Position numbers and translations under genes: made by a program. From contig JASEFS010000003.1 in assembly GCA_030018495.1 (NCBI GenBank), forward strand, positions 62,001 through 126,000: a stretch of DNA of 64,000 bases. Direction: 5' to 3'. Below are positions 1 to 64,000 of this stretch, one piece after another. The stretch is from Deltaproteobacteria bacterium (GTDB lineage Bacteria > Desulfobacterota > Desulfobaccia > Desulfobaccales > 0-14-0-80-60-11). The notes beneath the pieces are model-generated. The model was not told the origin of the DNA. It ran no database searches and worked only from the letters and a program-made list of their open reading frames with translations. The first letter of the stretch is position 1. Every line of letters begins with the position of its first letter.

Positions 1-116
1 TGGGCGAATTGCATTTCACTTCCATCCCAGGGTTCGGGGTGAATACAGGCTCCCGTACGCAGCGAAGCCGGGTCGGGTTTAAAATGCTTGCACTCCACGC
101 AACGAATTAACGGCAT
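1..116 (-). CDS. Partial small cysteine-motif protein (N-terminus only)
   Basis: The gene begins inside the window and runs off its left edge; 38 residues are visible. The start ATG is preceded by a very good ribosome binding site (GAGGAGG, about 4 bases upstream). The visible part starts MPLIRCVECKHFKP and contains a CVEC pair followed by a further Cys in ACIHP, a spacing that suggests a small metal-binding (zinc ribbon or Fe-S like) fold. I do not recognise the family and the C-terminus is missing, so no function is assigned. Confidence 0.6.
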   Translation of the reverse strand, partial: MPLIRCVECKHFKPDPASLRTGACIHPEPWDGSEMQFA

Positions 117-462
117 AAAACCTCCTCAACTTTGCATAGTTTCACCGGGGCAGACGCCCCGTTTGCAGAATTTTGATGCAACGGCGACCCCTGCTTCTTC
201 AGCAGGATTATTCAGTGAACAGCCAATATGGCCAGCGCCTTCAGACTTCATTCCATTTAAGCTATAGTGAAAAATTCATGAATATTCACTTATTTTTAAA
301 GAAATTTCAAGAAAGGATTGAATTCCCGGTACAAAAAAAAATTTCGGGAAGAGAATGGCTCAGCAACCCCTGTCAGGGGCGGTTAAGGATGTAACCGCCC
401 CGGCAGGGTTTTAATGAAAGGTGGGGAAAAACCTAAGATAATCGGCGGCTCGGCCGGTTTGC
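117..462. other. Intergenic region, AT-rich, with one hairpin
   Basis: This 346-bp stretch holds no convincing gene. The middle (about 250-350) is clearly AT-richer than the flanking genes and probably carries the promoter of the leftward gene at 1-116; a TTGAAA with a GAATAT 17 bases further on is the best candidate, but it is weak. The right end carries the inverted repeat described at 368-408. Confidence 0.5.
368..408. terminator. Hairpin downstream of the TPR gene
   Basis: An inverted repeat of about 17 bp (CCCTGTCAGGGGCGGTTA against TAACCGCCCCGGCAGGG, one bulge) with a six-base loop. It lies 55 bases beyond the stop of the leftward TPR gene and so may end its transcript. The short T-tract (409-412) is on the plus-strand side, so on the minus strand this is a hairpin without a proper U-run; terminator function is inferred. 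Confidence 0.4.
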
Positions 463-900
463 CTACTTGTGCCTTTCCCTGACACGTTTTTCCACGAGCT
501 TCATATAGTCGGCGTCCACTTTGAATCCCAGCTTTTTGGCTTTCTGCAAGTCCTCCAGGGCCTGATGGAAATCCTCCAGGCTAAAATACACCTGGGCCCG
601 GGTGTTATAGGCTTGGGCAAAGTCGGGGTCGACTTTCAAAGCCTGATTGAGGTCGGCAATGGCTTCATTATTCAGGTTTTTGGCATACTTGGCTCTGGCC
701 CGATAAACATACAAGGCCGGGTTGTCGGGTTGAGATTTCATGGCCCGGTTAAACGCGGTGATGGCCTCGTCAAACTTGCCGTTGTTGGAAAGTTCTATGC
801 CCTGCTCCACCAAGGCCTGGACGTTTTCCTGGGCCGAAATTCCGGCCAACGGCAGCAGACCGAGGGAAACTGTCAAAAAAAACGTGAAAACCCGCTTCAT
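463..900 (-). CDS. Secreted/periplasmic TPR-repeat protein
   Basis: A 145-residue protein with an N-terminal signal peptide (MKRVFTFF, a hydrophobic core, then a likely AxA cleavage site near residue 24) followed by three tetratricopeptide repeats: residues ~27-60 (EQGIELSNNGKFDEAITAFNR), ~61-95 (YVYRARAKYAKNLNNEAIAD) and ~96-130 (YNTRAQVYFSLEDFHQALED). TPRs are protein-protein interaction scaffolds; the partner is unknown. I start at the ATG at 900 rather than the TTG one codon upstream because AGGAGG then has a usable spacing. The gene stands alone between unrelated genes. Confidence 0.8.
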   Translation of the reverse strand: MKRVFTFFLTVSLGLLPLAGISAQENVQALVEQGIELSNNGKFDEAITAFNRAMKSQPDNPALYVYRARAKYAKNLNNEAIADLNQALKVDPDFAQAYNTRAQVYFSLEDFHQALEDLQKAKKLGFKVDADYMKLVEKRVRERHK

Positions 901-1003
901 CAAACCTCCTAAAGATATCGCCCTGACAGTTTAATTATTTGCCTTGCTCGATAAATCCTGAAAAAAACTGAGACAAGCTTAACCATAATCCTGGTTCAGC
1001 CGG

Positions 1004-2776
1004 TTAAACTGAACACTGGCGGCACTCTTCCGTAAATTCCTGGGAAACTTCCACCCTCTCAGGGGCGATGCTCAACACCTGGCCGGGCCGGGAGCCGTAG
1101 CGATATACCGTGATGCCCTTGAGGCCCAGACGCCAGGCAAGCAGGTAAGCCTCGGCGACATCATCCGCGGTAGCCTCAGGGGCCAGGTTGATGGTTTTGG
1201 AAACCGCGTTCTCAACGTGGCGCTGAAACGCGGCCTGCATCTTTACCTGATATTCCACACTCACTTCGAAAGTGGTGGGAAACAGACGCCGGAGCCCTTC
1301 CGGAAGTTCAAGGATGTGGCGCACCCTCCCGGTTTCCCTTAGCCGCGGCAGCCATTCCTCCTTGCTTAGACCGAACTCTGCCAGTTTTTGTAAAAACAGA
1401 GGGTGCACCTCATCGAATTCCTCTCCTTCCAGGGTCCGGCGGCGGTAAGCCAGGGCGAACAGGGGTTCGATGCCGCTGGAGGCCCCGGCGATCAAGCTGA
1501 TGGTACCGGTGGGGGCAATGGTGGTGACAGTGGCGTTGCGCCGGGGCGGCCGGCCCTCCTGGTGGTAGCGGCTGAAGTAGAAATTCGGGAAAGGCCCTCT
1601 TTCTGCGGCTAAGATTTCAGACTGGCGCACGGCCTGATCCTGAATGCGGGTCATGATTTTCTCCGCCAGTTCCAGGGCCTCAGGCGAATCATAGGCAATC
1701 CCCAGTTCGATGAACATGTCGGCCAGGCCCATAATACCCAGGCCTATCTTGCGATTGGCCCGGGTGATGGCGGTAATTTGCGCCAGAGGGTAATGGCTCT
1801 GGTCGATGCAGTCATCCAAAAACGAGACCCCTAGTCGCACCAGGCGGTCCAACTCCGCCCAATCCAGATCGCGGTTTTTGACGAGCTTGGCCAGATTGAT
1901 GGAGCCCAGGTTGCAGGATTCAAAGGGCAACAGGGGCTGTTCGCCGCAGGGGTTGGTAGCTTCCAGGCGTCCGAGCTCCGGGGTGGGGTTGGCCCTTTCA
2001 ATGGCATCCAGGAAGACCAGGCCGGGGTCGCCGGTATCTCGGGCATAGCGGCAAATTTCATCGAAGACCTTCCGGGCGTTGAGCCGGCCCCATTCCTTGC
2101 CGGTGCGGGGATTGATAAGGGGATAATCTTCGCCGCGCTCGACTTTTTCCATGAACGCGTCGGTCACGGCCACGGAGAGGTTGAAGTTGGTCAAGATGCC
2201 TTGCTCGGCTTTGGCCCTGATGAAATCCAGGACATCCGGATGATCCACGTTCAAGATGCCCATGTTGGCGCCCCGGCGCCTGCCCCCCTGCTTGACGACT
2301 TCGGTAGTGGTATCAAAGATGCGCATAAAGCCCACGGGTCCTGAGGCCACCCGGCCGGTGCTCCTGACTTGGTCGCCCCGCGGCCGCAAACGGGAAAAGC
2401 TGAAGCCGGTGCCACCGCCGGTTTGATGGATAAGGGCCATGGACTTGACCGCTTCCATGATGCCGGACATGTCATCAGGAACCGGGATGACAAAGCACGC
2501 GGCCAACTGGCCGATGGGCAGGTCGGCATTCATGAGGGTGGGGGAATTGGGCAGGAATTGCAATGAGGCCATGGCTTTGTAAAAAACCTCTGTCTGGCGG
2601 CTTACCGCTTCGGTGCCGCCGTAGCGCGCCTCAGCCGCGGCCACCCCCCGGGCCACGCGGCGAAACAATTCATCCGGGGTCTCCACCACCCGCCCGTCAG
2701 GGTCTCGCCGAAGATACCGCTCTTCGAGCACTCTTCGGGCAATCGGCCGAAATTGAGATTCAGATTGGTAAGACAT
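1004..2776 (-). CDS. nrdJ: Adenosylcobalamin-dependent (class II) ribonucleoside-diphosphate reductase
   Basis: This 590-residue enzyme makes deoxyribonucleotides using a cobalamin-derived radical, so it needs neither oxygen nor a small subunit. Family hallmarks are clear: the FLPNSPTLMNA segment, GGGTGFSFSRLRP with GPVGFM (phosphate/substrate loop), the active-site TNPCGEQPL with the CNLGS segment, and the glycine-rich IGLGIMGLADM. The C-terminal tail ends ECRQCSV, the CxxC pair that re-reduces the active site. It is at the short end for the NrdJ family, which often carries 100 or more further residues and a C-terminal zinc region. It is monocistronic; no cobalamin riboswitch is visible upstream. 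Class II RNR is expected in a strict anaerobe. Confidence 0.95.
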   Translation of the reverse strand: MSYQSESQFRPIARRVLEERYLRRDPDGRVVETPDELFRRVARGVAAAEARYGGTEAVSRQTEVFYKAMASLQFLPNSPTLMNADLPIGQLAACFVIPVPDDMSGIMEAVKSMALIHQTGGGTGFSFSRLRPRGDQVRSTGRVASGPVGFMRIFDTTTEVVKQGGRRRGANMGILNVDHPDVLDFIRAKAEQGILTNFNLSVAVTDAFMEKVERGEDYPLINPRTGKEWGRLNARKVFDEICRYARDTGDPGLVFLDAIERANPTPELGRLEATNPCGEQPLLPFESCNLGSINLAKLVKNRDLDWAELDRLVRLGVSFLDDCIDQSHYPLAQITAITRANRKIGLGIMGLADMFIELGIAYDSPEALELAEKIMTRIQDQAVRQSEILAAERGPFPNFYFSRYHQEGRPPRRNATVTTIAPTGTISLIAGASSGIEPLFALAYRRRTLEGEEFDEVHPLFLQKLAEFGLSKEEWLPRLRETGRVRHILELPEGLRRLFPTTFEVSVEYQVKMQAAFQRHVENAVSKTINLAPEATADDVAEAYLLAWRLGLKGITVYRYGSRPGQVLSIAPERVEVSQEFTEECRQCSV

Positions 2777-2943
2777 GAGGGTCCGCCTGCTTTCGATGAT
2801 GCAAAATTAAAGTAGAACTGAAATTACTCACCCTTTCCGCAGGTATTTTTGTTTTTTCTGAACTTGCCGATGACTGCTGATGCCTGCCAGTGACCACCTA
2901 TCACCATTTCACTTCCTCTCCCGGCAAGCGGAGGACAGATCAA

Positions 2944-3726
2944 TTAAGTAATGTCCCACTTCTTCGCCCGCTCTCTGTAGGGGGGCGGGAATTCGGGAGT
3001 GAAATTCTGATAAAAGGTGACGGGGTAGCGGGCGCCGATTTTTTTGCCCGCTTCCTTGAGTCCGTTCACCAACCCGTCCAGCATTCTGGCCGGGAAGCTC
3101 AATACCAGTTCGTCGTCCTGGGTCATGGAAAAAATGCGGTCGCCCGCGCCAGGAATTACCACCCGAATGGCATCCTGCCGATAAGGACCTATCAGGTAAG
3201 AAGCGCATTCGACTTTACCGCCGAATTCGCCGGTGACCCTTTCCCCCAGACTGAAGGCGGCGGCCTGAATCAAGCGCATGAGCTGCGCGGGATTGCCGTA
3301 CACCGCCACCACCTGGGGCGCGAGGGCCAGGCGCTCCAGGGGCGCCAAATAGATTGCGGCGATTTCCTGGGGCTCGAACCGCGGCAGGGACTCCACTTCC
3401 TTTAAGGCCGGTCCTAATTCCTGGTGAAACCCCACCTCACAAAAAAGCTGGCCCAGCTCCAAGAGCGGATCGATCTCGGGGATAAAGCCGAAGGCCAGCA
3501 GGCCCGGGATGCAAATGAGATCATCTTTGCCCAAGCCGACCGGCCAGCCGTAAACCCGGGCCATGGTGACGCCCTGGCAGATGGTGACTTTTTTGCCAAA
3601 AACCTGGGAAGGCCGCCGGGTTTTCTCCGGCAGCGCACTGATTTCGGGCACGAAAGCCACCCCGAAAGGTTCGGTGCGGAGGCGCAAGGCCTCCTTAATC
3701 TGTCTTGCCGCGTCCTTATAATCCAT
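2944..3726 (-). CDS. DUF169 family protein
   Basis: A 260-residue soluble protein that matches the DUF169 family, found mostly in anaerobes and of unknown biochemical role. Family-like features are the start MDYKDAARQIKEALRL, the region RPSQVFGKKVTICQGVTMAR, and the later segment FGGKVECASYL, with scattered conserved Cys residues that could bind a metal or cofactor. I start at the ATG at 3726, which has GGGAGG five bases upstream; a longer reading to 3819 lacks such a site. It stands alone. Confidence 0.75.
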   Translation of the reverse strand: MDYKDAARQIKEALRLRTEPFGVAFVPEISALPEKTRRPSQVFGKKVTICQGVTMARVYGWPVGLGKDDLICIPGLLAFGFIPEIDPLLELGQLFCEVGFHQELGPALKEVESLPRFEPQEIAAIYLAPLERLALAPQVVAVYGNPAQLMRLIQAAAFSLGERVTGEFGGKVECASYLIGPYRQDAIRVVIPGAGDRIFSMTQDDELVLSFPARMLDGLVNGLKEAGKKIGARYPVTFYQNFTPEFPPPYRERAKKWDIT

Positions 3727-4135
3727 GCAAGCCTCCCTGGGAGCAGCATACCTGCGCTCGTCCCTTGGTTGAATAAGGCATGTTACCAAAATGGTAGGGT
3801 CGAATCCAGCCTTCTGCAACTTTAACCCTGGTTTTCTTTGCAGATGCCCATTGCCTAATTAGGCCTTTGGCAAAAAAAGAAATTTGCCGACAGATTGAAT
3901 TTTTTTAAAAGAGTTCTTTTCAAATTGAAAATAGCCGAAAGTTTGTTTTAAAGTGGAAAAAGTAAAGATAAAGTGATGCAGCAAACAAACTCCAAGTTCT
4001 TTTTCCCTATCTGAGAGCTCAAGCCACCCAGGCAGGGTGTTTTTTCTATATGGAAATCCCGGAAAGGCTGCCGGCGCAAGCTTGTTTGCCGGTGCAGCCG
4101 CTAAGGGCAATTAAAGGATAGGGAAGGAGGACTTC
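3727..4135. other. Intergenic region between divergent genes
   Basis: This 409-bp stretch separates the leftward DUF169 gene from the rightward small gene at 4136. It is AT-rich from about 3880 to 3990, as expected for promoter DNA. A TTGAAA at 3925-3930 with TTAAAG 17 bases later is a weak promoter candidate for the rightward gene. An open frame on the minus strand (3859-4110) has no ribosome site and an unconvincing protein, so I do not call it. Confidence 0.4.
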
Positions 4136-4390
4136 ATGTACGTGGTGGAAAAATTAAAGCAGGTGCTGGGGTTGGGGTTTGCAGCCAGTGAAATGGGGGT
4201 AATCGAATCTGTGGAATCGATGTGCAAAACCATGGCGGAGATTAAAGACGCCCTGGGGTTGCCTCCGGATGCTGATTGTCAACAGATTATGCAGGCCATC
4301 GAGGCCAAGAAAAAGGAACCAGAAGTGGAGGTCGTCCAGCCGCAAATGGCCGCCGGGGGAGGGTGGTTCAAAAAACTTTTTGGCGGCTGA
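4136..4390 (+). CDS. Small acidic-to-amphipathic protein of unknown function
   Basis: An 84-residue protein with an excellent ribosome site (GGAAGGAGG) upstream of ATG. Residues 1-55 look helical (MYVVEKLKQVLG, then VESMCKTMAEIKDALG) and contain two Cys. A charged linker (KKKEPEVEVVQPQ) leads to a glycine-rich end, GGGWFKKLFGG, an amphipathic tail of the kind that can touch membranes or bind a partner. I recognise no family. A strong terminator follows at 4658, so it is probably a single-gene transcript. Confidence 0.65.
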   Translation: MYVVEKLKQVLGLGFAASEMGVIESVESMCKTMAEIKDALGLPPDADCQQIMQAIEAKKKEPEVEVVQPQMAAGGGWFKKLFGG

Positions 4391-4742
4391 CTTGCGGTTA
4401 TGAAAAATAAGCTTATTTTCTTCTCCAAAAGCTTGTTGCCAGGAGCAAATGACAGTGTAAAGCTATGACCTCCGGGTTGGGAACCCCAAACCCGGGCAGC
4501 AGGTTGAGCTTTTAGATTTGTTAGATCAGAATTGTCATTGTCAAGGTCTGGAGAATGAGGCACCGGCTTGCCATTCAAATGGCACCGGGATACCCGGAAA
4601 CCTTAATCTCTCCATAGTAAACCTTCTTTTTCGCTGATGCTACTTTGGGCAGTAGTGAAGGCTTGGCGGGTTTTTTTAAGACCCGCCAAAGCCTTTTTAA
4701 ACCTTATGACGCTTTAAGAAAGAAGGAATCCTTCGATTCATA
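4391..4742. other. Intergenic region with two hairpins
   Basis: This 352-bp stretch lies between two rightward genes. It holds an imperfect palindrome near 4562-4588 (TTGCCAT, TCAA, ATGGCA flanked by CCGG on both sides) without a T-tract, and the terminator at 4658-4698. The promoter of the P-type ATPase must lie in the last few tens of bases, but I cannot pick it with confidence. Confidence 0.5.
4658..4698 (+). terminator. Rho-independent terminator
   Basis: A GC-rich stem (AAGGCTTGGCGGGT against ACCCGCCAAAGCCTT, a single bulged base) with a T-rich loop and a run of five T at its end. It ends the transcript of the small gene at 4136-4390 and separates it from the P-type ATPase gene. Confidence 0.85.
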
Positions 4743-7496
4743 ATGTCTGCCACCCATCAATTCAACGAAGGACCGGGATTTTTTACACTGGCCCCCGAAC
4801 AAGTTTTGGAGAAGCTGGGGACCGGCCCTGAGGGATTGAGCGATACCGAGGCTCAAGGGAGGCTGGAAAGCTTCGGGCCCAACGAATTGGCGGCCGCCCC
4901 CAAAATTTCCCCTCTTCTCATTCTTCTCCGGCAGTTCGGCAACATCCTGATGGTCATACTTATCGCGGCTACGGTGATCTCCTTCGCTTTGGGAGAACGC
5001 CTGGACGCCTACGTCATTATGGCTATCGTCCTGGCCTGCGTAGTTCTGGGATTCGTTCAGGAGTACCGGGCCGAAAAAGCCACGGAGGCGCTGCAAAAGT
5101 TGTCGGCGCCCGTCGCCACGGTCATTCGGGATGGGGAAGAATACAGCATTCCGTCCCGGGAGGTGGTTCCCGGCGACCTGCTGGTGCTCCATACCGGCGA
5201 CCGGGTGGCGGCGGATGCCCGGTTGCTGGAAGCCGTCAACCTTATGGCCGACGAAGCCATCCTTACCGGGGAATCCCACCCGGCCCATAAAAAGGTGGAT
5301 AGGGTTCCGGACCCCCACGCTTCTCTGGCGGACCAGGTCTGCATGGTTTTCGGCGGCACCGTGATCACGTATGGCCGGGGCAGGGCTGTGGTCACCGCCA
5401 CCGGCATGCGCTCGGAATTCGGCCGCATCGCCCGTCTGCTGGCCGAAGTGAAGAATGACCACACCCCCCTGGAAAAGCGCATGCAGACCATCGGCCGCGT
5501 GTTGGCCGTAATCTGCCTGGTTACCGCGTCCGGAGCTTCGGTCTTGGGAGTCTGGCGGGGGCATACCTGGCTGGAAATGCTTCTCTGGGGCATCAGCCTG
5601 GCAGTGGCCGCGGTGCCGGAATCGCTCCCCGCGGTGGTCACCGGGGCGCTGGCCATCGGCACCACACGCATGGCCCGCAAAAATGCCATCGTCAAGCGCC
5701 TGCCCGCAGTGGAGACCATGGGCTGCATCACCGTCATTTGCACCGATAAGACCGGCACCTTGACCAAAAACGAAATGACCGTGCGCCGGTTGTTTCTGGA
5801 TGATCAGGAAATCCGGGTGACCGGTGCGGGATATGAGCCGGAGGGGGAATTCGACGCTGTCGGCCGGCAAATTCTCCCCCATCACCATCCGGTGCTGCAC
5901 GCCGCCGCCCGCATTGCCCTGTTGTGCAATGATGCCTCCCTTAGAAAGCACGAAGGGGTCTGGGAGGTGCGGGGCGACCCCACCGAAGGGGCTTTGCTGG
6001 TTCTGGGGCAAAAAGCCGGGATGGATGCTGGGCAACTTCTCGCCACCCACCCCAGGGTGGCGGAAATTCCCTTTACATCAGAACGCAAGCGCATGGCCAC
6101 CATCCACCAGGGAAGCGAGGGCTTCCAAATGCTCCTCAAGGGGGCGCCGGAAAGCCTGCTGCCCTTTTGCCGCAAGGTCCTCACCATTAAAGGAGAGAAG
6201 GCCCTTTCTGACCAGCAGCGTCAGCGTATCCGGGCCGAGGCTGACCACATGGCGGGCGAGGCTTTGCGGGTCTTGGGGCTGGCCTACCGCCACCTGTCGG
6301 CCATCCCGGATCTCACTCCGGAGGCCGAAGAAGATGACCTGGTCTGGGTGGGTCTGGTGGGCATGATCGACCCGCCCCGGCCTGAGGCCAAAGACGCGGT
6401 GCGCCGCTGCCGCCGGGCCGGCATCCGGCCCATCATGGTAACCGGGGACCACCCGGACACCGCTGCCGCCATCGGCCGGGAACTCGGCATCCTTCCCCGG
6501 GAAAAACGGCACAACCCTGCCGTCCTCACCGGCCAGGAAGTGAATGCTATGGACGATGCCCGGCTGTCGGAGGCCGTCAAAGAGGTGGGGGTGTTCGCCC
6601 GGGTGTCGCCGAGCCATAAGCTGCGTCTGGTGACGCTCTTGAAGGACCAAGGGGAAGTTGTGGCCATGACCGGGGACGGCGTTAACGATGCCCCGGCCTT
6701 GAAGCGGGCCGACATCGGAGTGGCTATGGGTGTCACGGGCACCGAAGTCACCAAGGAAACCGCGGACATGATCCTGGCGGACGACAACTTCGCCACCCTG
6801 GTGAGTGCAGTGGAGGAAGGCCGGGCCATTTTCGACAACATCAAGAAATACCTGGTATTTCTCTTAAGCACTAACTTGGCCGAAATCCTGGTGCTCACCG
6901 GGGCCTTTTTCCTGGGCATGCCCATGCCCCTTATCGCCTTGCAGATTCTCTGGATCAATCTCATCACGGACGGCCTGCCGGGCTTGGCCTTGGGGGTGGA
7001 CCCCAAAGCCCCTGATATCATGTCCCGCCCCCCCCGGCCTCCCCAGGAGGGCGTCTTCTCCTACTCGGTGAATGTCCTTTTGGGTGTTATTTCGGTATAT
7101 TATACTCTGCTCCTCATTCCCCTCTTCGCCTATTATGTGTATTTCAATCCCGCGGGCCATGAAACCCAGGCTTTGGTGCTGATGCAGGCCCAAACCATGG
7201 TCTTCCTCACCCTGGTCCTGCTGGAGCTGGTGGCCGCCTTCAACTGCCGCTCCGATTACCACTCCATCTTCACCGTAGGCATCTTTCCCAATCGCTTCCT
7301 GGTCATAGCGGTGCTCATTTCCTTTGTGATGATGGCGGCGGCGATTCATTGGCCTCCCCTGGCTAAGCTGTTTCACACCGTGCCCCTGCGCCCCGTGGAT
7401 TGGCTGCTGGCAACGGGGCTGACCTTGACCCTGGTGCCGGTGGTGGAACTGGCCAAATGGCACATACGCCGCCGCTCCCGTTGGAGAGAACTATAA
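4743..7496 (+). CDS. Cation-translocating P-type ATPase, probably Ca2+ (P2A type)
   Basis: A 917-residue inner-membrane ion pump. In order: N-terminal cation-ATPase domain (1-75), first helix pair, actuator domain with LTGES (~174-178), phosphorylation site DKTGT with the acceptor Asp at about 335, nucleotide-binding domain, hinge TGDGVNDAP, and a C-terminal block of six membrane segments. Residues known to form the second Ca2+ site of SERCA are present: Asn and Glu in STNLAEIL and Asn, Thr and Asp in INLITDGLPG. Membrane segment 4 reads PESLP where SERCA has PEGLP, with the Glu kept. This supports Ca2+ (or Mn2+) export rather than heavy-metal transport. The ribosome site is weak and the gene is monocistronic. 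Confidence 0.9.
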   Translation: MSATHQFNEGPGFFTLAPEQVLEKLGTGPEGLSDTEAQGRLESFGPNELAAAPKISPLLILLRQFGNILMVILIAATVISFALGERLDAYVIMAIVLACVVLGFVQEYRAEKATEALQKLSAPVATVIRDGEEYSIPSREVVPGDLLVLHTGDRVAADARLLEAVNLMADEAILTGESHPAHKKVDRVPDPHASLADQVCMVFGGTVITYGRGRAVVTATGMRSEFGRIARLLAEVKNDHTPLEKRMQTIGRVLAVICLVTASGASVLGVWRGHTWLEMLLWGISLAVAAVPESLPAVVTGALAIGTTRMARKNAIVKRLPAVETMGCITVICTDKTGTLTKNEMTVRRLFLDDQEIRVTGAGYEPEGEFDAVGRQILPHHHPVLHAAARIALLCNDASLRKHEGVWEVRGDPTEGALLVLGQKAGMDAGQLLATHPRVAEIPFTSERKRMATIHQGSEGFQMLLKGAPESLLPFCRKVLTIKGEKALSDQQRQRIRAEADHMAGEALRVLGLAYRHLSAIPDLTPEAEEDDLVWVGLVGMIDPPRPEAKDAVRRCRRAGIRPIMVTGDHPDTAAAIGRELGILPREKRHNPAVLTGQEVNAMDDARLSEAVKEVGVFARVSPSHKLRLVTLLKDQGEVVAMTGDGVNDAPALKRADIGVAMGVTGTEVTKETADMILADDNFATLVSAVEEGRAIFDNIKKYLVFLLSTNLAEILVLTGAFFLGMPMPLIALQILWINLITDGLPGLALGVDPKAPDIMSRPPRPPQEGVFSYSVNVLLGVISVYYTLLLIPLFAYYVYFNPAGHETQALVLMQAQTMVFLTLVLLELVAAFNCRSDYHSIFTVGIFPNRFLVIAVLISFVMMAAAIHWPPLAKLFHTVPLRPVDWLLATGLTLTLVPVVELAKWHIRRRSRWREL

Positions 7497-7518
7497 GAGA
7501 ACTATCCACCAAAAGAAA

Positions 7519-7537
7519 CACGGGCTGGAAGCCCGTG
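7519..7537. repeat. Dispersed hairpin repeat, GGAA-loop family
   Basis: A perfect palindrome CACGGGC-TGGAA-GCCCGTG in the gap between the convergent P-type ATPase and argJ genes. It belongs to a family of hairpins in this window (9465, 46140, 47324, 61063, 61151, 61174) in which the stem changes but stays paired and the loop is TGGAA or its complement. Confidence 0.75.
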
Positions 7538-7590
7538 CTGTCAATATAGTGGGCGGTTCAAAGGATGAGGCGGGAAAAATGGAAAACGCC

Positions 7591-8772
7591 TCAACTCCGA
7601 TAGCTGGCGTTGATCTTGATGTAGTCTTCGGTAAGGTCGCAGGTGTCGTAGTGGTCTGAAAACCGGCCTTTGTGCAGATCGATGGTGATAGTGAAGGGGC
7701 CGGCCAGGATCAGCTCCCGGGCCGCGGCTTCCGCCTGCTCCCCCAGACCCTGGCCTGACTTGACCACCGGATGGCCGCCGAACGCGATGTCCACTGCGGC
7801 CGGGTCGAACCTGGCCCCGGAGCGCCCCAATGCCGCCATGAGGCGCCCCCAATTGACGTCCGCGCCGGCCATGGCGGTCTTGACCAAGGGCGAGGTGGCT
7901 ATGGTGGCTGCGGCTTGTCGGGCTTCTTTCGGGGTCGCCGCGCCCTGAACCAGGATGCGGAAAACCCGGGTGACGCCCTCTCCGTCGGCCACCACCTGCC
8001 GGGCCAGATCCTGCATCACCGCAACCAGCATCTCCTGAAACTCTCCTGACGCCGGGCTTCCCGGTCCCCAAGGCCCGTTCCCCGCTTTGCCGCTGGCCAG
8101 GAGCAGGGCCATGTCATTGGTGGAGGTGTCCCCGTCAATGGTGATGCGGTTGAAGCTTTGTTCCGCCCCTGCTTTGAGAGAGGTTTTCAAAAGATCCGGA
8201 CTTACGGCGGCATCGGTGCAAATAAATACCAGCAGGGTAGCCATGTCCGGGTGGATCATGCCCGCGCCTTTGGCAATGCCGGCCACCGTGACCTTGGCGC
8301 CGCTGATTTGCCCCTGCTGGTAAGCCGTTTTGGGACGGGTGTCCGTGGTCATGATGGCCCGGGCGGCCTCGGGGAGACCCTCCGGACGAAGGTTCCCGAC
8401 CAGACCGGGCAGAGCCTGGATTATTTTCGGAACCGGCAGCGGCTGGCCGATGACCCCGGTGGACGCGGGCAGGACCAGGGACTCCCGCAAACTGAGGAGG
8501 CGTGCCAGTTCACCGGTGATATGCCGGGCCGCGCCCAGGCCTTCGGCCCCGGTGCAGGCGTTGGCATTGCCGCTGTTGATGAGCACGGCTTGGGCTTGGC
8601 CGTTTCTCAAGCGGGCGCGGGTGATCAGGACCGGCGCGGCCTTGACCCGGTTGGTGGTGAATACCCCTGCCGCGGCCGCAGGTGTGTCAGCCACGATCAG
8701 GGCAAGGTCCAGGCCGCCGTGCTTTTTGATGCCGGCCGCCGCCCCGGCGGCCGTAAATCCCGGCACTATCAT
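7591..8772 (-). CDS. argJ: Bifunctional ornithine acetyltransferase / N-acetylglutamate synthase
   Basis: ArgJ (393 residues) moves the acetyl group from N-acetylornithine to glutamate in arginine biosynthesis and can also use acetyl-CoA. The proenzyme cuts itself before a conserved Thr; here the site is KGAGMIHPDMATLL with the nucleophile at Thr179. The N-terminal GVFTTNRVKAAPV, the NSGNANACTG oxyanion region and the C-terminal end DLTEDYIKINASYRS are typical. Its start overlaps the stop of the upstream GyrI-like gene by four bases (ATGA), with GGAGG seven bases before, so the two are translationally coupled. A stand-alone acetylglutamate-synthase-like GNAT lies 3.5 kb upstream on the same strand. 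Confidence 0.96.
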   Translation of the reverse strand: MIVPGFTAAGAAAGIKKHGGLDLALIVADTPAAAAGVFTTNRVKAAPVLITRARLRNGQAQAVLINSGNANACTGAEGLGAARHITGELARLLSLRESLVLPASTGVIGQPLPVPKIIQALPGLVGNLRPEGLPEAARAIMTTDTRPKTAYQQGQISGAKVTVAGIAKGAGMIHPDMATLLVFICTDAAVSPDLLKTSLKAGAEQSFNRITIDGDTSTNDMALLLASGKAGNGPWGPGSPASGEFQEMLVAVMQDLARQVVADGEGVTRVFRILVQGAATPKEARQAAATIATSPLVKTAMAGADVNWGRLMAALGRSGARFDPAAVDIAFGGHPVVKSGQGLGEQAEAAARELILAGPFTITIDLHKGRFSDHYDTCDLTEDYIKINASYRS

Positions 8773-9389
8773 CTCATAGCCTCCAGCGTCACGGGTTGCC
8801 GGATAATGGTGTTAAACTCTGCCGGCGGGGTTTGCCGTGGGTCGCTTAGATAAATTTCGTGGCGTCTGCCGCAGGTCTGATAGCCTTTCTCCTTGATGAA
8901 GGCTTGCAGCCGGGCAATGGCGGCGTGCGCTTCGCAAAAAGGCCCCACGTGGAGAATCTGAGCCGCTTCCCCTTCACACCAGGCGGAGAACCGCACTTTG
9001 TCCAGAAGCGGCAATTTGCTATTTCCCCTGCCCCGGTCTTTGGCGCGGTTTACGAGTTCCGGGGTGATGGTCTCCGGCTGCCTGATCAGCAGGGTCCAGC
9101 GACATCGGTGATTGTCGCGGTTGGCGAACTCGTCCGGTTCATCGGCCCGCCAGAGGGCCTCCAGGGGCATCACCTCGTAATCCAGACCCTGGTCCCTGAC
9201 CAAAGATTTCAGGGCATAGGAGACGCTGAAGAGGGCCTCCACGGCCTGTTGGAATTCGGGTCCGGCGTCGGGGGCGCCCTGGCCGTTGATCATCAAAAAA
9301 AGGAGGCGCGGGACGTTAATAAAGGTGGGTTCTTGGAGAGATGCGGTGTAGAGAGGGTTAGGAGCTGATTTTGAGTCTATCTTTGACAT
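8769..9389 (-). CDS. GyrI-like small-molecule-binding domain protein
   Basis: A 206-residue cytosolic protein with a GyrI-like (SOUL/effector-binding) fold. The diagnostic block is at the C-terminus: VGPFCEAHAAIARLQAF, then EKGYQTCGRRHEIYLSDPR and the ending NTIIRQPV. There is no DNA-binding domain, so this is the stand-alone form whose ligand is unknown. I start at the ATG at 9389; upward extension runs into a dispersed hairpin repeat at 9465 and would be non-coding. It is co-transcribed with argJ through a 4-base overlap and lies behind secA. Confidence 0.8.
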   Translation of the reverse strand: MSKIDSKSAPNPLYTASLQEPTFINVPRLLFLMINGQGAPDAGPEFQQAVEALFSVSYALKSLVRDQGLDYEVMPLEALWRADEPDEFANRDNHRCRWTLLIRQPETITPELVNRAKDRGRGNSKLPLLDKVRFSAWCEGEAAQILHVGPFCEAHAAIARLQAFIKEKGYQTCGRRHEIYLSDPRQTPPAEFNTIIRQPVTLEAMR

Positions 9390-9464
9390 AATCAGAGATA
9401 ATTCTCCAACCACAGGCCAAAGCCTGCGGATACCGATCCGCCAATTACAGCACCCGATAAAAAA

Positions 9465-9484
9465 GACAGGCTGAAAGCCTGTGC
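9465..9484. repeat. Dispersed hairpin repeat, GGAA-loop family
   Basis: An imperfect member of the family: ACAGGC, TGAAA loop, GCCTGT. It sits in the gap between secA and the GyrI-like gene. Beside it, GCGGAT-accg-ATCCGC (9426-9441) is a second short perfect hairpin. Confidence 0.65.
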
Positions 9485-9564
9485 CACTTGTATAAGGATA
9501 GGGGTGGGGGTCTGAGGGAGGGGTAAGGGCCCGCCGCCTTAACTCCCTCACTCAGAATTTTATC

Positions 9565-12069
<2,505 letters not shown>

Positions 12070-12287
12070 AGCTTTCTATGGCATTGAGCGGCTGAAACAA
12101 GCAGCCGCCGCTTTTAAAATTAGCATAAGTGCCAATAAAAAAACCGATAAAGCTCGGGCTTTACCGGGGCAAATGGCCGAATAAACCTTGCATGTGCGGC
12201 GTCCAGCGCACAACAGAGTTGGCGCTTAGCATCTTTTTTAAAATAAGTTTTGCCGGGCGCAATGTCAAGGAATTCTCAAGGGCTCCG

Positions 12288-12740
12288 TCACAAATCCAAT
12301 ATCAGGGGGATTTCGTCGCAATCCGGAAACTTCACGCAGTCCACGCAGTCGGCCCAGACGATGGGAGGAAGTTGCTCCCTGGGAAAAGGGCGGAAGCCGA
12401 AGCGCTCAAAATAATTGGGACTGGCGGTTAGGACGAAAACCTTGCGGAGCCCCAACTGCCGCGCCTCTTCCAGGCAGTTTCGGACCATTTGCGAACCCAA
12501 ACCCCGGCCCTGAAAATCCGGTGACACCACCAGGGAGCGGATTTCCCCCAAGTCGTCCCAGGACACATGCAGGGCGGCCACCGCGATAATGGGGCCTTCA
12601 TCCTCCCGGTAAACGGAGTAATCCCGCATCTGGCTGTAGAGGTTGGCCAAAGTGCGGGGCAGAATTTCTCCGACCTTGGCGGCCTCCGCCAAAATCCGGC
12701 GGATTTCAGGAATCTCGGTGATCTTGGCTTTGCGGATCAT
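12288..12740 (-). CDS. GNAT acetyltransferase, ArgA-like (short N-acetylglutamate synthase type)
   Basis: A 150-residue single-domain GNAT protein. The acetyl-CoA pyrophosphate loop is RGLGSQ in VSPDFQGRGLGSQMVRN, followed by the ending NYFERFGFRPFPREQLP. This layout matches the short, stand-alone acetylglutamate synthases that prime the arginine pathway in bacteria lacking the kinase-fused ArgA. The neighbouring argJ supports that role. The C-terminus carries a CVDC pair (WADCVDCVKF). There is no Shine-Dalgarno sequence; an extended -10 box lies 12 bases before the ATG. Another GNAT function cannot be excluded. Confidence 0.75.
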   Translation of the reverse strand: MIRKAKITEIPEIRRILAEAAKVGEILPRTLANLYSQMRDYSVYREDEGPIIAVAALHVSWDDLGEIRSLVVSPDFQGRGLGSQMVRNCLEEARQLGLRKVFVLTASPNYFERFGFRPFPREQLPPIVWADCVDCVKFPDCDEIPLILDL

Positions 12741-12752
12741 AGTCTTGATGAT

Positions 12753-12761
12753 ATTATAACA
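12753..12761 (-). promoter_or_regulatory. Extended -10 promoter element (TGTTATAAT)
   Basis: On the minus strand TGTTATAAT reads as an extended -10 box. Its last base lies 12 bases before the ATG of the GNAT gene, so the expected transcript start leaves a leader of only about 5-6 bases. The divergent FKBP gene starts 21 bases away on the other side, so the two promoters overlap. Confidence 0.5.
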
Positions 12762-12782
12762 TGATAAGGTAAGGAGAAAACA

Positions 12783-13289
12783 ATGGACGTAATCTCGCAG
12801 GATAAATTTGTGCGCTTGTCATATCGCCTTAGGCTCAAATCCGGCAAATATCTCCGGGGCAGCGCCGAGGAGCCGGAAGAAATGACTTTTATAGCCGGTT
12901 GCGGCGAGCTCCTGCCGGGGTTGGAGCGCCGCCTCTGGGGCGCGCCGGTGTCGGAAACCCTTGAATTCGTGGTCCCCGCGGTGGAAGCCTTCGGGTTTTA
13001 CGACCCGGAAAACATCCAAGTGTGGAGCAAAAAAGTCTTTCCCCCGGAAATGGAACTTAAACCCGGACAGAAGGTGCTGCCCTCGGTGCTGCCGTTCCCG
13101 CCGGAATATCCCCTTAGCATCAAGGAAGTTCGGGATGATAAGGTAATACTGGACCTGAACCATCCTTTGGCAGACGAGGACCTTTATTATCAGGTGCAGG
13201 TGGTGGAAGTGCGGGACGCCACTGAAGAGGAAAAGGCCCCTTTGAAACAGTGTAAATCCTGCCGTGATGAAATGGACGAGATGGCCTGA
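12783..13289 (+). CDS. FKBP-type peptidyl-prolyl isomerase, SlyD-like
   Basis: A 168-residue cytosolic folding catalyst. The SlyD group marker DLNHPLADEDLYYQVQVVEVR is present (about 120-140), following an inserted chaperone (IF) domain from about residue 75 to 118; the FKBP part begins FVRLSYRLRLKSG and has PGLERRLWG. The C-terminus has CKSC, a reduced version of the Cys/His-rich metal tail of SlyD. GGTAAGGAG precedes the ATG. It is single and shares a bidirectional terminator with the ferredoxin gene. Confidence 0.88.
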   Translation: MDVISQDKFVRLSYRLRLKSGKYLRGSAEEPEEMTFIAGCGELLPGLERRLWGAPVSETLEFVVPAVEAFGFYDPENIQVWSKKVFPPEMELKPGQKVLPSVLPFPPEYPLSIKEVRDDKVILDLNHPLADEDLYYQVQVVEVRDATEEEKAPLKQCKSCRDEMDEMA

Positions 13290-13322
13290 TCGGTTTGGGA
13301 TTCTAACGGCGTCTCAAATAAA

Positions 13323-13357
13323 AAAAACCCCCGGCTGTTTACCTGCCGGGGGTTTTT
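13323..13357. terminator. Bidirectional rho-independent terminator
   Basis: Stem CCCCCGGC (13328-13335) pairs with GCCGGGGG (13345-13352), flanked by A5 on one side and T5 on the other, so it works on both strands. It lies between the convergent FKBP and ferredoxin genes. Confidence 0.9.
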
Positions 13358-13370
13358 ACTTCCTTCGCGA

Positions 13371-13559
13371 TTAAACTTCGGTGACCGTAATGGCCCCCGA
13401 AGGGCAGACTTCGACGCAGCTTTCGCAGCCCAGGCACTCTTCTTCGTTAACCGGCACCGCTTTCTCATCTTGCATCTCGAAAACGCCGACAGGACAAACG
13501 TTGACGCATTCTTCGTCCCCGGTGCACTTGTCAGTGTCAACTTCAACTCGCCAAGCCAT
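13371..13559 (-). CDS. Dicluster ferredoxin with an Asp in the first cluster motif
   Basis: A 62-residue ferredoxin. The second motif is a standard C42-x2-C45-x2-C48-x3-C52-P for a [4Fe-4S] cluster. The first reads C12-x2-D15-x2-C18-x3-C22-P, with Asp where Cys is usual. The same pattern is known from Desulfovibrio africanus ferredoxin III, where the cluster converts between [3Fe-4S] and [4Fe-4S] and can take up other metals. The ribosome site AGGAGG is excellent. It follows the dsr operon on the same strand by about 230 bases, so it may feed electrons to sulfite reduction; it may have its own promoter. Confidence 0.92.
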   Translation of the reverse strand: MAWRVEVDTDKCTGDEECVNVCPVGVFEMQDEKAVPVNEEECLGCESCVEVCPSGAITVTEV

Positions 13560-13785
13560 GTGTTCACACCTCCTCTAAAATTTTAACCATGCAAATTTGG
13601 GAACCGGCTGATCGGCAACCCAGCTTATAGTTCTCTCCCTGGCCCCGTTGCCGACGCCGCAGGAGTTGTCAAGCTTTCCCGACGGGATATTTTACCGTCA
13701 GTTAGAGCTTTTTTTCACAATTATAACCAGATTTTCGTATATCTAAAACCCTCTATTCTTGTCAAGTAAAAATCGCCGCAAGTCT

Positions 13786-15243
13786 TCAGCCTGCCCTCTT
13801 TTGCAACCGCAATTCTGATATTTTGAGCACTTTTGCGGACCAAGGCCCGCGGCGGGCCCGGCGGTATTCCCGGGCGAGCCGCACCAGGGCCGGGGCCCAG
13901 GAGGGGGCCCCCAGGGCGTGCAGGTGCGTATAGGTGGCCAAAACATTTTTATACAGGAGGCCGTCGCGGTTGCCGCCGATGCCGGCGCCCCGCACTACGT
14001 GAAAGACCAGGGAATCTTCCGGGCCGGGCTCCGGGTTGACATGGGAATAATGGAACTCATGCCCTTTCAGACGGGTGCCCGGGGGAAAGTAGGGATTCTC
14101 CTGCACCACTTCCAGCACCGTGTAGCCATGCCCCTGGGGTTTGCGCCCCATGATGAAATCACAGGGAAAAATGCCGACCATGGGGAAGCGTTCCCCTTCA
14201 ATGGTCTTGATGGCCGCGCCCAAATACATCAGGCCGCCGCATTCGGCATAAATGGGCAGCCCCCTGCCGGCGGCTTGCTTGACGGCCAGCCGAAAGGTCT
14301 CATTTTCGGCCAAAGCCTGGGCGTGGGTTTCGGGAAAGCCTCCGCCGATGTAAAGGCCGTCCAGGTCAGGCGGCAGAGTGGGAGCCGACAAGGCGCTCAC
14401 CTCAACCAGCCTGGCCCCTTCGCGCTCCAGGGCTTCCAGATTTTCGCTATAGTAGAACTGAAAGGCCGAGTCCCTGATGACGCCCAGGGTTACGCTTTCT
14501 CCCTCAGGCAGTCCGGTCTGGTGCAAACGCTGAGGCTGCGGCAGCGGCGGGGCGTTTGCGGCCGCCCGCCACAAGCCGTCCAGATCCAGATAGCGTTCGG
14601 CCAAATCTCTGGCCGTGCTCACGGCCCGCTGAGCCGTGTGGTGCTCCTGAGGCGGCACCAGGCCCATGTGTCGTTCCGGAAAAACCGCGCACTTGAGGCG
14701 CGGCAAAGCTCCAAACACCGGCACCCCGCAATAGTGCTCAATAGTGTCGCGCAGAATGGCTTCGTGGCGCGGACGGGCCACCTGATTAAGTATCACCCCG
14801 GCGATAGGCACCTGAGGGTCAAAGTGCTGGCAGCCCAAAATCAGGGCCGCAACGGTGCGGGTGGTCATGGTGCAATCAACCACCAGGACCACGGGGGTGG
14901 CCAGAAACTTGGCCAGCTCAGCGGTGCTGTAGGTGCCCTGGGCGTCCAGGCCGTCGTAGAGACCCCGATTGCCCTCGATCAAAAGGGCATCGGCATGCTC
15001 AACATGGCGGGCTATTAAAGCAAGAATCTGGTCCCCTTCCATAAGGAAGGGGTCCAGATTATGGCTGGGGCTTCCGGCCGCCAGGGCGTGCCAGGCAGGA
15101 TCGATGTAGTCAGGCCCTTTTTTAAAGGGTATAACTTTCCTGTCCTGAGCGCGCCAGGCGGCCAGGAGTCCTAAAGTCAGGGTGGTTTTTCCGGCCCCAC
15201 CCCGAAGAGCAGCCAACAGCAGGCGGGGACAGGGCCGAGACAT
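13786..15243 (-). CDS. dsrN: DsrN / cobyrinate a,c-diamide synthase-like glutamine amidotransferase
   Basis: A 485-residue CbiA/CobB family enzyme. The N-terminal half is an ATP-binding dethiobiotin-synthetase-like domain (RGGAGKTTLTLGL, KKGPDYIDPAWH); the C-terminal half is a class I glutaminase with Cys in YAECGGLMYLG and the closing His/Glu near HGYTVLEV and HEFHYS. In this place, directly behind dsrD, the family is known as DsrN and is thought to amidate sirohaem to the sirohaem-amide of sulfite reductase; cobyrinate amidation is the alternative. The start ATG overlaps the dsrD stop by one base (TAATG), which excludes the longer upstream start. Confidence 0.88.
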   Translation of the reverse strand: MSRPCPRLLLAALRGGAGKTTLTLGLLAAWRAQDRKVIPFKKGPDYIDPAWHALAAGSPSHNLDPFLMEGDQILALIARHVEHADALLIEGNRGLYDGLDAQGTYSTAELAKFLATPVVLVVDCTMTTRTVAALILGCQHFDPQVPIAGVILNQVARPRHEAILRDTIEHYCGVPVFGALPRLKCAVFPERHMGLVPPQEHHTAQRAVSTARDLAERYLDLDGLWRAAANAPPLPQPQRLHQTGLPEGESVTLGVIRDSAFQFYYSENLEALEREGARLVEVSALSAPTLPPDLDGLYIGGGFPETHAQALAENETFRLAVKQAAGRGLPIYAECGGLMYLGAAIKTIEGERFPMVGIFPCDFIMGRKPQGHGYTVLEVVQENPYFPPGTRLKGHEFHYSHVNPEPGPEDSLVFHVVRGAGIGGNRDGLLYKNVLATYTHLHALGAPSWAPALVRLAREYRRARRGPWSAKVLKISELRLQKRAG

Positions 15244-15485
15244 TAGTGCTTCGCGGCGCCTTCCACCCGAGGGCACTCGATAAAGCTGCCACCGAAATAG
15301 GTGTAAACGCAGCGGCCGCCATCGATCAGTTCTTTGATGGCGAACTTGACGTCGTTTCTGGGTTGATCCGGATGCTCTTTGAGCACCGCTTTTTCAATGT
15401 CTTTGGCCTTGAGCTGCTTTTTGCCCGCAGCCGCTTCCACCATCTTGTAGATGTATTCTACAAGCTCATCCTTAGGTAATGCCAT
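15243..15485 (-). CDS. dsrD: DsrD, regulator of dissimilatory sulfite reductase
   Basis: An 80-residue winged-helix protein (LPKDELVEYIYKMVEA, then KAKDIEKAVLKEHP, ending YTYFGGSFIECPR). DsrD binds DsrAB and speeds sulfite reduction; it does not appear to act as a DNA-binding regulator. It is a marker of sulfate/sulfite-reducing organisms rather than sulfur oxidisers. It lies 15 bases behind dsrB and overlaps dsrN by one base. Confidence 0.96.
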   Translation of the reverse strand: MALPKDELVEYIYKMVEAAAGKKQLKAKDIEKAVLKEHPDQPRNDVKFAIKELIDGGRCVYTYFGGSFIECPRVEGAAKH

Positions 15486-15500
15486 TTTTCAATCACCTGC

Positions 15501-16574
15501 TTAGAATTTGAAATGCATTGACGTCCTATAAGTATCATACGCCTGGAATTTATAGTCGTCAATATGCTGGTAGGTAAACGGGATATCGCAAATCTCAAAG
15601 AACTTTTCCCAACCGATGCGCTCGATCCATTCGCCTACGCGCTCGTATTTGTTGGCGCCTTCGGTGTACTTAATGAGCATCTTGCGGATGGTCTCTACGA
15701 CTTCCGGCCAGCGCGGCGGATTGTTGGGGATGTAGGGCACCGCCAACCGGGAGAACATGGGCGCGCTTTTGGCGTTGGAAACCTTGCCGCCCACCAACAG
15801 GGCCACGCCGCCCTTTTCTTCATCAAAGCAGGGCATCGCCGGGCACATGGTATAGCAGTTGCCGCAGTACATGCAGCGTTCCACATTCACCGTAACGCTC
15901 TTCAAGGTCTTATCCGGATGGGGCCGGATGGCGCCCGTGGGGCAAGACGCAATGGTAGTGGGAATTTCGCACAAATGCCGCAGTTTTTCGTGCTGCACTT
16001 TGGGCGGAGTGCGGTGTACGCCGCAAATGGCGATATCAGAGCAATGCACCGCGCCGCACATGTTCAGACAACAGGCCAGGGAAATACGCACCTGGGCCGG
16101 CAGGCTGTGGGTGCCGAAGTAGTCGATCAGATCGTCCATAACCGACTTGACGATGCCGGAGGCGTCGATGGCGGGAGTGTGGCAGTGCACCCAGCCCTGG
16201 GTATGGACAATGTTGGTGATTGAATGGCCGGTGCCGCCCTTGGGCAGGCCTCTGCTGGCCAATTCGGCTTTCAAAGGCTCCAACTGAGCCTTGTCCGACA
16301 CCAGAAACTCAACATTATGACGGCTGGTGAAGCGCAGATGACCGCCGCAGAATTTATCGGCGATATCGCACAGCTCCCTGGCAAACATCGTGGTTATGAG
16401 GCGCGGAGAGGCCACGCGCACGGAATAAATTTCCGCGCCGCTTTCCGAGACGTGCTTCAAAACCCCGGGTTCCAGAATTTCATGATATGCCCACTTGCCG
16501 TAATTTTCTTTGATGACCGGCGGCAGGAATTTGCTGAAATGTGGCGGGCCAATATCGGTAATCCGTTCAGCCAT
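15501..16574 (-). CDS. dsrB: Dissimilatory sulfite reductase beta subunit
   Basis: DsrB (357 residues) forms the alpha2-beta2 core with DsrA that reduces sulfite in the cytoplasm. Visible features are the sirohaem-domain segment [15 protein letters not shown] (about 167-180), [10 protein letters not shown], and a ferredoxin insertion with C-x2-C-x2-C-x3-C in [13 protein letters not shown]. The C-terminal half ends [14 protein letters not shown], typical for the family. GAGGAGG precedes the start. It lies 65 bases behind dsrA. Confidence 0.98.
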
Positions 16575-16639
16575 GTTCGTTATTCCTCCTCAGTTAAACA
16601 TTACGAATAAGATCATTACCTGGTTTTAGCCCAAGTTTG

Positions 16640-17884
16640 TTACTTGGTGGTGTAGTACTTCCGGCCCGCGGCTTCAGCATCGAAGTCAGACTGATGCCAG
16701 AAGAAGAAGGGATTGGCCCGGGGGGTCCGCACCGACTGAGGCACCGGGGGCAGTTCCACGGCTTCCAGGAAGGCCCGCATGCCCATGCGCATAATGAGCT
16801 CGCCGACACGCTCCCGGTTTTTGCCATGCTCCGCCCACCATTCGGTGATCTTATAGGTCAGATCTTTTAATTCATCAAAGGGCTCTTCCATTTTCATGAA
16901 AGGTACGATAACCCAGCTCATTTGAGCGCCTTCCAGGATGGGGGCGTGGGAGCCGAGCAGAATGGTGCAGCCTCTCTCATTGCCGGGCTTCAGGGCCTTG
17001 GGCATCATGTTGATGCAGTGCATGCAGTGGTTGCAGTTGGCATTGTCGATTTTCAAGGTTTTCCCGTCCCAGCTCATGCACAGGGTGGGGCAAAGATCGG
17101 TTACGTCAGCCTTAATGTCCAGCTTGTCGTAAACCGTGGCGCCGCCTTCGGGCTTGAGTTCGCCGCCGGCATAAGCCTGCACCGCGGCCTGGTCGATTTT
17201 GATATCGTCTTTCCAGACGCCGATCATGGACATATCGGCCCGGGCCACCGCGGCCACGCAGTCATTGGGGCAGCCGGAGAATTTCAGTTTATACTTGTAA
17301 GGATAGGAGGGCCGGTGCAAGTCGAACTGAAACTCCTGAGTGAGCTGGTAGCAGGCCTCCATGGTGTCATAACAGGACCATTCACAACGGGACATGCCCA
17401 GGCAGCAAGAGGGGCTGCGCATGGCCGAACCGGAGCCGCCGATGTCCCAGCCCTTGGCGGTCAGCTTCTCGAAGCAAGGTTCCAGCTCTTCGGTGCGGGT
17501 GCCCAGGAAGATGAGGTCGCCGGTGGCGCCGTGCATGTTGAGTACGCCGCTGCCGTGCTCGTCCCAGATGTCGCACAGTTCCCGCAGAGCCTGGGAGGTG
17601 TAATACCAGCCGGAGGGCTGGTTGATACGCATGGTGTGGAAGTGCTCCAGACCGGGGAACTCGTCCGGCAGGTCGGAGTAGCGGCCGATGATGCCCGAGC
17701 CGTAGCCCAAAACGCCTACGATGCCGCCATGCTTCCAGTGAGTGATTTTTTCTTTATACGACCTCTCCAGTTGTCCCAGCAGGTCATTAACCTGGGGCTT
17801 CTTGGCGGCCATCCGCTTCAGATCCTTGACAAAACTGGGAAATGGACCGGATTCCAGTTGATCCAACAATGGGGTTTTGTGCAT
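16640..17884 (-). CDS. dsrA: Dissimilatory sulfite reductase alpha subunit
   Basis: DsrA (414 residues) carries the catalytic sirohaem-[4Fe-4S] centre. The ligand Cys pairs are C161-x5-C167 (CLGMSRC) and C205-x3-C209 (GCPNDC). The ferredoxin domain uses Cys in DLCPTLC and NCNHCMHC and is followed by NMMPKAL. First gene of the dsr operon, with AGGAGGAG before the ATG and a good promoter upstream. The DsrAB pair with DsrD indicates reductive rather than oxidative sulfur metabolism. Confidence 0.98.
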   Translation of the reverse strand: MHKTPLLDQLESGPFPSFVKDLKRMAAKKPQVNDLLGQLERSYKEKITHWKHGGIVGVLGYGSGIIGRYSDLPDEFPGLEHFHTMRINQPSGWYYTSQALRELCDIWDEHGSGVLNMHGATGDLIFLGTRTEELEPCFEKLTAKGWDIGGSGSAMRSPSCCLGMSRCEWSCYDTMEACYQLTQEFQFDLHRPSYPYKYKLKFSGCPNDCVAAVARADMSMIGVWKDDIKIDQAAVQAYAGGELKPEGGATVYDKLDIKADVTDLCPTLCMSWDGKTLKIDNANCNHCMHCINMMPKALKPGNERGCTILLGSHAPILEGAQMSWVIVPFMKMEEPFDELKDLTYKITEWWAEHGKNRERVGELIMRMGMRAFLEAVELPPVPQSVRTPRANPFFFWHQSDFDAEAAGRKYYTTK

Positions 17885-17947
17885 TAAACTCTCCTCCTGT
17901 TAAATGGTCCCCAAAGGGCTTATCCTTTTTTTCACAATATCAATGCT

Positions 17948-17976
17948 ATCACATAATATTGGAAGCCGTTTGTCAA
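17948..17976 (-). promoter_or_regulatory. Probable sigma-70 promoter of the dsr operon
   Basis: On the minus strand a perfect -35 TTGACA (17976-17971) is followed after 17 bases by TGTGAT (17953-17948) as -10. The leader to the dsrA ATG would be about 60 bases. The surrounding 50 bases are AT-rich. The -10 match is only partial. Confidence 0.55.
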
Positions 17977-17990
17977 CTAAAAAATATCAA

Positions 17991-19304
17991 TTAACTATCT
18001 TCCAGTATTTCCACCGGTCCAAGTTTTTCCAAGGATTCCCGACATTGCGACGCGGGGCCCACCACCAGGGTTACCAGATTTTCCGGCTTGAGGTGATGAT
18101 GGGCCGCTTCTCGGGCGGCTTCCTGGGTTACGCCGAGTATACGGTCACAATATAACTTGAGGTAGTCCAGTCCTAAATCGTGAAGATCAATGGTGAGCAC
18201 CTGCCGGCACAAGGCCCGGGGCGTCTCCAGACTCAGCGGGAAGTGGCCGGTATAGTAGCTTTGGGCTTCCTGAAGTTCTTGGGCCGTAACGCCGTTATCC
18301 CGAATATTTTGGATGACGGCCTTGATTTCCTCGACGACCTTGGCTGTGTGGACCGCCGGTGTAAAGGTGGAGACCTGAAACAGGCCGGGAGCCCGGCGGA
18401 AGAAGAACTGGCTGCGGATGCCATAGGTAAGGCCCAGTTCCGAGCGGATGCGGGTCATGAGACGGGAGGAGAACCCGCCTCCACCCAAAACATAATTGAC
18501 CAGACGCAGGGTAAAAAAATCGGGATGGGAACGGGGCAGCCCCAAAAAGCCCATGCGAATCTCGCTTTGGGTCAACTCCGGACGGTCCAGAAGATAGATG
18601 CCCGGGGGGCAGCTCTGCCGGGGAGCCTCGGTATACGGGGGGCTGGCCGGTCCGCTGGCTGTCCAGCCGGTCCAGACCTTCTGGGCCTCTTCCAGTATTT
18701 GTGAAAACGGCAGCATCCCCACCACCACTAGGGTGGCAGCCCGGGGCGAAAACTCCTTATGGTAAAAAGCCTGGATATCCCCCAGATCCAGGGAAGCCAA
18801 GCTTTCCATCTCGCCCCGGAGGGCATGCCCGTAAGGGGCTCCCTGAAAAAACAGACGCTGGAAACGACGGGAAGCCACCTCCCGGGGCTCGTCCATAATC
18901 TGGGCCAGCTCCGCCCGGCGCCGCTCTTTGAGCATAGGGAATTCATCCTCGGCCAGGCGGGGAGTTTGCACAATTTCGCCCAGGGTGGCGATGAGCGCCG
19001 CAAAATCCTCGCTCAGCCCGTCCAGGTGCACCATGGTGGCGTCCCATTCGCCCCGGGCCTGGAGATTGGCCCCCAGGGATTCAATATCTTCCGCCAGCTG
19101 CCTCTGGGAGCGCCGGATTGTGCCCAGAGTGAGGAACTCCGCGGTCCAGTCGGCCACTCCGGCTTTCCCTGGCGGGTCGCATTCCCCCCCTCGTTTGTTC
19201 ATGAAACTCATGCTCACCCAGGGAACCCGGGAGTAGAAAAGACCTAAAAGAGTGAGGCCGTTCGGCAGCGTTACCTGTTCTATTTCGGGAAGGTAATTCG
19301 TCAT
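17991..19304 (-). CDS. M16 family peptidase-like protein, non-catalytic subunit
   Basis: A 437-residue M16 (pitrilysin/MPP-like) protein. It lacks the HxxEH zinc motif at the expected place (GVADWTAEFLTLG instead), but keeps the C-terminal substrate-clamp signature SSRLMTRIRSELGLTYG with the Arg/Tyr pair. That is the typical non-catalytic partner in two-subunit M16 peptidases; the catalytic partner is the next gene upstream. It lies 106 bases before dsrA on the same strand. Confidence 0.88.
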   Translation of the reverse strand: MTNYLPEIEQVTLPNGLTLLGLFYSRVPWVSMSFMNKRGGECDPPGKAGVADWTAEFLTLGTIRRSQRQLAEDIESLGANLQARGEWDATMVHLDGLSEDFAALIATLGEIVQTPRLAEDEFPMLKERRRAELAQIMDEPREVASRRFQRLFFQGAPYGHALRGEMESLASLDLGDIQAFYHKEFSPRAATLVVVGMLPFSQILEEAQKVWTGWTASGPASPPYTEAPRQSCPPGIYLLDRPELTQSEIRMGFLGLPRSHPDFFTLRLVNYVLGGGGFSSRLMTRIRSELGLTYGIRSQFFFRRAPGLFQVSTFTPAVHTAKVVEEIKAVIQNIRDNGVTAQELQEAQSYYTGHFPLSLETPRALCRQVLTIDLHDLGLDYLKLYCDRILGVTQEAAREAAHHHLKPENLVTLVVGPASQCRESLEKLGPVEILEDS

Positions 19305-19413
19305 CGCGTCAACCTCGAAGAAGTGGTCAATGGCCAGAGGTCATCGGCCGGAGGTAAATGTCAACAATCTTTTGAAGAGAAAGACCTCTTTCATCCGGCC
19401 CCTGCTTCTTGTC

Positions 19414-20733
19414 TCAAACCAGCGGTCCCAGGGCCTGGCTCTCCGCAGGGGAAACGGGCTTCAAAATGACCACCGTGCGATTGTCTTCGGTGAGATATGT
19501 CTGGGCCACCCGCTGGATGTCGTCCGGAGTTACCGCCTCATAATTTTTTAGCATCAGGTTGGCCTTGGCGCCGTCGCCGGTTTTCAGATGAAACAGCCCC
19601 ACCACCAAGCCGCGATAGAAATTTTTCGCCAGAGCCTGCACGGCTTGCGACTTCATGAGTTTTTTGGCCCGGGCCAGCTCCTCGGCCCTAATCCCTTCGC
19701 GCTTGATGACCTCCAGGGCAGTCCAGACGTCGGCCTCTAATTCAGCCAGGGGATTTCCCGGCGCGGCCACCGCTCTGATGACCATAAGATCCGGATCCTG
19801 AGAGGACCAGGGAGGCGGGGCCAGGTCAGCCTCCATCTCCGCGGCCCGCCCGGAGCGCACAAACTCCTGGTAAAACCGGGAGGACTTGCCCACGGACAGG
19901 ATGGCTGCCAGCAAGGTCAGGGGATAGATGTCGGGGTGATTCAACCCCACTACGTGAAAGCCAGCGAAAAACGCCTCCACCTGGGAGACTTTCTTGAATA
20001 TTGCCCGGCGTTCGCCCCGCTGGGGCGGCTCCACGATCTGAGACACCTCGGGCGGGCCGGGATTGGGAATATCGCCGAAGTAGCGATCAATGAGATCCCG
20101 CGCCGCTTCGGGGGCTGCATCACCGGCAACCACCGCGATCATGTTGCCGGGGTGGTAGTGCGTTCTGTAATAAGACCGGCAGTCCGCCAGGGTCAGGCGG
20201 TGCAAGTCCTGGTCCCAGCCGATGATGGGCCAATTGTAAGGGTGCTGCGTGTACGCGGTGGCGTAGAGCTGTTCTTCCACCAAGCCGAAGGGGCTGTCCA
20301 CGCTCCTGAGCTTTCTCTCGCTGATCACCACCTGGCGTTCGGTCTGGAAATTTTCCTCATCGAGTTTAAGGTTTTTCAACCGGTCCGCCTCCAGGCGCAC
20401 TGCCAGCTCCAGGTGGGCCGCGGGCAAGTTTTCAAAATAGGACGTGTGGTCCTTGGTGGTGAAAGCGTTGATTTCTCCGCCGCGGGCCTGAAGGATGCGG
20501 GAGAATTCTTCAGGTCCCACTTCTTCGGTGCCCCGGAACATGAGGTGCTCAAACAAATGGCTGATGCCGGTGATGCCGGGCAATTCATAGCGGGAGCCCA
20601 CCAGGTAATGTAGCTGGAAAGAGACCACCGGCGCATAATGGTCGGGCAACACCAGCAAGGTGAGACCGTTTTCCAGGTGAAAAGGGACGATGTCGATTTG
20701 CGGCTGCCAGTTGGGAGGGGATGACGCGCTCAT
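19414..20733 (-). CDS. M16 family zinc peptidase, catalytic subunit
   Basis: A 439-residue M16 metallopeptidase. The inverted zinc motif HLFEH is present in GISHLFEHLMFRG, with the distal Glu supplied near ERQVVISE about 70 residues later. It pairs with the non-catalytic subunit downstream to form a clam-shell peptidase that degrades peptides. No signal peptide is visible, so it is probably cytoplasmic. I start at ATG 20733 (AGGAG eight bases upstream) rather than a TTG further up. Confidence 0.9.
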   Translation of the reverse strand: MSASSPPNWQPQIDIVPFHLENGLTLLVLPDHYAPVVSFQLHYLVGSRYELPGITGISHLFEHLMFRGTEEVGPEEFSRILQARGGEINAFTTKDHTSYFENLPAAHLELAVRLEADRLKNLKLDEENFQTERQVVISERKLRSVDSPFGLVEEQLYATAYTQHPYNWPIIGWDQDLHRLTLADCRSYYRTHYHPGNMIAVVAGDAAPEAARDLIDRYFGDIPNPGPPEVSQIVEPPQRGERRAIFKKVSQVEAFFAGFHVVGLNHPDIYPLTLLAAILSVGKSSRFYQEFVRSGRAAEMEADLAPPPWSSQDPDLMVIRAVAAPGNPLAELEADVWTALEVIKREGIRAEELARAKKLMKSQAVQALAKNFYRGLVVGLFHLKTGDGAKANLMLKNYEAVTPDDIQRVAQTYLTEDNRTVVILKPVSPAESQALGPLV

Positions 20734-20804
20734 TCGCGGTTCTCCTGTCCGGTAAGGGTCAATGCTCAAGAGGTCTCAAGTTCCAAATTTCCAAGACCAA
20801 AAAA

Positions 20805-21827
20805 TCATGGGGCCTTGCGGCGCGGCAAAGGAGGATACCCGCTCCAGAAATTCAGCAGGGATTCATCTGCCGCGATGCTTATCGGGGTGCTCTCCATGAT
20901 GGGTATCCGGGCCGGCGCTTCGCCGGCGAGGACGCGCCGGGCCACGGCCGCGGCCTCCTCTCCCAGGCGGCGGTAATCGGTGGTTACCCGCAAAATGGCC
21001 CCTGGGGCCGGAAGTTCCGGATGGCTGCTTACCACCCTGGTGCGGCGCTGGCGGCCCAATTCCAAAAGCATGGGGCCGTAACGGGCCGCGCTGGCCGCGG
21101 GAGGCAAATAGAACACTTGCGCCCCCGCAGCTGTCAATTTGTCGAAGGCCTGACGGTCCCCGAAGGCATCACTGGCCGCTTCGGTGAGCGGAGTAAGGCC
21201 ATAGGTCGGGGCCAGAGCTTCGAACCGCTCCTTGATTTCCAGAGAAGCCCCGTCCAGCGGATCATAGACCAGGCCCCAGCGACGGGGTCCCAAAAGCCTG
21301 GCGCCCCGCTCCAGGGCCGCGGCTACCGGAGGCGGCGATGCAATGCCCGTGATATTCCTCTGATGTATCTCAGGATGGCGGGCATCGGCCGCAGCCCCGG
21401 TGAAATAAGGATTACCCACCATGGCGAAGACCAGAGGAATTCGTTTTTCCGCCGGGGCCGCCAGGGTGAGAGCTCCCGTCCCCAAAACGACAATCAGGGG
21501 CGGATGCCGGGCCCGCACCCGGCGCAGTGCTTCATCCCCGCCGGTTGCCGGTGAAACCAGGGTTACCCGGACCGGGCGGGGTTTCAGTCCGCTTTTCAGG
21601 GCGGCCACCACTTCGGCCATTCGTTGAGAGTCCGGGCCTCCGAAAACCTCGACGGGAGCATCCGCCGCCGGGCCGCAGGCCGACAAACCCAAGACGCCGG
21701 CGATAAGAATGAAGATCAGGACAGGCCTGGAGAAGTCAATGCAAAGATGAAAGTAAATCCGGCACAAGAAGCAATCAAAAACTGAAGGTCCCCCGGTTCC
21801 GGTAGTCGCCGCTTTGACCACGGACAT
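20805..21827 (-). CDS. ABC transporter substrate-binding lipoprotein (TrpX/BMP-like group)
   Basis: A 340-residue protein with a hydrophobic segment and lipobox (VLGLSACG), so it is an exported lipoprotein. The rest matches the PF04392-type substrate-binding proteins (ARHPPLIVVLGTGAL, PLVFAMVGNPYFTG, RRWGLVYDPLDGAS). These bind aromatic amino acids or unknown ligands. No permease or ATPase gene is adjacent. The start overlaps the lepB stop by one base (TAATG), which leaves an unusually long stretch of about 35 residues before the signal segment, so a later non-ATG start is possible. Confidence 0.7.
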   Translation of the reverse strand: MSVVKAATTGTGGPSVFDCFLCRIYFHLCIDFSRPVLIFILIAGVLGLSACGPAADAPVEVFGGPDSQRMAEVVAALKSGLKPRPVRVTLVSPATGGDEALRRVRARHPPLIVVLGTGALTLAAPAEKRIPLVFAMVGNPYFTGAAADARHPEIHQRNITGIASPPPVAAALERGARLLGPRRWGLVYDPLDGASLEIKERFEALAPTYGLTPLTEAASDAFGDRQAFDKLTAAGAQVFYLPPAASAARYGPMLLELGRQRRTRVVSSHPELPAPGAILRVTTDYRRLGEEAAAVARRVLAGEAPARIPIMESTPISIAADESLLNFWSGYPPLPRRKAP

Positions 21828-22570
21828 TAGCGGATCATTTTGCCGATGCGACTCCACCTGACCCGGAAATCTTCCTCATTCCAATTGAACCCGAACATCA
21901 AGCCCTTTAATCCGTTCCAGAAGGCTGCATAAATGGGAACGGAATGGTCTCCAGCCCAGGAAAAATAAATGACAACAGCCTTGCCGCGCAAGGCATCCAT
22001 GGGCACGGCGCCCCAAAAACGGCTGTCATAGCTGTGATCCCGGTTGTCCCCCATAACAAAATAGCTGTTGGGAGGCACCACCACCGGACCGAAATTGTCC
22101 CGGGGAGAATCCGTCGGACGGTTGGGGTTTGATATGATCGTAGGATCGGTATTGACCGCGTGAGGCGTCTCCAGATGTTCGCCATTTATGTACAGCTTTT
22201 TATTGATAATCTGGATTTTTTCGCCCGGCAGCCCGACCACCCGTTTGATGTAATCCTTGGAGGGATCCTGAGGAAAAATAAACACTACGATATCCCAGCG
22301 CTTGGGGGTGCTCAGAGGAATCCAGACCTTGTTGTTTAAAGGGTTGCGAATGCCGTAAACGAATTTGTTGACCAGCAGGTAATCGCCTACCAACAAGGTC
22401 GGCACCATGGAGCCGGAGGGGATGGAGAAAGCCTGAATGATAAAGGCGCGGATCACCAAGGCCAGGATCAGCGCAATTGCCAGAGCCTCGCCGTACTCGC
22501 GGAAGAGGGATTTTTTTGCCACGCTTTCCCGGCGCTCGGCGGTTTTTGTTTGAGATTTAAAAAAAGCCAT
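21827..22570 (-). CDS. lepB: Signal peptidase I
   Basis: LepB (247 residues) cuts signal peptides from exported proteins at the outer face of the inner membrane. A membrane segment (about 28-48) precedes the catalytic Ser54 in IPSGSMVPTL; the general base Lys is K109 in DYIKRVVGLPG; the box GDNRDHSYDSRFWG is also present. No Shine-Dalgarno sequence is visible and the 5' region is AT-rich. The downstream lipoprotein gene is coupled to it. Confidence 0.96.
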   Translation of the reverse strand: MAFFKSQTKTAERRESVAKKSLFREYGEALAIALILALVIRAFIIQAFSIPSGSMVPTLLVGDYLLVNKFVYGIRNPLNNKVWIPLSTPKRWDIVVFIFPQDPSKDYIKRVVGLPGEKIQIINKKLYINGEHLETPHAVNTDPTIISNPNRPTDSPRDNFGPVVVPPNSYFVMGDNRDHSYDSRFWGAVPMDALRGKAVVIYFSWAGDHSVPIYAAFWNGLKGLMFGFNWNEEDFRVRWSRIGKMIR

Positions 22571-22613
22571 TAAGTAGTTATAATTTTATTCGATTTACAG
22601 AGGCGGCGGAGCG

Positions 22614-22775
22614 TCAATCAACCGGCTTAAACTGGCTTTTATCCGCGCCGCAGATGGGACAGACCCAATCGCCAGGCAGGTTCTCAAACGGAGTGTTGGG
22701 GGGGACGTTGTTGTCCGGATCGCCCTGGGCGGGATCATAAATATAACCGCAAACTTCGCATTCATATTTTTGCAT
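22614..22775 (-). CDS. Rubredoxin
   Basis: A 53-residue rubredoxin, a one-electron carrier with a single Fe(Cys)4 site. The ligands are in [12 protein letters not shown] (Cys6, Cys9) and [13 protein letters not shown] (Cys39, Cys42). GAAAGGAGA precedes the ATG. It lies 43 bases upstream of lepB on the same strand. In anaerobes rubredoxin commonly donates electrons to oxygen- or peroxide-detoxifying enzymes; no such partner is adjacent. Confidence 0.95.
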
Positions 22776-22978
22776 GGCACTTTCTCCTTTAACCGCGGCG
22801 CGAGGATTTCCTCTGTGCCTGGTTATTTTCCCCCCTACCTGCCGTCCCTTTGATAAAACCTCAATTTATTAATTATTTCCGACACCCCCCTATAAGTCAA
22901 TGAAATTCTCCTGTCTGCTCCGCAAGACGTATCCCATGCCGAATACTCCTCACCGGCTTCTCTATCTCTTGGAAATTC

Positions 22979-23007
22979 TTGACAAAAAGAAAGGACAAAG
23001 GTATGAA
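22979..23007 (+). promoter_or_regulatory. Sigma-70 promoter of the GYD gene
   Basis: A perfect -35 TTGACA (22979-22984), a 17-base spacer and a -10 TATGAA (23002-23007), 48 bases before the start codon of the GYD-domain gene. Confidence 0.75.
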
Positions 23008-23055
23008 GCAAAGCAGGAGACTGGCGGAAAGTCAATCTCAGAAAGGAGAAGGACG

Positions 23056-23334
23056 ATGGCCATATTTATTATGTGCGGCAAATATTCCCTGGACGCGGTC
23101 AAGAAGATCAGTGCCGATCGCACTCAGAAGACCATGGAGCTGGTCAAAAAACACAAGGGCGCGATTAAGGGCATGTACGCCATGCTGGGGGAAAAGGACC
23201 TCCTTTTTATTATAGACCTGCCCTCAATGGAGGCGGCCATGCAGTTATCGGTGGGCCTGAGCAAAATGACCGGCATAGCCTTTACCACTGCCCCGGCGGT
23301 GACTGTGGAAGAGTTTGACAAATTGATGGGTTAG
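23056..23334 (+). CDS. GYD domain-containing protein
   Basis: A 92-residue protein matching the GYD domain family (PF08734), small alpha/beta proteins of unknown function. Features: AIFIMCGKYSLDAVKKIS, then the segment KGAIKGMYAMLGEKDLLFIIDLP and the ending AVTVEEFDKLMG. The fold resembles dimeric ferredoxin-like barrels. The start is the ATG with GAAAGGAGA upstream and lies behind a clear promoter; it is transcribed alone. Confidence 0.85.
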   Translation: MAIFIMCGKYSLDAVKKISADRTQKTMELVKKHKGAIKGMYAMLGEKDLLFIIDLPSMEAAMQLSVGLSKMTGIAFTTAPAVTVEEFDKLMG

Positions 23335-23402
23335 TCGAACCGCGCGATCGCGAATCGAATTGTAGATAAGCAAAGCTAGATTTTTCTGGTTCCTCAATTC
23401 AG

Positions 23403-23420
23403 GGCCGCCGTACGGCGGCC
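23403..23420 (+). terminator. Hairpin between convergent genes
   Basis: A perfect 9-bp palindrome GGCCGCCG/CGGCGGCC centred on TA, followed on the plus strand by TTGCTGTTT. It probably ends transcription of the GYD gene, though the T-tract is interrupted. Confidence 0.5.
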
Positions 23421-23479
23421 TTGCTGTTTGGGCGAAATTTGAGAGGAGACCATCTGCCTCAGCCGCTGCCCCGTTGCCT

Positions 23480-24100
23480 CTAAAATATCAGGCTTTGAAC
23501 CAGTTGCGGCCCTTCGGCAAAGGATTCCAGGTGATAAGCGGCTTTCAGCGAGGGATTGCGGTAGGCCACCAAGGCCACGCCGGCATTGTGCGCGAATTCC
23601 TCATCAACTTGTGAATCACCGATATATATAGCTTCCTCAGGTCTCAGCTGAAAGTGCTCCAGAATCCGCCAAAAGCTTTCGGGATGCGGCTTGGGACGGC
23701 TGACGTCCAGGGCCGATACCACCAAGTCGAAGTGGTGCTCCAGGCCATGGTATTGCAGCACCGGGTGGGTGGTAGTGGTGCGGTTGGTGGCCACGGCCGT
23801 GTAATACCGGGGTCTGAGAAAGATGAGAAAATTCCTCAAATGCGGGGCTTCCAGCATCAGGGGGATGAAAGGTTGATAATCCAGGCCGCGGCAGTAGTCC
23901 AGCACCTCTTCCAGGTTGTCGGCCTCCCGAAAGAGATATTCTACCGACTGCCTGGCAGTGTGACTGTGGACATAGTCGACGTCCGCGGGGTCCATGGGAG
24001 GCCGCCCGAACGCGGCGAGAATGGCGTTATAATAGGCGATATTGGCGTCCCGGGAGTCGAAAAGCACGCCGTCGCAGTCGAAACCCACGAGCTTGAGCAT
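23480..24100 (-). CDS. HAD-superfamily hydrolase (phosphoglycolate phosphatase-like)
   Basis: A 206-residue HAD phosphatase. Motif I is FDCDGVLFDS with the nucleophile Asp8 and general acid Asp10; motif II is ATNRTTT; motif III Lys lies in SRPKPHPESF; motif IV is YIGDSQVDEEFAHNAG. A helical cap lies between residues 18 and 85. The substrate is a small phosphate ester, possibly 2-phosphoglycolate, but this cannot be told from sequence. It is the last gene read in this direction before the chemotaxis cluster's end. Confidence 0.85.
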   Translation of the reverse strand: MLKLVGFDCDGVLFDSRDANIAYYNAILAAFGRPPMDPADVDYVHSHTARQSVEYLFREADNLEEVLDYCRGLDYQPFIPLMLEAPHLRNFLIFLRPRYYTAVATNRTTTTHPVLQYHGLEHHFDLVVSALDVSRPKPHPESFWRILEHFQLRPEEAIYIGDSQVDEEFAHNAGVALVAYRNPSLKAAYHLESFAEGPQLVQSLIF

Positions 24101-24151
24101 ACCTTATTGTACCAGTGCGGGTTTAAAACACCAAGGGAATGCTGGCGAAAG

Positions 24152-24182
24152 GAGAGGAGCAAATCTCCGCGCCCCGCTCCTC

Positions 24183-24184
<2 letters not shown>
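24152..24184 (-). terminator. Hairpin at the end of the chemotaxis operon
   Basis: GAGAGGAGC (24152-24160) pairs with GCTCCTCTC (24176-24184); the stem includes the cheB stop codon and is followed on the minus strand by only TTTC. It probably contributes to ending the che transcript. Confidence 0.45.
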
Positions 24185-25304
<1,120 letters not shown>

Positions 25305-25320
25305 TTAAAGTTACGGCCCA

Positions 25321-25755
25321 TCAGGTTCTTTCCAGAAAAACTTCCAGGTTGTGGTTATCCAAACTGAACAAAAGATAGTGCGCGTGCTGTTGCCATTTGC
25401 GGGTTTCGCCATCGAATTGCACGGATTGGGGAGGCGCCAGTCGGAAGGCAGCCGAAGCCCCTTCCCGGCTTAGAAAATTGCCGGCCACCATGGTGGCCGC
25501 TTCCCTGAGAATGTCCGTCAGCGTCGCCGACTCCACTTCTTCTTCTCCAAGGCCCAAAAAATTAGCGGCCATTTTCCGGGCCAGCGGCAAGGGCACGGTC
25601 AAACCCACCCGAAAAGATTTGGAGCCCGCCACCGGGGACCAGGCCTGTAAGACGCAGCCATCAAACAAGCAATCGTGTCCATCAGAGGATTCAGGAAAGA
25701 GAAAAAACATGGTTTCGAAAATCTCAAAAGTCGCGGCCTTCAAGTTCTCTAACAT
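25321..25755 (-). CDS. cheX: CheX-family CheY-P phosphatase
   Basis: A 144-residue CheX/CheC-like protein. The single helix with the phosphatase residues reads LREAATMVAGNFLS, placing Glu and Asn as in the ExxN-type signature of the family. CheX dephosphorylates phospho-CheY and so ends the signal. The start lies inside the upstream receiver gene (32-base overlap), with GGGAGG twelve bases before, indicating coupled translation. Confidence 0.75.
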   Translation of the reverse strand: MLENLKAATFEIFETMFFLFPESSDGHDCLFDGCVLQAWSPVAGSKSFRVGLTVPLPLARKMAANFLGLGEEEVESATLTDILREAATMVAGNFLSREGASAAFRLAPPQSVQFDGETRKWQQHAHYLLFSLDNHNLEVFLERT

Positions 25756-26143
25756 CGGGTCTGTAAGCCTCCCCTAAAATGGCGGCCAACTGGCTGCGAA
25801 TAGTCTCGGGCCGGAATGGTTTTTTAATGTAGCCCTGGGCCAGGTGCTTGAGAAGGGGACTCACCACATATTCTCTGGACTCTGTGGTAACAAGCACGAC
25901 CGGAATAGAGCGCCACAATTTGTGGGCGCGCATGGCTTCAAGGAAAGCGGCCCCGTCCATTTCCGGCATATGCAGGTCGCAGATGATGATATCGACCCAA
26001 TTGTTTTCCAGAATTTTCAAGGCTTCTTGGCCATTGCCGGCTTCAAAGCAGGCGCCAATATCAAAGCGGGCGATGTCGAGCACTTTGCTGATCAGCATCC
26101 GCATCGCCGCGGAGTCATCCACGATGAGCACATTGTAAGCCAT
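25724..26143 (-). CDS. Response regulator receiver protein (CheY-like)
   Basis: A 139-residue single receiver domain: acidic pair in [10 protein letters not shown], phospho-acceptor Asp in IICDLHMPEMDG, switch Thr in LVTTESRE and Lys in YIKKPFRPE. There is no output domain. It is wedged between the HDOD gene (29-base overlap) and cheX (32-base overlap). This makes it the likely substrate of this CheX and a second CheY for the pathway. Confidence 0.88.
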   Translation of the reverse strand: MAYNVLIVDDSAAMRMLISKVLDIARFDIGACFEAGNGQEALKILENNWVDIIICDLHMPEMDGAAFLEAMRAHKLWRSIPVVLVTTESREYVVSPLLKHLAQGYIKKPFRPETIRSQLAAILGEAYRPDVRELEGRDF

Positions 26144-26999
26144 GATCGTTCCCTAACAGACCGAAGAAGACCTGCGCATCATCCCAGAGGCTGCCGAAAT
26201 GGAGCAGGAATTTTTCCAAATCCCGTTCCTTGAGGTTAAAGCGGTTCAGAACCTCGGGATAAGCTGCATAAGCCAGGCCCTCCCGGCCCAGATTCTGTCC
26301 GAACATAAGCACCAGCAGGTCGGCCAGGTAAATGAGCAGTACCATCTCATCCCCCAACGACTCGGGATGGTTCAGATGGTGGTGCTTAATCACCTGCCGC
26401 AGGCGATCGGGAAAATCCCAAATCCGGGCCATTTCACCGCCGATTTCCGCGTGGTCCACTCCCAAAACGATTTTTTCCGCCTTATGGAAAGGCTCCCCCT
26501 GAACCTCCACGACCTCCATGATTTGGGCGAATTTCTGGTCGACAAAAAGGCTCAACACCACTTTGCCGATATCATGGAGGATGCCTGCGGTAAAACACAG
26601 GTTGCCTTCGGCCAGGGTGAGTTCCCTGGCCAACAGGTCGGCCATCAGGGCGCAGCTCACGGAATGGCGCCAGAGGCCCTGCTGTTCAGCAAAGTAACCG
26701 GGCGCGGCATTGCCGAAAAGCCGGGTGGCGCCGCTGGCAATGATGATTTTCAGCAGCTCCTGCGTGCCCAAAAGGAGCAAGGCCTGGTTAAGGGAGTGAA
26801 TTTCCCTCCTCAGGCCGAAGTAGGCGGAATTGGCGATGCGCAGGATGTTGGCGGTAATGGCCGGGTCGAACTTCACCACGTCCACCAGCTCCTGGATGCT
26901 GACTTCCGCTTTGTTGACCAGCAGGAGGGCCCGCTGAGCCACCATGGGAAAGGGCGGCAGGTTTTTCAGGGATCGCAGAATTTGGGGTATAAGGCTCAT
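26115..26999 (-). CDS. HDOD domain signalling protein
   Basis: A 294-residue protein with an HDOD domain (PF08668), a catalytically degenerate relative of HD hydrolases. It starts LRSLKNLPPFPMVAQRALLLVN and has the core segments VVKFDPAITANILRIANSAYFG and GILHDIGKVVLSLF. HDOD proteins appear in signalling pathways, often with receivers, but their mechanism is not settled. Its position inside the che operon, overlapping a receiver gene, suggests it is an output or adaptor of this pathway. Confidence 0.88.
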   Translation of the reverse strand: MSLIPQILRSLKNLPPFPMVAQRALLLVNKAEVSIQELVDVVKFDPAITANILRIANSAYFGLRREIHSLNQALLLLGTQELLKIIIASGATRLFGNAAPGYFAEQQGLWRHSVSCALMADLLARELTLAEGNLCFTAGILHDIGKVVLSLFVDQKFAQIMEVVEVQGEPFHKAEKIVLGVDHAEIGGEMARIWDFPDRLRQVIKHHHLNHPESLGDEMVLLIYLADLLVLMFGQNLGREGLAYAAYPEVLNRFNLKERDLEKFLLHFGSLWDDAQVFFGLLGNDHGLQCAHRG

Positions 27000-27011
27000 A
27001 GTCCCCGCCCT

Positions 27012-27491
27012 CTACAGCTGGATGATTTCCTGGCTGGTGGTCTTGACCCAGGTCCTGCCGCTGGCCAGTTCCAGGAACAGGGTTCGGGCTTTGCAGCCGC
27101 CCACGTCTTCATTGTCAATAAGGACATTGTTTTTCAAAAAGATTTTGCGCATAGCCGCATAATTGCGGCGTCCGATTTGAAAATGTTCCTGCCCGCCCAG
27201 AACCTGGCTGCCGCCGGCCACCTTTACCTGAAGGCGGTATTTTTTGGCCCCCAGGTTGTAGCACTCCCTGAAGAGCCGGGGAATGCCGGTGTCGGCAAAC
27301 ATGCAGGGGTTCTCCAGCGCCCGGCCGGGATCCAGGGAGGAGTCCGGGAGCATGAAATGCAAAAGCCCCCCCACCCTGGCCTGCGGGTCGTAAATGGCTA
27401 CACCGATACACGACCCCAAGGCATGCGTAACCAGCACATGTTCGGTCTGATTGCTCACCTTGAGGTCGGCCACGCTTACCAAAATGTCCAT
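27012..27491 (-). CDS. cheD: Chemoreceptor glutamine deamidase CheD
   Basis: CheD (159 residues) deamidates Gln residues on chemoreceptors and in many bacteria binds CheC/CheX-type phosphatases. The catalytic Cys lies in HALGSCIGVAIYD and His in GGLLHFMLPDS; the later NYAAMRKIFLKN is typical. The start is directly preceded by a GGGGAGG run, closer than usual. It is 11 bases behind cheR. Confidence 0.92.
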   Translation of the reverse strand: MDILVSVADLKVSNQTEHVLVTHALGSCIGVAIYDPQARVGGLLHFMLPDSSLDPGRALENPCMFADTGIPRLFRECYNLGAKKYRLQVKVAGGSQVLGGQEHFQIGRRNYAAMRKIFLKNNVLIDNEDVGGCKARTLFLELASGRTWVKTTSQEIIQL

Positions 27492-27502
27492 CCTCCCCGC
27501 CC

Positions 27503-28393
27503 CTATTTGCGGTATACGGTGGGCTTCACATAGGTGAAGTGATGGCGAATATTGCACAAGCTTTCAGAATGTCCCAGGAATAGATATCCTCCCGGCCTGA
27601 GGGATCGGTAAAATTTCTCCACCACCCCGGCTTGCGTCTCCTTGTCAAAATAAATCATTACATTACGGCAGAAAATGAGGTCGATTTCCTCACGGAAAGC
27701 AAAGTCGTCCATGAGATTTAAATGAAAGAATTCCACCAATTCCCGCACCTGGGGCTTTAGCCGGACAAAGCCTTCCTGCCGGCCCACGCCTTTTTGGAAA
27801 AACCGGGTTTGCCAACCCAGGGGTAGGGGAGCGGTGCGCGCCGCAGGATAAATTCCTTGCCGGGCCTGTTCCAGAACCTGGGTATTTAGATCGGAGGCAT
27901 ATATCCTGACGTTTTTCACTTCCTCCGGGGACAGGTTTTCCAGCAAGACCATGGCCAGGGTATAAGGCTCCTCGCCGCTGGAACAGCCGGCGCACCAGAA
28001 GCGCCAGCACAAGCCGGCCCGGCGCTGCTGGCGCCAGGCGGGCAGAATTTCCTGGGACAGAAGCTGAAAATGGGCCGGCTCACGCCAGAAGGCCGTCTGA
28101 TTGGTGGAAATCGCATTCAGAAGCTGGCAGAGCTCCCGGCCGCTGTCGTCGGCCATCACCCGGCGGTAATAATCCTGATAGCTCCTGAGACCCTGGGAGC
28201 GTATGATCTTGGCAAGCCGGGCCTGAAGCAGCTCCTTTTTCTGCGGGGACAGGTGAATGCCCGCTTGGCGGTGAATCAACCGCCGCAGGCTCAGGAATTC
28301 CTTCTCGGAGATCTCCGGCGCGGGTAAGGCGTCCCAAGCCGCGCCCGCCGACGCAGATTTGCCGTTCCCTCCGGTTAGGCTGGCGTGGTTCAT
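27503..28393 (-). CDS. cheR: Chemoreceptor methyltransferase CheR
   Basis: CheR (296 residues) methylates receptor glutamates with S-adenosylmethionine. An N-terminal helical domain (about 25-90) is followed by the methyltransferase domain with the SAM loop WCAGCSSGEEPYTLAM, the acidic YASDLNTQVLEQA and IFCRNVMIYFD. There is no TPR extension. AAGGAATCAAT precedes the ATG. It lies 21 bases behind cheW. Confidence 0.95.
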   Translation of the reverse strand: MNHASLTGGNGKSASAGAAWDALPAPEISEKEFLSLRRLIHRQAGIHLSPQKKELLQARLAKIIRSQGLRSYQDYYRRVMADDSGRELCQLLNAISTNQTAFWREPAHFQLLSQEILPAWRQQRRAGLCWRFWCAGCSSGEEPYTLAMVLLENLSPEEVKNVRIYASDLNTQVLEQARQGIYPAARTAPLPLGWQTRFFQKGVGRQEGFVRLKPQVRELVEFFHLNLMDDFAFREEIDLIFCRNVMIYFDKETQAGVVEKFYRSLRPGGYLFLGHSESLCNIRHHFTYVKPTVYRK

Positions 28394-28414
28394 ATTGATT
28401 CCTTGAACTCCTTT

Positions 28415-28930
28415 TCAGCCGCTTGACTTTTCCAGTCCGGCCAGTTCTTCGGCCGCCAGCACCCGGTCGATGTCCAGGAGTATCTTGATGCCCCCCTTGG
28501 CCTTGGCGATGCCCAGGATGTAGCCGGTGTCAATCTGGACTCCGAACGCGGGGGGCGGGGTGATATCCCCGCCGCCGACGTTCAGCACTTCCGAGACGGA
28601 ATCCACCACCACTCCCACCTGCACCGGCCCCAGGCGGCTTAATACATCTACGACGATGATGCAGGTGCGCTCGCCGTATTCCAGGGAAGGCAGCCCGAAC
28701 TTGAGCCGCAGGTCAATTACCGGGATCACGCGCCCTCTGAGGTTGATCACCCCCTTAATGTACGGCGGCGTCTGGGGGATGGCGGTGATGCCCATCATGC
28801 CGATGATTTCCCGCACCTTCAGAATTTCCAGGCCGTAGTCTTCATCAGCCAAGGTGAAGGTCAGATACTTGCCTTCCTTGTCATGCAGGGCCGTGTTTTC
28901 CTGATCCAGTTGGCGGGCTGCCTGAGCCAT
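28415..28930 (-). CDS. cheW: Chemotaxis adaptor CheW
   Basis: CheW (171 residues) links chemoreceptors to CheA. The SH3-like double barrel is clear: KYLTFTLADEDYGLEILKVREIIG, the NLRGRVIPVIDLRLKFG core (the receptor-contacting Arg region) and the later VVVDSVSEVL and ILLDIDRVL. I start at ATG 28930, which has GGGAGG seven bases upstream. Confidence 0.95.
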   Translation of the reverse strand: MAQAARQLDQENTALHDKEGKYLTFTLADEDYGLEILKVREIIGMMGITAIPQTPPYIKGVINLRGRVIPVIDLRLKFGLPSLEYGERTCIIVVDVLSRLGPVQVGVVVDSVSEVLNVGGGDITPPPAFGVQIDTGYILGIAKAKGGIKILLDIDRVLAAEELAGLEKSSG

Positions 28931-29037
28931 TTCAAAACCTCCCGGCGCGGTGTGCCGCGGCATAAGTCTTAACGTTGTTCTTCCCACCCCGAATCAGCCG
29001 CGGCATAGCAATCCTTAGAAAATTATCGGTGATTTGC

Positions 29038-30654
29038 CTAGAAATCCTTAAAATCCTCTTCGTTCAAAGGGAAAACCTGCTCCGGGGTTTTCGGCATCGG
29101 CTGCTGATGACTCAGTAGCTTCTTATCCGGACCGGGGCGATGCAATTCCTTCTGCTTGCCGGCCCGGAGCAGTTTGAGCCGCTCGGCGCGGCCCGTATGC
29201 CCATTGCGGGCGCCGTTCCCGCCCACGATGGCGCTCAACTCATTCACAAATGCCTTCATCTGCTCGGCTTGGGCGTTAAGCTGCTGAGAGGCCGAGGCCG
29301 ATTCCTCGGCATTAGCCGCGGTCTGCTGAGTGACTTTGTTCATTTCTGCCACCGCCTTGTTGACCTGGTCCACCCCCTGGGCCTGCTCAGCAGAGGCCGC
29401 GGCGATCTCCGCCACCAACTCCTTTACCTTGCCGGTGCTGCTGGCCACCTGATGGAAGGCCTCCCCGGTCTTGTCCACCAGGTCGGTTCCTTCCTTGACC
29501 TTGCCTACCGTGCCCTCGATGAGGCTGGCGGTATTTTTGGCGGCCTCCGCGGCCCGCATGGCGAGGCTGCGCACCTCGTCTGCCACCACCGCAAAGCCGG
29601 CGCCGGCCTCGCCGGCCCGGGCCGCCTCCACCGCGGCGTTAAGGGCCAGAAGGTTGGTCTGGAACGCAATCTCATCGATGGTCTTGATGATTTTGGCAGT
29701 CTCCTCACTGGCCAGGGAGACCTCTTTCATGGACCGGATCAAATCGCCCATGGCGCTGTTGGCCGCCTCCACTATCCGGGCCGTCTCCATCATCAGGCTG
29801 TCAGCCTCTTTGGCATTGTCCGCGTTGGCCCGGGTCATGGAAGACATCTCCTCTAACGATGAAGAGGTCTCCTGCAGGGCCGCGGCTTGTTCGCTGGCCC
29901 CCTGGGCCAGGTTTTGGGACACCCCGGCTACCTGCTGGGCCGCGTTTTTCACTTCGCTGCTGCCCTCCGCCAGGCCTCCTGCCAACTTGCCCAGGCGGTT
30001 CAATTCCCGCATGGGGATATACAGCAGACCCAGCATTACCAACACGGCCGGGATGATCAGCAAAAGGAGAGAATTCCTCAGGCGGGCCACATGTTCATTC
30101 ATGTCATTCAGGTAAATGCCGGTCCCGACTATCCAGCCCCATGGCGCAAAGGCTTTTACATACGAGGTTTTGGGAACCAGGCGGGTTTTATCGTCTTTCC
30201 ATTGCCAGACGTAATCCACAAAACCCTCGCCCTTTTCCCGGCAGGCCTTGGCAAATTCGACAAACAGGAACTTTCCCTGAGGATCTTTGTAATCGTTGAG
30301 GCTTTTGCCGTCCAGGTCGGGCCGGAAAGGATGCATTACCATGGTGGGGCCGAAGTCGTTGATCCAGAAATAATCTTTGCCTTCGGGCCCGTAGCGCAAC
30401 TGCTTAATCCGGGTGAGCGCCCGTTTTTGGGCTTCGGCTCGGGGAAACTCCCCCTTCTGTTCACGGGCATAGTATTCGTCCAGCAGGGACATGACGCTTT
30501 GCACCAAACTCTGGATTTGGGCCTGTTTTTCCTGATAGATCACCTGTTTGAGGGACGGGAGAATCCCGAAAAAGATGAGCGCCACGAAGCACGAAATCAC
30601 CAACAGAAATTGTGCGAGGATTTTGGTTCGCATGGAGAGATTGGCAAACCTCAT
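29038..30654 (-). CDS. Methyl-accepting chemotaxis protein with single Cache sensor
   Basis: A 538-residue transmembrane receptor. Membrane segment 1 (about 12-33), a periplasmic sCache_2 domain (about 38-190, with [18 protein letters not shown] and [14 protein letters not shown]), membrane segment 2 (about 195-213), then a cytoplasmic four-helix domain with the conserved hairpin tip [20 protein letters not shown]. Such Cache domains usually bind small carboxylates. I see no clear HAMP domain. The tail ends FKDF, an aromatic end reminiscent of, but not identical to, the NWETF-type tether. The start overlaps the cheA stop (ATGA). Confidence 0.93.
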
Positions 30655-32870
30655 AACTGTTTCTCCTGAAGATTAGTATTGCCCGGCAGCATTTGGCTGT
30701 GTTGCAGGTGAAAAATTCCACCCAGCTCCAAAATCAAACCCACCCGGCCGTCGCCCAATATGGTGGCTCCGGCCAGACCGCTGGCGGACTGAAACAGGGG
30801 GCCCAGGGATTTGATCACCACTTCCTGTTTGCCCAGGATTTCGTCCACCAGCAGGGCCCGGTTCTCGCCCTCATGCTCCACTAGCAGGGCTAAGCTTTCG
30901 GCGGGAGAGCCCCCGCCGTTGCCTGCGCCGAAGAGGTGGTGGAGCCGCACCAGAGGGAAAAGCTGGTCCCGCACCCGGATCAGCTCGCCCCTGCCGGTCA
31001 CGGTGAAGCAATCCCGCGCTTCGAGCTTGACGGTTTCCCGCACCCCCGCAGCCGGGAGAATATAGTGCTCATCATTTACCCGGATAACCAGGCCGTCGAT
31101 AATGGCCAGAGTCAGGGGCAGCCGCAAGGTGAAGCAGGTCCCCTTGCCGGGCTGGGACGACGTCTCGATCTTGCCCCGCAGGTGTTCGATGGTCTGTTTC
31201 ACCACGTCCATGCCCACGCCCCGGCCCGAAACCTCGGTCAGCTCCTTGGCGGTGCTGAATCCCGGCTCGAAGATGAGGTTGTCGATCTGGGCCGGGGACA
31301 GAGATTCACCCGCCGCCACCAGGCTCCGTTCCCGGGCCCGCTTAAGGATGGCTTCCCGGTTCAAGCCGCGACCGTCATCTTCGATTTCGATGACAATGCT
31401 GCCGCCTTTCTGATAAGCCCGGAGCCACAACTCCCCTTTCGCGGCTTTGCCTTGGGCTTGGCGCTCCTCGGGCGGCTCCAGGCCGTGGTCCACCGCGTTC
31501 CGGATTAAATGCACCAGGGGGTCGTAAATGGTTTCCACCATATTCCGGTCGATTTCCGTGTCCTCTCCTTCCAGATGCAGACTTACAAGTTTGCCCGTCT
31601 TATGAGAGAGGTCCCGCACCAGGCGTACCATTTTACGGAAGGTGGCGCCGATGGGCACCATGCGCAGGGACATGGCAATGCGCTGGAGGTCGGAAGTAAT
31701 GCGGGCCATTTGGCCTAAGTCCCGCACCAGCTTTTGATCCGCGGCCGCGGCCATGGCGGGGTTCTGGCGCACCTGGCTCTGGATGATGACCAACTCCCCC
31801 ATCAGGTCCACCAGGAGGTCCACTTTGGCCAAGTCCACCTTGATGGTGGCAGGGGCCGCCGCCTCCCCGCCCCTGCGGGCCAAGGCCATCTGCTGGACCA
31901 GGGCCTGGGCCACGCTTTGGGCGGGCGCCTTGCCCTCGCCTACGAGAATCTCTCCCAAGGGCTGATGCGGCTCCCGCCTGTCTTGGTCCTTTAGGGATTC
32001 ATTTACTTCCTCGGGGGTCAGAACGCCCTGGTCCACCAGGATTTCCCCCAGCCGGGGAGGCGCAGCCGATGTGTGCCGCAAAGCCTGCAGGCGCTCTTTT
32101 AGAGGTGCCAGGTCGAAGCTTTGCAACTCCCGGGTATCGGCCAGGGCCGCCTCCACCTCCTCCAGGAGCCTTCTCAGCAGATCGACGCCCGCCAGCACCG
32201 CGTCCACCAGTTCTGAAGTAACCTCCAGCCTGCCGCCCCGCACCTCCTCCAGGAGCGATTCCACTTCATGGCTCAGTTCCTGAACCTGCTGAAGATTGAG
32301 GAAACCGGCCACTCCTTTTATGGTGTGAAAAGGCCGGAAAATGGCGTTGATGGCCGATAATTCGCCGGGATTCTGTTCCAGATACACCAGCCGGGTCTCG
32401 ATGCCCTCCAGGTGCTCACGGCTTTCGGTTAAAAAGTTGGCCAGCAGCTCCGGGTCATCCAGAAACTGTGCGGCGCCGCGCTCCGGATCAGAAAATGCCT
32501 CCACCGCGGCCGGGATACCCAGACCCAATTCCTCTGAGAGCCGGCAATAATTTTGAAACTCTTCTCCGGACTGCGACCAATTGCCTTGCTGAATCCATTG
32601 CTGCAGCAGGGTTATGCCGAGTCCCAGAAATTCCACCGCCCGGCTTGGGGCCTGGATCTCGCCCAAGACCAGGCGGTTGCCTGCTTCGCTCAATTGCCTG
32701 ACGAGAGCAGCCGCTTCCGGGGCTGAGGCCAGCTTGTCGCTTAAGGCATCCAGATCATTGAGGAAGGCCCCCAGCGCGGGGACATCGTCCTCAGCCAGCA
32801 TCACCGCTTTGAGAGCCAGCCGTTCCAGGTGGGAGGCAAATTCTTGGGGGTCAGGGGCCATGCCGGACAA
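30651..32870 (-). CDS. cheA: Chemotaxis histidine kinase CheA, unusual N-terminal module
   Basis: A 739-residue hybrid of the usual CheA domains and extras. Residues 1-140 form a helical region I do not recognise. The phosphotransfer domain follows, with phospho-His182 in FHTIKG. Residues about 273-328 hold two copies of an LGEILV repeat ([10 protein letters not shown] and [10 protein letters not shown]), which resembles the MshEN/type II secretion ATPase N-terminal domain and replaces the P2 domain. Then dimerisation ([18 protein letters not shown]), kinase ([35 protein letters not shown]) and CheW-like domains. The start is a TTG chosen because GAGGAG sits five bases upstream; an in-frame ATG three codons later is too far from it. 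Confidence 0.93.
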
Positions 32871-32894
32871 CGCTTCTCCTCACGTTTCCTCGGT

Positions 32895-33302
32895 TCAGCC
32901 GGAAGACGCCAGTTTCTTGAAAATGGTTTCGATCTTTTCCTGCAGCACTTCGGCGGTAAAAGGTTTGACCACGTAATTGCTCACCCCGGCCTTGACCGCC
33001 TCCAGGACGTTTTCCTTGAGCCCCTCGGCGGTGACCATCAGGACCGGCACCTCGGCGAATTGCGAGTTCGCGCGAATATTGCGCAGGAGGTCCAGGCCGC
33101 TCATGTTGGGCATATTCCAGTCCGTCACCACCAGGCCCACTTGCTCTGTTTTGAGAATCTGCAGCGCCGCGGCGCCGTCCTCCGCCTCCGCAATATTCTC
33201 GAATCCGATTTGCTTCAATACGTTGCGGATGATCTTGCGCATGGTGGCAAAATCATCCACCACCAGGACCTTCATGGAAAAGTCAATGACTTTGCTGTTC
33301 AT
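32895..33302 (-). CDS. cheY: Chemotaxis response regulator CheY
   Basis: A 135-residue receiver domain, closest in pattern to classical CheY: VLVVDDFATMRKIIRN, phospho-acceptor Asp in LVVTDWNMPNMSG, Thr in LMVTAEG and Lys in NYVVKPFTAE. TDWNMP is the motif typical of flagellar-type CheY. It is the first gene of the che operon, 24 bases before cheA. The start could be ATG 33302 or the internal Met10; neither has a strong ribosome site. Confidence 0.93.
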   Translation of the reverse strand: MNSKVIDFSMKVLVVDDFATMRKIIRNVLKQIGFENIAEAEDGAAALQILKTEQVGLVVTDWNMPNMSGLDLLRNIRANSQFAEVPVLMVTAEGLKENVLEAVKAGVSNYVVKPFTAEVLQEKIETIFKKLASSG

Positions 33303-33431
33303 GCTTAAAGCCTTATATCACTCTGCCTTATCGGCTCATGTTGACTTTTCGACTAAACGAGGACAATTCTTTAAAGGTGTTTCGCCTTTCTTTTGCTTGC
33401 AATTCTCCGGGAATTTTTTAAGAATCCAGGC

Positions 33432-34544
33432 ATGGTTATTGACGTTAAGCCGCGTCTGGCGGCCTTAAGGGACAGCTTGGCGGCCAAAAACCTGGATGGT
33501 CTGCTGGTCGCAAGTACGGACAACCGCCGCTATCTGTCCGGATTCACGGCCCGGGATGAGCTGCTCACGGAAACCTGCGGCTGGCTCCTGATAACCCGTC
33601 GCGAGGCCTTCCTTATCACCGACTTTCGCTACCAGGAATGGGCCAGACAGGAGGCTCCCCACTGCGAGGTGAAGGTCTATAAAGACTCACTGGGGGCTGC
33701 CTTGGCGGAGCTTCTGCGGGCCGGCGGCCTCCGGCGGCTGGGGTTTGAGTCCGCCTATTTGTCAGTTCGGAACTATCAGCGGCTGACGGAAATCGCGGCC
33801 GACGCACGCCTGGAGATGGAGTGGCTGCCCCAGGAAGGCTTGGTGGAGGAATTGCGGGAAGTCAAGTCCTCGGAGGAGGTGACCGCCATCCGTAAGGCCC
33901 TGCGGCTGACGGAAAAAGTTTTTACGGAAGTGGCGGCCTGGCTTGCTCCGGGCCTCAGCGAACGCCGGGCGGCCTGGGAGATTGAACGGCGCTTGCGGGA
34001 AGAGGGTTCGGAGGGCGTGGCTTTCCCGCCCATCGTCGCGGCCGGCCCCAACAGCGCCCGGCCGCACCACCACCCCGGGGAGGCGGTCATCCGGCCCGGC
34101 GAGCCCATAATTATCGACATGGGCGCCCGGCTGGAGGGCTATTGCGCTGACATGACCCGGACGCTGATCTTAGGCGAGCCCACGCCGCGCTTTCGCGAGA
34201 TCTACACCCTGGTGCGCCAGGCTCAAATCCGGGCGGAAGAAGGCATCAAGGCGGGGCTGAACAGTGTGGATGCAGACGCCTTGGCCCGGGAGGTTATTGT
34301 CCGGGCGGGCCACGGCGAGGCCTTCGGCCATTCCCTGGGTCACGGGGTGGGCTTGGCGGTGCATGAGGCCCCCAGCTTGTCGCCCCATAAAGACCGGGCC
34401 TCCACCCTCAAGGCCGGGAGCATCGCCACGGTGGAGCCGGGCGTCTACCTGCCCGGCTGGGGCGGCGTGCGCCTGGAAGATATGGTGCTCATTCACCCGG
34501 ACGGGGCCGAAGTCTTGACGGAATTGGGATTTTATGAGTGGTAA
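33432..34544 (+). CDS. M24 family aminopeptidase (Xaa-Pro peptidase-like)
   Basis: A 370-residue metallopeptidase of the PepP/PepQ type. A creatinase-like N-terminal domain (1-130) precedes the pita-bread catalytic domain. The five metal ligands are visible: two Asp in IIDMGARLEGYCADMTRT, His in HSLGHGVGLAVHE, Glu in ATVEPGVYLPG and Glu in GVRLEDMV. It removes N-terminal residues preceding proline. I start at ATG 33432; a TTG 13 codons upstream is possible. It is divergent from cheY and monocistronic. Confidence 0.9.
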   Translation: MVIDVKPRLAALRDSLAAKNLDGLLVASTDNRRYLSGFTARDELLTETCGWLLITRREAFLITDFRYQEWARQEAPHCEVKVYKDSLGAALAELLRAGGLRRLGFESAYLSVRNYQRLTEIAADARLEMEWLPQEGLVEELREVKSSEEVTAIRKALRLTEKVFTEVAAWLAPGLSERRAAWEIERRLREEGSEGVAFPPIVAAGPNSARPHHHPGEAVIRPGEPIIIDMGARLEGYCADMTRTLILGEPTPRFREIYTLVRQAQIRAEEGIKAGLNSVDADALAREVIVRAGHGEAFGHSLGHGVGLAVHEAPSLSPHKDRASTLKAGSIATVEPGVYLPGWGGVRLEDMVLIHPDGAEVLTELGFYEW

Positions 34545-34645
34545 GGCGACACCGGTACGGCCTTTATGGCGGGATGCGCTTCGCTTTCCCGCCCTAACGC
34601 GAGCCTTATTTGAGCTTGGTTAATAATCGCAAGACCTGTTCTGGA

Positions 34646-34687
34646 AACCAAGAACCTAAAACCAACAACCCAAAACCTAAAACCGCT
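34646..34687. repeat. Heptamer tandem array (AACCNAN, six units)
   Basis: Six consecutive 7-base units: AACCAAG, AACCTAA, AACCAAC, AACCCAA, AACCTAA, AACCGCT. The first four bases are invariant. It lies between the convergent M24 peptidase and thioesterase genes and touches the end of the latter. Confidence 0.8.
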
Positions 34688-34688
34688 T

Positions 34689-35129
34689 TTAAGCCGCCTG
34701 GGGCGGGGTGAGGTGGATGTAGGTGCACAGGCCCTTGGCGATAAGGCGGTCGCCCTGGGTCACTTCCACTTCCCCCAAAGAAATGGTGCGGCCCCGTTTG
34801 GTGATGTGGGCCCGGGCTTCTATGGTGCCCTCCTGCACCGGCGCCAAAAAATTGATCTTCATCTCCACGGTGCTGATCATTTCTCCTTCCGGCACGAGGC
34901 TGAAAAGCGCATAGGCCACGGCTTCGTCGGCCAAAGAAGCAATGATGCCGCCTTGCAGAAAACTCTGGGAATTTAAAAAATCGCGGCGTACATCAAGCGT
35001 GAACCGGGAAAAACCTTCCGCCAATTCCGGGACCTGAATGCCAAAAAAGTGAATAACCGGATTATTTGCCAGGCGGTTTCTGAGGCTTGCCTCCATCTCC
35101 GCTGATAGGGATTTAACCAGTCTCATCAT
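34689..35129 (-). CDS. PaaI-family hotdog thioesterase
   Basis: A 146-residue hotdog-fold protein. The PaaI signature is FLQGGIIASLADEAVAYAL, with MISTVEMKINFLAPVQEGTIEA forming the second half of the fold. These enzymes hydrolyse acyl-CoA thioesters; the substrate is unknown. The start at ATG 35129 has GGGAG seven bases upstream. It is divergent from the CooC-like gene. Confidence 0.85.
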   Translation of the reverse strand: MMRLVKSLSAEMEASLRNRLANNPVIHFFGIQVPELAEGFSRFTLDVRRDFLNSQSFLQGGIIASLADEAVAYALFSLVPEGEMISTVEMKINFLAPVQEGTIEARAHITKRGRTISLGEVEVTQGDRLIAKGLCTYIHLTPPQAA

Positions 35130-35279
35130 AGCAATGCTCCCTATTCCCAAGCCAGACCTTGACAGATGCCGAATAAAATTTGTCGTTGGCTATATCGGCT
35201 GGCAAGCAGTATATGGTAGTTTATTATAAATGTGAATATAACTTCCAGACCGGCAGGAGTCTGGTGAGGAGGCTTTGAC

Positions 35280-36044
35280 ATGAAAATCGCTATCAGCGGC
35301 AAAGGGGGGGTGGGCAAAACCACCTTGGCCGCGTTGCTAATAGATTATTTCCGCAAAAAAGGGAAGAAAGTGCTGGCCGTGGATGCCGACCCCGACGCCA
35401 ACCTGGCGCTGGCCCTGGGAGTTGCGGATCCGGAGAGCATCACCCCTTTAAGTGAAATGAAGCAGCTGGTGGCCGAACGCACGGAATCTCAGCCGGGAAA
35501 GTTCGGCGGCATGTTCAAGATGAACCCCAAAGTGGACGACATACCGGAAAAATACTCCCGCCAGCTCGACGGCGTCAAGCTCATTGTTATGGGCGGCGTC
35601 AAGAAGGGTGGGAGCGGCTGTGTCTGCCCCGAGAGCGTGCTTCTCAGGACGTTGGTGACCCATCTCGTTCTCCTTCGGGACGAAGTGGTGGTCATGGATA
35701 TGGAGGCAGGCATCGAGCACCTGGGCCGGGCTACCGCCACCGGGGTGGACCGCTTGCTCGTAGTCGTGGAGCCCGGCCGGCGCAGCATTGAAACGGCCGA
35801 GCACGTCCGGAAATTGGCCAAGGACCTCGGCCTGACCAAAGTGGCCATCGTCGGCAACAAGATCCGCACGGATAAGGATAAGGAATTTTTAGAAAAAAAT
35901 CTCCCGGATATCCCTATTCTGGGCTTCATGCCTTACGACGAGAGAGTCATCGAAGCCGACCTGACCGGGAAGCCGCCCTTTGACCTGAGCCCCGCCCTTA
36001 CCGCAGTGGCCGAGGAAATCGGAAGGCAATTGGAGAAAGCATAA
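35280..36044 (+). CDS. cooC: CooC/AcsF-like nickel-insertion ATPase
   Basis: A 254-residue MinD/ParA-type ATPase. The deviant Walker A is GKGGVGKTTLA; a CxC pair lies in GGSGCVCPES, the nickel/zinc site at the dimer interface of CooC. In CO dehydrogenase/acetyl-CoA synthase systems it inserts nickel with ATP hydrolysis. No CO dehydrogenase gene is in this window, so it is an orphan copy here. The ribosome site (GAGGAGG) is excellent. Its presence suggests a Wood-Ljungdahl pathway elsewhere in the genome. Confidence 0.88.
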   Translation: MKIAISGKGGVGKTTLAALLIDYFRKKGKKVLAVDADPDANLALALGVADPESITPLSEMKQLVAERTESQPGKFGGMFKMNPKVDDIPEKYSRQLDGVKLIVMGGVKKGGSGCVCPESVLLRTLVTHLVLLRDEVVVMDMEAGIEHLGRATATGVDRLLVVVEPGRRSIETAEHVRKLAKDLGLTKVAIVGNKIRTDKDKEFLEKNLPDIPILGFMPYDERVIEADLTGKPPFDLSPALTAVAEEIGRQLEKA

Positions 36045-36186
36045 TTTTTTGGGGGTCGAGGAATCGAAAATCCCCCGCCTCCCTGCAAATTCCCCTCCTA
36101 ACCTTCCTTAAGGAGTCGGGGGAGGGGGCTTGGAGGAGGTGCAGGGGCCGGCGGCCCTTGGCCGCCTCCCTCAAATCTTGTTGCCT

Positions 36187-37494
36187 ATGGACATGCACAA
36201 AGCAGCCCTTTCCGATCTATCGCTGCCCCTGAAGCTGCTGGTGGTGGGGGTGTTGTATTTTGCCGAGGGGGTGCCGTACGGGTTTGTAGTCACCACCCTG
36301 TCGTTTTATTTGAGGACACAGGGGGTGCCTCTGGAGCAGATCGGCCTTTTAAGCCTCCTGGGTTTGGCCTGGAGCTTAAAGCTTATCTGGAGTCCGTTGG
36401 TGGACCGCTTCGGCGCGACCCGGGCCGCCTGGCTGGTGCCGGCCCAAGTCACCATCATCCTCTGCCTCATGGGCTTGACGTACCAGACGGGGCAGCCGGC
36501 CACCCTCGGTTTCTGGGTATTAGTGGGGCTGCTGTGCATCGCCTCGGCCACCCAGGACCTTGCGGTGGACGCCTACACCATCGACCTTTTGGAGACGCGG
36601 GAGCTCGGCATTGCCAACGGCGTCAGGAACGGCACTTACCGGGCCGGCGCGCTGGCGGCCGGTTCAGGGCTGCTGATTGCCAGCGACCTGCTGGGCTGGC
36701 GCGCCGCGTTTGTGGGCCTGGTGGCGGTCATGGCCGCCCTCATCGTGACCATTTTGGTTTTCCGGCCCTTCCGTCTGCCCCGGCTTGTGACTGACGGGGC
36801 TAATCCGGGGCAGCAGGGGGGCTGGCGCACCGTCAGCACAGCTTATCGGACGCTGCGGCGCCATCCTTATTTCTGGGCCATCGTGCTCTTTACCCTGACC
36901 TATAAGGCCGGGGACGCCCTGATGGCCACCATGATCAGCCCGTTCTGGAAAGACCAGGGGTTCAGCGCCACTCAGTTCGGCACCGTGTCGGGCATTTTGG
37001 GGGCAGTAGCCACTATTCTCGGGGGACTGGTGGGTGGAGTCCTGACCAGCCGCTGGGGCATCGGCCGGGGCATCTGGACCATGGGGATGTTTCAGGCCTT
37101 TTCCAATCTGGGTTATTGGGCTGCCGCGCTTCCCGGCATGAGCGGCCGGGTTTTGTTTGAATTGAGCGTGCCCCTGGCCGGCCGGATAGTCCCGGTTTAT
37201 CCCATTTATCTGGCGTCCCAGGGCGAAAGTTTCAGCTCCGGCTTGGGCTCCGCGGCTTTTATGGCTTTCCTCATGAGCCTGTGCGACAAGCGCTTCAGCG
37301 CCATGCATTATGCCTTCTTTGCCATGCTCTTCAGCTTCGGGGCGCGCATCTTCGGCTATCTGGGCGGCTGGGGCGCGGCCTACTTCGGCTATGCCGACTT
37401 CTTTTTCCTGAGCTTCCTGGCGGCCTGGCCGGCCTTTGTCCTGCTCCCCTGGGTGCTGCCGGTGGTGCGGAGCATTGAGGGGGAAAACCGCTGA
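36187..37494 (+). CDS. Major facilitator transporter, AmpG-like
   Basis: A 435-residue inner-membrane protein with about 12 membrane segments. The pattern YFAEGVPYGFVVTTLSFYL at the start and AWSLKLIWSPLVDRFG in the first loop, then ATQDLAVDAYTIDLL, match the AmpG/acetyl-CoA-transporter-like branch of the MFS; AmpG imports muropeptides for recycling. Substrate is unproven. I start at ATG 36187, without a clear ribosome site; DNA just upstream contains G/C-rich inverted repeats. Monocistronic. Confidence 0.8.
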   Translation: MDMHKAALSDLSLPLKLLVVGVLYFAEGVPYGFVVTTLSFYLRTQGVPLEQIGLLSLLGLAWSLKLIWSPLVDRFGATRAAWLVPAQVTIILCLMGLTYQTGQPATLGFWVLVGLLCIASATQDLAVDAYTIDLLETRELGIANGVRNGTYRAGALAAGSGLLIASDLLGWRAAFVGLVAVMAALIVTILVFRPFRLPRLVTDGANPGQQGGWRTVSTAYRTLRRHPYFWAIVLFTLTYKAGDALMATMISPFWKDQGFSATQFGTVSGILGAVATILGGLVGGVLTSRWGIGRGIWTMGMFQAFSNLGYWAAALPGMSGRVLFELSVPLAGRIVPVYPIYLASQGESFSSGLGSAAFMAFLMSLCDKRFSAMHYAFFAMLFSFGARIFGYLGGWGAAYFGYADFFFLSFLAAWPAFVLLPWVLPVVRSIEGENR

Positions 37495-37559
37495 CGCGGT
37501 TAAATCAGCCGGGATGAAAGTTGCTTCCCCAAGCCGGCAGTGATGCTCCGGGGTGCAGC

Positions 37560-37964
37560 TTACCTCAGGTGCTCATTAAGGCAGGCGTTCAGTTGGTTCA
37601 GGAACTGACCGGCCATCCTGCTGGCTTCCCGGACCCGCGCTTTGAGGGTGAAGTCGGCAAAATCGGGATGTATCCGGCAATAAGTGTAAAGGCAGTACCG
37701 GAGCATCAATATTTTTTCCGGGTCCGCGGCCAGATCCGGGTGTTCTTCCAGGTGCTCCCGCAGCGCGGCCTTAAAAGCCTCAGTTTTGGGGCTGTCCTGG
37801 AAATTCGCCGTCAATTCCAGGGATTGGCAAAAGTTCTCTTGACAGCCGGGCTTTTCCTCCGGCCCTGCGGTCCAATCCTCGATTCTTTTGCTTAGTTCTG
37901 ATTTATCGGGGCTGGTTCTGGACCACAAGCCCCTGTCTTTGGCGTGCGCAGCAGATTTGCCCAC
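37560..37964 (-). CDS. Hypothetical helical protein, GTG start
   Basis: A 134-residue soluble protein with no family I recognise. The C-terminal two-thirds looks all-helical (TEAFKAALREHLEEHP, EKILMLRYCLYTYCRIHP, VREASRMAGQFLNQLNACL) and carries five Cys in all. I place the start at GTG 37964, because GGGAGG lies six bases upstream, whereas the ATG ten codons earlier has no ribosome site. It lies alone between the AmpG-like and THEP1 genes, reading against both. Confidence 0.6.
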   Translation of the reverse strand: MGKSAAHAKDRGLWSRTSPDKSELSKRIEDWTAGPEEKPGCQENFCQSLELTANFQDSPKTEAFKAALREHLEEHPDLAADPEKILMLRYCLYTYCRIHPDFADFTLKARVREASRMAGQFLNQLNACLNEHLR

Positions 37965-38085
37965 TTGTTCCCTCCCCCGAAAACAGCGCGGCATGTAATG
38001 CGGTTGACAGATTATAATTCTCTTATGAGACGAAAGAACGGTAATGTCAACCGGTTAATGACAAACTTCGATAAAAATTGTGAAA

Positions 38086-38649
38086 ATGTCGGATATGGCG
38101 GAAAGTGACATCCTGCTTCAGGCCAAACCCGCGTGGCCGCCCCGCTTGCTTCTCACCGGCCCGCCGCAGTGCGGTAAGACTACCGTGGTGCACCGGGTGG
38201 TGGAGGCTTTCCCCGGACGAGCTGCGGGCTTTTACACCCGCGAAGTCAGAGAGCGCGGCCGGCGGGTAGGCTTTGAGATCGTTACCCTGGGGGGTGACAA
38301 AGCCTGGCTCAGCCACGTGGATTTTCCGGGTCCCTGGCGGGTGGGGAAATATGGCGTAAACCTGGACAATCTGCACCGGGTGGCGCTGCCGGCCATGGCG
38401 CCCGCTCCCGGTATCGACCTTTTCGTCATCGATGAAATCGGCAAGATGGAATGTCTTTCCCGGCGCTTCATCGAAGCCATGGAGCGCCTCTGGGCGGCTG
38501 AGATGCCGCTGTTGGTCACGGTCGCGGCCAAAGGCGGCGGCTACATTCAGCAAATCAAGGAAAAACCGGACGCGCTTCTGATTACGGTCACCCCGGGCAA
38601 CCGGGATGGTTTGCCCGGGCGTATCCTGGAACTCCTCCGGTCCGGCTAA
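38086..38649 (+). CDS. THEP1-type nucleoside-triphosphatase
   Basis: A 187-residue P-loop NTPase of the THEP1/UPF0334 family. Walker A is TGPPQCGKTT and Walker B with the family mark is VIDEIGKMECLS; PGNRDGLPGRI closes the protein. Family members hydrolyse ATP and GTP in vitro; the cellular role is unclear. The start is uncertain: an ATG at 38095 and a GTG at 38080 are in frame and none has a ribosome site. It is the gene immediately before prmA. Confidence 0.85.
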   Translation: MSDMAESDILLQAKPAWPPRLLLTGPPQCGKTTVVHRVVEAFPGRAAGFYTREVRERGRRVGFEIVTLGGDKAWLSHVDFPGPWRVGKYGVNLDNLHRVALPAMAPAPGIDLFVIDEIGKMECLSRRFIEAMERLWAAEMPLLVTVAAKGGGYIQQIKEKPDALLITVTPGNRDGLPGRILELLRSG

Positions 38650-38730
38650 GCCGTTTTTAATGAACCAATTTAATTCAGCCTTTTTGCATAACCCGACTGC
38701 TCTGCTGCGGTCCCCGAAGCTCCGCTTTTA

Positions 38731-38759
38731 TTGCATTTTTGCCGGGTGCTTTCTATAAT
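38731..38759 (+). promoter_or_regulatory. Strong sigma-70 promoter abutting prmA
   Basis: TTGCAT (38731-38736), a 17-base spacer and a perfect TATAAT (38754-38759). The expected transcript start, 7 bases past the -10 box, falls at 38766, one base from the prmA ATG. No Shine-Dalgarno sequence lies between, so the mRNA is probably leaderless. Confidence 0.75.
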
Positions 38760-38766
38760 TTCCGTG

Positions 38767-39660
38767 ATGGATGAAAAAACCTGGATAGAGGTGCGTTTCC
38801 TGGTGCCCGCCCGGATGCAGGAGGAGGCTTCCCTGTACCTGACCGAATTCAGCGGCCGGGGGGTTATCCTGGAGGAGGACCGGGAAGCCGAGGGCGTGCT
38901 TATTCGGGCCTTTTTCCGGCCCGAGGAGTTCGGCCCCTGGCAGCAGGGCCAATTGCAGGAATACCTGAAGCGCTTGAGCGGCTACCAGCTTTATCCGCTG
39001 GGGCTGGAAATCCGCCGGGCCGCGGAGGAGGATTGGGCCGAAGCCTGGAAGAAGCATTTCAAACCCCTGAAGGTGACGCCGCGCCTGGTGATCCGGCCAC
39101 CCTGGGAGGACTATCAGGCCGCCGCCCACGAAATGGTGATCACCATCTATCCGGGCATGGCTTTCGGCACCGGCCGCCATCCCACCACGGTGCTTTGCCT
39201 TAAGGCTTTGGAAGAGGTTATGGCGGAGCAAACGCTGCCGTTAGGCGAGAGCGCCTGGCAGGTGCTGGATGTGGGCACCGGCACCGGCATTCTGGCCCTG
39301 GCCGCGGCCCGCCTGGGCGCCAGGGTGTTGGCCATCGACGTGGATCCGGAAGCCGTTGCCGCGGCTCTGGAAAATGTCCGCTTGAACGCCCTGGAGGACT
39401 ACATTCTGGTGGAGGATACGCCGCTGGCCAAATTGCGGCAACAGTTTTCCCTTATTCTGGCCAACCTCACCGCCCTGGACCTGAGACAACATGCCGACGC
39501 CCTGGCCGGACGCCTGGCCTCCGGCGGCGCCCTCATCGCCTCCGGTTTTCTCACCGAAGACCTGCCGGCTCTTTTGGACAGGTTTGCGGCCAGCGGGCTG
39601 CACCAGGCAGGGATCTTTTCCGAGGAGGATTGGGTGGCCCTGATCATGCGCCGGCCTTGA
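38767..39660 (+). CDS. prmA: Ribosomal protein L11 methyltransferase
   Basis: PrmA (297 residues) trimethylates ribosomal protein L11 with SAM. The N-terminal substrate-recognition domain (WIEVRFLVPARMQEEAS) is followed by the marker IYPGMAFGTGRHPTT, then SAM motif I VLDVGTGTGILALAAARLG and LILANLTALDL. Length is normal. The start ATG is placed directly behind a strong promoter without a ribosome site; an in-frame GTG just before it is an alternative. It is followed by rsmE, the usual neighbour. Confidence 0.95.
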   Translation: MDEKTWIEVRFLVPARMQEEASLYLTEFSGRGVILEEDREAEGVLIRAFFRPEEFGPWQQGQLQEYLKRLSGYQLYPLGLEIRRAAEEDWAEAWKKHFKPLKVTPRLVIRPPWEDYQAAAHEMVITIYPGMAFGTGRHPTTVLCLKALEEVMAEQTLPLGESAWQVLDVGTGTGILALAAARLGARVLAIDVDPEAVAAALENVRLNALEDYILVEDTPLAKLRQQFSLILANLTALDLRQHADALAGRLASGGALIASGFLTEDLPALLDRFAASGLHQAGIFSEEDWVALIMRRP

Positions 39661-39664
39661 GGGC

Positions 39665-39706
39665 AGGGATTAGGGATTAGGGGTCAGGTGCCGGGTGCCA
39701 GGTGTC
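39665..39706. repeat. Heptamer tandem array (AGGGATT to AGGTGCC, six units)
   Basis: Six 7-base units that drift along the array: AGGGATT twice, AGGGGTC, AGGTGCC, GGGTGCC, AGGTGTC. It begins five bases after the prmA stop. Confidence 0.8.
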
Positions 39707-39756
39707 AGAAATTTGGGGCGTAAGCTACAATCCGCGTCGCTCTAAATCTATCTTCA

Positions 39757-39784
39757 CCGAAAACTGAAAACTGAAAACTCCCTT
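39757..39784. repeat. Heptamer tandem array directly before rsmE
   Basis: Units CCGAAAA, CTGAAAA, CTGAAAA, CTCCCTT end exactly at the rsmE ATG. The array therefore occupies the place of the rsmE ribosome binding site, and no Shine-Dalgarno sequence is visible. Confidence 0.75.
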
Positions 39785-40522
39785 ATGACTTCATTGCGCC
39801 GCTTTTATGCCGCCCCGGAGGCCTTTCAGGGAGATAAGGTGCTCCTGGATGCCGAAGAAAGCCACCATCTCATCCGGGTAATGCGGCTGGGGCCGGGAGC
39901 CAGGGTCATCGTTTGCGACGGCCGCGGCCGGCAGGCCGAGGCGCAGGTCCACAAGCTGGAGCAAAATGCCGCTATTCTTAAGGTGGTCCGGGAACTTCCT
40001 CTCTCCGGGGAATCGCCTTTGTCCATAACTCTGGGCATCGGGCTCGCCAAGGGCGAGGCGCTGGATACGGTGATCCGCCAAGCCACGGAAATGGGCGTTA
40101 AAACCATCATCCCTTTCACCTCTGCCTATTCGGAAAAAATCGATACGGCGCGCGCCGACCGCCGCCTGACCCGCTGGCGCCGCTTGGCCAGGGAAAGCCT
40201 GAAGTCCTGCCAGCGCGCCTGTCTGCCGGAAATCGCGTCTGTCCGGGAATTTGCCGGTGTCCTGCCAGGCCCCGAAAACGCCAAAGTCATCTTTTGGGAG
40301 GGGCAGCGGGCCGGAGGCCTGACGGACCAGATTGAAGGCCCGCGGCCCGCCGCGGCCCGGGTTCTTATCGGTCCGGAGGGAGGCTTTGCGCCGGAGGAAG
40401 TGGCAGAGGCCCGGCAGGACGGTTATCTGGTGGCCAGTCTGGGGCCCCGCCGCCTCAAGGTGGAAACCGCGGCCCTGGCCGCGCTCAGCATTGTGCAATT
40501 TGCCTGGGGGGACCTGGCTTGA
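39785..40522 (+). CDS. rsmE: 16S rRNA m3U1498 methyltransferase
   Basis: RsmE (245 residues) methylates U1498 of 16S rRNA. The N-terminal PUA-like domain (EESHHLIRVMRLGPGARVIVCDG) precedes a SPOUT knot with LIGPEGGFAPEEV and ASLGPRRLKVETAALAALS. It lacks a Shine-Dalgarno sequence: a heptamer array reaches its ATG. Its stop overlaps the start of the radical SAM gene (TTGA). Confidence 0.95.
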   Translation: MTSLRRFYAAPEAFQGDKVLLDAEESHHLIRVMRLGPGARVIVCDGRGRQAEAQVHKLEQNAAILKVVRELPLSGESPLSITLGIGLAKGEALDTVIRQATEMGVKTIIPFTSAYSEKIDTARADRRLTRWRRLARESLKSCQRACLPEIASVREFAGVLPGPENAKVIFWEGQRAGGLTDQIEGPRPAAARVLIGPEGGFAPEEVAEARQDGYLVASLGPRRLKVETAALAALSIVQFAWGDLA

Positions 40523-41496
40523 CCGAGCCTTTGCCTTATAACGACCTCAACTCCTATCTCAGGCGGCGCTTCGGCGAACGGGTGCAGAAGATCACCCTGG
40601 ACGCGGGGCTCACCTGCCCCAACCGGGACGGCCGGATGGGGGTGGGGGGCTGCCTGTATTGCAACGTCCGGGGCTCCGGTACCGGCGCCTGGGCCAAGGG
40701 TCTCAGCATCACCCGCCAGTTGGAGGAGGGCGCGGCCCGCCTCGGCAGGCGCTACGGAGCCAAAAAATTCATCGCTTACTTTCAGAGCTTCACCAACACT
40801 TACGGTCCGGTGGAGCGCCTGCGGTCCCTGTATGAGGAAGCTCTGGCCTTTCCCGGCGTCCTGGGCTTGAGCCTCGGCACCCGGCCCGACTGCCTGGATG
40901 AGGCTGTGCTTGACCTGCTGTCGGGCTATGCCCAGACTCGCCCGGTGTGGCTGGAATTGGGCCTTCAGTCCGCCCATGACCGGACTCTCAAACTCATCAA
41001 CCGGGGCCACGACGCGGCCTGTTTTGCCGATGCAGCGGCAAGAGCGGCCTGCCGCGGCCTGGAAGTGGTGGCTCACGTCATCCTGGGACTGCCGGCTGAA
41101 GAACTGGAGGATATGGCCGCGACGGCCCGCTTCCTGGCGGGCCTGCCTGTTCATGGTGTGAAAATCCATCTCCTCTACGTCATCCGGGGCTCGGGCCTGG
41201 AAAGCCTCTACCGAACCGGCGTCTATCAGCCGCTGAGCGAGGCCGCGTATGTTCAGGCTGTGGTCAATTTTATAGAAATTTTGCCGCCTCATGTGGTCAT
41301 TCATCGCTTAACCGGCGATCCTCATCCCGAAGAACTGGCGGCTCCGGCTTGGTGTCTGGAAAAGAACAGGGTCCTCAGGCTGATCAAGGATGAATTCGCC
41401 CGCCGGGGCAGCCGTCAGGGGAGCCGCCGGTGCCACCATTCTTGCAAACCGCCTGAGCAGTATTCCACGGCCGGTTGTATTCCGGAAAATCGGTGA
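40519..41496 (+). CDS. TIGR01212/YhcC-family radical SAM protein
   Basis: A 325-residue radical SAM enzyme of the YhcC group. The cluster-binding Cys lie in TCPNRDGRMGVGGCLYCN; the rest matches the elongator-3-like family (FQSFTNTYGPVERL, LSLGTRPDCLD, LELGLQSAHDRTLKLINRGH). The substrate is unknown, although a role in RNA modification fits its position behind rsmE. The start is a TTG overlapping the rsmE stop by four bases, with a G-rich ribosome site upstream; no in-frame ATG occurs near enough. Confidence 0.88.
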   Translation: MTEPLPYNDLNSYLRRRFGERVQKITLDAGLTCPNRDGRMGVGGCLYCNVRGSGTGAWAKGLSITRQLEEGAARLGRRYGAKKFIAYFQSFTNTYGPVERLRSLYEEALAFPGVLGLSLGTRPDCLDEAVLDLLSGYAQTRPVWLELGLQSAHDRTLKLINRGHDAACFADAAARAACRGLEVVAHVILGLPAEELEDMAATARFLAGLPVHGVKIHLLYVIRGSGLESLYRTGVYQPLSEAAYVQAVVNFIEILPPHVVIHRLTGDPHPEELAAPAWCLEKNRVLRLIKDEFARRGSRQGSRRCHHSCKPPEQYSTAGCIPENR

Positions 41497-42239
41497 ACCT
41501 GCGGCCCCGAAATCACTGGTCCTGGTGGCTCCTGGCCGGATTGGCGGTATCTGCGGCTGCGGGCGCGGTGCTGATCTATTATTATTCTGGCGCCCTAATC
41601 GCGGGATGGCATCAGCTTTACCTCTACCTGCACGAGAAGGAGAAAATCCGTTATCTGCTCAAGCAGGCCGGGCCGTTCGGGCCGCTGGTATTCATCGCGG
41701 TGCAGGCCTTGCAGGTGGTGTTTGCCCCCATCCCCGGGGAAGCCACCGGCTTTATCGGCGGGTTTCTCTTCGGCGCGCCGCTGGGCTTTTTGTTTTCCAC
41801 CATCGGCCTGACCCTGGGTTCCATCGCCGCCTTTCTTCTGGGGCGTCTGTTGGAAAAAAAGTTCGTGGTCAAAGTGGTGTCGCCCGCAACCATGGCGCGC
41901 TTCGATTTCGTCATGGAGCACCAGGGCGCGCTGGTGGCTTTTTTCCTGTTCCTGTTTCCCGGTTTTCCCAAGGACTATCTGTGCTTCCTCCTGGGTCTGA
42001 GCCCTATGTCCTTCAGGCTGTTCGTTATCCTGGTAGCCGTCGGCCGCGCCCCCGGCACCCTTATGCTCTCCCTCCAGGGAGCCCAGGTCTATGAGGGCAA
42101 TTACCTGTCCTTCGGGGTAATTTTGGGCTTGTGCCTGGCTTTGGGTGGCCTGATGTATTATTATCGGGAAACCTTATATCATTGGGTGCGGCGTTTGGAG
42201 GGGAAACCCGAAAGCGCGGAGCCGCCAGAAATTCGGTGA
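41493..42239 (+). CDS. VTT/DedA-like membrane protein (TVP38/TMEM64 type)
   Basis: A 248-residue inner-membrane protein of the SNARE-associated/VTT family with about six membrane segments. The core mark is APIPGEATGFIGGFLFGAPLGF followed by STIGLTLGSIAAFLLGR, then FPGFPKDYLCFLLGLSPM. Relatives move or flip lipids. I choose GTG 41493, which overlaps the preceding stop (GTGA); a TTG 6 codons upstream is the alternative. It ends the prmA-rsmE run. Confidence 0.85.
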   Translation: MNLRPRNHWSWWLLAGLAVSAAAGAVLIYYYSGALIAGWHQLYLYLHEKEKIRYLLKQAGPFGPLVFIAVQALQVVFAPIPGEATGFIGGFLFGAPLGFLFSTIGLTLGSIAAFLLGRLLEKKFVVKVVSPATMARFDFVMEHQGALVAFFLFLFPGFPKDYLCFLLGLSPMSFRLFVILVAVGRAPGTLMLSLQGAQVYEGNYLSFGVILGLCLALGGLMYYYRETLYHWVRRLEGKPESAEPPEIR

Positions 42240-42563
42240 ATTGCCACGTTCTTAATAGCTTGACCCTGTGGGCGTTTGGTTGAGATGCCCCCAAAAGTGA
42301 AACACTTCTTTGAGAGGGTTGGGTTAGCACTGACATGGCTGTGTTCGACCAGCAGCCCTCTCCCCCCGCTGGGGGGAGAGGGTTGGGTGAGGGGGGCGAA
42401 TCCGGGACAGGAACTGTTATTGTCTCTCGTAGGCGGAATTTGGTACAAGATAGCGAGAGATGGGGGAATAATCGAATTTGTTGATATGAGCCGGGTCTGA
42501 GTAATGCATCTCATATCGGACATTCCGAGCCTTTAGCGAGCAAATTTATACGGAGACAAGCCT
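42240..42563. other. Intergenic region with one strong hairpin
   Basis: A 324-bp gap between two rightward genes. Its main feature is the 12-bp perfect hairpin at 42356-42382. The left third (TTCTTTGAGAGGG...) holds nothing I recognise. The last 30 bases hold a ribosome site (GGAGAC) for the methyltransferase gene. Confidence 0.5.
42356..42382. repeat. Perfect 12-bp hairpin (CCCTCTCCCCCC / GGGGGGAGAGGG)
   Basis: Arms CCCTCTCCCCCC and GGGGGGAGAGGG are separated by GCT and followed by TTGGGTGAGGGG. Palindromes of this CCCTCTCCC type are dispersed intergenic repeats in many proteobacterial genomes. No T-tract follows. A related but imperfect G/C-rich inverted repeat lies before the AmpG-like gene at about 36070-36137. 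Confidence 0.7.
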
Positions 42564-43577
42564 ATGACTTCTCCACCCGAACCTGCCTTTATGGAATTGT
42601 TGAACCTGGCCAGGAGCTTCAGGCCCGCCAAGATTCTCATGGTGGCCACGGACCTGGGCGTGTTCGACCATCTGGAAGAGCCCCGGCACGCCCCGGAGGT
42701 GGCGGCCAAAGTTGAGGCCAATGCCCGGGCCGTGGGTATTCTCTTGAACGGCCTGGCCGCCATCGGCGTGGTGGAAAAGCAAGGGGAGCGCTTCAAAAAC
42801 GGCCCGGCCGCGTCCCGCTATCTGGTGCACGCCAAGGAAGATTACCGGGGGGCCATTATCCGGCACATGCACCACACCTGGCTGGGGTGGACGGAACTGG
42901 GCCGGACCGTGGCCACCGGCAAGGCCCCGGACCGCAAATCCGAACAATGGCTGGATCGCCATCCCGAATCGGAAAAGTCCTGGATGCGGGACTTCATCTG
43001 GGGCATGCATGCCATCGCCCAGGACCTGGCCCCCGGTGTGGTGGCCAAATTCGATTTGCAGGGTGTGCGGCACTTGCTTGACCTGGGGGGCGGCCCGGCC
43101 ACCTATGCCATTAACTTTGCCAAGGCCAACCCTGGGATCAAGGCCACGGTCTTTGACCTGCCCGGGCCGGTCGAAATCGCCCGGGAAAACATCGCCCGCC
43201 ACGGCCAGACCGACCGGGTGGGCACCTTAGCCGGAAATTTCCTGGAAGACGACATCGGCTCCGGCTATGATTTTATCTGGGTTTCCCAGATTCTTCACAG
43301 CCATGACGAAGCCCAGTGTCAGCTCATCATCAAAAAATGCGTCCAGGCCCTGGCCGGCGGCGGCCGCCTGGCCATCCAGGATTTTTTCCTCAATGACGAC
43401 GGCTACACTCCGGTGGAAGCTGCCCTGTTTTCCGTGCACATGCTGGCCGTCACTCCGGGCGGACGCTCCTATAAGCACCGGGAAGTGCAAGAATGGCTGA
43501 GGGAAGCGGGCCTGGTCGAGGTGGAGCACTTCGAAACCAGCCCCCAGACCAGCGCGGTGGTGGGGTGGAAGAAGTAA
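42564..43577 (+). CDS. SAM-dependent O-methyltransferase (dimerisation plus methyltransferase domains)
   Basis: A 337-residue enzyme with the two-domain plan of plant/antibiotic O-methyltransferases: an N-terminal winged-helix dimerisation domain (1-100, ARSFRPAKILMVATDLGVFDHLEE) and a C-terminal Rossmann domain with LLDLGGGPATYAINFAKANP (motif I), TVFDLPGPVEIARENI and the SQILHSHDEAQC segment where the catalytic His is expected. The substrate is probably a small hydroxylated or quinone-like compound. It lies 109 bases upstream of the PTPS-like trio on the same strand and might be co-transcribed. Confidence 0.85.
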   Translation: MTSPPEPAFMELLNLARSFRPAKILMVATDLGVFDHLEEPRHAPEVAAKVEANARAVGILLNGLAAIGVVEKQGERFKNGPAASRYLVHAKEDYRGAIIRHMHHTWLGWTELGRTVATGKAPDRKSEQWLDRHPESEKSWMRDFIWGMHAIAQDLAPGVVAKFDLQGVRHLLDLGGGPATYAINFAKANPGIKATVFDLPGPVEIARENIARHGQTDRVGTLAGNFLEDDIGSGYDFIWVSQILHSHDEAQCQLIIKKCVQALAGGGRLAIQDFFLNDDGYTPVEAALFSVHMLAVTPGGRSYKHREVQEWLREAGLVEVEHFETSPQTSAVVGWKK

Positions 43578-43686
43578 GAATCCGGAGGGCGGGCGAGGGC
43601 GATTTGAGACCCTGGCCTCGCGCCTAAGAAGATAATCGGGAGCCCTGGCATTTTGCCCGTGCAGGGACGGGAAGCCTACGCTCTTC

Positions 43687-44076
43687 ATGGAGCAGCCCAT
43701 GTACACCGTGGCGGTGAAGCGGGATTTTGTGGCCCAGCATTTTTTGACCGGAGGAGATTGGGGGCCGGAGAACGAGAAGCATTCTCACCATTATCAGGTG
43801 GAGGTGCAGCTTAAGGGCGAGCGCCTGGATGAACACGGCTATCTCGCGGACATTGTAGACATCGAAGCCAACCTGGAAGATTTGGTGGTTTATTACCGGG
43901 ACCGGACCCTGAATGAACTACCCGAATTCGCCGGCCTGAATCCCAGCATCGAGCACTTCGCCCGGATTTTGTGGGAAGGTCTGGCGAGCCGCATCAAGGC
44001 ACCCACCGTAAGCTCCATGCAGGTGAAAATCTGGGAGGCGGAGATCGCCTGGGCCGCGTACCAAAAGGTTCTGTAG
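43687..44076 (+). CDS. PTPS/QueD-like protein with altered active site
   Basis: A 129-residue member of the 6-pyruvoyl-tetrahydropterin synthase superfamily. The zinc ligands are kept: His18 in VAQHFL and His32 and His34 in KHSHHY. Four residues before the first of these, where QueD has its catalytic Cys, this protein has Glu28. By my alignment the Asp-His catalytic pair is Asp72-Arg73. Glu for Cys is known from PTPS-III proteins that make 6-hydroxymethyl-dihydropterin for folate. It therefore need not make queuosine precursor. The glycosyltransferase downstream overlaps by one base (TAGTG), which ties the two functionally. Confidence 0.78.
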   Translation: MEQPMYTVAVKRDFVAQHFLTGGDWGPENEKHSHHYQVEVQLKGERLDEHGYLADIVDIEANLEDLVVYYRDRTLNELPEFAGLNPSIEHFARILWEGLASRIKAPTVSSMQVKIWEAEIAWAAYQKVL

Positions 44077-45158
44077 TGCGCCTGGGTCTGGTCATTTACG
44101 GGAGCCTGGACATCATAAGCGGCGGCTTCCTCTATGACCGCATCCTGGTTGATTATCTGCGCCACCAGGGGGAGCAGGTGGAAATTATTGCTCTCCCCTG
44201 GCGCACTTATCCCCGTAATTTGGCCGACAATTTCTCCGCCGCGGTGTTTCGCCGTCTGGCGGAGATCAAAGTGGATGTGCTTATCCAGGACGAGTTGTGC
44301 CATCCGTCTTTATTCCGGCAGAACCGGCTTTATCGCCGCCGGTTTCAGGAGGTGCCGGTCATTTCCCTGGTGCACCATTTGCGCTGCTCGGAGGCCCGGC
44401 CCGCCTGGCAGAACCGGCTCTACCGGCTGGTGGAGCGGCTTTATCTGAATTCAACGGACGGCTTCATCTTCAACAGCCGGGCCACCAAACGGGAAGTAGA
44501 GGCGGTGGTGGGCCGGATGAAGCCCAGTGTTATGGCCGTGCCGGGCGGCGACCGGTTCGCCGCAACCCTCAGCGACGCGGCGCTCATGGCCCGGGCCAAA
44601 TCTCCGGGGCCGCTGCAAATCCTGTTTCTGGGAAACCTTATCCCCCGCAAGGGCCTTCACACCTTGCTGGAGGCCTTGGCCTCCCTGCCCCGCCTATGGC
44701 GTTTGGTCGCGGCGGGGAGCCTGGACATGGATACAGCTTATGTGCGCGCGGTGCGCCGTCAGGTGGCGCGCCTTGGCTTGGCAGAGGAGGTGGCCTTCAC
44801 GGGGCCTCTGGCGGAGGACGAGGTGGCCGCGTTTCTGGCCCAAAGCCACGTCCTGGCCGTGCCTTCCACCTATGAAGGCTATGGCATCGTCTATGTGGAA
44901 GGCATGAGCTTCGGTCTGCCGGCCATCGCCACCACCGCAGGCGGGGCCCGGGAAATCATCACTCACGGCCATGACGGCTTTCTCGTCCCGCCCGAGGACC
45001 CGGCAGGCCTGGCCGAGTGCCTGGAAATCCTTTTGCAGGACCGGGAAAAGCTCCTGGCCATGAGTCTGGCCGCCCGGAAAACCTTTCTGGCCCACCCCAC
45101 CTGGCAAGAGACTTGCCGCTCGATACATCAATTTCTACAGGACATTGCGGGGAAGTAA
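44076..45158 (+). CDS. GT4-family glycosyltransferase
   Basis: A 360-residue retaining GT-B glycosyltransferase. The N-terminal acceptor domain starts VRLGLVIYGSLDIISGGFLYDR; the nucleotide-sugar domain begins ILFLGNLIPRKGLHTLLEAL and has the Ex7E motif in YEGYGIVYVEG, with GLPAIATTAGGAREII. No membrane segment, so it is cytoplasmic. The GTG start overlaps the stop of the PTPS-like gene by one base and has AAAGG upstream. The acceptor is unknown; the operon suggests a pterin-type small molecule, but a lipid or polysaccharide is equally possible. Confidence 0.85.
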   Translation: MRLGLVIYGSLDIISGGFLYDRILVDYLRHQGEQVEIIALPWRTYPRNLADNFSAAVFRRLAEIKVDVLIQDELCHPSLFRQNRLYRRRFQEVPVISLVHHLRCSEARPAWQNRLYRLVERLYLNSTDGFIFNSRATKREVEAVVGRMKPSVMAVPGGDRFAATLSDAALMARAKSPGPLQILFLGNLIPRKGLHTLLEALASLPRLWRLVAAGSLDMDTAYVRAVRRQVARLGLAEEVAFTGPLAEDEVAAFLAQSHVLAVPSTYEGYGIVYVEGMSFGLPAIATTAGGAREIITHGHDGFLVPPEDPAGLAECLEILLQDREKLLAMSLAARKTFLAHPTWQETCRSIHQFLQDIAGK

Positions 45159-46084
45159 TGTCGAGACCTGCGGAATACAGTTTCATCCGCTATCTGGCCG
45201 CCAAAAAGAGCGTTGATGATCGGGCTTTGAACCGCCGGGTGTTGGAAGCCCTGGCCCAGGCTGTGGCGGCGCGGTCTGCCGGGACGCCCTTGCGGGTTTT
45301 GGAAATCGGCTGCGGCATCGGCGCCATGGCGGAGAGGCTGGTAAAGTGGGGTATCCTCAAGGATGCCGATTACACCGGCATCGATTTGGAGCCGGCCTGC
45401 GTGGCCGAAGCTCTCAGGCGTCTGCAACGGTTTGCCGAACTAAACGATCTTGCCGTGGAGACCGAAACCGAGAGACTGAAGCTCACAGGTCCGGACCTCA
45501 ATCTATCCCTGACTTTTGAAGCTGCGGACTGTTTTGCCTTTGCCGACAGAGAAACCGGGCGCTCGACTTGGGACCTCCTGGTAGCCCACGCGTTTTTGGA
45601 CCTGGTGGATTTGGGCGAGGCCTTGCCGAGGCTTTTGGCGCTGTTAAGGCCCGGAGGCTGGTTTTACTTTCCCCTTAACTTCGACGGAGCCACGGTGTTT
45701 CAGCCCGTCATTGAACCGGCCTGGGAAGGGCGGCTCATGGACCTTTATCACCAAACCATGATTCGGCGCGGTCTGGGAGGCAAGGTCTCCGACGGCAGCA
45801 CCACGGGGCGGCGGCTTTTTGCCGCGCTCAAGGCCGCGGGGGCCGAGGTCCTGGCTGCGGGCGGCTCCGACTGGGTGGTTTTTCCGGAGGCAGGGGGTTA
45901 TCCGGAGGACGAGGCGTATTTTCTGCACTTCATCATTCACACTATCCAAGAGGCTTTGGCGGACTATCCGGGATGGGACCGCCGGGCCCTGGAGGCCTGG
46001 ATCGACCGGCGCCATGCCCAGGTGGAGGCCGGGGAGCTGGTCTATCTGGCCCACCAGCTAGATTTCTTCGGCCGCGTTCTTTAA
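45158..46084 (+). CDS. Class I SAM-dependent methyltransferase
   Basis: A 308-residue Rossmann methyltransferase. Motif I is RVLEIGCGIGAMAERL, followed by YTGIDLEPACVAEA and the post-motif LLVAHAFLDLVDLGEALPRLLALLRPGG. The C-terminal 120 residues hold no second domain I recognise. The ATG overlaps the glycosyltransferase stop by one base (TAATG). It closes the three-gene operon with the PTPS-like and glycosyltransferase genes. Confidence 0.82.
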   Translation: MSRPAEYSFIRYLAAKKSVDDRALNRRVLEALAQAVAARSAGTPLRVLEIGCGIGAMAERLVKWGILKDADYTGIDLEPACVAEALRRLQRFAELNDLAVETETERLKLTGPDLNLSLTFEAADCFAFADRETGRSTWDLLVAHAFLDLVDLGEALPRLLALLRPGGWFYFPLNFDGATVFQPVIEPAWEGRLMDLYHQTMIRRGLGGKVSDGSTTGRRLFAALKAAGAEVLAAGGSDWVVFPEAGGYPEDEAYFLHFIIHTIQEALADYPGWDRRALEAWIDRRHAQVEAGELVYLAHQLDFFGRVL

Positions 46085-46116
46085 TATTCAGGTCAGAAAA
46101 TCGATGAAGTCATTCG

Positions 46117-46158
46117 GAGCACGGCTTCCAGCGGTGTTCCACAGGCAAGATGCCTGTG
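46117..46158. repeat. Bipartite dispersed hairpin repeat
   Basis: Two hairpins in tandem: an imperfect one with the TTCCA loop (46117-46140) and a perfect one, CACAGGCA-AGA-TGCCTGTG (46140-46158). The same two-part layout recurs at 61063-61104. Confidence 0.7.
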
Positions 46159-46234
46159 CTCCCGGATATGTTTGCGAGGGCTGGAAGGGGAGCTCACAGG
46201 GCCTTCGGTCCCGGCCCTCGCGAGTTAAGCTGTT

Positions 46235-47224
46235 TCATGCTTCCACTAATAAATTTTCACAGTTTTTTCCTAAATACCGGCGCACCGCCTGACCCGCGGC
46301 TTGAGGCGGCAAACGGCGTATCTCGGGATACAGCGCGGCGCAATCCTGGAAGGTAAGGTCGGCGGTCAGGCGGTAGGCCTGGATTTCGTCGTCCATGTGG
46401 GGCGTGAACCGGTCGTCGGTGGGGGCCATTTCATCCTTGCGCAAAAGCTTGATGTAAATCAGACTGCGGGCCGCCAAAACTTCCTCTTTCTCCTTTTTCA
46501 AGCCGGCATTGAAGATGTAATACAGAGTCAGGAGGTCGCCGGGACCCATAGGCCGCGGGCGCCCCAGCGTTTTCAGGGAAGGCCCGGCCAGCAAAAAAAC
46601 CGGGAGCACATGGGCTTGGCCGGCCAGGAGTTGCCGCAGTCTTTTCACCAGAAAAAGGTGAATATAGCCCGCTTCAACGTACAGGCTGGCAATGGAGCTG
46701 GCCAGCGGCAGCAAGGCCTTGGCTCTAAGGTCATCCCGGACGCGGAAGCGGGCCGCGTCCGCCCGGGCGAAATCCTGCACCGCGGCCACCACCTGGGGGA
46801 AAGGCGCGTTGTGGGCGCGAGCGTAGAAGTTCAAAAGCGCCGCGCTGGCCCGGGCCTCGGCGTCATATACCTCCTTAAGGCCCGGCCGGCTTTCCACTTG
46901 GGACCGCGTCAGGCCTTCGGCCAGGAGTTCGTGAATCCTGATCAATCGTTCCAGGTATGGTTCCACCTGGAATATGCCTTTGCCCTCCTGATGGAGTTCC
47001 CTCAACAAAAGCGCTTGTTTTCGACTGTAAGCCGGGAACTCTGGGTCTTTGTCGGCCAGGTAGCCGTCCACCCGCAGCTTCCCGGCTAACAGGGCGGGAA
47101 AATCCGGCTCCGGGGCCTCCTCCAGAACGATGGCTTCGTGGTTCTGCATTTCGCGCCGGGCATAGGGAAGGACTTCCAGACGGTGGGAGGAGAGGCCGAC
47201 GGTGACGAGGTGATGTCTGGTCAT
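46235..47224 (-). CDS. Conserved-looking protein of unknown function, possibly ChaN/TraB-like
   Basis: A 329-residue soluble protein. Its start, HLVTVGLSSHRLEVLPYARREM followed by HEAIVLEEAPE, and a later EAGYIHLFLVKRLRQLL resemble the G-H and E-x-G-x-x-H patterns of the ChaN/TraB fold, but the match is weak. The middle (about 90-200) is helical. I begin at ATG 47224; going further upstream would enter a dispersed hairpin repeat. It has no clear ribosome site. It lies behind glmS on the same strand, about 200 bases away. Confidence 0.65.
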   Translation of the reverse strand: MTRHHLVTVGLSSHRLEVLPYARREMQNHEAIVLEEAPEPDFPALLAGKLRVDGYLADKDPEFPAYSRKQALLLRELHQEGKGIFQVEPYLERLIRIHELLAEGLTRSQVESRPGLKEVYDAEARASAALLNFYARAHNAPFPQVVAAVQDFARADAARFRVRDDLRAKALLPLASSIASLYVEAGYIHLFLVKRLRQLLAGQAHVLPVFLLAGPSLKTLGRPRPMGPGDLLTLYYIFNAGLKKEKEEVLAARSLIYIKLLRKDEMAPTDDRFTPHMDDEIQAYRLTADLTFQDCAALYPEIRRLPPQAAGQAVRRYLGKNCENLLVEA

Positions 47225-47301
47225 GAGAAAATATCTGGGAAGGATGGTCGAGAGCCTGAGTTCCTTACGTTCCCCCGCTGCTAGAAGAGAATTCCCCGAT
47301 A

Positions 47302-47344
47302 GCACGGGCGTCCTGCCCTATCGGCGCAGGCTGGAAGCCTGCGC
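47302..47344. repeat. Bipartite dispersed hairpin repeat
   Basis: An imperfect hairpin (GATAG...CTATC) is followed by a perfect one, GCGCAGGC-TGGAA-GCCTGCGC (47324-47344). It lies between glmS and the unknown gene. Confidence 0.7.
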
Positions 47345-47375
47345 TCCCGGTGAAAAAGGAATTTTAGGGTAGGGG

Positions 47376-47405
47376 GAGAGGTCGGGGCGCTGTTCCCGGC
47401 CTCTC
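47376..47405 (-). terminator. Hairpin behind glmS
   Basis: GAGAGG and CGGG pair with CCCG and CCTCTC (10 bp, one mismatch) about 15 bases beyond the glmS stop. No U-run follows directly, so factor-independent termination is only possible. Confidence 0.4.
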
Positions 47406-47420
47406 TCTCAAGACCGAGCT

Positions 47421-49250
<1,830 letters not shown>

Positions 49251-49301
49251 AGACTCGCTGGTCCTTTTTTAAATTAATCTCCGGATGGTTATAGCTTCAG
49301 G

Positions 49302-50972
49302 TCAAGAAGGATCCCGGGAATATTTCTGGGAGGCCGCCAGGCTGGCCAGATTGGCCACAACTTCACAGTTGCAGGGCTCTTTGCCCTCCATGCGGATCAT
49401 GCCCCGGATGACGTCGATGTTTTCAGGAGTCGCCACCTCAAGCAGGAACTCCACCGTTTTTACTCCTTGGCTGCTCAACTGCTCGAGGCATTCAAAAGTT
49501 TCCGTATGGGAACAAGTCAGCCCGAGGTTTTCCAACAGCCCCGGCAGATTCTTGTCGCTGAGTGGTTCGGAGCCGCTTCTGGCCTGCTTTTCCCCTTGGC
49601 TTTTCCTATCTTTGATCATCTGGCGGCACCGGGCGATGCCCAACTTGCCCGGCGGCACGTCTTCGGTGATGGTGGAACCGGCCCCCACGTAAGCGCCCGC
49701 GCCGATGGTTACGGGCGCCACCAGGGCGGTGTTGCTGCCGATGAACGCGCCGGCTTCGATGACGGTGCGGTGCTTCTTGACCCCGTCATAATTGCAGGTG
49801 ATGGTGCCCGCGCCCACGTTGACCTTGGGGCCGATTTCGGCGTCCCCCAGATAGGTGAGGTGATTGGCCTTGGCGCCTGCATGAAGTATAGACTTTTTCA
49901 CTTCCACGAAGTTGCCGATCTTGACCCCTTCCCTAAGGTCGCTCAGGGGCCGCAAGTGAGCCATGGGACCGATTTGCACCCTAGGGCCGATCCGGCTTTC
50001 TTCAATATAGCTCCCCATTTTTACCAAGACGCCGTCCGCCAAAACGGAGTCGGCAATTTTGACGTTGGCTTCGATGACGCAGTTTTCCCCGATGCTGGTG
50101 CGGCCTTCCAGAAAGACATTGGGGTAAATGACGGTGTCCCGGCCGATGGCAACCAAGGGGCCGATGAAGGTGTTCTCAGGGTCGATGAGCGTCACGCCGG
50201 CAGCCATGTGGCTGTCATTGATTAAGCGTTTGAGGATTTGGGTGGCCTCGGCCAGCTCTTTGCGGCTGTTGATTCCCAGAACTGCTTCCCAGCTCTCTTC
50301 GATAACCGCGGCCACCGGTCGGTTTCGCTTTACGGCGAATTCTACAAGGTCCGTAAGGTAGAGTTCCTTCTGGACATTGTTGGGCTTTAGCAAGGGCAGG
50401 GTTTCTTTGAGAAAAGCGGGGTCAAAGAAATAGGTGCCGGTGTTGATTTCCCGGATGCTCAAAATTTCCGGGGACGCGTCCCGGGATTGGACTACCGCAG
50501 CTACAGTGCCGTCCTGGTTCCGCACCACTCGGCCGTAATGGAGGCCCTCAGGGAGAACCGTAGTCTGAATGGTCACTGCGGCTTTAGCCTTTTTGTGGGC
50601 CTGATAAAGTTCGGCAATACCCGGCCCGGGAATGAGCGGCACGTCACCGCAAAGCACGAGAACATCGACTGCTTCGGGCGGCACCAGGCTCATGCCCACC
50701 TGCACGGCGTGGCCGGTGCCCCTTTGAGGGTCCTGGACTGCGCAGCGCACCGGATAATCCTTCAGCACCTCTTTGACTTTCTCAGCCTGATACCCCACGA
50801 CTGCCACGATATCAGTAATTCCCAATTCGAGAAGAGTGTCCAGAAGATAGGCGATCATGGGCCGCCCCAAGATTTCATGGAGCACCTTGGGCCGGCTGGA
50901 CTTCATGCGGGTTCCCTGGCCTGCGGCCAAAACAATGGCGGTGGCTTCGATTTGGCGGGTGCTGCTCATCAT
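49302..50972 (-). CDS. glmU: Bifunctional GlmU with an extra C-terminal domain
   Basis: GlmU acetylates glucosamine-1-phosphate and then makes UDP-GlcNAc. The N-terminal uridyltransferase shows LAAGQGTRMKSSRPKVLHEI; the left-handed beta-helix acetyltransferase (about 255-450) ends VPPGKLGIARCRQMIKD. A further ~98 residues follow (about 459-556), with LLENLGLTCSHTETFECLEQL and PCNCEVVANLASL. The usual length is about 450-460, so the tail is an added domain whose family I do not recognise. No Shine-Dalgarno sequence is visible; an extended -10 box abuts the start codons. Confidence 0.95.
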   Translation of the reverse strand: MMSSTRQIEATAIVLAAGQGTRMKSSRPKVLHEILGRPMIAYLLDTLLELGITDIVAVVGYQAEKVKEVLKDYPVRCAVQDPQRGTGHAVQVGMSLVPPEAVDVLVLCGDVPLIPGPGIAELYQAHKKAKAAVTIQTTVLPEGLHYGRVVRNQDGTVAAVVQSRDASPEILSIREINTGTYFFDPAFLKETLPLLKPNNVQKELYLTDLVEFAVKRNRPVAAVIEESWEAVLGINSRKELAEATQILKRLINDSHMAAGVTLIDPENTFIGPLVAIGRDTVIYPNVFLEGRTSIGENCVIEANVKIADSVLADGVLVKMGSYIEESRIGPRVQIGPMAHLRPLSDLREGVKIGNFVEVKKSILHAGAKANHLTYLGDAEIGPKVNVGAGTITCNYDGVKKHRTVIEAGAFIGSNTALVAPVTIGAGAYVGAGSTITEDVPPGKLGIARCRQMIKDRKSQGEKQARSGSEPLSDKNLPGLLENLGLTCSHTETFECLEQLSSQGVKTVEFLLEVATPENIDVIRGMIRMEGKEPCNCEVVANLASLAASQKYSRDPS

Positions 50973-50980
50973 ATGTATCC

Positions 50981-50989
50981 ATTATAGCA
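50981..50989 (-). promoter_or_regulatory. Extended -10 promoter element of glmU (TGCTATAAT)
   Basis: TGCTATAAT on the minus strand ends 8 bases before the first glmU ATG, so the expected transcript start is 1-2 bases before the start codon. This fits the lack of a ribosome binding site. Confidence 0.6.
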
Positions 50990-50999
50990 GAAAATTAAG

Positions 51000-52625
51000 T
51001 CAAACCATTTTGGAGTATTTCGACAATTCTTGTGCCGGCAGCACAAAGCTTATCCGGGTGCCGCTGTCCGGCTTGCTCCAGATCTCAAAGGTGCCGTCGA
51101 ACATGTGCACCCGTTCTTCAATGGAAGCAAGACCCATGCCTCTTCTATTCGGAGCTTTGGCTTTGTTCCCTGCAATATCGAATCCCCGGCCGTTATCAGC
51201 CACCAAAAAATGCAAATAATTGTAACGCCGATTGATGCGAATGGTCACTTCGGAAGCGCCCGCATGTTTGCTGATGTTGGCCAGGGTTTCCTGAAAAATG
51301 CGATAAATCCCGATTTGTGCGGCTTTGGAAAGATAGGGGGAGACGGTTTCCATATCAACATCGAACTTAAGATTTTGGCTTTCCGAGAAATCAGAGAAAA
51401 GTTGCTTCAGGGCAGTCTCCAGTCCGAAGTCCTCCAGGACCGGGGGGCTGAGGTTCAGGGAAATCCGCCTCACTTTGTCGATCAGTTCACGGACTTGCGC
51501 CAGGACGTCGTCGAGCTTTTGCTTTAGTTTGACCTGACTTCCCGATAAAGTTCGTTGAAGGCCGGAAAGCTGCAATTTGAGAATGATCAAGGACTGACCC
51601 AGATCATCGTGCAATTCCCGGGAGATGCGCTGGCGCTCCTGCTCCTGGGTTTGCAAAATCTGAGAGGTCAGATGCCGTAATTTTTCCTCCGATTCCCTAA
51701 GGGAGTTTTCGAAGCGCCGGCGCTCTTCTATCTCCTTGAGCAGTTGCACATTGGTGGCTTCCAGGGCCGCGGTGCGCTCTCTGACCTGGCTTTCCAGAAC
51801 GTCATTGGCCCTTTCAAGAGCCTCCTGGGTCTGCTTCAGTTCGCGGAAAACCAGGCTGAAAGGCTCGGAGATGCCGGTGGCAATGACCGCTTTATAGATG
51901 AAATAAAAGGACAGGATTTTAAAGTAATGCCCCACCATGTTGGCCAGATCGTAGACCCCGACATAGTAGGTGAAACTTATTTCCGAGGCGATCATGGCCA
52001 GCAGGGACCAGGCCACCAGGCGCCAGATATTCTTATCGAAGTTATGGCGGGTAAGCAGCAAAAATCCTAGAGCCGCCGCCAGGATGCCGCAGATAATGTA
52101 TTCACTGACAATCTTGTAAGTCGTCAGGCCCTGCCCTTCAACATAGCAGACCGGGAACAGGCCCCACGAAAAAATCGACAGCAATATAAAAGTGAAGACG
52201 AACAAGTACCCTGCCAGGGTCAACCGGGGGTAAAGGCTGCGAGTGAGGAAAACGGGGGCGATAAGAAAAGAGACGCCTTCCAGATACCTGGAGGCGATCC
52301 ACAACTGGGTCGGCAGGTTGGCGCCGTATCCCGGAAACACCTGCATGCCCTTGTATGCCAGGGTATGCAGAAGGTCCAGATTGCCTACAAACAGATAGGC
52401 AATTCCCAGGAGCAGAAGATAATTATTCTGCATCAGGTGCCGCGAGTTCCAGGCCAGGGCAAAAATCGCCCAGGCGATGGCCACGCTGAACATTTCCACC
52501 AGGGAGTGGAAGAGGATATAGTGATTGAAGGTGGTCAGGTATAAGCCGACGGCCGCCGCCAAAACGATCAGGATTCTGGCCAGCCGGACCAGCGGTTCTT
52601 TTAAGGTATGAATTATTGCTTGCAC
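51000..52625 (-). CDS. MASE3-domain sensor histidine kinase (NarX-like core)
   Basis: A 541-residue membrane sensor kinase. An N-terminal MASE3 domain of about seven membrane segments (1-240; MFSVAIAWAIFALAWNSRH, GNLDLLHTLAYKGM) is followed by a coiled coil (270-325), a HisKA_3 domain with the phospho-His in RISRELHDDLGQSL, and a HATPase domain (VADNGRGFD, GMGLASIEERV). It would phosphorylate a LuxR/NarL-type regulator, but none is adjacent. The start is a GTG. The glmU promoter lies within 20 bases of its stop. Confidence 0.88.
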   Translation of the reverse strand: MQAIIHTLKEPLVRLARILIVLAAAVGLYLTTFNHYILFHSLVEMFSVAIAWAIFALAWNSRHLMQNNYLLLLGIAYLFVGNLDLLHTLAYKGMQVFPGYGANLPTQLWIASRYLEGVSFLIAPVFLTRSLYPRLTLAGYLFVFTFILLSIFSWGLFPVCYVEGQGLTTYKIVSEYIICGILAAALGFLLLTRHNFDKNIWRLVAWSLLAMIASEISFTYYVGVYDLANMVGHYFKILSFYFIYKAVIATGISEPFSLVFRELKQTQEALERANDVLESQVRERTAALEATNVQLLKEIEERRRFENSLRESEEKLRHLTSQILQTQEQERQRISRELHDDLGQSLIILKLQLSGLQRTLSGSQVKLKQKLDDVLAQVRELIDKVRRISLNLSPPVLEDFGLETALKQLFSDFSESQNLKFDVDMETVSPYLSKAAQIGIYRIFQETLANISKHAGASEVTIRINRRYNYLHFLVADNGRGFDIAGNKAKAPNRRGMGLASIEERVHMFDGTFEIWSKPDSGTRISFVLPAQELSKYSKMV

Positions 52626-52752
52626 TTTATGGCTTGGGTTCCGGGCTTGTCATCCGAGCGGCAATTGCATCTCGACAAGGAAAATTGGCCATCAACCTGC
52701 TGCCCTTAGGAACGATTCATTCCATAGTTGAAATATATAATTCGCGTTTTGG

Positions 52753-52787
52753 AAAAAAAAAGGCAAGCCTGGCAAACCAGACTTGCC
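52753..52787 (-). terminator. Rho-independent terminator of the atp operon
   Basis: On the minus strand GGCAAGTCTGG pairs with CCAGGCTTGCC (11 bp, one wobble) around a TTTG loop, followed by nine T. It lies 25 bases beyond the atpC stop. Confidence 0.93.
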
Positions 52788-52811
52788 TCCAAGTAAGACT
52801 TGCTGAGGTGA

Positions 52812-53219
52812 TTAACGGGCGGCCACCTTCATCCGCACCATGGAGCGCCGCAGCGCGGCTTCGGCTCGGGCCCAGTCAATCTGCTCGGTTTTGGCCGCGG
52901 CCAATCTGGCTTCGGCCCGTTCCCGGGCGCGGCGGGCCCGCTCCACATCAATTTCGCGGCCGAATTCCGCAGCTTCGGCCACAATGGTGATCTTGGTGCC
53001 GGTCACTTCGGCAAAGCCGCCGCTGACCGCCAAGTATTCGGTTTTACCGCCTTCTCTGTAGTACATCTCCCCGATATCCAGGGCGCTCAGAAAAGGCACG
53101 TGCCCGACGAGCACGCCGAACTGGCCTTCAACACCGGGACAGACTACGATATCCGCGGTAGTGGACACCACCTTGCGATCAGGGGTTACCACTTCCAACT
53201 GGAGCTGTTTCTCTGCCAT
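52812..53219 (-). CDS. atpC: ATP synthase F1 epsilon subunit
   Basis: The 135-residue epsilon subunit of the F1 rotor stalk: beta-sandwich domain ([32 protein letters not shown]) and a C-terminal helical hairpin ([17 protein letters not shown]). Its helices can brake ATP hydrolysis. Last gene of the operon, before a strong terminator. Confidence 0.95.
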
Positions 53220-53241
53220 GGATTTCTACTCCATGCCGGAA

Positions 53242-54669
<1,428 letters not shown>

Positions 54670-54683
54670 TTAGTCAGACGGCT

Positions 54684-55562
54684 TTAGCCTTTCAGGGCTT
54701 CGGCGCCGCCCACAATATCCATCAATTCTTTTGTAATGGCCGCCTGCCGGGCCTTATTCATCACCAGGGTCAACTGGGTGATCATTTCCTTGCAGTTGTT
54801 GGACGCGTTGTCCATCGCGGTCATGCGGGCCGCATGCTCACTGGCGGAGTTCTCCAGGAAGCCGTGATACATGAGGGTGTTGACGTACTTAGGCAGGAGG
54901 AATTCCAGAAATTGCTCCACCGGCGGCTCAAAGATGTACTCCAGGGCCGCGCCGCCCTCTGCTTCTTCCGTAGTTTCCTCAGGGGAGATGGGCAGGAGCT
55001 TAACCAGCTTGGGTTTCTGGATGGCCACGTTGATGAACTCAGCGTGGATCAGATATACTTCCTGCACCTGGCCGGTGAGGAATTCGCTCATGGCCTCCCG
55101 GGCCACCACCTGAGCGTTGGTGTAATCGAACTTGTTCCAGACGTCCACGTACGAATTGGTGAGTTCGTACTTGCGGCGCCGGAAGAAGTCCCGGCCTTTC
55201 CGCCCCACACAGGTCAAGGACACGCCGGTCCCGGCCGCGTCTTTTTCCCGCATGAATTTGACTGCGGCGTTGATCAGGTTGACATTGAAGCTGCCGCACA
55301 AGCCGCGGTCGGCGGTCATCAGCACCAAGCCGACTTTTTCCACTACCGGGGCCCGCTGAAAGAAGGGGTGGATTTCCGGTTCTATCCCCCGGGAGAGGTT
55401 GCCCAGCATATTGGCAAAGGATTCGGCGTAGGGGCGAAAATTCTCCATACGGGTCTGCGCCCCCCGCAGTTTGGCCGCCGCCACCATGTTCATGGCTTTG
55501 GTGATCTGCTGGGTCTTTTTGACCGCGGCGATTTTGCGCCTGAGATCTCGTAGCGTTGCCAT
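54684..55562 (-). CDS. atpG: ATP synthase F1 gamma subunit
   Basis: The 292-residue central stalk: ATLRDLRRKIAAVKKTQQITKAM at the start, LMTADRGLCGSFN in the middle and TLVMNKARQAAITKELMDIVGG at the end, which are the long coiled-coil helices and the Rossmann core. It lies 18 bases behind atpA. Confidence 0.97.
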   Translation of the reverse strand: MATLRDLRRKIAAVKKTQQITKAMNMVAAAKLRGAQTRMENFRPYAESFANMLGNLSRGIEPEIHPFFQRAPVVEKVGLVLMTADRGLCGSFNVNLINAAVKFMREKDAAGTGVSLTCVGRKGRDFFRRRKYELTNSYVDVWNKFDYTNAQVVAREAMSEFLTGQVQEVYLIHAEFINVAIQKPKLVKLLPISPEETTEEAEGGAALEYIFEPPVEQFLEFLLPKYVNTLMYHGFLENSASEHAARMTAMDNASNNCKEMITQLTLVMNKARQAAITKELMDIVGGAEALKG

Positions 55563-55580
55563 GCCAGCCCCCTAACGGCC

Positions 55581-57104
55581 TTAAGCAGCCGCACCGCTGG
55601 GCTGGAATACCTTATCGAATTCCTCCAGCGCGGCTTTCATCCGGCTGTCCAGTTCCGGGGTGAATTCCTTCTTAGCGTCAAGTTCGGCCCAGATGTCCGA
55701 ATATTTGTTCTCAATAAAGGTATAAAGCTGCTTTTCGTAATCGCCCAGAACTTCGACCGGGTACTTGTCCAGGAAGCCCCGGGTGCCGGCGTAGATGATG
55801 GACACCTGCTTGACCATGGGCAGCGGTTCATACTGCGGCTGCTTCAGGATTTCCACCAGGCGCATGCCCCGGTTGAGCTGCTGCTGGGTGGCTTTGTCCA
55901 GCTCGGAGCCGAACTGGGCGAAAGCCGCCAGTTCCCGATACTGGGCCAGTTCCAGGCGCAGCATGCCGGCCACCTGCTTCATGGCCTTCACCTGGGCCGC
56001 ACCGCCTACTCTGGACACGGAGAGGCCGACGTTGATGGCGGGCCGGACGCCGGAGAAGAACAGACCCGGCTCCAAGTAGACCTGGCCGTCGGTGATGGAA
56101 ATCACGTTGGTCGGGATATAGGCGGACACGTCGCCCTGCTGCGTCTCGATGATGGGCAGGGCGGTGAGGGAGCCGGCGCCCAGCGCGTCGTTCAGCTTGG
56201 CGGCCCGTTCCAACAGGCGGGAATGGTTGTAGAAAATGTCGCCGGGATAAGCTTCACGTCCCGGAGGCCGCCTGAGGAGCAGGGAGATCTGCCGGTAGGC
56301 TTGGGCCTGCTTGGTCAAGTCGTCGTAAATAATCAGGGCGTGGCGGCCGGTATCACGATAGTATTCGCCCATGGCGCAGCCGGCGTAAGCCGCCACGTAC
56401 TGCAAGGGCGCCGGCTCTGATGCGGAAGCGTTGACTACGATGGTATGCCCCATGGCGCCGTTGCGCTCCAGCGCGTCCACTACCTGGGCCACCGTGGATT
56501 TTTTCTGCCCGATGGCTACGTAAATGCAGATGATGCCGGAATCTTTCTGGTTGATGATGGCATCGACGCACAAGGCGGTTTTGCCGATCTGGCGGTCGCC
56601 GATGATCAGTTCCCGCTGACCCCGGCCCACCGGAGTCATGGCATCCACCGCTTTGTAGCCGGTGTACATGGGCTCATTCACCGGCTGGCGCTCGATGACG
56701 CCCGGAGCTTTAACCTCAATGCGCCGAAACTCCTTGGTTTCGATGGGGCCCTTGCCGTCCAGGGGATTGCCCACCGGGTCGATGACCCGCCCCAGGACCG
56801 CGTCCCCGACGGGCACCTCAGCGATACGGCCGGTGCGCTTGACCATGTCGCCTTCTTTAATGTGGGTGTCCTCACCGAGGATGGCGCAACCCACGTTGTC
56901 CTCTTCCAGGTTGAGGGCGATGCCGTAAATTCCGCCCGGGAACTCCAACAGCTCCATGGCCATACACTTTTCCACGCCATAAACGCGGGCGATACCATCA
57001 CCGACGGACAGGACCGTGCCGGTTTCCGCCACCTCAACCTTTTTCTCGTAGTCCTTGATTTGGGTACGAATTATTTGGCTGATTTCCTCGGCTCTGATTT
57101 CCAT
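55581..57104 (-). CDS. atpA: ATP synthase F1 alpha subunit
   Basis: The 507-residue non-catalytic nucleotide-binding subunit: [16 protein letters not shown], Walker [15 protein letters not shown] and [19 protein letters not shown]. It starts right after the atpH stop with no gap (TAAATG). Confidence 0.98.
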
Positions 57105-57656
57105 TTATAAAACCTCGCCTTTTATTAAAGATTCTCTTAAGGAAGAGAGCTGGGTCCGTACACTGCCGTCCAGCACCAGGTCTCCCACCCGGGCCACAAT
57201 GCCTCCGATGATGGCGGGATCCTCTTCAAAATCCATCACCACCTTGGACTTGGTCATTTTTTCCAGACCTTGCCGCAGGCGTTCCTGCATGGCTTCATCC
57301 ATGGCGACTGCGGCCTTCACATGCGCCCGCTTGACATTCTCGATATCATCGACGAACTGCTGGTAGACTTGGGCGATGCCGTTTAAGGCCGCCAGCCGAT
57401 GCTTGTCAAACAGGAGCTTGAGAAAATTGCTCACCAAGGGAGAAAGGTTTATAAGTTCGGCGACCCGGAAAAGCAATTGTTTCCGCTCCTCCAAGCCGTG
57501 AATGGGGTTGAGCAAAGCATCCTTCAGTTCCGGTTCCCGCTCCAGTAATTGGGCGAATCCCGAAAGCTCCTCCCCATATTCCTTGTATTTGCCATCTTCC
57601 TGGCCCAGCATCAGCAGGGCCTTGGCATAGCGCCGGGAAACGGTTAAATCAATCAA
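57105..57656 (-). CDS. atpH: ATP synthase F1 delta subunit
   Basis: The 183-residue peripheral-stalk subunit. It begins VSRRYAKALLMLGQE, and ends with the conserved block DPAIIGGIVARVGDLVLDGSVR. The start is a TTG overlapping the atpF stop (TTGA); this gives the normal family N-terminus and no ATG fits. Confidence 0.94.
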   Translation of the reverse strand: MIDLTVSRRYAKALLMLGQEDGKYKEYGEELSGFAQLLEREPELKDALLNPIHGLEERKQLLFRVAELINLSPLVSNFLKLLFDKHRLAALNGIAQVYQQFVDDIENVKRAHVKAAVAMDEAMQERLRQGLEKMTKSKVVMDFEEDPAIIGGIVARVGDLVLDGSVRTQLSSLRESLIKGEVL

Positions 57657-58267
57657 TGCTTTTCCACCACCTTTTCAAGATATTCATCCACCAACCGCTG
57701 CTGGTCGGCGGGGGTGATCTTCTCTCTGATGATCTTTTCAGCCAGCTCCGTCGCCTGGCTGGCCACTTCCTGCTTCAATTTCTGAATGGCCTTCTTGGTT
57801 TCCTGGGCGATGCTGAGGGCCGCCATATCCTTGATGCGTGAGGCCACCATCTCAGCCTTTTCAATGATTTTGGTCTTCTCCAACTGGCCTTCTTCCACGT
57901 AAAGCTGAATGATCTTCTCCCGTTCAGCCGCCACTTCGGCCAGCCTGGTCTCGGCCTCTTTCAAGGCCTTTTGGGCTGCGAGTTTTTTGGCTTCCAAGTC
58001 GCTCAGGGTTTGGGCGATTTCCTGAGAGCGCTGCGCGAAGAAGTCTTTGATCGGGAACTTTTTGATGAGCAAATATCCCAAAATGCCGGCAAAGACCAGA
58101 AAGTTCGCGGTGCGCCAAATGAAATCCTGGATTTTTTCAGGAGTGATCCCCCCGTGTTCGTCATGGGCCGCCTCAGCGCCCAAGGCCGCGCCGGCCAGGA
58201 TCAGCCAAGCCGCGCCGGCCAGGAGTATCACCAGCCATTGCCTGTTCAGCCAGCCTGATTTAGTCAT
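57653..58267 (-). CDS. atpF: ATP synthase Fo b subunit
   Basis: A 204-residue b subunit. Unusually there is a signal-like hydrophobic segment (about 11-30, ending LGAEAAHDEHGG) before the true membrane anchor (TANFLVFAGILGYLLIKKF), then a long charged coiled coil forming the peripheral stalk. I start at ATG 58267, which overlaps the b' stop (ATGA) and has GGGAGGG upstream. Confidence 0.93.
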   Translation of the reverse strand: MTKSGWLNRQWLVILLAGAAWLILAGAALGAEAAHDEHGGITPEKIQDFIWRTANFLVFAGILGYLLIKKFPIKDFFAQRSQEIAQTLSDLEAKKLAAQKALKEAETRLAEVAAEREKIIQLYVEEGQLEKTKIIEKAEMVASRIKDMAALSIAQETKKAIQKLKQEVASQATELAEKIIREKITPADQQRLVDEYLEKVVEKH

Positions 58268-58692
58268 GAGAGTTCCCTCCCGATTATCTTGGCGGCCAGC
58301 GCTTGGGCGAAGTCCTGAGCCTGAGCCTGCAAAGCCTTCCGGGCCTTGGCCATATCTTCTTTGATCTTCTTTTCCACCTTGGCCCATTCCTCGTCCACCT
58401 CCTGCTTCACTTTCTCCAAAAGCGAAGCTTCCGCCTGGGACCCTTCCTGCCGCAATGCTTCCCGCTGACTCAAACCTTGGCGACGGGCCTCGGCGAGGTT
58501 CTCCTGTATCTGGTTCAGCACGCCCTGTTCATTCACATTAAGCTGGGCGACATCGCCTTCAAAGGAGATAATCTCGGCCTGGCGGGCCTTCAAGCCTTGC
58601 CGCAGGGGCCGAAACAGCACCAAATTGAGGAGGTAAACCAACAGGAGAAAATTGACAATTTGTACAAATACGGTCCAATCAAGTGCAATCAT
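58264..58692 (-). CDS. atpF: ATP synthase Fo b' subunit
   Basis: A 142-residue second b-type subunit: one membrane segment (VFVQIVNFLLLVYLLNLVLFRPL) and a coiled coil. It pairs with b to make a heterodimeric stalk. First gene of this operon; the a and c subunit genes are not in the window, as is common in this phylum. Confidence 0.92.
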   Translation of the reverse strand: MIALDWTVFVQIVNFLLLVYLLNLVLFRPLRQGLKARQAEIISFEGDVAQLNVNEQGVLNQIQENLAEARRQGLSQREALRQEGSQAEASLLEKVKQEVDEEWAKVEKKIKEDMAKARKALQAQAQDFAQALAAKIIGRELS

Positions 58693-58843
58693 CCTGAGGT
58701 GCCACCTTGTAAGTTATTTTGCAAAATTAATCGGTTACCCGGTTCTTGATCTGGCATCAGGCGGGTTAAGCTCATGTGTATCTTTTCACGAATGCCCTTT
58801 TAACCTATTTTTGCTGGCCTGTCAAAATTTTTTTTAAAAAATT

Positions 58844-59950
58844 TCAGCCTCCGAAGACAAAGCGGCGCATACGGATATTCAAGAGGACGCCTAAAGCAAG
58901 CATGGTGGTGATCAGGGAGGAGCCGCCGTAGCTCAACAAGGGCAGGGGAATGCCCACCACCGGCATGAGGCCGGTAACCATGGACAAGTTGATAAATATC
59001 TGCCAGAAAAGAAGCGCGACCACTCCCACCGCCAAAAACTGGCCGAAGCGGTCCTTGCAGGTGCGGGCGATCTGGAGCCCCCAGAGAATAATGCCGGCGT
59101 AAAGCAGGAGCACCACGGCCGAGCCCACAAAGCCCCATTCTTCGGCAAAAACCGAAAACACGAAGTCCGTGTGCTGCTCCGGGAGGAAGTAAAGCTGACT
59201 CTGGGTGCCCTGGAGAAAGCCCTTGCCCCAGAACTGGCCGGAGCCCACCGCGATTTTTGATTGAATAATGTGATAGCCCGCGCCCAGCGGGTCTTTTTCC
59301 GGGTCGAGGAAGGTGAGAATGCGCTGCTTTTGGTAGTCCTTAAGAAAAGGCCAAGCCGCCGGAGCCGCCAAGACAACGCTCAGGACGCCGGCGACCAGGG
59401 TGCGCCAGTGCACTCCGGCAAACAGGATAACGGCTGCGGCCACCGCCAGTACCAGCAGCCCCGAACCCAGATCGGGCTGCTTGATGATCAGGAGCGCCGG
59501 CACCAATATCAGGGCCAGGGGAGCCAGCAGGTCCTTTAATTTAAGGGGCGAAAAATTCGGGCGCTTGTGGAAGTAGCGGGCCAGGACCAGGATGACGGCC
59601 AGCTTGACCAGTTCCGCAGGCTGGAAGGTAACAGGCCCCAGAGCCAGCCATCGGCGGGAGCCCGAGACCATCTTGCCTGCGACCATCACGCCGATGAGCA
59701 GCACAAGGCTCAAGAGATAAAGAGGATAAGCCAGCTTTTCATAATGCCGGTAATCATAGAGCAGGGAGAAGAGCATGACCGTCAGCCCGACCCCCAGCCA
59801 ATATAATTGTTTGATATACACCGGCGTGGCGCCTTCCGGGGTGCGGTTGTAACCGGCGCTGTATAAATTGACGCTGCCGATGGCGATGACGATGAGAATC
59901 AGTGTCAACAGCAGCCAGTCAAAGTTTTGGACGAGGCGGCGATCAAACAT
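58844..59950 (-). CDS. rodA: Rod shape-determining protein RodA
   Basis: RodA (368 residues) is a SEDS peptidoglycan polymerase with ten membrane segments. Typical marks are WLALGPVTFQPAELVKLAVI, IIKQPDLGSGLLVLAVA, FTEEWGF-like HTDFVFSVFAEEWGFVG and PVVGIPLPLLSYGGSS. It inserts new wall during elongation with a class B PBP, which is not adjacent. DNA upstream is filled with heptamer repeats and a recR fragment. Confidence 0.95.
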   Translation of the reverse strand: MFDRRLVQNFDWLLLTLILIVIAIGSVNLYSAGYNRTPEGATPVYIKQLYWLGVGLTVMLFSLLYDYRHYEKLAYPLYLLSLVLLIGVMVAGKMVSGSRRWLALGPVTFQPAELVKLAVILVLARYFHKRPNFSPLKLKDLLAPLALILVPALLIIKQPDLGSGLLVLAVAAAVILFAGVHWRTLVAGVLSVVLAAPAAWPFLKDYQKQRILTFLDPEKDPLGAGYHIIQSKIAVGSGQFWGKGFLQGTQSQLYFLPEQHTDFVFSVFAEEWGFVGSAVVLLLYAGIILWGLQIARTCKDRFGQFLAVGVVALLFWQIFINLSMVTGLMPVVGIPLPLLSYGGSSLITTMLALGVLLNIRMRRFVFGG

Positions 59951-59955
59951 AAAGG

Positions 59956-59990
59956 CGGTTTTCGGTTTCCAGTTTTCGGTTTTAGGTAAA
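59956..59990. repeat. Heptamer tandem array (CGGTTTT type)
   Basis: Units CGGTTTT, CGGTTTC, CAGTTTT, CGGTTTT, AGGTAAA, immediately upstream of the rodA start codon on its 5' side. Confidence 0.75.
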
Positions 59991-60038
59991 AAACAAGTTA
60001 CTATGCCCGGGGCTTTGGCAGACCAAGTAAATTCATGC

Positions 60039-60167
60039 CTCCACCCGAGGGCTTTAATGATTCCTTCACGTCTGCTGGTCGATATACTTGATGGCGCCGC
60101 CTATGGGCAGGCCGTAGGCGATGCGGCTGACTAAATGCCTTAGGTTGCAACTTTCGCTCAGACATAG
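60039..60167 (-). pseudogene. Fragment duplicating the 3' end of recR
   Basis: Bases 60071-60131 match recR bases 60394-60454 at 59 of 61 positions, in the same orientation; both differences would change an amino acid (Met to Ile, Asp to Ala). Weaker similarity continues on both sides (about 60039-60167). The conserved part would encode IAYGLPIGGAIKYIDQQT, but has no start and is not in an intact reading frame. It is a partial copy, not a gene. The copy lies between two heptamer arrays. Confidence 0.85.
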
Positions 60168-60212
60168 GGCGGCCCGTGGCCGCCTCATGCAAAACGGCGT
60201 GCACGGCACGCC
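60168..60212. repeat. Two perfect short hairpins in tandem
   Basis: GGCGGCC-cgt-GGCCGCC (60168-60184) and GGCGTGC-acg-GCACGCC (60196-60212). The two-hairpin layout resembles the bipartite repeats at 46117 and 61063, although the loops differ. Confidence 0.6.
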
Positions 60213-60276
60213 CTATAGCCTGAATTTCAACGTTTTCTTAAATTTTTCCTTGACAAGGTAAACCCCAAAATTATTC

Positions 60277-60350
<74 letters not shown>

Positions 60351-60355
60351 CCCTT

Positions 60356-60961
60356 TCACGTCTCCACCCGGTGCCCCAGGGCCTCCTTCAAGGTCTGCTG
60401 GTCGATATACTTGATGTCGCCGCCCATGGGCAGGCCGTAGGCGATGCGGCTGACCTTGACCCCCAGGGGTTTGAGCTGCTCGCTCAGATAGGTGGTGGTG
60501 ACTTCTCCTTCCATGGTGGGGTTGAGGGCCAGAATCACCTCCTCAATGCCCTCGCTCTTGATTCTTTCCTCCAGCTCCCGGATGCGAAGGTCTTCGGGTT
60601 TAACGCCTTCCAGGGGGGAAATCAGGCCGCCCAGGACATGGTAATACCCCGAGAACCAGCCGGTCCTTTCGATGGGCAGAAGGTCACCCGGGTCGGCCAC
60701 CACCAATATCTGGCCCTGGGTGCGGCCCGGGTCGGCGCAGATGGGGCAAAGCTCCTGATCGGCGAACGCGAAACAGCGGCGGCAGAACTTGATCTTTTCC
60801 TTGAGTTCTTTAATTGCCTCTACCAACTCCCGCGCTTCCCCTTCCGGGGCGCGGAGCAGGTAGAGGGCCATGCGGGTGGCGGTTTTCTCCCCCACCCCCG
60901 GCCACTTGGCAATGGCCCGGATCACCCGCGTCAACGCTTCAGGGTACGCCCCTTTGGCCAT
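60356..60961 (-). CDS. recR: Recombination mediator RecR
   Basis: RecR (201 residues) helps RecFO load RecA at gaps. A helix-hairpin-helix (WPGVGEKTATRMALYLL), a zinc finger (CRRCFAFADQELCPIC), and a TOPRIM domain (ILVVADPGDLLPIERTG, ALNPTMEGE) are visible. The start has AGGAGATGC before ATG. Its 3' end is partly duplicated 320 bases downstream. It follows ybaB and dnaX, the usual order. Confidence 0.96.
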   Translation of the reverse strand: MAKGAYPEALTRVIRAIAKWPGVGEKTATRMALYLLRAPEGEARELVEAIKELKEKIKFCRRCFAFADQELCPICADPGRTQGQILVVADPGDLLPIERTGWFSGYYHVLGGLISPLEGVKPEDLRIRELEERIKSEGIEEVILALNPTMEGEVTTTYLSEQLKPLGVKVSRIAYGLPMGGDIKYIDQQTLKEALGHRVET

Positions 60962-61062
60962 GCATCTCCTCTTTCAGGTGTCAGGTGCCAGGTGCTGAGA
61001 ATGAAAAATCTGTGACACCTGAAGTTGTACCTTTCCCAAAACCCCTGTTGATTTGACCGGGA

Positions 61063-61104
61063 GCACAGGCTTCCAGCCTGTGCCGCACCGGAAAGATGCC
61101 GGTG
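61063..61104. repeat. Bipartite dispersed hairpin repeat
   Basis: GCACAGGC-TTCCA-GCCTGTGC (8-bp arms, 61063-61083) followed by CACCGG...CCGGTG (61086-61104). Confidence 0.8.
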
Positions 61105-61150
61105 TTTCCGACTTCCCCCCTCAACCCTGAACTTTACCTTTTAACGGCAG

Positions 61151-61194
61151 CACGGGCTTCCGGCCCGTGTCTTGGCGGGGCTGGAAGCCCCGCC
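61151..61194. repeat. Bipartite dispersed hairpin repeat
   Basis: CACGGGC-TTCCG-GCCCGTG (61151-61169) followed by GGCGGGGC-TGGAA-GCCCCGCC (61174-61194), each a perfect hairpin. Confidence 0.8.
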
Positions 61195-61277
61195 TATCAC
61201 AATTTTTATACGAGGGTTGGGAGGGGGGTGTGGGGGAAGGGCAGGGATGAGGCCCCTGGCGCTTCCTCCATGAACTC

Positions 61278-61589
61278 TCAAAACAATCCCGGTATCTGCA
61301 AACCGCCGGTGAGTTTGCTCATTTCCTGGGCCACCATGTCCCGGCTGCGGTTCAGGGCCTCATTGACCGCGGCGGTGATTAGATCCTGGAGCATCTCGAT
61401 ATCGTCAGGGTTGGCGACTTCCGGGTCAATGCGCAGGGAGAGCAGTTCCTGGCGGCCGTTGACGGTGGCCTCCACCATGCCGCCGCCGGCCTGAGCGCTG
61501 ACCGTGCGCTTCCCCAGCTCCTCCTGGATTTCCGCCATCTTGCTTTGCAGCTTCTGGGCCTGCTTCATCAGCCCGCCTAAGTTCTTCAC
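61278..61589 (-). CDS. ybaB: YbaB/EbfC family nucleoid-associated protein
   Basis: A 103-residue dimeric DNA-binding protein with the family pattern MKQAQKLQSKMAEIQEEL, GGGMVEATVNGRQELLSLRIDP and LQDLITAAVNEAL. The GTG start overlaps the dnaX stop by four bases (GTGA), with GGAGG upstream. It sits between dnaX and recR as in many bacteria. Confidence 0.94.
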   Translation of the reverse strand: MKNLGGLMKQAQKLQSKMAEIQEELGKRTVSAQAGGGMVEATVNGRQELLSLRIDPEVANPDDIEMLQDLITAAVNEALNRSRDMVAQEMSKLTGGLQIPGLF

Positions 61590-63196
61590 TCGCTTTCCTC
61601 CTTGCCTTGGGACTCAAGCCAGCGGCCGCCGAGAATCTCCAGGGCCTGTTGCTTGAGTTCAGCCATGGCCAGTGGTTTGGGGGCCTCGGCCTTGGACCTG
61701 GGCGGCGCCTTTCTGTCCGGCAGTTCCACTTTGAGGGAATATTGAGGTCCGAAGAAAGCCTGGACAAGTTTTTGCAGCTGGGCCTCCTGCTGCGCTCCGC
61801 CCAAAGTCCAGGTCCGTCCTGTTTTAACATGCAGGCAATGGTCGGCGATCTTGGTCAGTTTGCATTGCGCCAGCTTGGCCGAAAGGGGCCCGTTCTCTTC
61901 TCTTTTGACGAAGTCAAGAAAGTCGCGCCAGGCGCTGTCCGGGTCTGCTTCGTCAAAGGTCTTGGGCGGCTGGGGCGCGTCTGTCGCGGCGGCGACCGGC
62001 TGGGCGGAGGCCGCCTCGGCACCGGGTCTGGACAGGCCGCTGGTCTGTCGAGACCCCAGGCGGCGCTCCAGGTCCTCCAATCGCTTGACCCAATCCTCAA
62101 GAGGAATCAGGGGCTCAAGATGCACCAGTTTCAAAAGCAACACTTCCAAAACCAGCCGGGGCTGCGGGGCGCGCCTGAGCTCCTCCTCGCCCTGAAGCAG
62201 CACGCTCAACAAATTGTGCAGGTGCACGGCCGGGACGCCGCGGGCCAGGCCGGTGAGATCCTCCCATTCCGAGTCGGCCACCGGCGCCAGGGCCCTGGCT
62301 TCCGGGTGCAGACCGGCCAGCAGGAGATGGCGGGCATAACTTAGGAGGTCCAGGTAAAAGCGCTTCAGGTCATGGCCTTGATTGTAAAGGTCGTCCACCA
62401 AAGTGAGGAGAGCCTGTCCCTGGCGCTCCACAATGGCCTTAACCGCAGTGAGGAGCGCCCCCCGCTCGGTGACCCCCAGGATGCGGGCGATCTCCGGGGC
62501 ACCCACCGCTTCCCCGCCGAAGGTCACCACCTGATCCAGGAAGCCCTGGGCATCCCGGAGGCTGCCTTCCGCTTCCCGGGCCACCAGGGCCAGGCCCTCG
62601 GCGTCGATGTTCCAGCCTTCCTGCTTGACCAGCTTTTCCAAATGCTCCTGAATCAGGGACGCGGGGATCCGCCGGAAATCGTAGCGCTGGCAGCGGGAGA
62701 GGATGGTGACCGGCACCTTGTGGGGCTCGGTGGTGGCCATAATAAAGATTGCATGGGGCGGCGGCTCTTCCAGGGTCTTCAGCAGGGCGTTGAAGGCCTC
62801 TTTGGTGAGCATGTGCACTTCGTCGATAATGTAAACCTTATAGTGGCCCTGCACCGGCACGTACTTGATTTTTTCCCTGAGGTCCCTGACTTCGTCGATG
62901 CCCCGGTTGGAGGCGCCGTCGATTTCCAGCACGTCCAGGGAAGCGCCGCTGGTGATTTCCCGGCAGGCCTGACACTCATTGCAGGGATGCGGGGTGGGGC
63001 CGTGCTCACAGTTCAGGGCTTTGGCGAAAATCCTGGCCACCGAGGTCTTGCCTACCCCCCGGGAGCCGCTGAATAAAAAGGCGTGGGCCACCCGGCCCTG
63101 GGCGATGGCGTTCTGGAGGGTCACCGTGACGGGCTCCTGGCCCACCACCTCTTCAAAGCTTTGGGGACGCCATTTGCGGGCTAAAACCTGATACAT
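61586..63196 (-). CDS. dnaX: DNA polymerase III tau/gamma subunit
   Basis: DnaX (536 residues) is the clamp-loader ATPase. Walker A is GSRGVGKTSVARIFAKAL, the zinc module CEHGPTPHPCNECQAC follows, Walker B is VYIIDEVHMLTKEAF and sensor 1 MATTEPHKVP. The C-terminal part (about 370-536) is linker and polymerase-binding tail. I did not see a slippery A-run for a shorter gamma form. A heptamer array directly precedes it. Confidence 0.96.
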   Translation of the reverse strand: MYQVLARKWRPQSFEEVVGQEPVTVTLQNAIAQGRVAHAFLFSGSRGVGKTSVARIFAKALNCEHGPTPHPCNECQACREITSGASLDVLEIDGASNRGIDEVRDLREKIKYVPVQGHYKVYIIDEVHMLTKEAFNALLKTLEEPPPHAIFIMATTEPHKVPVTILSRCQRYDFRRIPASLIQEHLEKLVKQEGWNIDAEGLALVAREAEGSLRDAQGFLDQVVTFGGEAVGAPEIARILGVTERGALLTAVKAIVERQGQALLTLVDDLYNQGHDLKRFYLDLLSYARHLLLAGLHPEARALAPVADSEWEDLTGLARGVPAVHLHNLLSVLLQGEEELRRAPQPRLVLEVLLLKLVHLEPLIPLEDWVKRLEDLERRLGSRQTSGLSRPGAEAASAQPVAAATDAPQPPKTFDEADPDSAWRDFLDFVKREENGPLSAKLAQCKLTKIADHCLHVKTGRTWTLGGAQQEAQLQKLVQAFFGPQYSLKVELPDRKAPPRSKAEAPKPLAMAELKQQALEILGGRWLESQGKEESE

Positions 63197-63203
63197 AAGG
63201 ACG

Positions 63204-63238
<35 letters not shown>

Positions 63239-63381
63239 CAGGCTCGAAAGGAAATCCGGGAAAACAGAGAATCAAGCGATGCTGAGGAAGTCTTATGGTG
63301 AGTCACCAAAAGCCAGCTTATTCCCTGATACAAGCACTTTTTTTCCATCATATGGGATTATGGGCAATCTTTTTTTCTTTT

Positions 63382-63416
63382 AACCCAAAACCAAAAAACC
63401 GAAAACCAAAAACGGT
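63382..63416. repeat. Heptamer tandem array (AACCNAA type)
   Basis: Units AACCCAA, AACCAAA, AAACCGA, AAACCAA, AAACGGT. It is nearly the reverse complement of the arrays at 63204 and 63529 and lies just behind the 3' end of tRNA-Ser(GGA). Confidence 0.75.
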
Positions 63417-63423
63417 ATTAAAA

Positions 63424-63516
63424 TGGCGGAGAGAGAGGGATTCGAACCCTCGGTGCGTTTTTAAGACGCACACACGATTTCCAGTCGTGCCCCTTCAGCC
63501 GCTCGGGCATCTCTCC
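63424..63516 (-). tRNA. tRNA-Ser(GGA)
   Basis: A 93-base gene on the minus strand. Acceptor arms GGAGAGA / TCTCTCC, discriminator G and an encoded CCA; D arm GCCCGAGCGGC; anticodon stem-loop GACTGGAAATC with anticodon GGA; a long serine-type variable arm (TGTGCGTC...GACGCACC-like); T arm GGGTTCGAATCCC. It reads UCC and UCU codons. Flanked by inverted heptamer arrays. Confidence 0.96.
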
Positions 63517-63528
63517 GCGTTCAAAAAA

Positions 63529-63559
63529 CGGTTTTCAGTTTTCAGTTTTCCGTTTTCAG
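63529..63559. repeat. Heptamer tandem array (CAGTTTT type)
   Basis: Units CGGTTTT, CAGTTTT, CAGTTTT, CCGTTTT, CAG, directly upstream of tRNA-Ser(GGA). Confidence 0.8.
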
Positions 63560-63638
63560 CAAAAAGCCTGGTGAAATATTAAGGTAAAATTGAATTTAAC
63601 CAGAATGATGCGATAAAAAAACCTCGCTTCGTCTTTAT

Positions 63639-63695
63639 AACCGAAAACCGAAAACCGAAAACGGTATTTAACGACAGTGGTCAGTGGCCGGTGGC
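63639..63695. repeat. Two adjacent heptamer arrays (AACCGAA, CAGTGGC)
   Basis: Three perfect AACCGAA units (63639-63659), then after 15 bases CAGTGGT, CAGTGGC, CGGTGGC (63675-63695). Confidence 0.8.
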
Positions 63696-63743
63696 CATGG
63701 TTTCTAAAAAGCTTAAAAGTGCCTCGGCCTTTTTTACTGAAAC

Positions 63744-63764
63744 CCGAAAACTGAAAACTGAAAA
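63744..63764. repeat. Heptamer tandem array (CTGAAAA type)
   Basis: Units CCGAAAA, CTGAAAA, CTGAAAA, ten bases behind the 3' end of tRNA-Ser(CGA). The same unit precedes rsmE at 39757. Confidence 0.8.
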
Positions 63765-63774
63765 CCGTATTTAA

Positions 63775-63868
63775 TGGCGGAGGGGGTGGGATTCGAACCC
63801 ACGTGAGGGCTGTTAACCCCCAAGCCGATTTCGAGTCGGCCCCGTTACGGCCACTTCGGTACCCCTCC
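63775..63868 (-). tRNA. tRNA-Ser(CGA)
   Basis: A 94-base gene on the minus strand. Acceptor arms GGAGGGG / CCCCTCC, discriminator G and encoded CCA; anticodon loop CTCGAAA with anticodon CGA; long variable arm; T arm GGGTTCGAATCCC. It reads UCG. It is followed in the same direction by tRNA-Ser(GGA), 258 bases away. Confidence 0.96.
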
Positions 63869-63873
63869 AATAG

Positions 63874-63901
63874 CAGTGGCCAGTGTCCAGTAGTCAGTGG
63901 C
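63874..63901. repeat. Heptamer tandem array (CAGTGGC type)
   Basis: Units CAGTGGC, CAGTGTC, CAGTAGT, CAGTGGC, five bases upstream of tRNA-Ser(CGA). Confidence 0.8.
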
Positions 63902-63935
63902 CAGATTATCAGGGTGCGCACCGCGCCTCATGATT

Positions 63936-64000
63936 CTATTTTTGTCTGCGCCGGGCCTGAAAAAAATCTTGGAGCAACTCCCGGCATTCGGCTTCCCTGA
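63936..64000 (-). CDS. tadA: tRNA adenosine(34) deaminase TadA, C-terminal end only
   Basis: Twenty-one codons including the TAG stop are visible; the gene runs off the right edge. The peptide ECRELLQDFFQARRRQK matches the TadA C-terminus (E. coli ends ECAALLSDFFRMRRQ-like). TadA makes inosine at the wobble base of tRNA-Arg(ACG). Its place beside serine tRNA genes and dnaX-ybaB-recR agrees with an order known from other bacteria. Confidence 0.72.
   Translation of the reverse strand, partial: REAECRELLQDFFQARRRQK

Follow-up and report, generated by a model that had tools for sequence, protein, structure and literature searches.

What do three overlapping genes for a PTPS-like protein, a glycosyltransferase (GT) and a methyltransferase (MT) make together? 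The trio lies on the forward strand of the window, the whole 64,000-nucleotide stretch of contig JASEFS010000003.1 from a Deltaproteobacteria bacterium that was analysed. The PTPS-like gene (43687..44076; P0001, 129 aa) matches Pfam PTPS PF01242 (E 4e-27), the GT4 family glycosyltransferase gene (44076..45158; P0002, GTG start) matches PF00534 (Glycos_transf_1; E 1e-35), and the gene for a class I SAM-dependent methyltransferase (45158..46084; P0003) matches PF08242 (Methyltransf_12; E 5e-10). Both of the one-base overlaps that an earlier note on this DNA had described, at 44076 and 45158, are present: the TAG stop of the PTPS-like gene (44074-44076) shares one base with the GTG start of the GT gene (44076-44078), and the TAA stop of the latter (45156-45158) shares one base with the ATG of the MT gene (45158-45160). 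Because most PTPS-like orthologues begin at MYTVAV, the true start of the first gene is probably the ATG at 43699, behind GGAG, rather than 43687.

A scan of the PTPS-like protein against GTDB contigs yields 51 loci, about 45 with close relatives. These loci are mostly in Chloroflexota, with others in Desulfobacterota, Calditrichota, Binatota, Cohnella, Pseudohongiella, Methylohalobius, and Actinobacteria. The GT gene follows within 500 bp of the PTPS-like gene in 34 of 41 loci, and an MT gene follows the GT gene in 30 of 40; the tallies of gene order from contig loci and from the genomes of relatives overlap, with some genomes in both. These counts, together with the same order on archaeal megaplasmids, place the arrangement far from chance. 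The trio order is kept in Desulfobacterota relatives, on which the earlier note had made its reading depend, as well as in Chloroflexota and on plasmids of haloarchaea; in Actinobacteria and Proteobacteria it recurs with lower similarity. This persistence across phyla and in Archaea bears out the earlier proposal that the trio is one functional unit; the observation is stronger than was claimed, and the pathway is larger.

The PTPS-like protein of this type (window-type PTPS) is present in 21 of 59 sampled genomes (20 besides the window's own) in a sample weighted to its own family and order, in 15 of 297 sampled genomes of its phylum, and in 12 of 151 sampled Chloroflexota genomes. One genome (G021) carries two copies, on C55 and C167, and other genes precede the C167 copy (L102). 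The GT gene is missing from the immediate cluster in Cohnella. No relative was found in the viral contigs searched.

The PTPS-like protein has the zinc ligands H18, H32, and H34 and a pterin-holding glutamate, E117, in a T-fold. Residue counts show H18, H34, and E117 to be invariant in window-type sequences, while the H32 position is His in 53 and Asn in 7. The AlphaFold2 model (pLDDT 95) superposes on QueD, PTPS, and SCO6650 structures with Foldseek TM values of about 0.8-0.92, as expected for the superfamily fold; SCO6650 (3d7j) is the best PDB match (TM 0.92), followed by QueD. The catalytic residues have diverged. The column of the QueD cysteine is Glu (E28) in 60 of 60 window-type sequences, and in 61 of 61 the Asp column is R/K/G/A and the His column D/E/G/S, so that the Asp-His dyad becomes mostly Arg-Asp (R71-D72 in the window protein). 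In comparison, all three residues are kept in 14 of 14 QueD sequences. The TIGR03367 score is 48 against a cut-off of 89. As no member keeps the Cys or the Asp-His dyad, the protein is, judged by its sequence, not a standard pterin enzyme; a QueD or BH4-type PTPS role is rejected on these residues, and the 'pterin-forming enzyme' of the earlier note does not hold in the PTPS/QueD sense. Ring closure or side-chain chemistry by this protein is unproven because it is without the known catalytic residues, and it could be a binding protein rather than a catalyst.

In the tree, the window type (100/100), QueD (99/96), and PTPS-IV (96/79) form three separate clades. The window type thus stands as its own clade beside the other two, and the tree gives no nearest pair among the three. 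It shares the fold, the zinc site, and the pterin-holding Glu with QueD/PTPS-I but lacks the catalytic Cys of the QueD CxxxHGH motif and the Asp-His dyad; the window's own genome has a separate canonical QueD (G000:C55). The window-type motif is ExxxHSH, in which a conserved Glu precedes the first His by four residues and Ser or Ala replaces the Gly; the PTPS-II motif is CxxxxxHGH. PTPS-III also has Glu in place of the catalytic Cys but in an ExxHGH motif, and the window type has in addition lost the Asp-His dyad. Several features are shared with PTPS-IV: its structure SCO6650 is the best match, its Streptomyces, Thiodictyon, and Rhizobium members have the same order of an MDR dehydrogenase (MDR), PTPS, GT, and MT genes, and window-type loci share its neighbourhood of RibD_C (PF01872) and GTP cyclohydrolase II (GCH II; PF00925). 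The sequence signatures differ, with WG[PA]EN...HSH in the window type in place of FGPAQ..HGA, so that by the FGPAQ signature the window type falls outside PTPS-IV. In the HxH zinc motif, the second His is kept in the window type and lost in SCO6650. In most plasmid records examined, these genes are labelled 6-carboxytetrahydropterin synthase, a queuosine enzyme, and this annotation conceals the gene set.

The glycosyltransferase bears on what is being decorated. Its AlphaFold2 model (pLDDT 94.8) is nearest to MshA, SPS, and BshA, and GT4 structures fill the Foldseek list, in keeping with the two Rossmann-like domains of a GT4 enzyme. The lipid mannosyltransferases PimA and PimB' are also among the matches. 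The predicted fold is nearest to small-molecule GT4 enzymes, with an acceptor class that is not readable from the fold. In a classical pterin glycoside pathway, the PTPS-like protein would make a 6-substituted pterin from dihydroneopterin triphosphate, and the GT and MT would decorate it. The retained PTPS fold, Glu, and zinc site are consistent with such a route, as is the presence of BGluT structures among the GT4 matches, but BGluT ranks only 39th, far down the fold list, and the QueD-type Cys, Asp, and His are replaced throughout. In addition, the cyclohydrolase of the cluster, where present, is GCH II or GCH III and not GCH I, and FolE (PF01227, GTP cyclohydrolase I) was not found in the window's own genome or in any of 25 genomes of its order. 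The classical route is accordingly a poor candidate. The likeness to cyanopterin or biopterin-glucoside drawn by the earlier note is weak: a GT4 enzyme stands beside pterin-like chemistry in both systems, but the window GT resembles MshA, BshA, and sucrose-phosphate synthase more than it does BGluT, and the window route appears to enter via GCH II or III, not GCH I. Canonical QueD is present in the window's order despite the lack of PF01227 matches in the 25 genomes, and FolE2 (PF02649) is presumably a candidate replacement there.

The trio is almost certainly the latter half of a larger module, which in its usual complete form runs GCH II, a RibD_C-type reductase, a BchC-like dehydrogenase (the MDR enzyme), the PTPS-like protein, GT4, and MT. 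Upstream of the trio, MDR genes are found in 28 of 35 loci, RibD_C in 25 of 35, and GCH II in 19 of 35; in Chloroflexota loci, RibD_C is often fused to GCH II. In the window's own genome, RibD_C (L116 9627-10349) and MDR (8602-9630) lie on another contig, C58, with an ATGA overlap. The sole GCH II-like match found in this genome is a RibAB-sized frame on C56, which is the housekeeping copy and not a cluster gene. An MDR gene occurs in all 21 PTPS-positive genomes and a dedicated RibD_C in all 17 PTPS-positive genomes of a smaller set; G005 alone is PTPS-negative yet has partial RibD_C and MDR copies. In Chloroflexota, strong GT and strong MDR matches fall in the same 10 of 151 genomes, all PTPS-positive. 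A further 16 Chloroflexota genomes have weaker MDR matches. Several of the loci retrieved for these matches encode a more distant PTPS (its motif, where shown, is FGPA), and in most of them a distant GT comes next, so that the gene order is kept.

The best NCBIfam match of the MDR dehydrogenase is BchC, but its 71 bits are far under the BchC cut-off of 291, and no chlorophyll genes were seen in the neighbourhoods examined. The enzyme is without any classical zinc ligand when set against a sorbitol dehydrogenase reference sequence. RibD_C scores 183 bits against a model cut-off of 150, and no deaminase domain was seen in the cluster RibD_C proteins scanned. The 2-amino group is therefore probably kept, in agreement with E117.

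These features also bear on a different product class, in which the RibD_C product feeds a riboflavin- or F420-type compound that is then glycosylated, giving a lumazine- or flavin-like glycoside that has lost the amino group, or else a branch towards deazaflavin (F420). GCH II and RibD_C are riboflavin-pathway enzymes, and the F420 precursor is a ribityl pyrimidine, which counts in favor of this branch. PTPS-IV has further been linked to F420 synthesis in a statement given as unpublished (PMC5041015). On the other side, the cluster RibD_C proteins lack the deaminase domain, and the Glu kept in the PTPS-like protein agrees with a 2-amino group. CofD (PF01933) occurs in 1 of 29 genomes and was not found in the window's own genome or in the members of its order searched, on which basis an F420 role is rejected for the window's clade. 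A flavin or F420 product overall is improbable.

Plasmid-borne copies widen the set of hosts and point to the start of the pathway. The order MDR, PTPS, GT4, MT is found on plasmids of the haloarchaea Haloarcula sinaiiensis, H. marismortui (with no PTPS gene listed in the gap), Natronorubrum, Halomicrococcus, and Haladaptatus. It is also found on plasmids of Streptomyces fungicidicus, Thiodictyon, Methylosinus trichosporium OB3b (with a hypothetical protein in the MT slot), Rhizobium sp. SL42, and Microbacterium. In four haloarchaea, the product of the gene that follows GT shares 38-46% identity with the window MT. The GT gene is not adjacent in Haloarcula pelagica, H. halophila, Halobellus, and a Rhodobacteraceae strain. 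GCH III takes the place of GCH II in two Haloarcula clusters; close to the clusters of two other Haloarcula and of Streptomyces, creatininase-family proteins are encoded. The archaeal route to DARP (2,5-diamino-6-ribosylamino-pyrimidinone phosphate) consists of GCH III and a creatininase-family deformylase, so both domains of life point to entry at DARP, which is very likely the starting compound. The creatininase-family step is only a lead, since MftE gives these proteins a better score than ArfB does.

The reading favored here, with reasonable though far from full confidence, is that the trio forms the latter half of an undescribed but widespread pathway that starts at GTP and ends in a methylated glycoside whose core is a 2-amino-4-oxo-pyrimidine or a pterin. 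From the observed gene identities, gene order, co-occurrence, and residue losses, we infer all of its chemistry as follows. GTP cyclohydrolase II would produce DARP, a step served in this genome by housekeeping RibAB, in other bacteria by a dedicated enzyme, and in some haloarchaea by GCH III. The stand-alone RibD_C would then reduce the ribosyl chain to ribityl with the 2-amino group kept, and the BchC-like MDR dehydrogenase would oxidise a side-chain hydroxyl. If this oxidation falls at C2', the resulting ketone could close on the 5-amino group to give a dihydropterin. Such a ketone would be the same as the Amadori product of GTP cyclohydrolase I, making the route a redox bypass of the Amadori step; this part of the scheme is rather unlikely. 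The PTPS-like protein may bind the pterin or pyrimidine via its Glu and zinc site and trim or rearrange the side chain by chemistry other than Cys/Asp-His. The GT4 enzyme would add a sugar, and the MT would methylate.

Of the methylated pterin glycoside put forward in the earlier note, the part that agrees with these data is a GTP-derived compound carrying a sugar and a methyl group, while the pterin remains unproven. That the product is a methylated glycoside is somewhat favored; that it carries a pterin ring falls a little short of an even chance.

Membrane-type partners often accompany the module, in the form of CDP-alcohol phosphatidyltransferase (CDP-alcohol PT) and flippase-like LPG-synthase-TM (LPG_synthase_TM) genes. 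Chloroflexota loci often add both, along with small membrane proteins. RibD and CDP-alcohol PT are both part of the clusters in Rhizobium, Microbacterium, and Thiodictyon; LPG_synthase_TM joins them in Rhizobium and Microbacterium, and GCH II in Rhizobium. These partners perhaps suggest a membrane-linked product, and in many lineages the two proteins may then anchor the glycoside to a membrane lipid. Such a lipid link, outside the window's clade, is plausible but falls on the doubtful side. They also raise the alternative of a lipid glycosylation unit, in which GT and MT act on a membrane lipid or a polysaccharide, with GCH, RibD, and PTPS supplying an unrelated cofactor for this process. The recurrence of CDP-alcohol PT in Chloroflexota, Actinobacteria, Rhizobium, and haloarchaea, of LPG_synthase_TM in the first three, and of PlsC-like, DoxX, or DUF7475 membrane proteins in some clusters is consistent with this alternative. 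However, the PTPS, GT, and MT genes overlap or nearly touch in both Bacteria and Archaea, and no CDP-alcohol PT or flippase-like gene turned up in the cluster neighbourhoods of the window's own order, membrane partners being missing near the cluster in several others too, while MDR and PTPS stay together. A separate lipid glycosylation unit is distinctly unlikely. A CDP-alcohol PT near the QueD gene of the window's own genome (C55) is only weakly similar to the cluster type and was left out.

Taken to its furthest extent, the favored GTP-to-glycoside pathway would yield a pterin glycoside anchored in the membrane, a redox lipid or cofactor of a new class that is shared by Bacteria and haloarchaea and made by a route independent of GTP cyclohydrolase I. 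This would run from GCH II/III through ribityl reduction, C2' oxidation, and spontaneous ring closure to a repurposed PTPS, followed by glycosylation, methylation, transfer to lipid by the CDP-alcohol phosphatidyltransferase, and flippase-like export. Nearby cytochrome b561, DoxX, and DUF420 genes could then encode electron-transfer partners. This extended version is a long shot.

The placement of PTPS-IV beside cyclohydrolase II and RibD_C is already known, PF00925 and PF01872 having been reported near it (PMC5445326). In the literature searched, from which many subscription papers were beyond reach, no product or activity is reported for any member, and no account was found that treats the GT, MT, MDR, and CDP-alcohol PT genes and their flippase-like partners as a single pathway. 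A widespread metabolite or a component of the membrane is the probable output of this ordered gene set, which spans Chloroflexota, Desulfobacterota, Actinobacteria, Proteobacteria, and haloarchaea. With the longer list of genes and with carriers that can be cultured (Haloarcula, Methylosinus trichosporium OB3b, Streptomyces, and Rhizobium), what PTPS-IV proteins do can be tested directly.

Several other genes lie around these loci. The fourth gene of the earlier note, an O-methyltransferase (42564-43577), does sit 109 bases upstream of the trio, but its proposed membership in the pathway is not upheld: it is never near the trio elsewhere, and its orthologues lie at other places in relatives with or without the trio. 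A VTT-domain (DedA-like) membrane protein (41475-42239, +) is encoded upstream of it. In one relative, a QueD gene lies ~1.6 kb downstream of the module MT (L090 3300-7649, G009). A HAD hydrolase gene is found downstream of MT in 6 of the 11 relatives' loci with enough flank, a possible phosphatase step that serves as a lead, and the window itself encodes a HAD-family hydrolase (23480-24100, -) that is 44-50% identical to the relatives' post-MT HAD gene.
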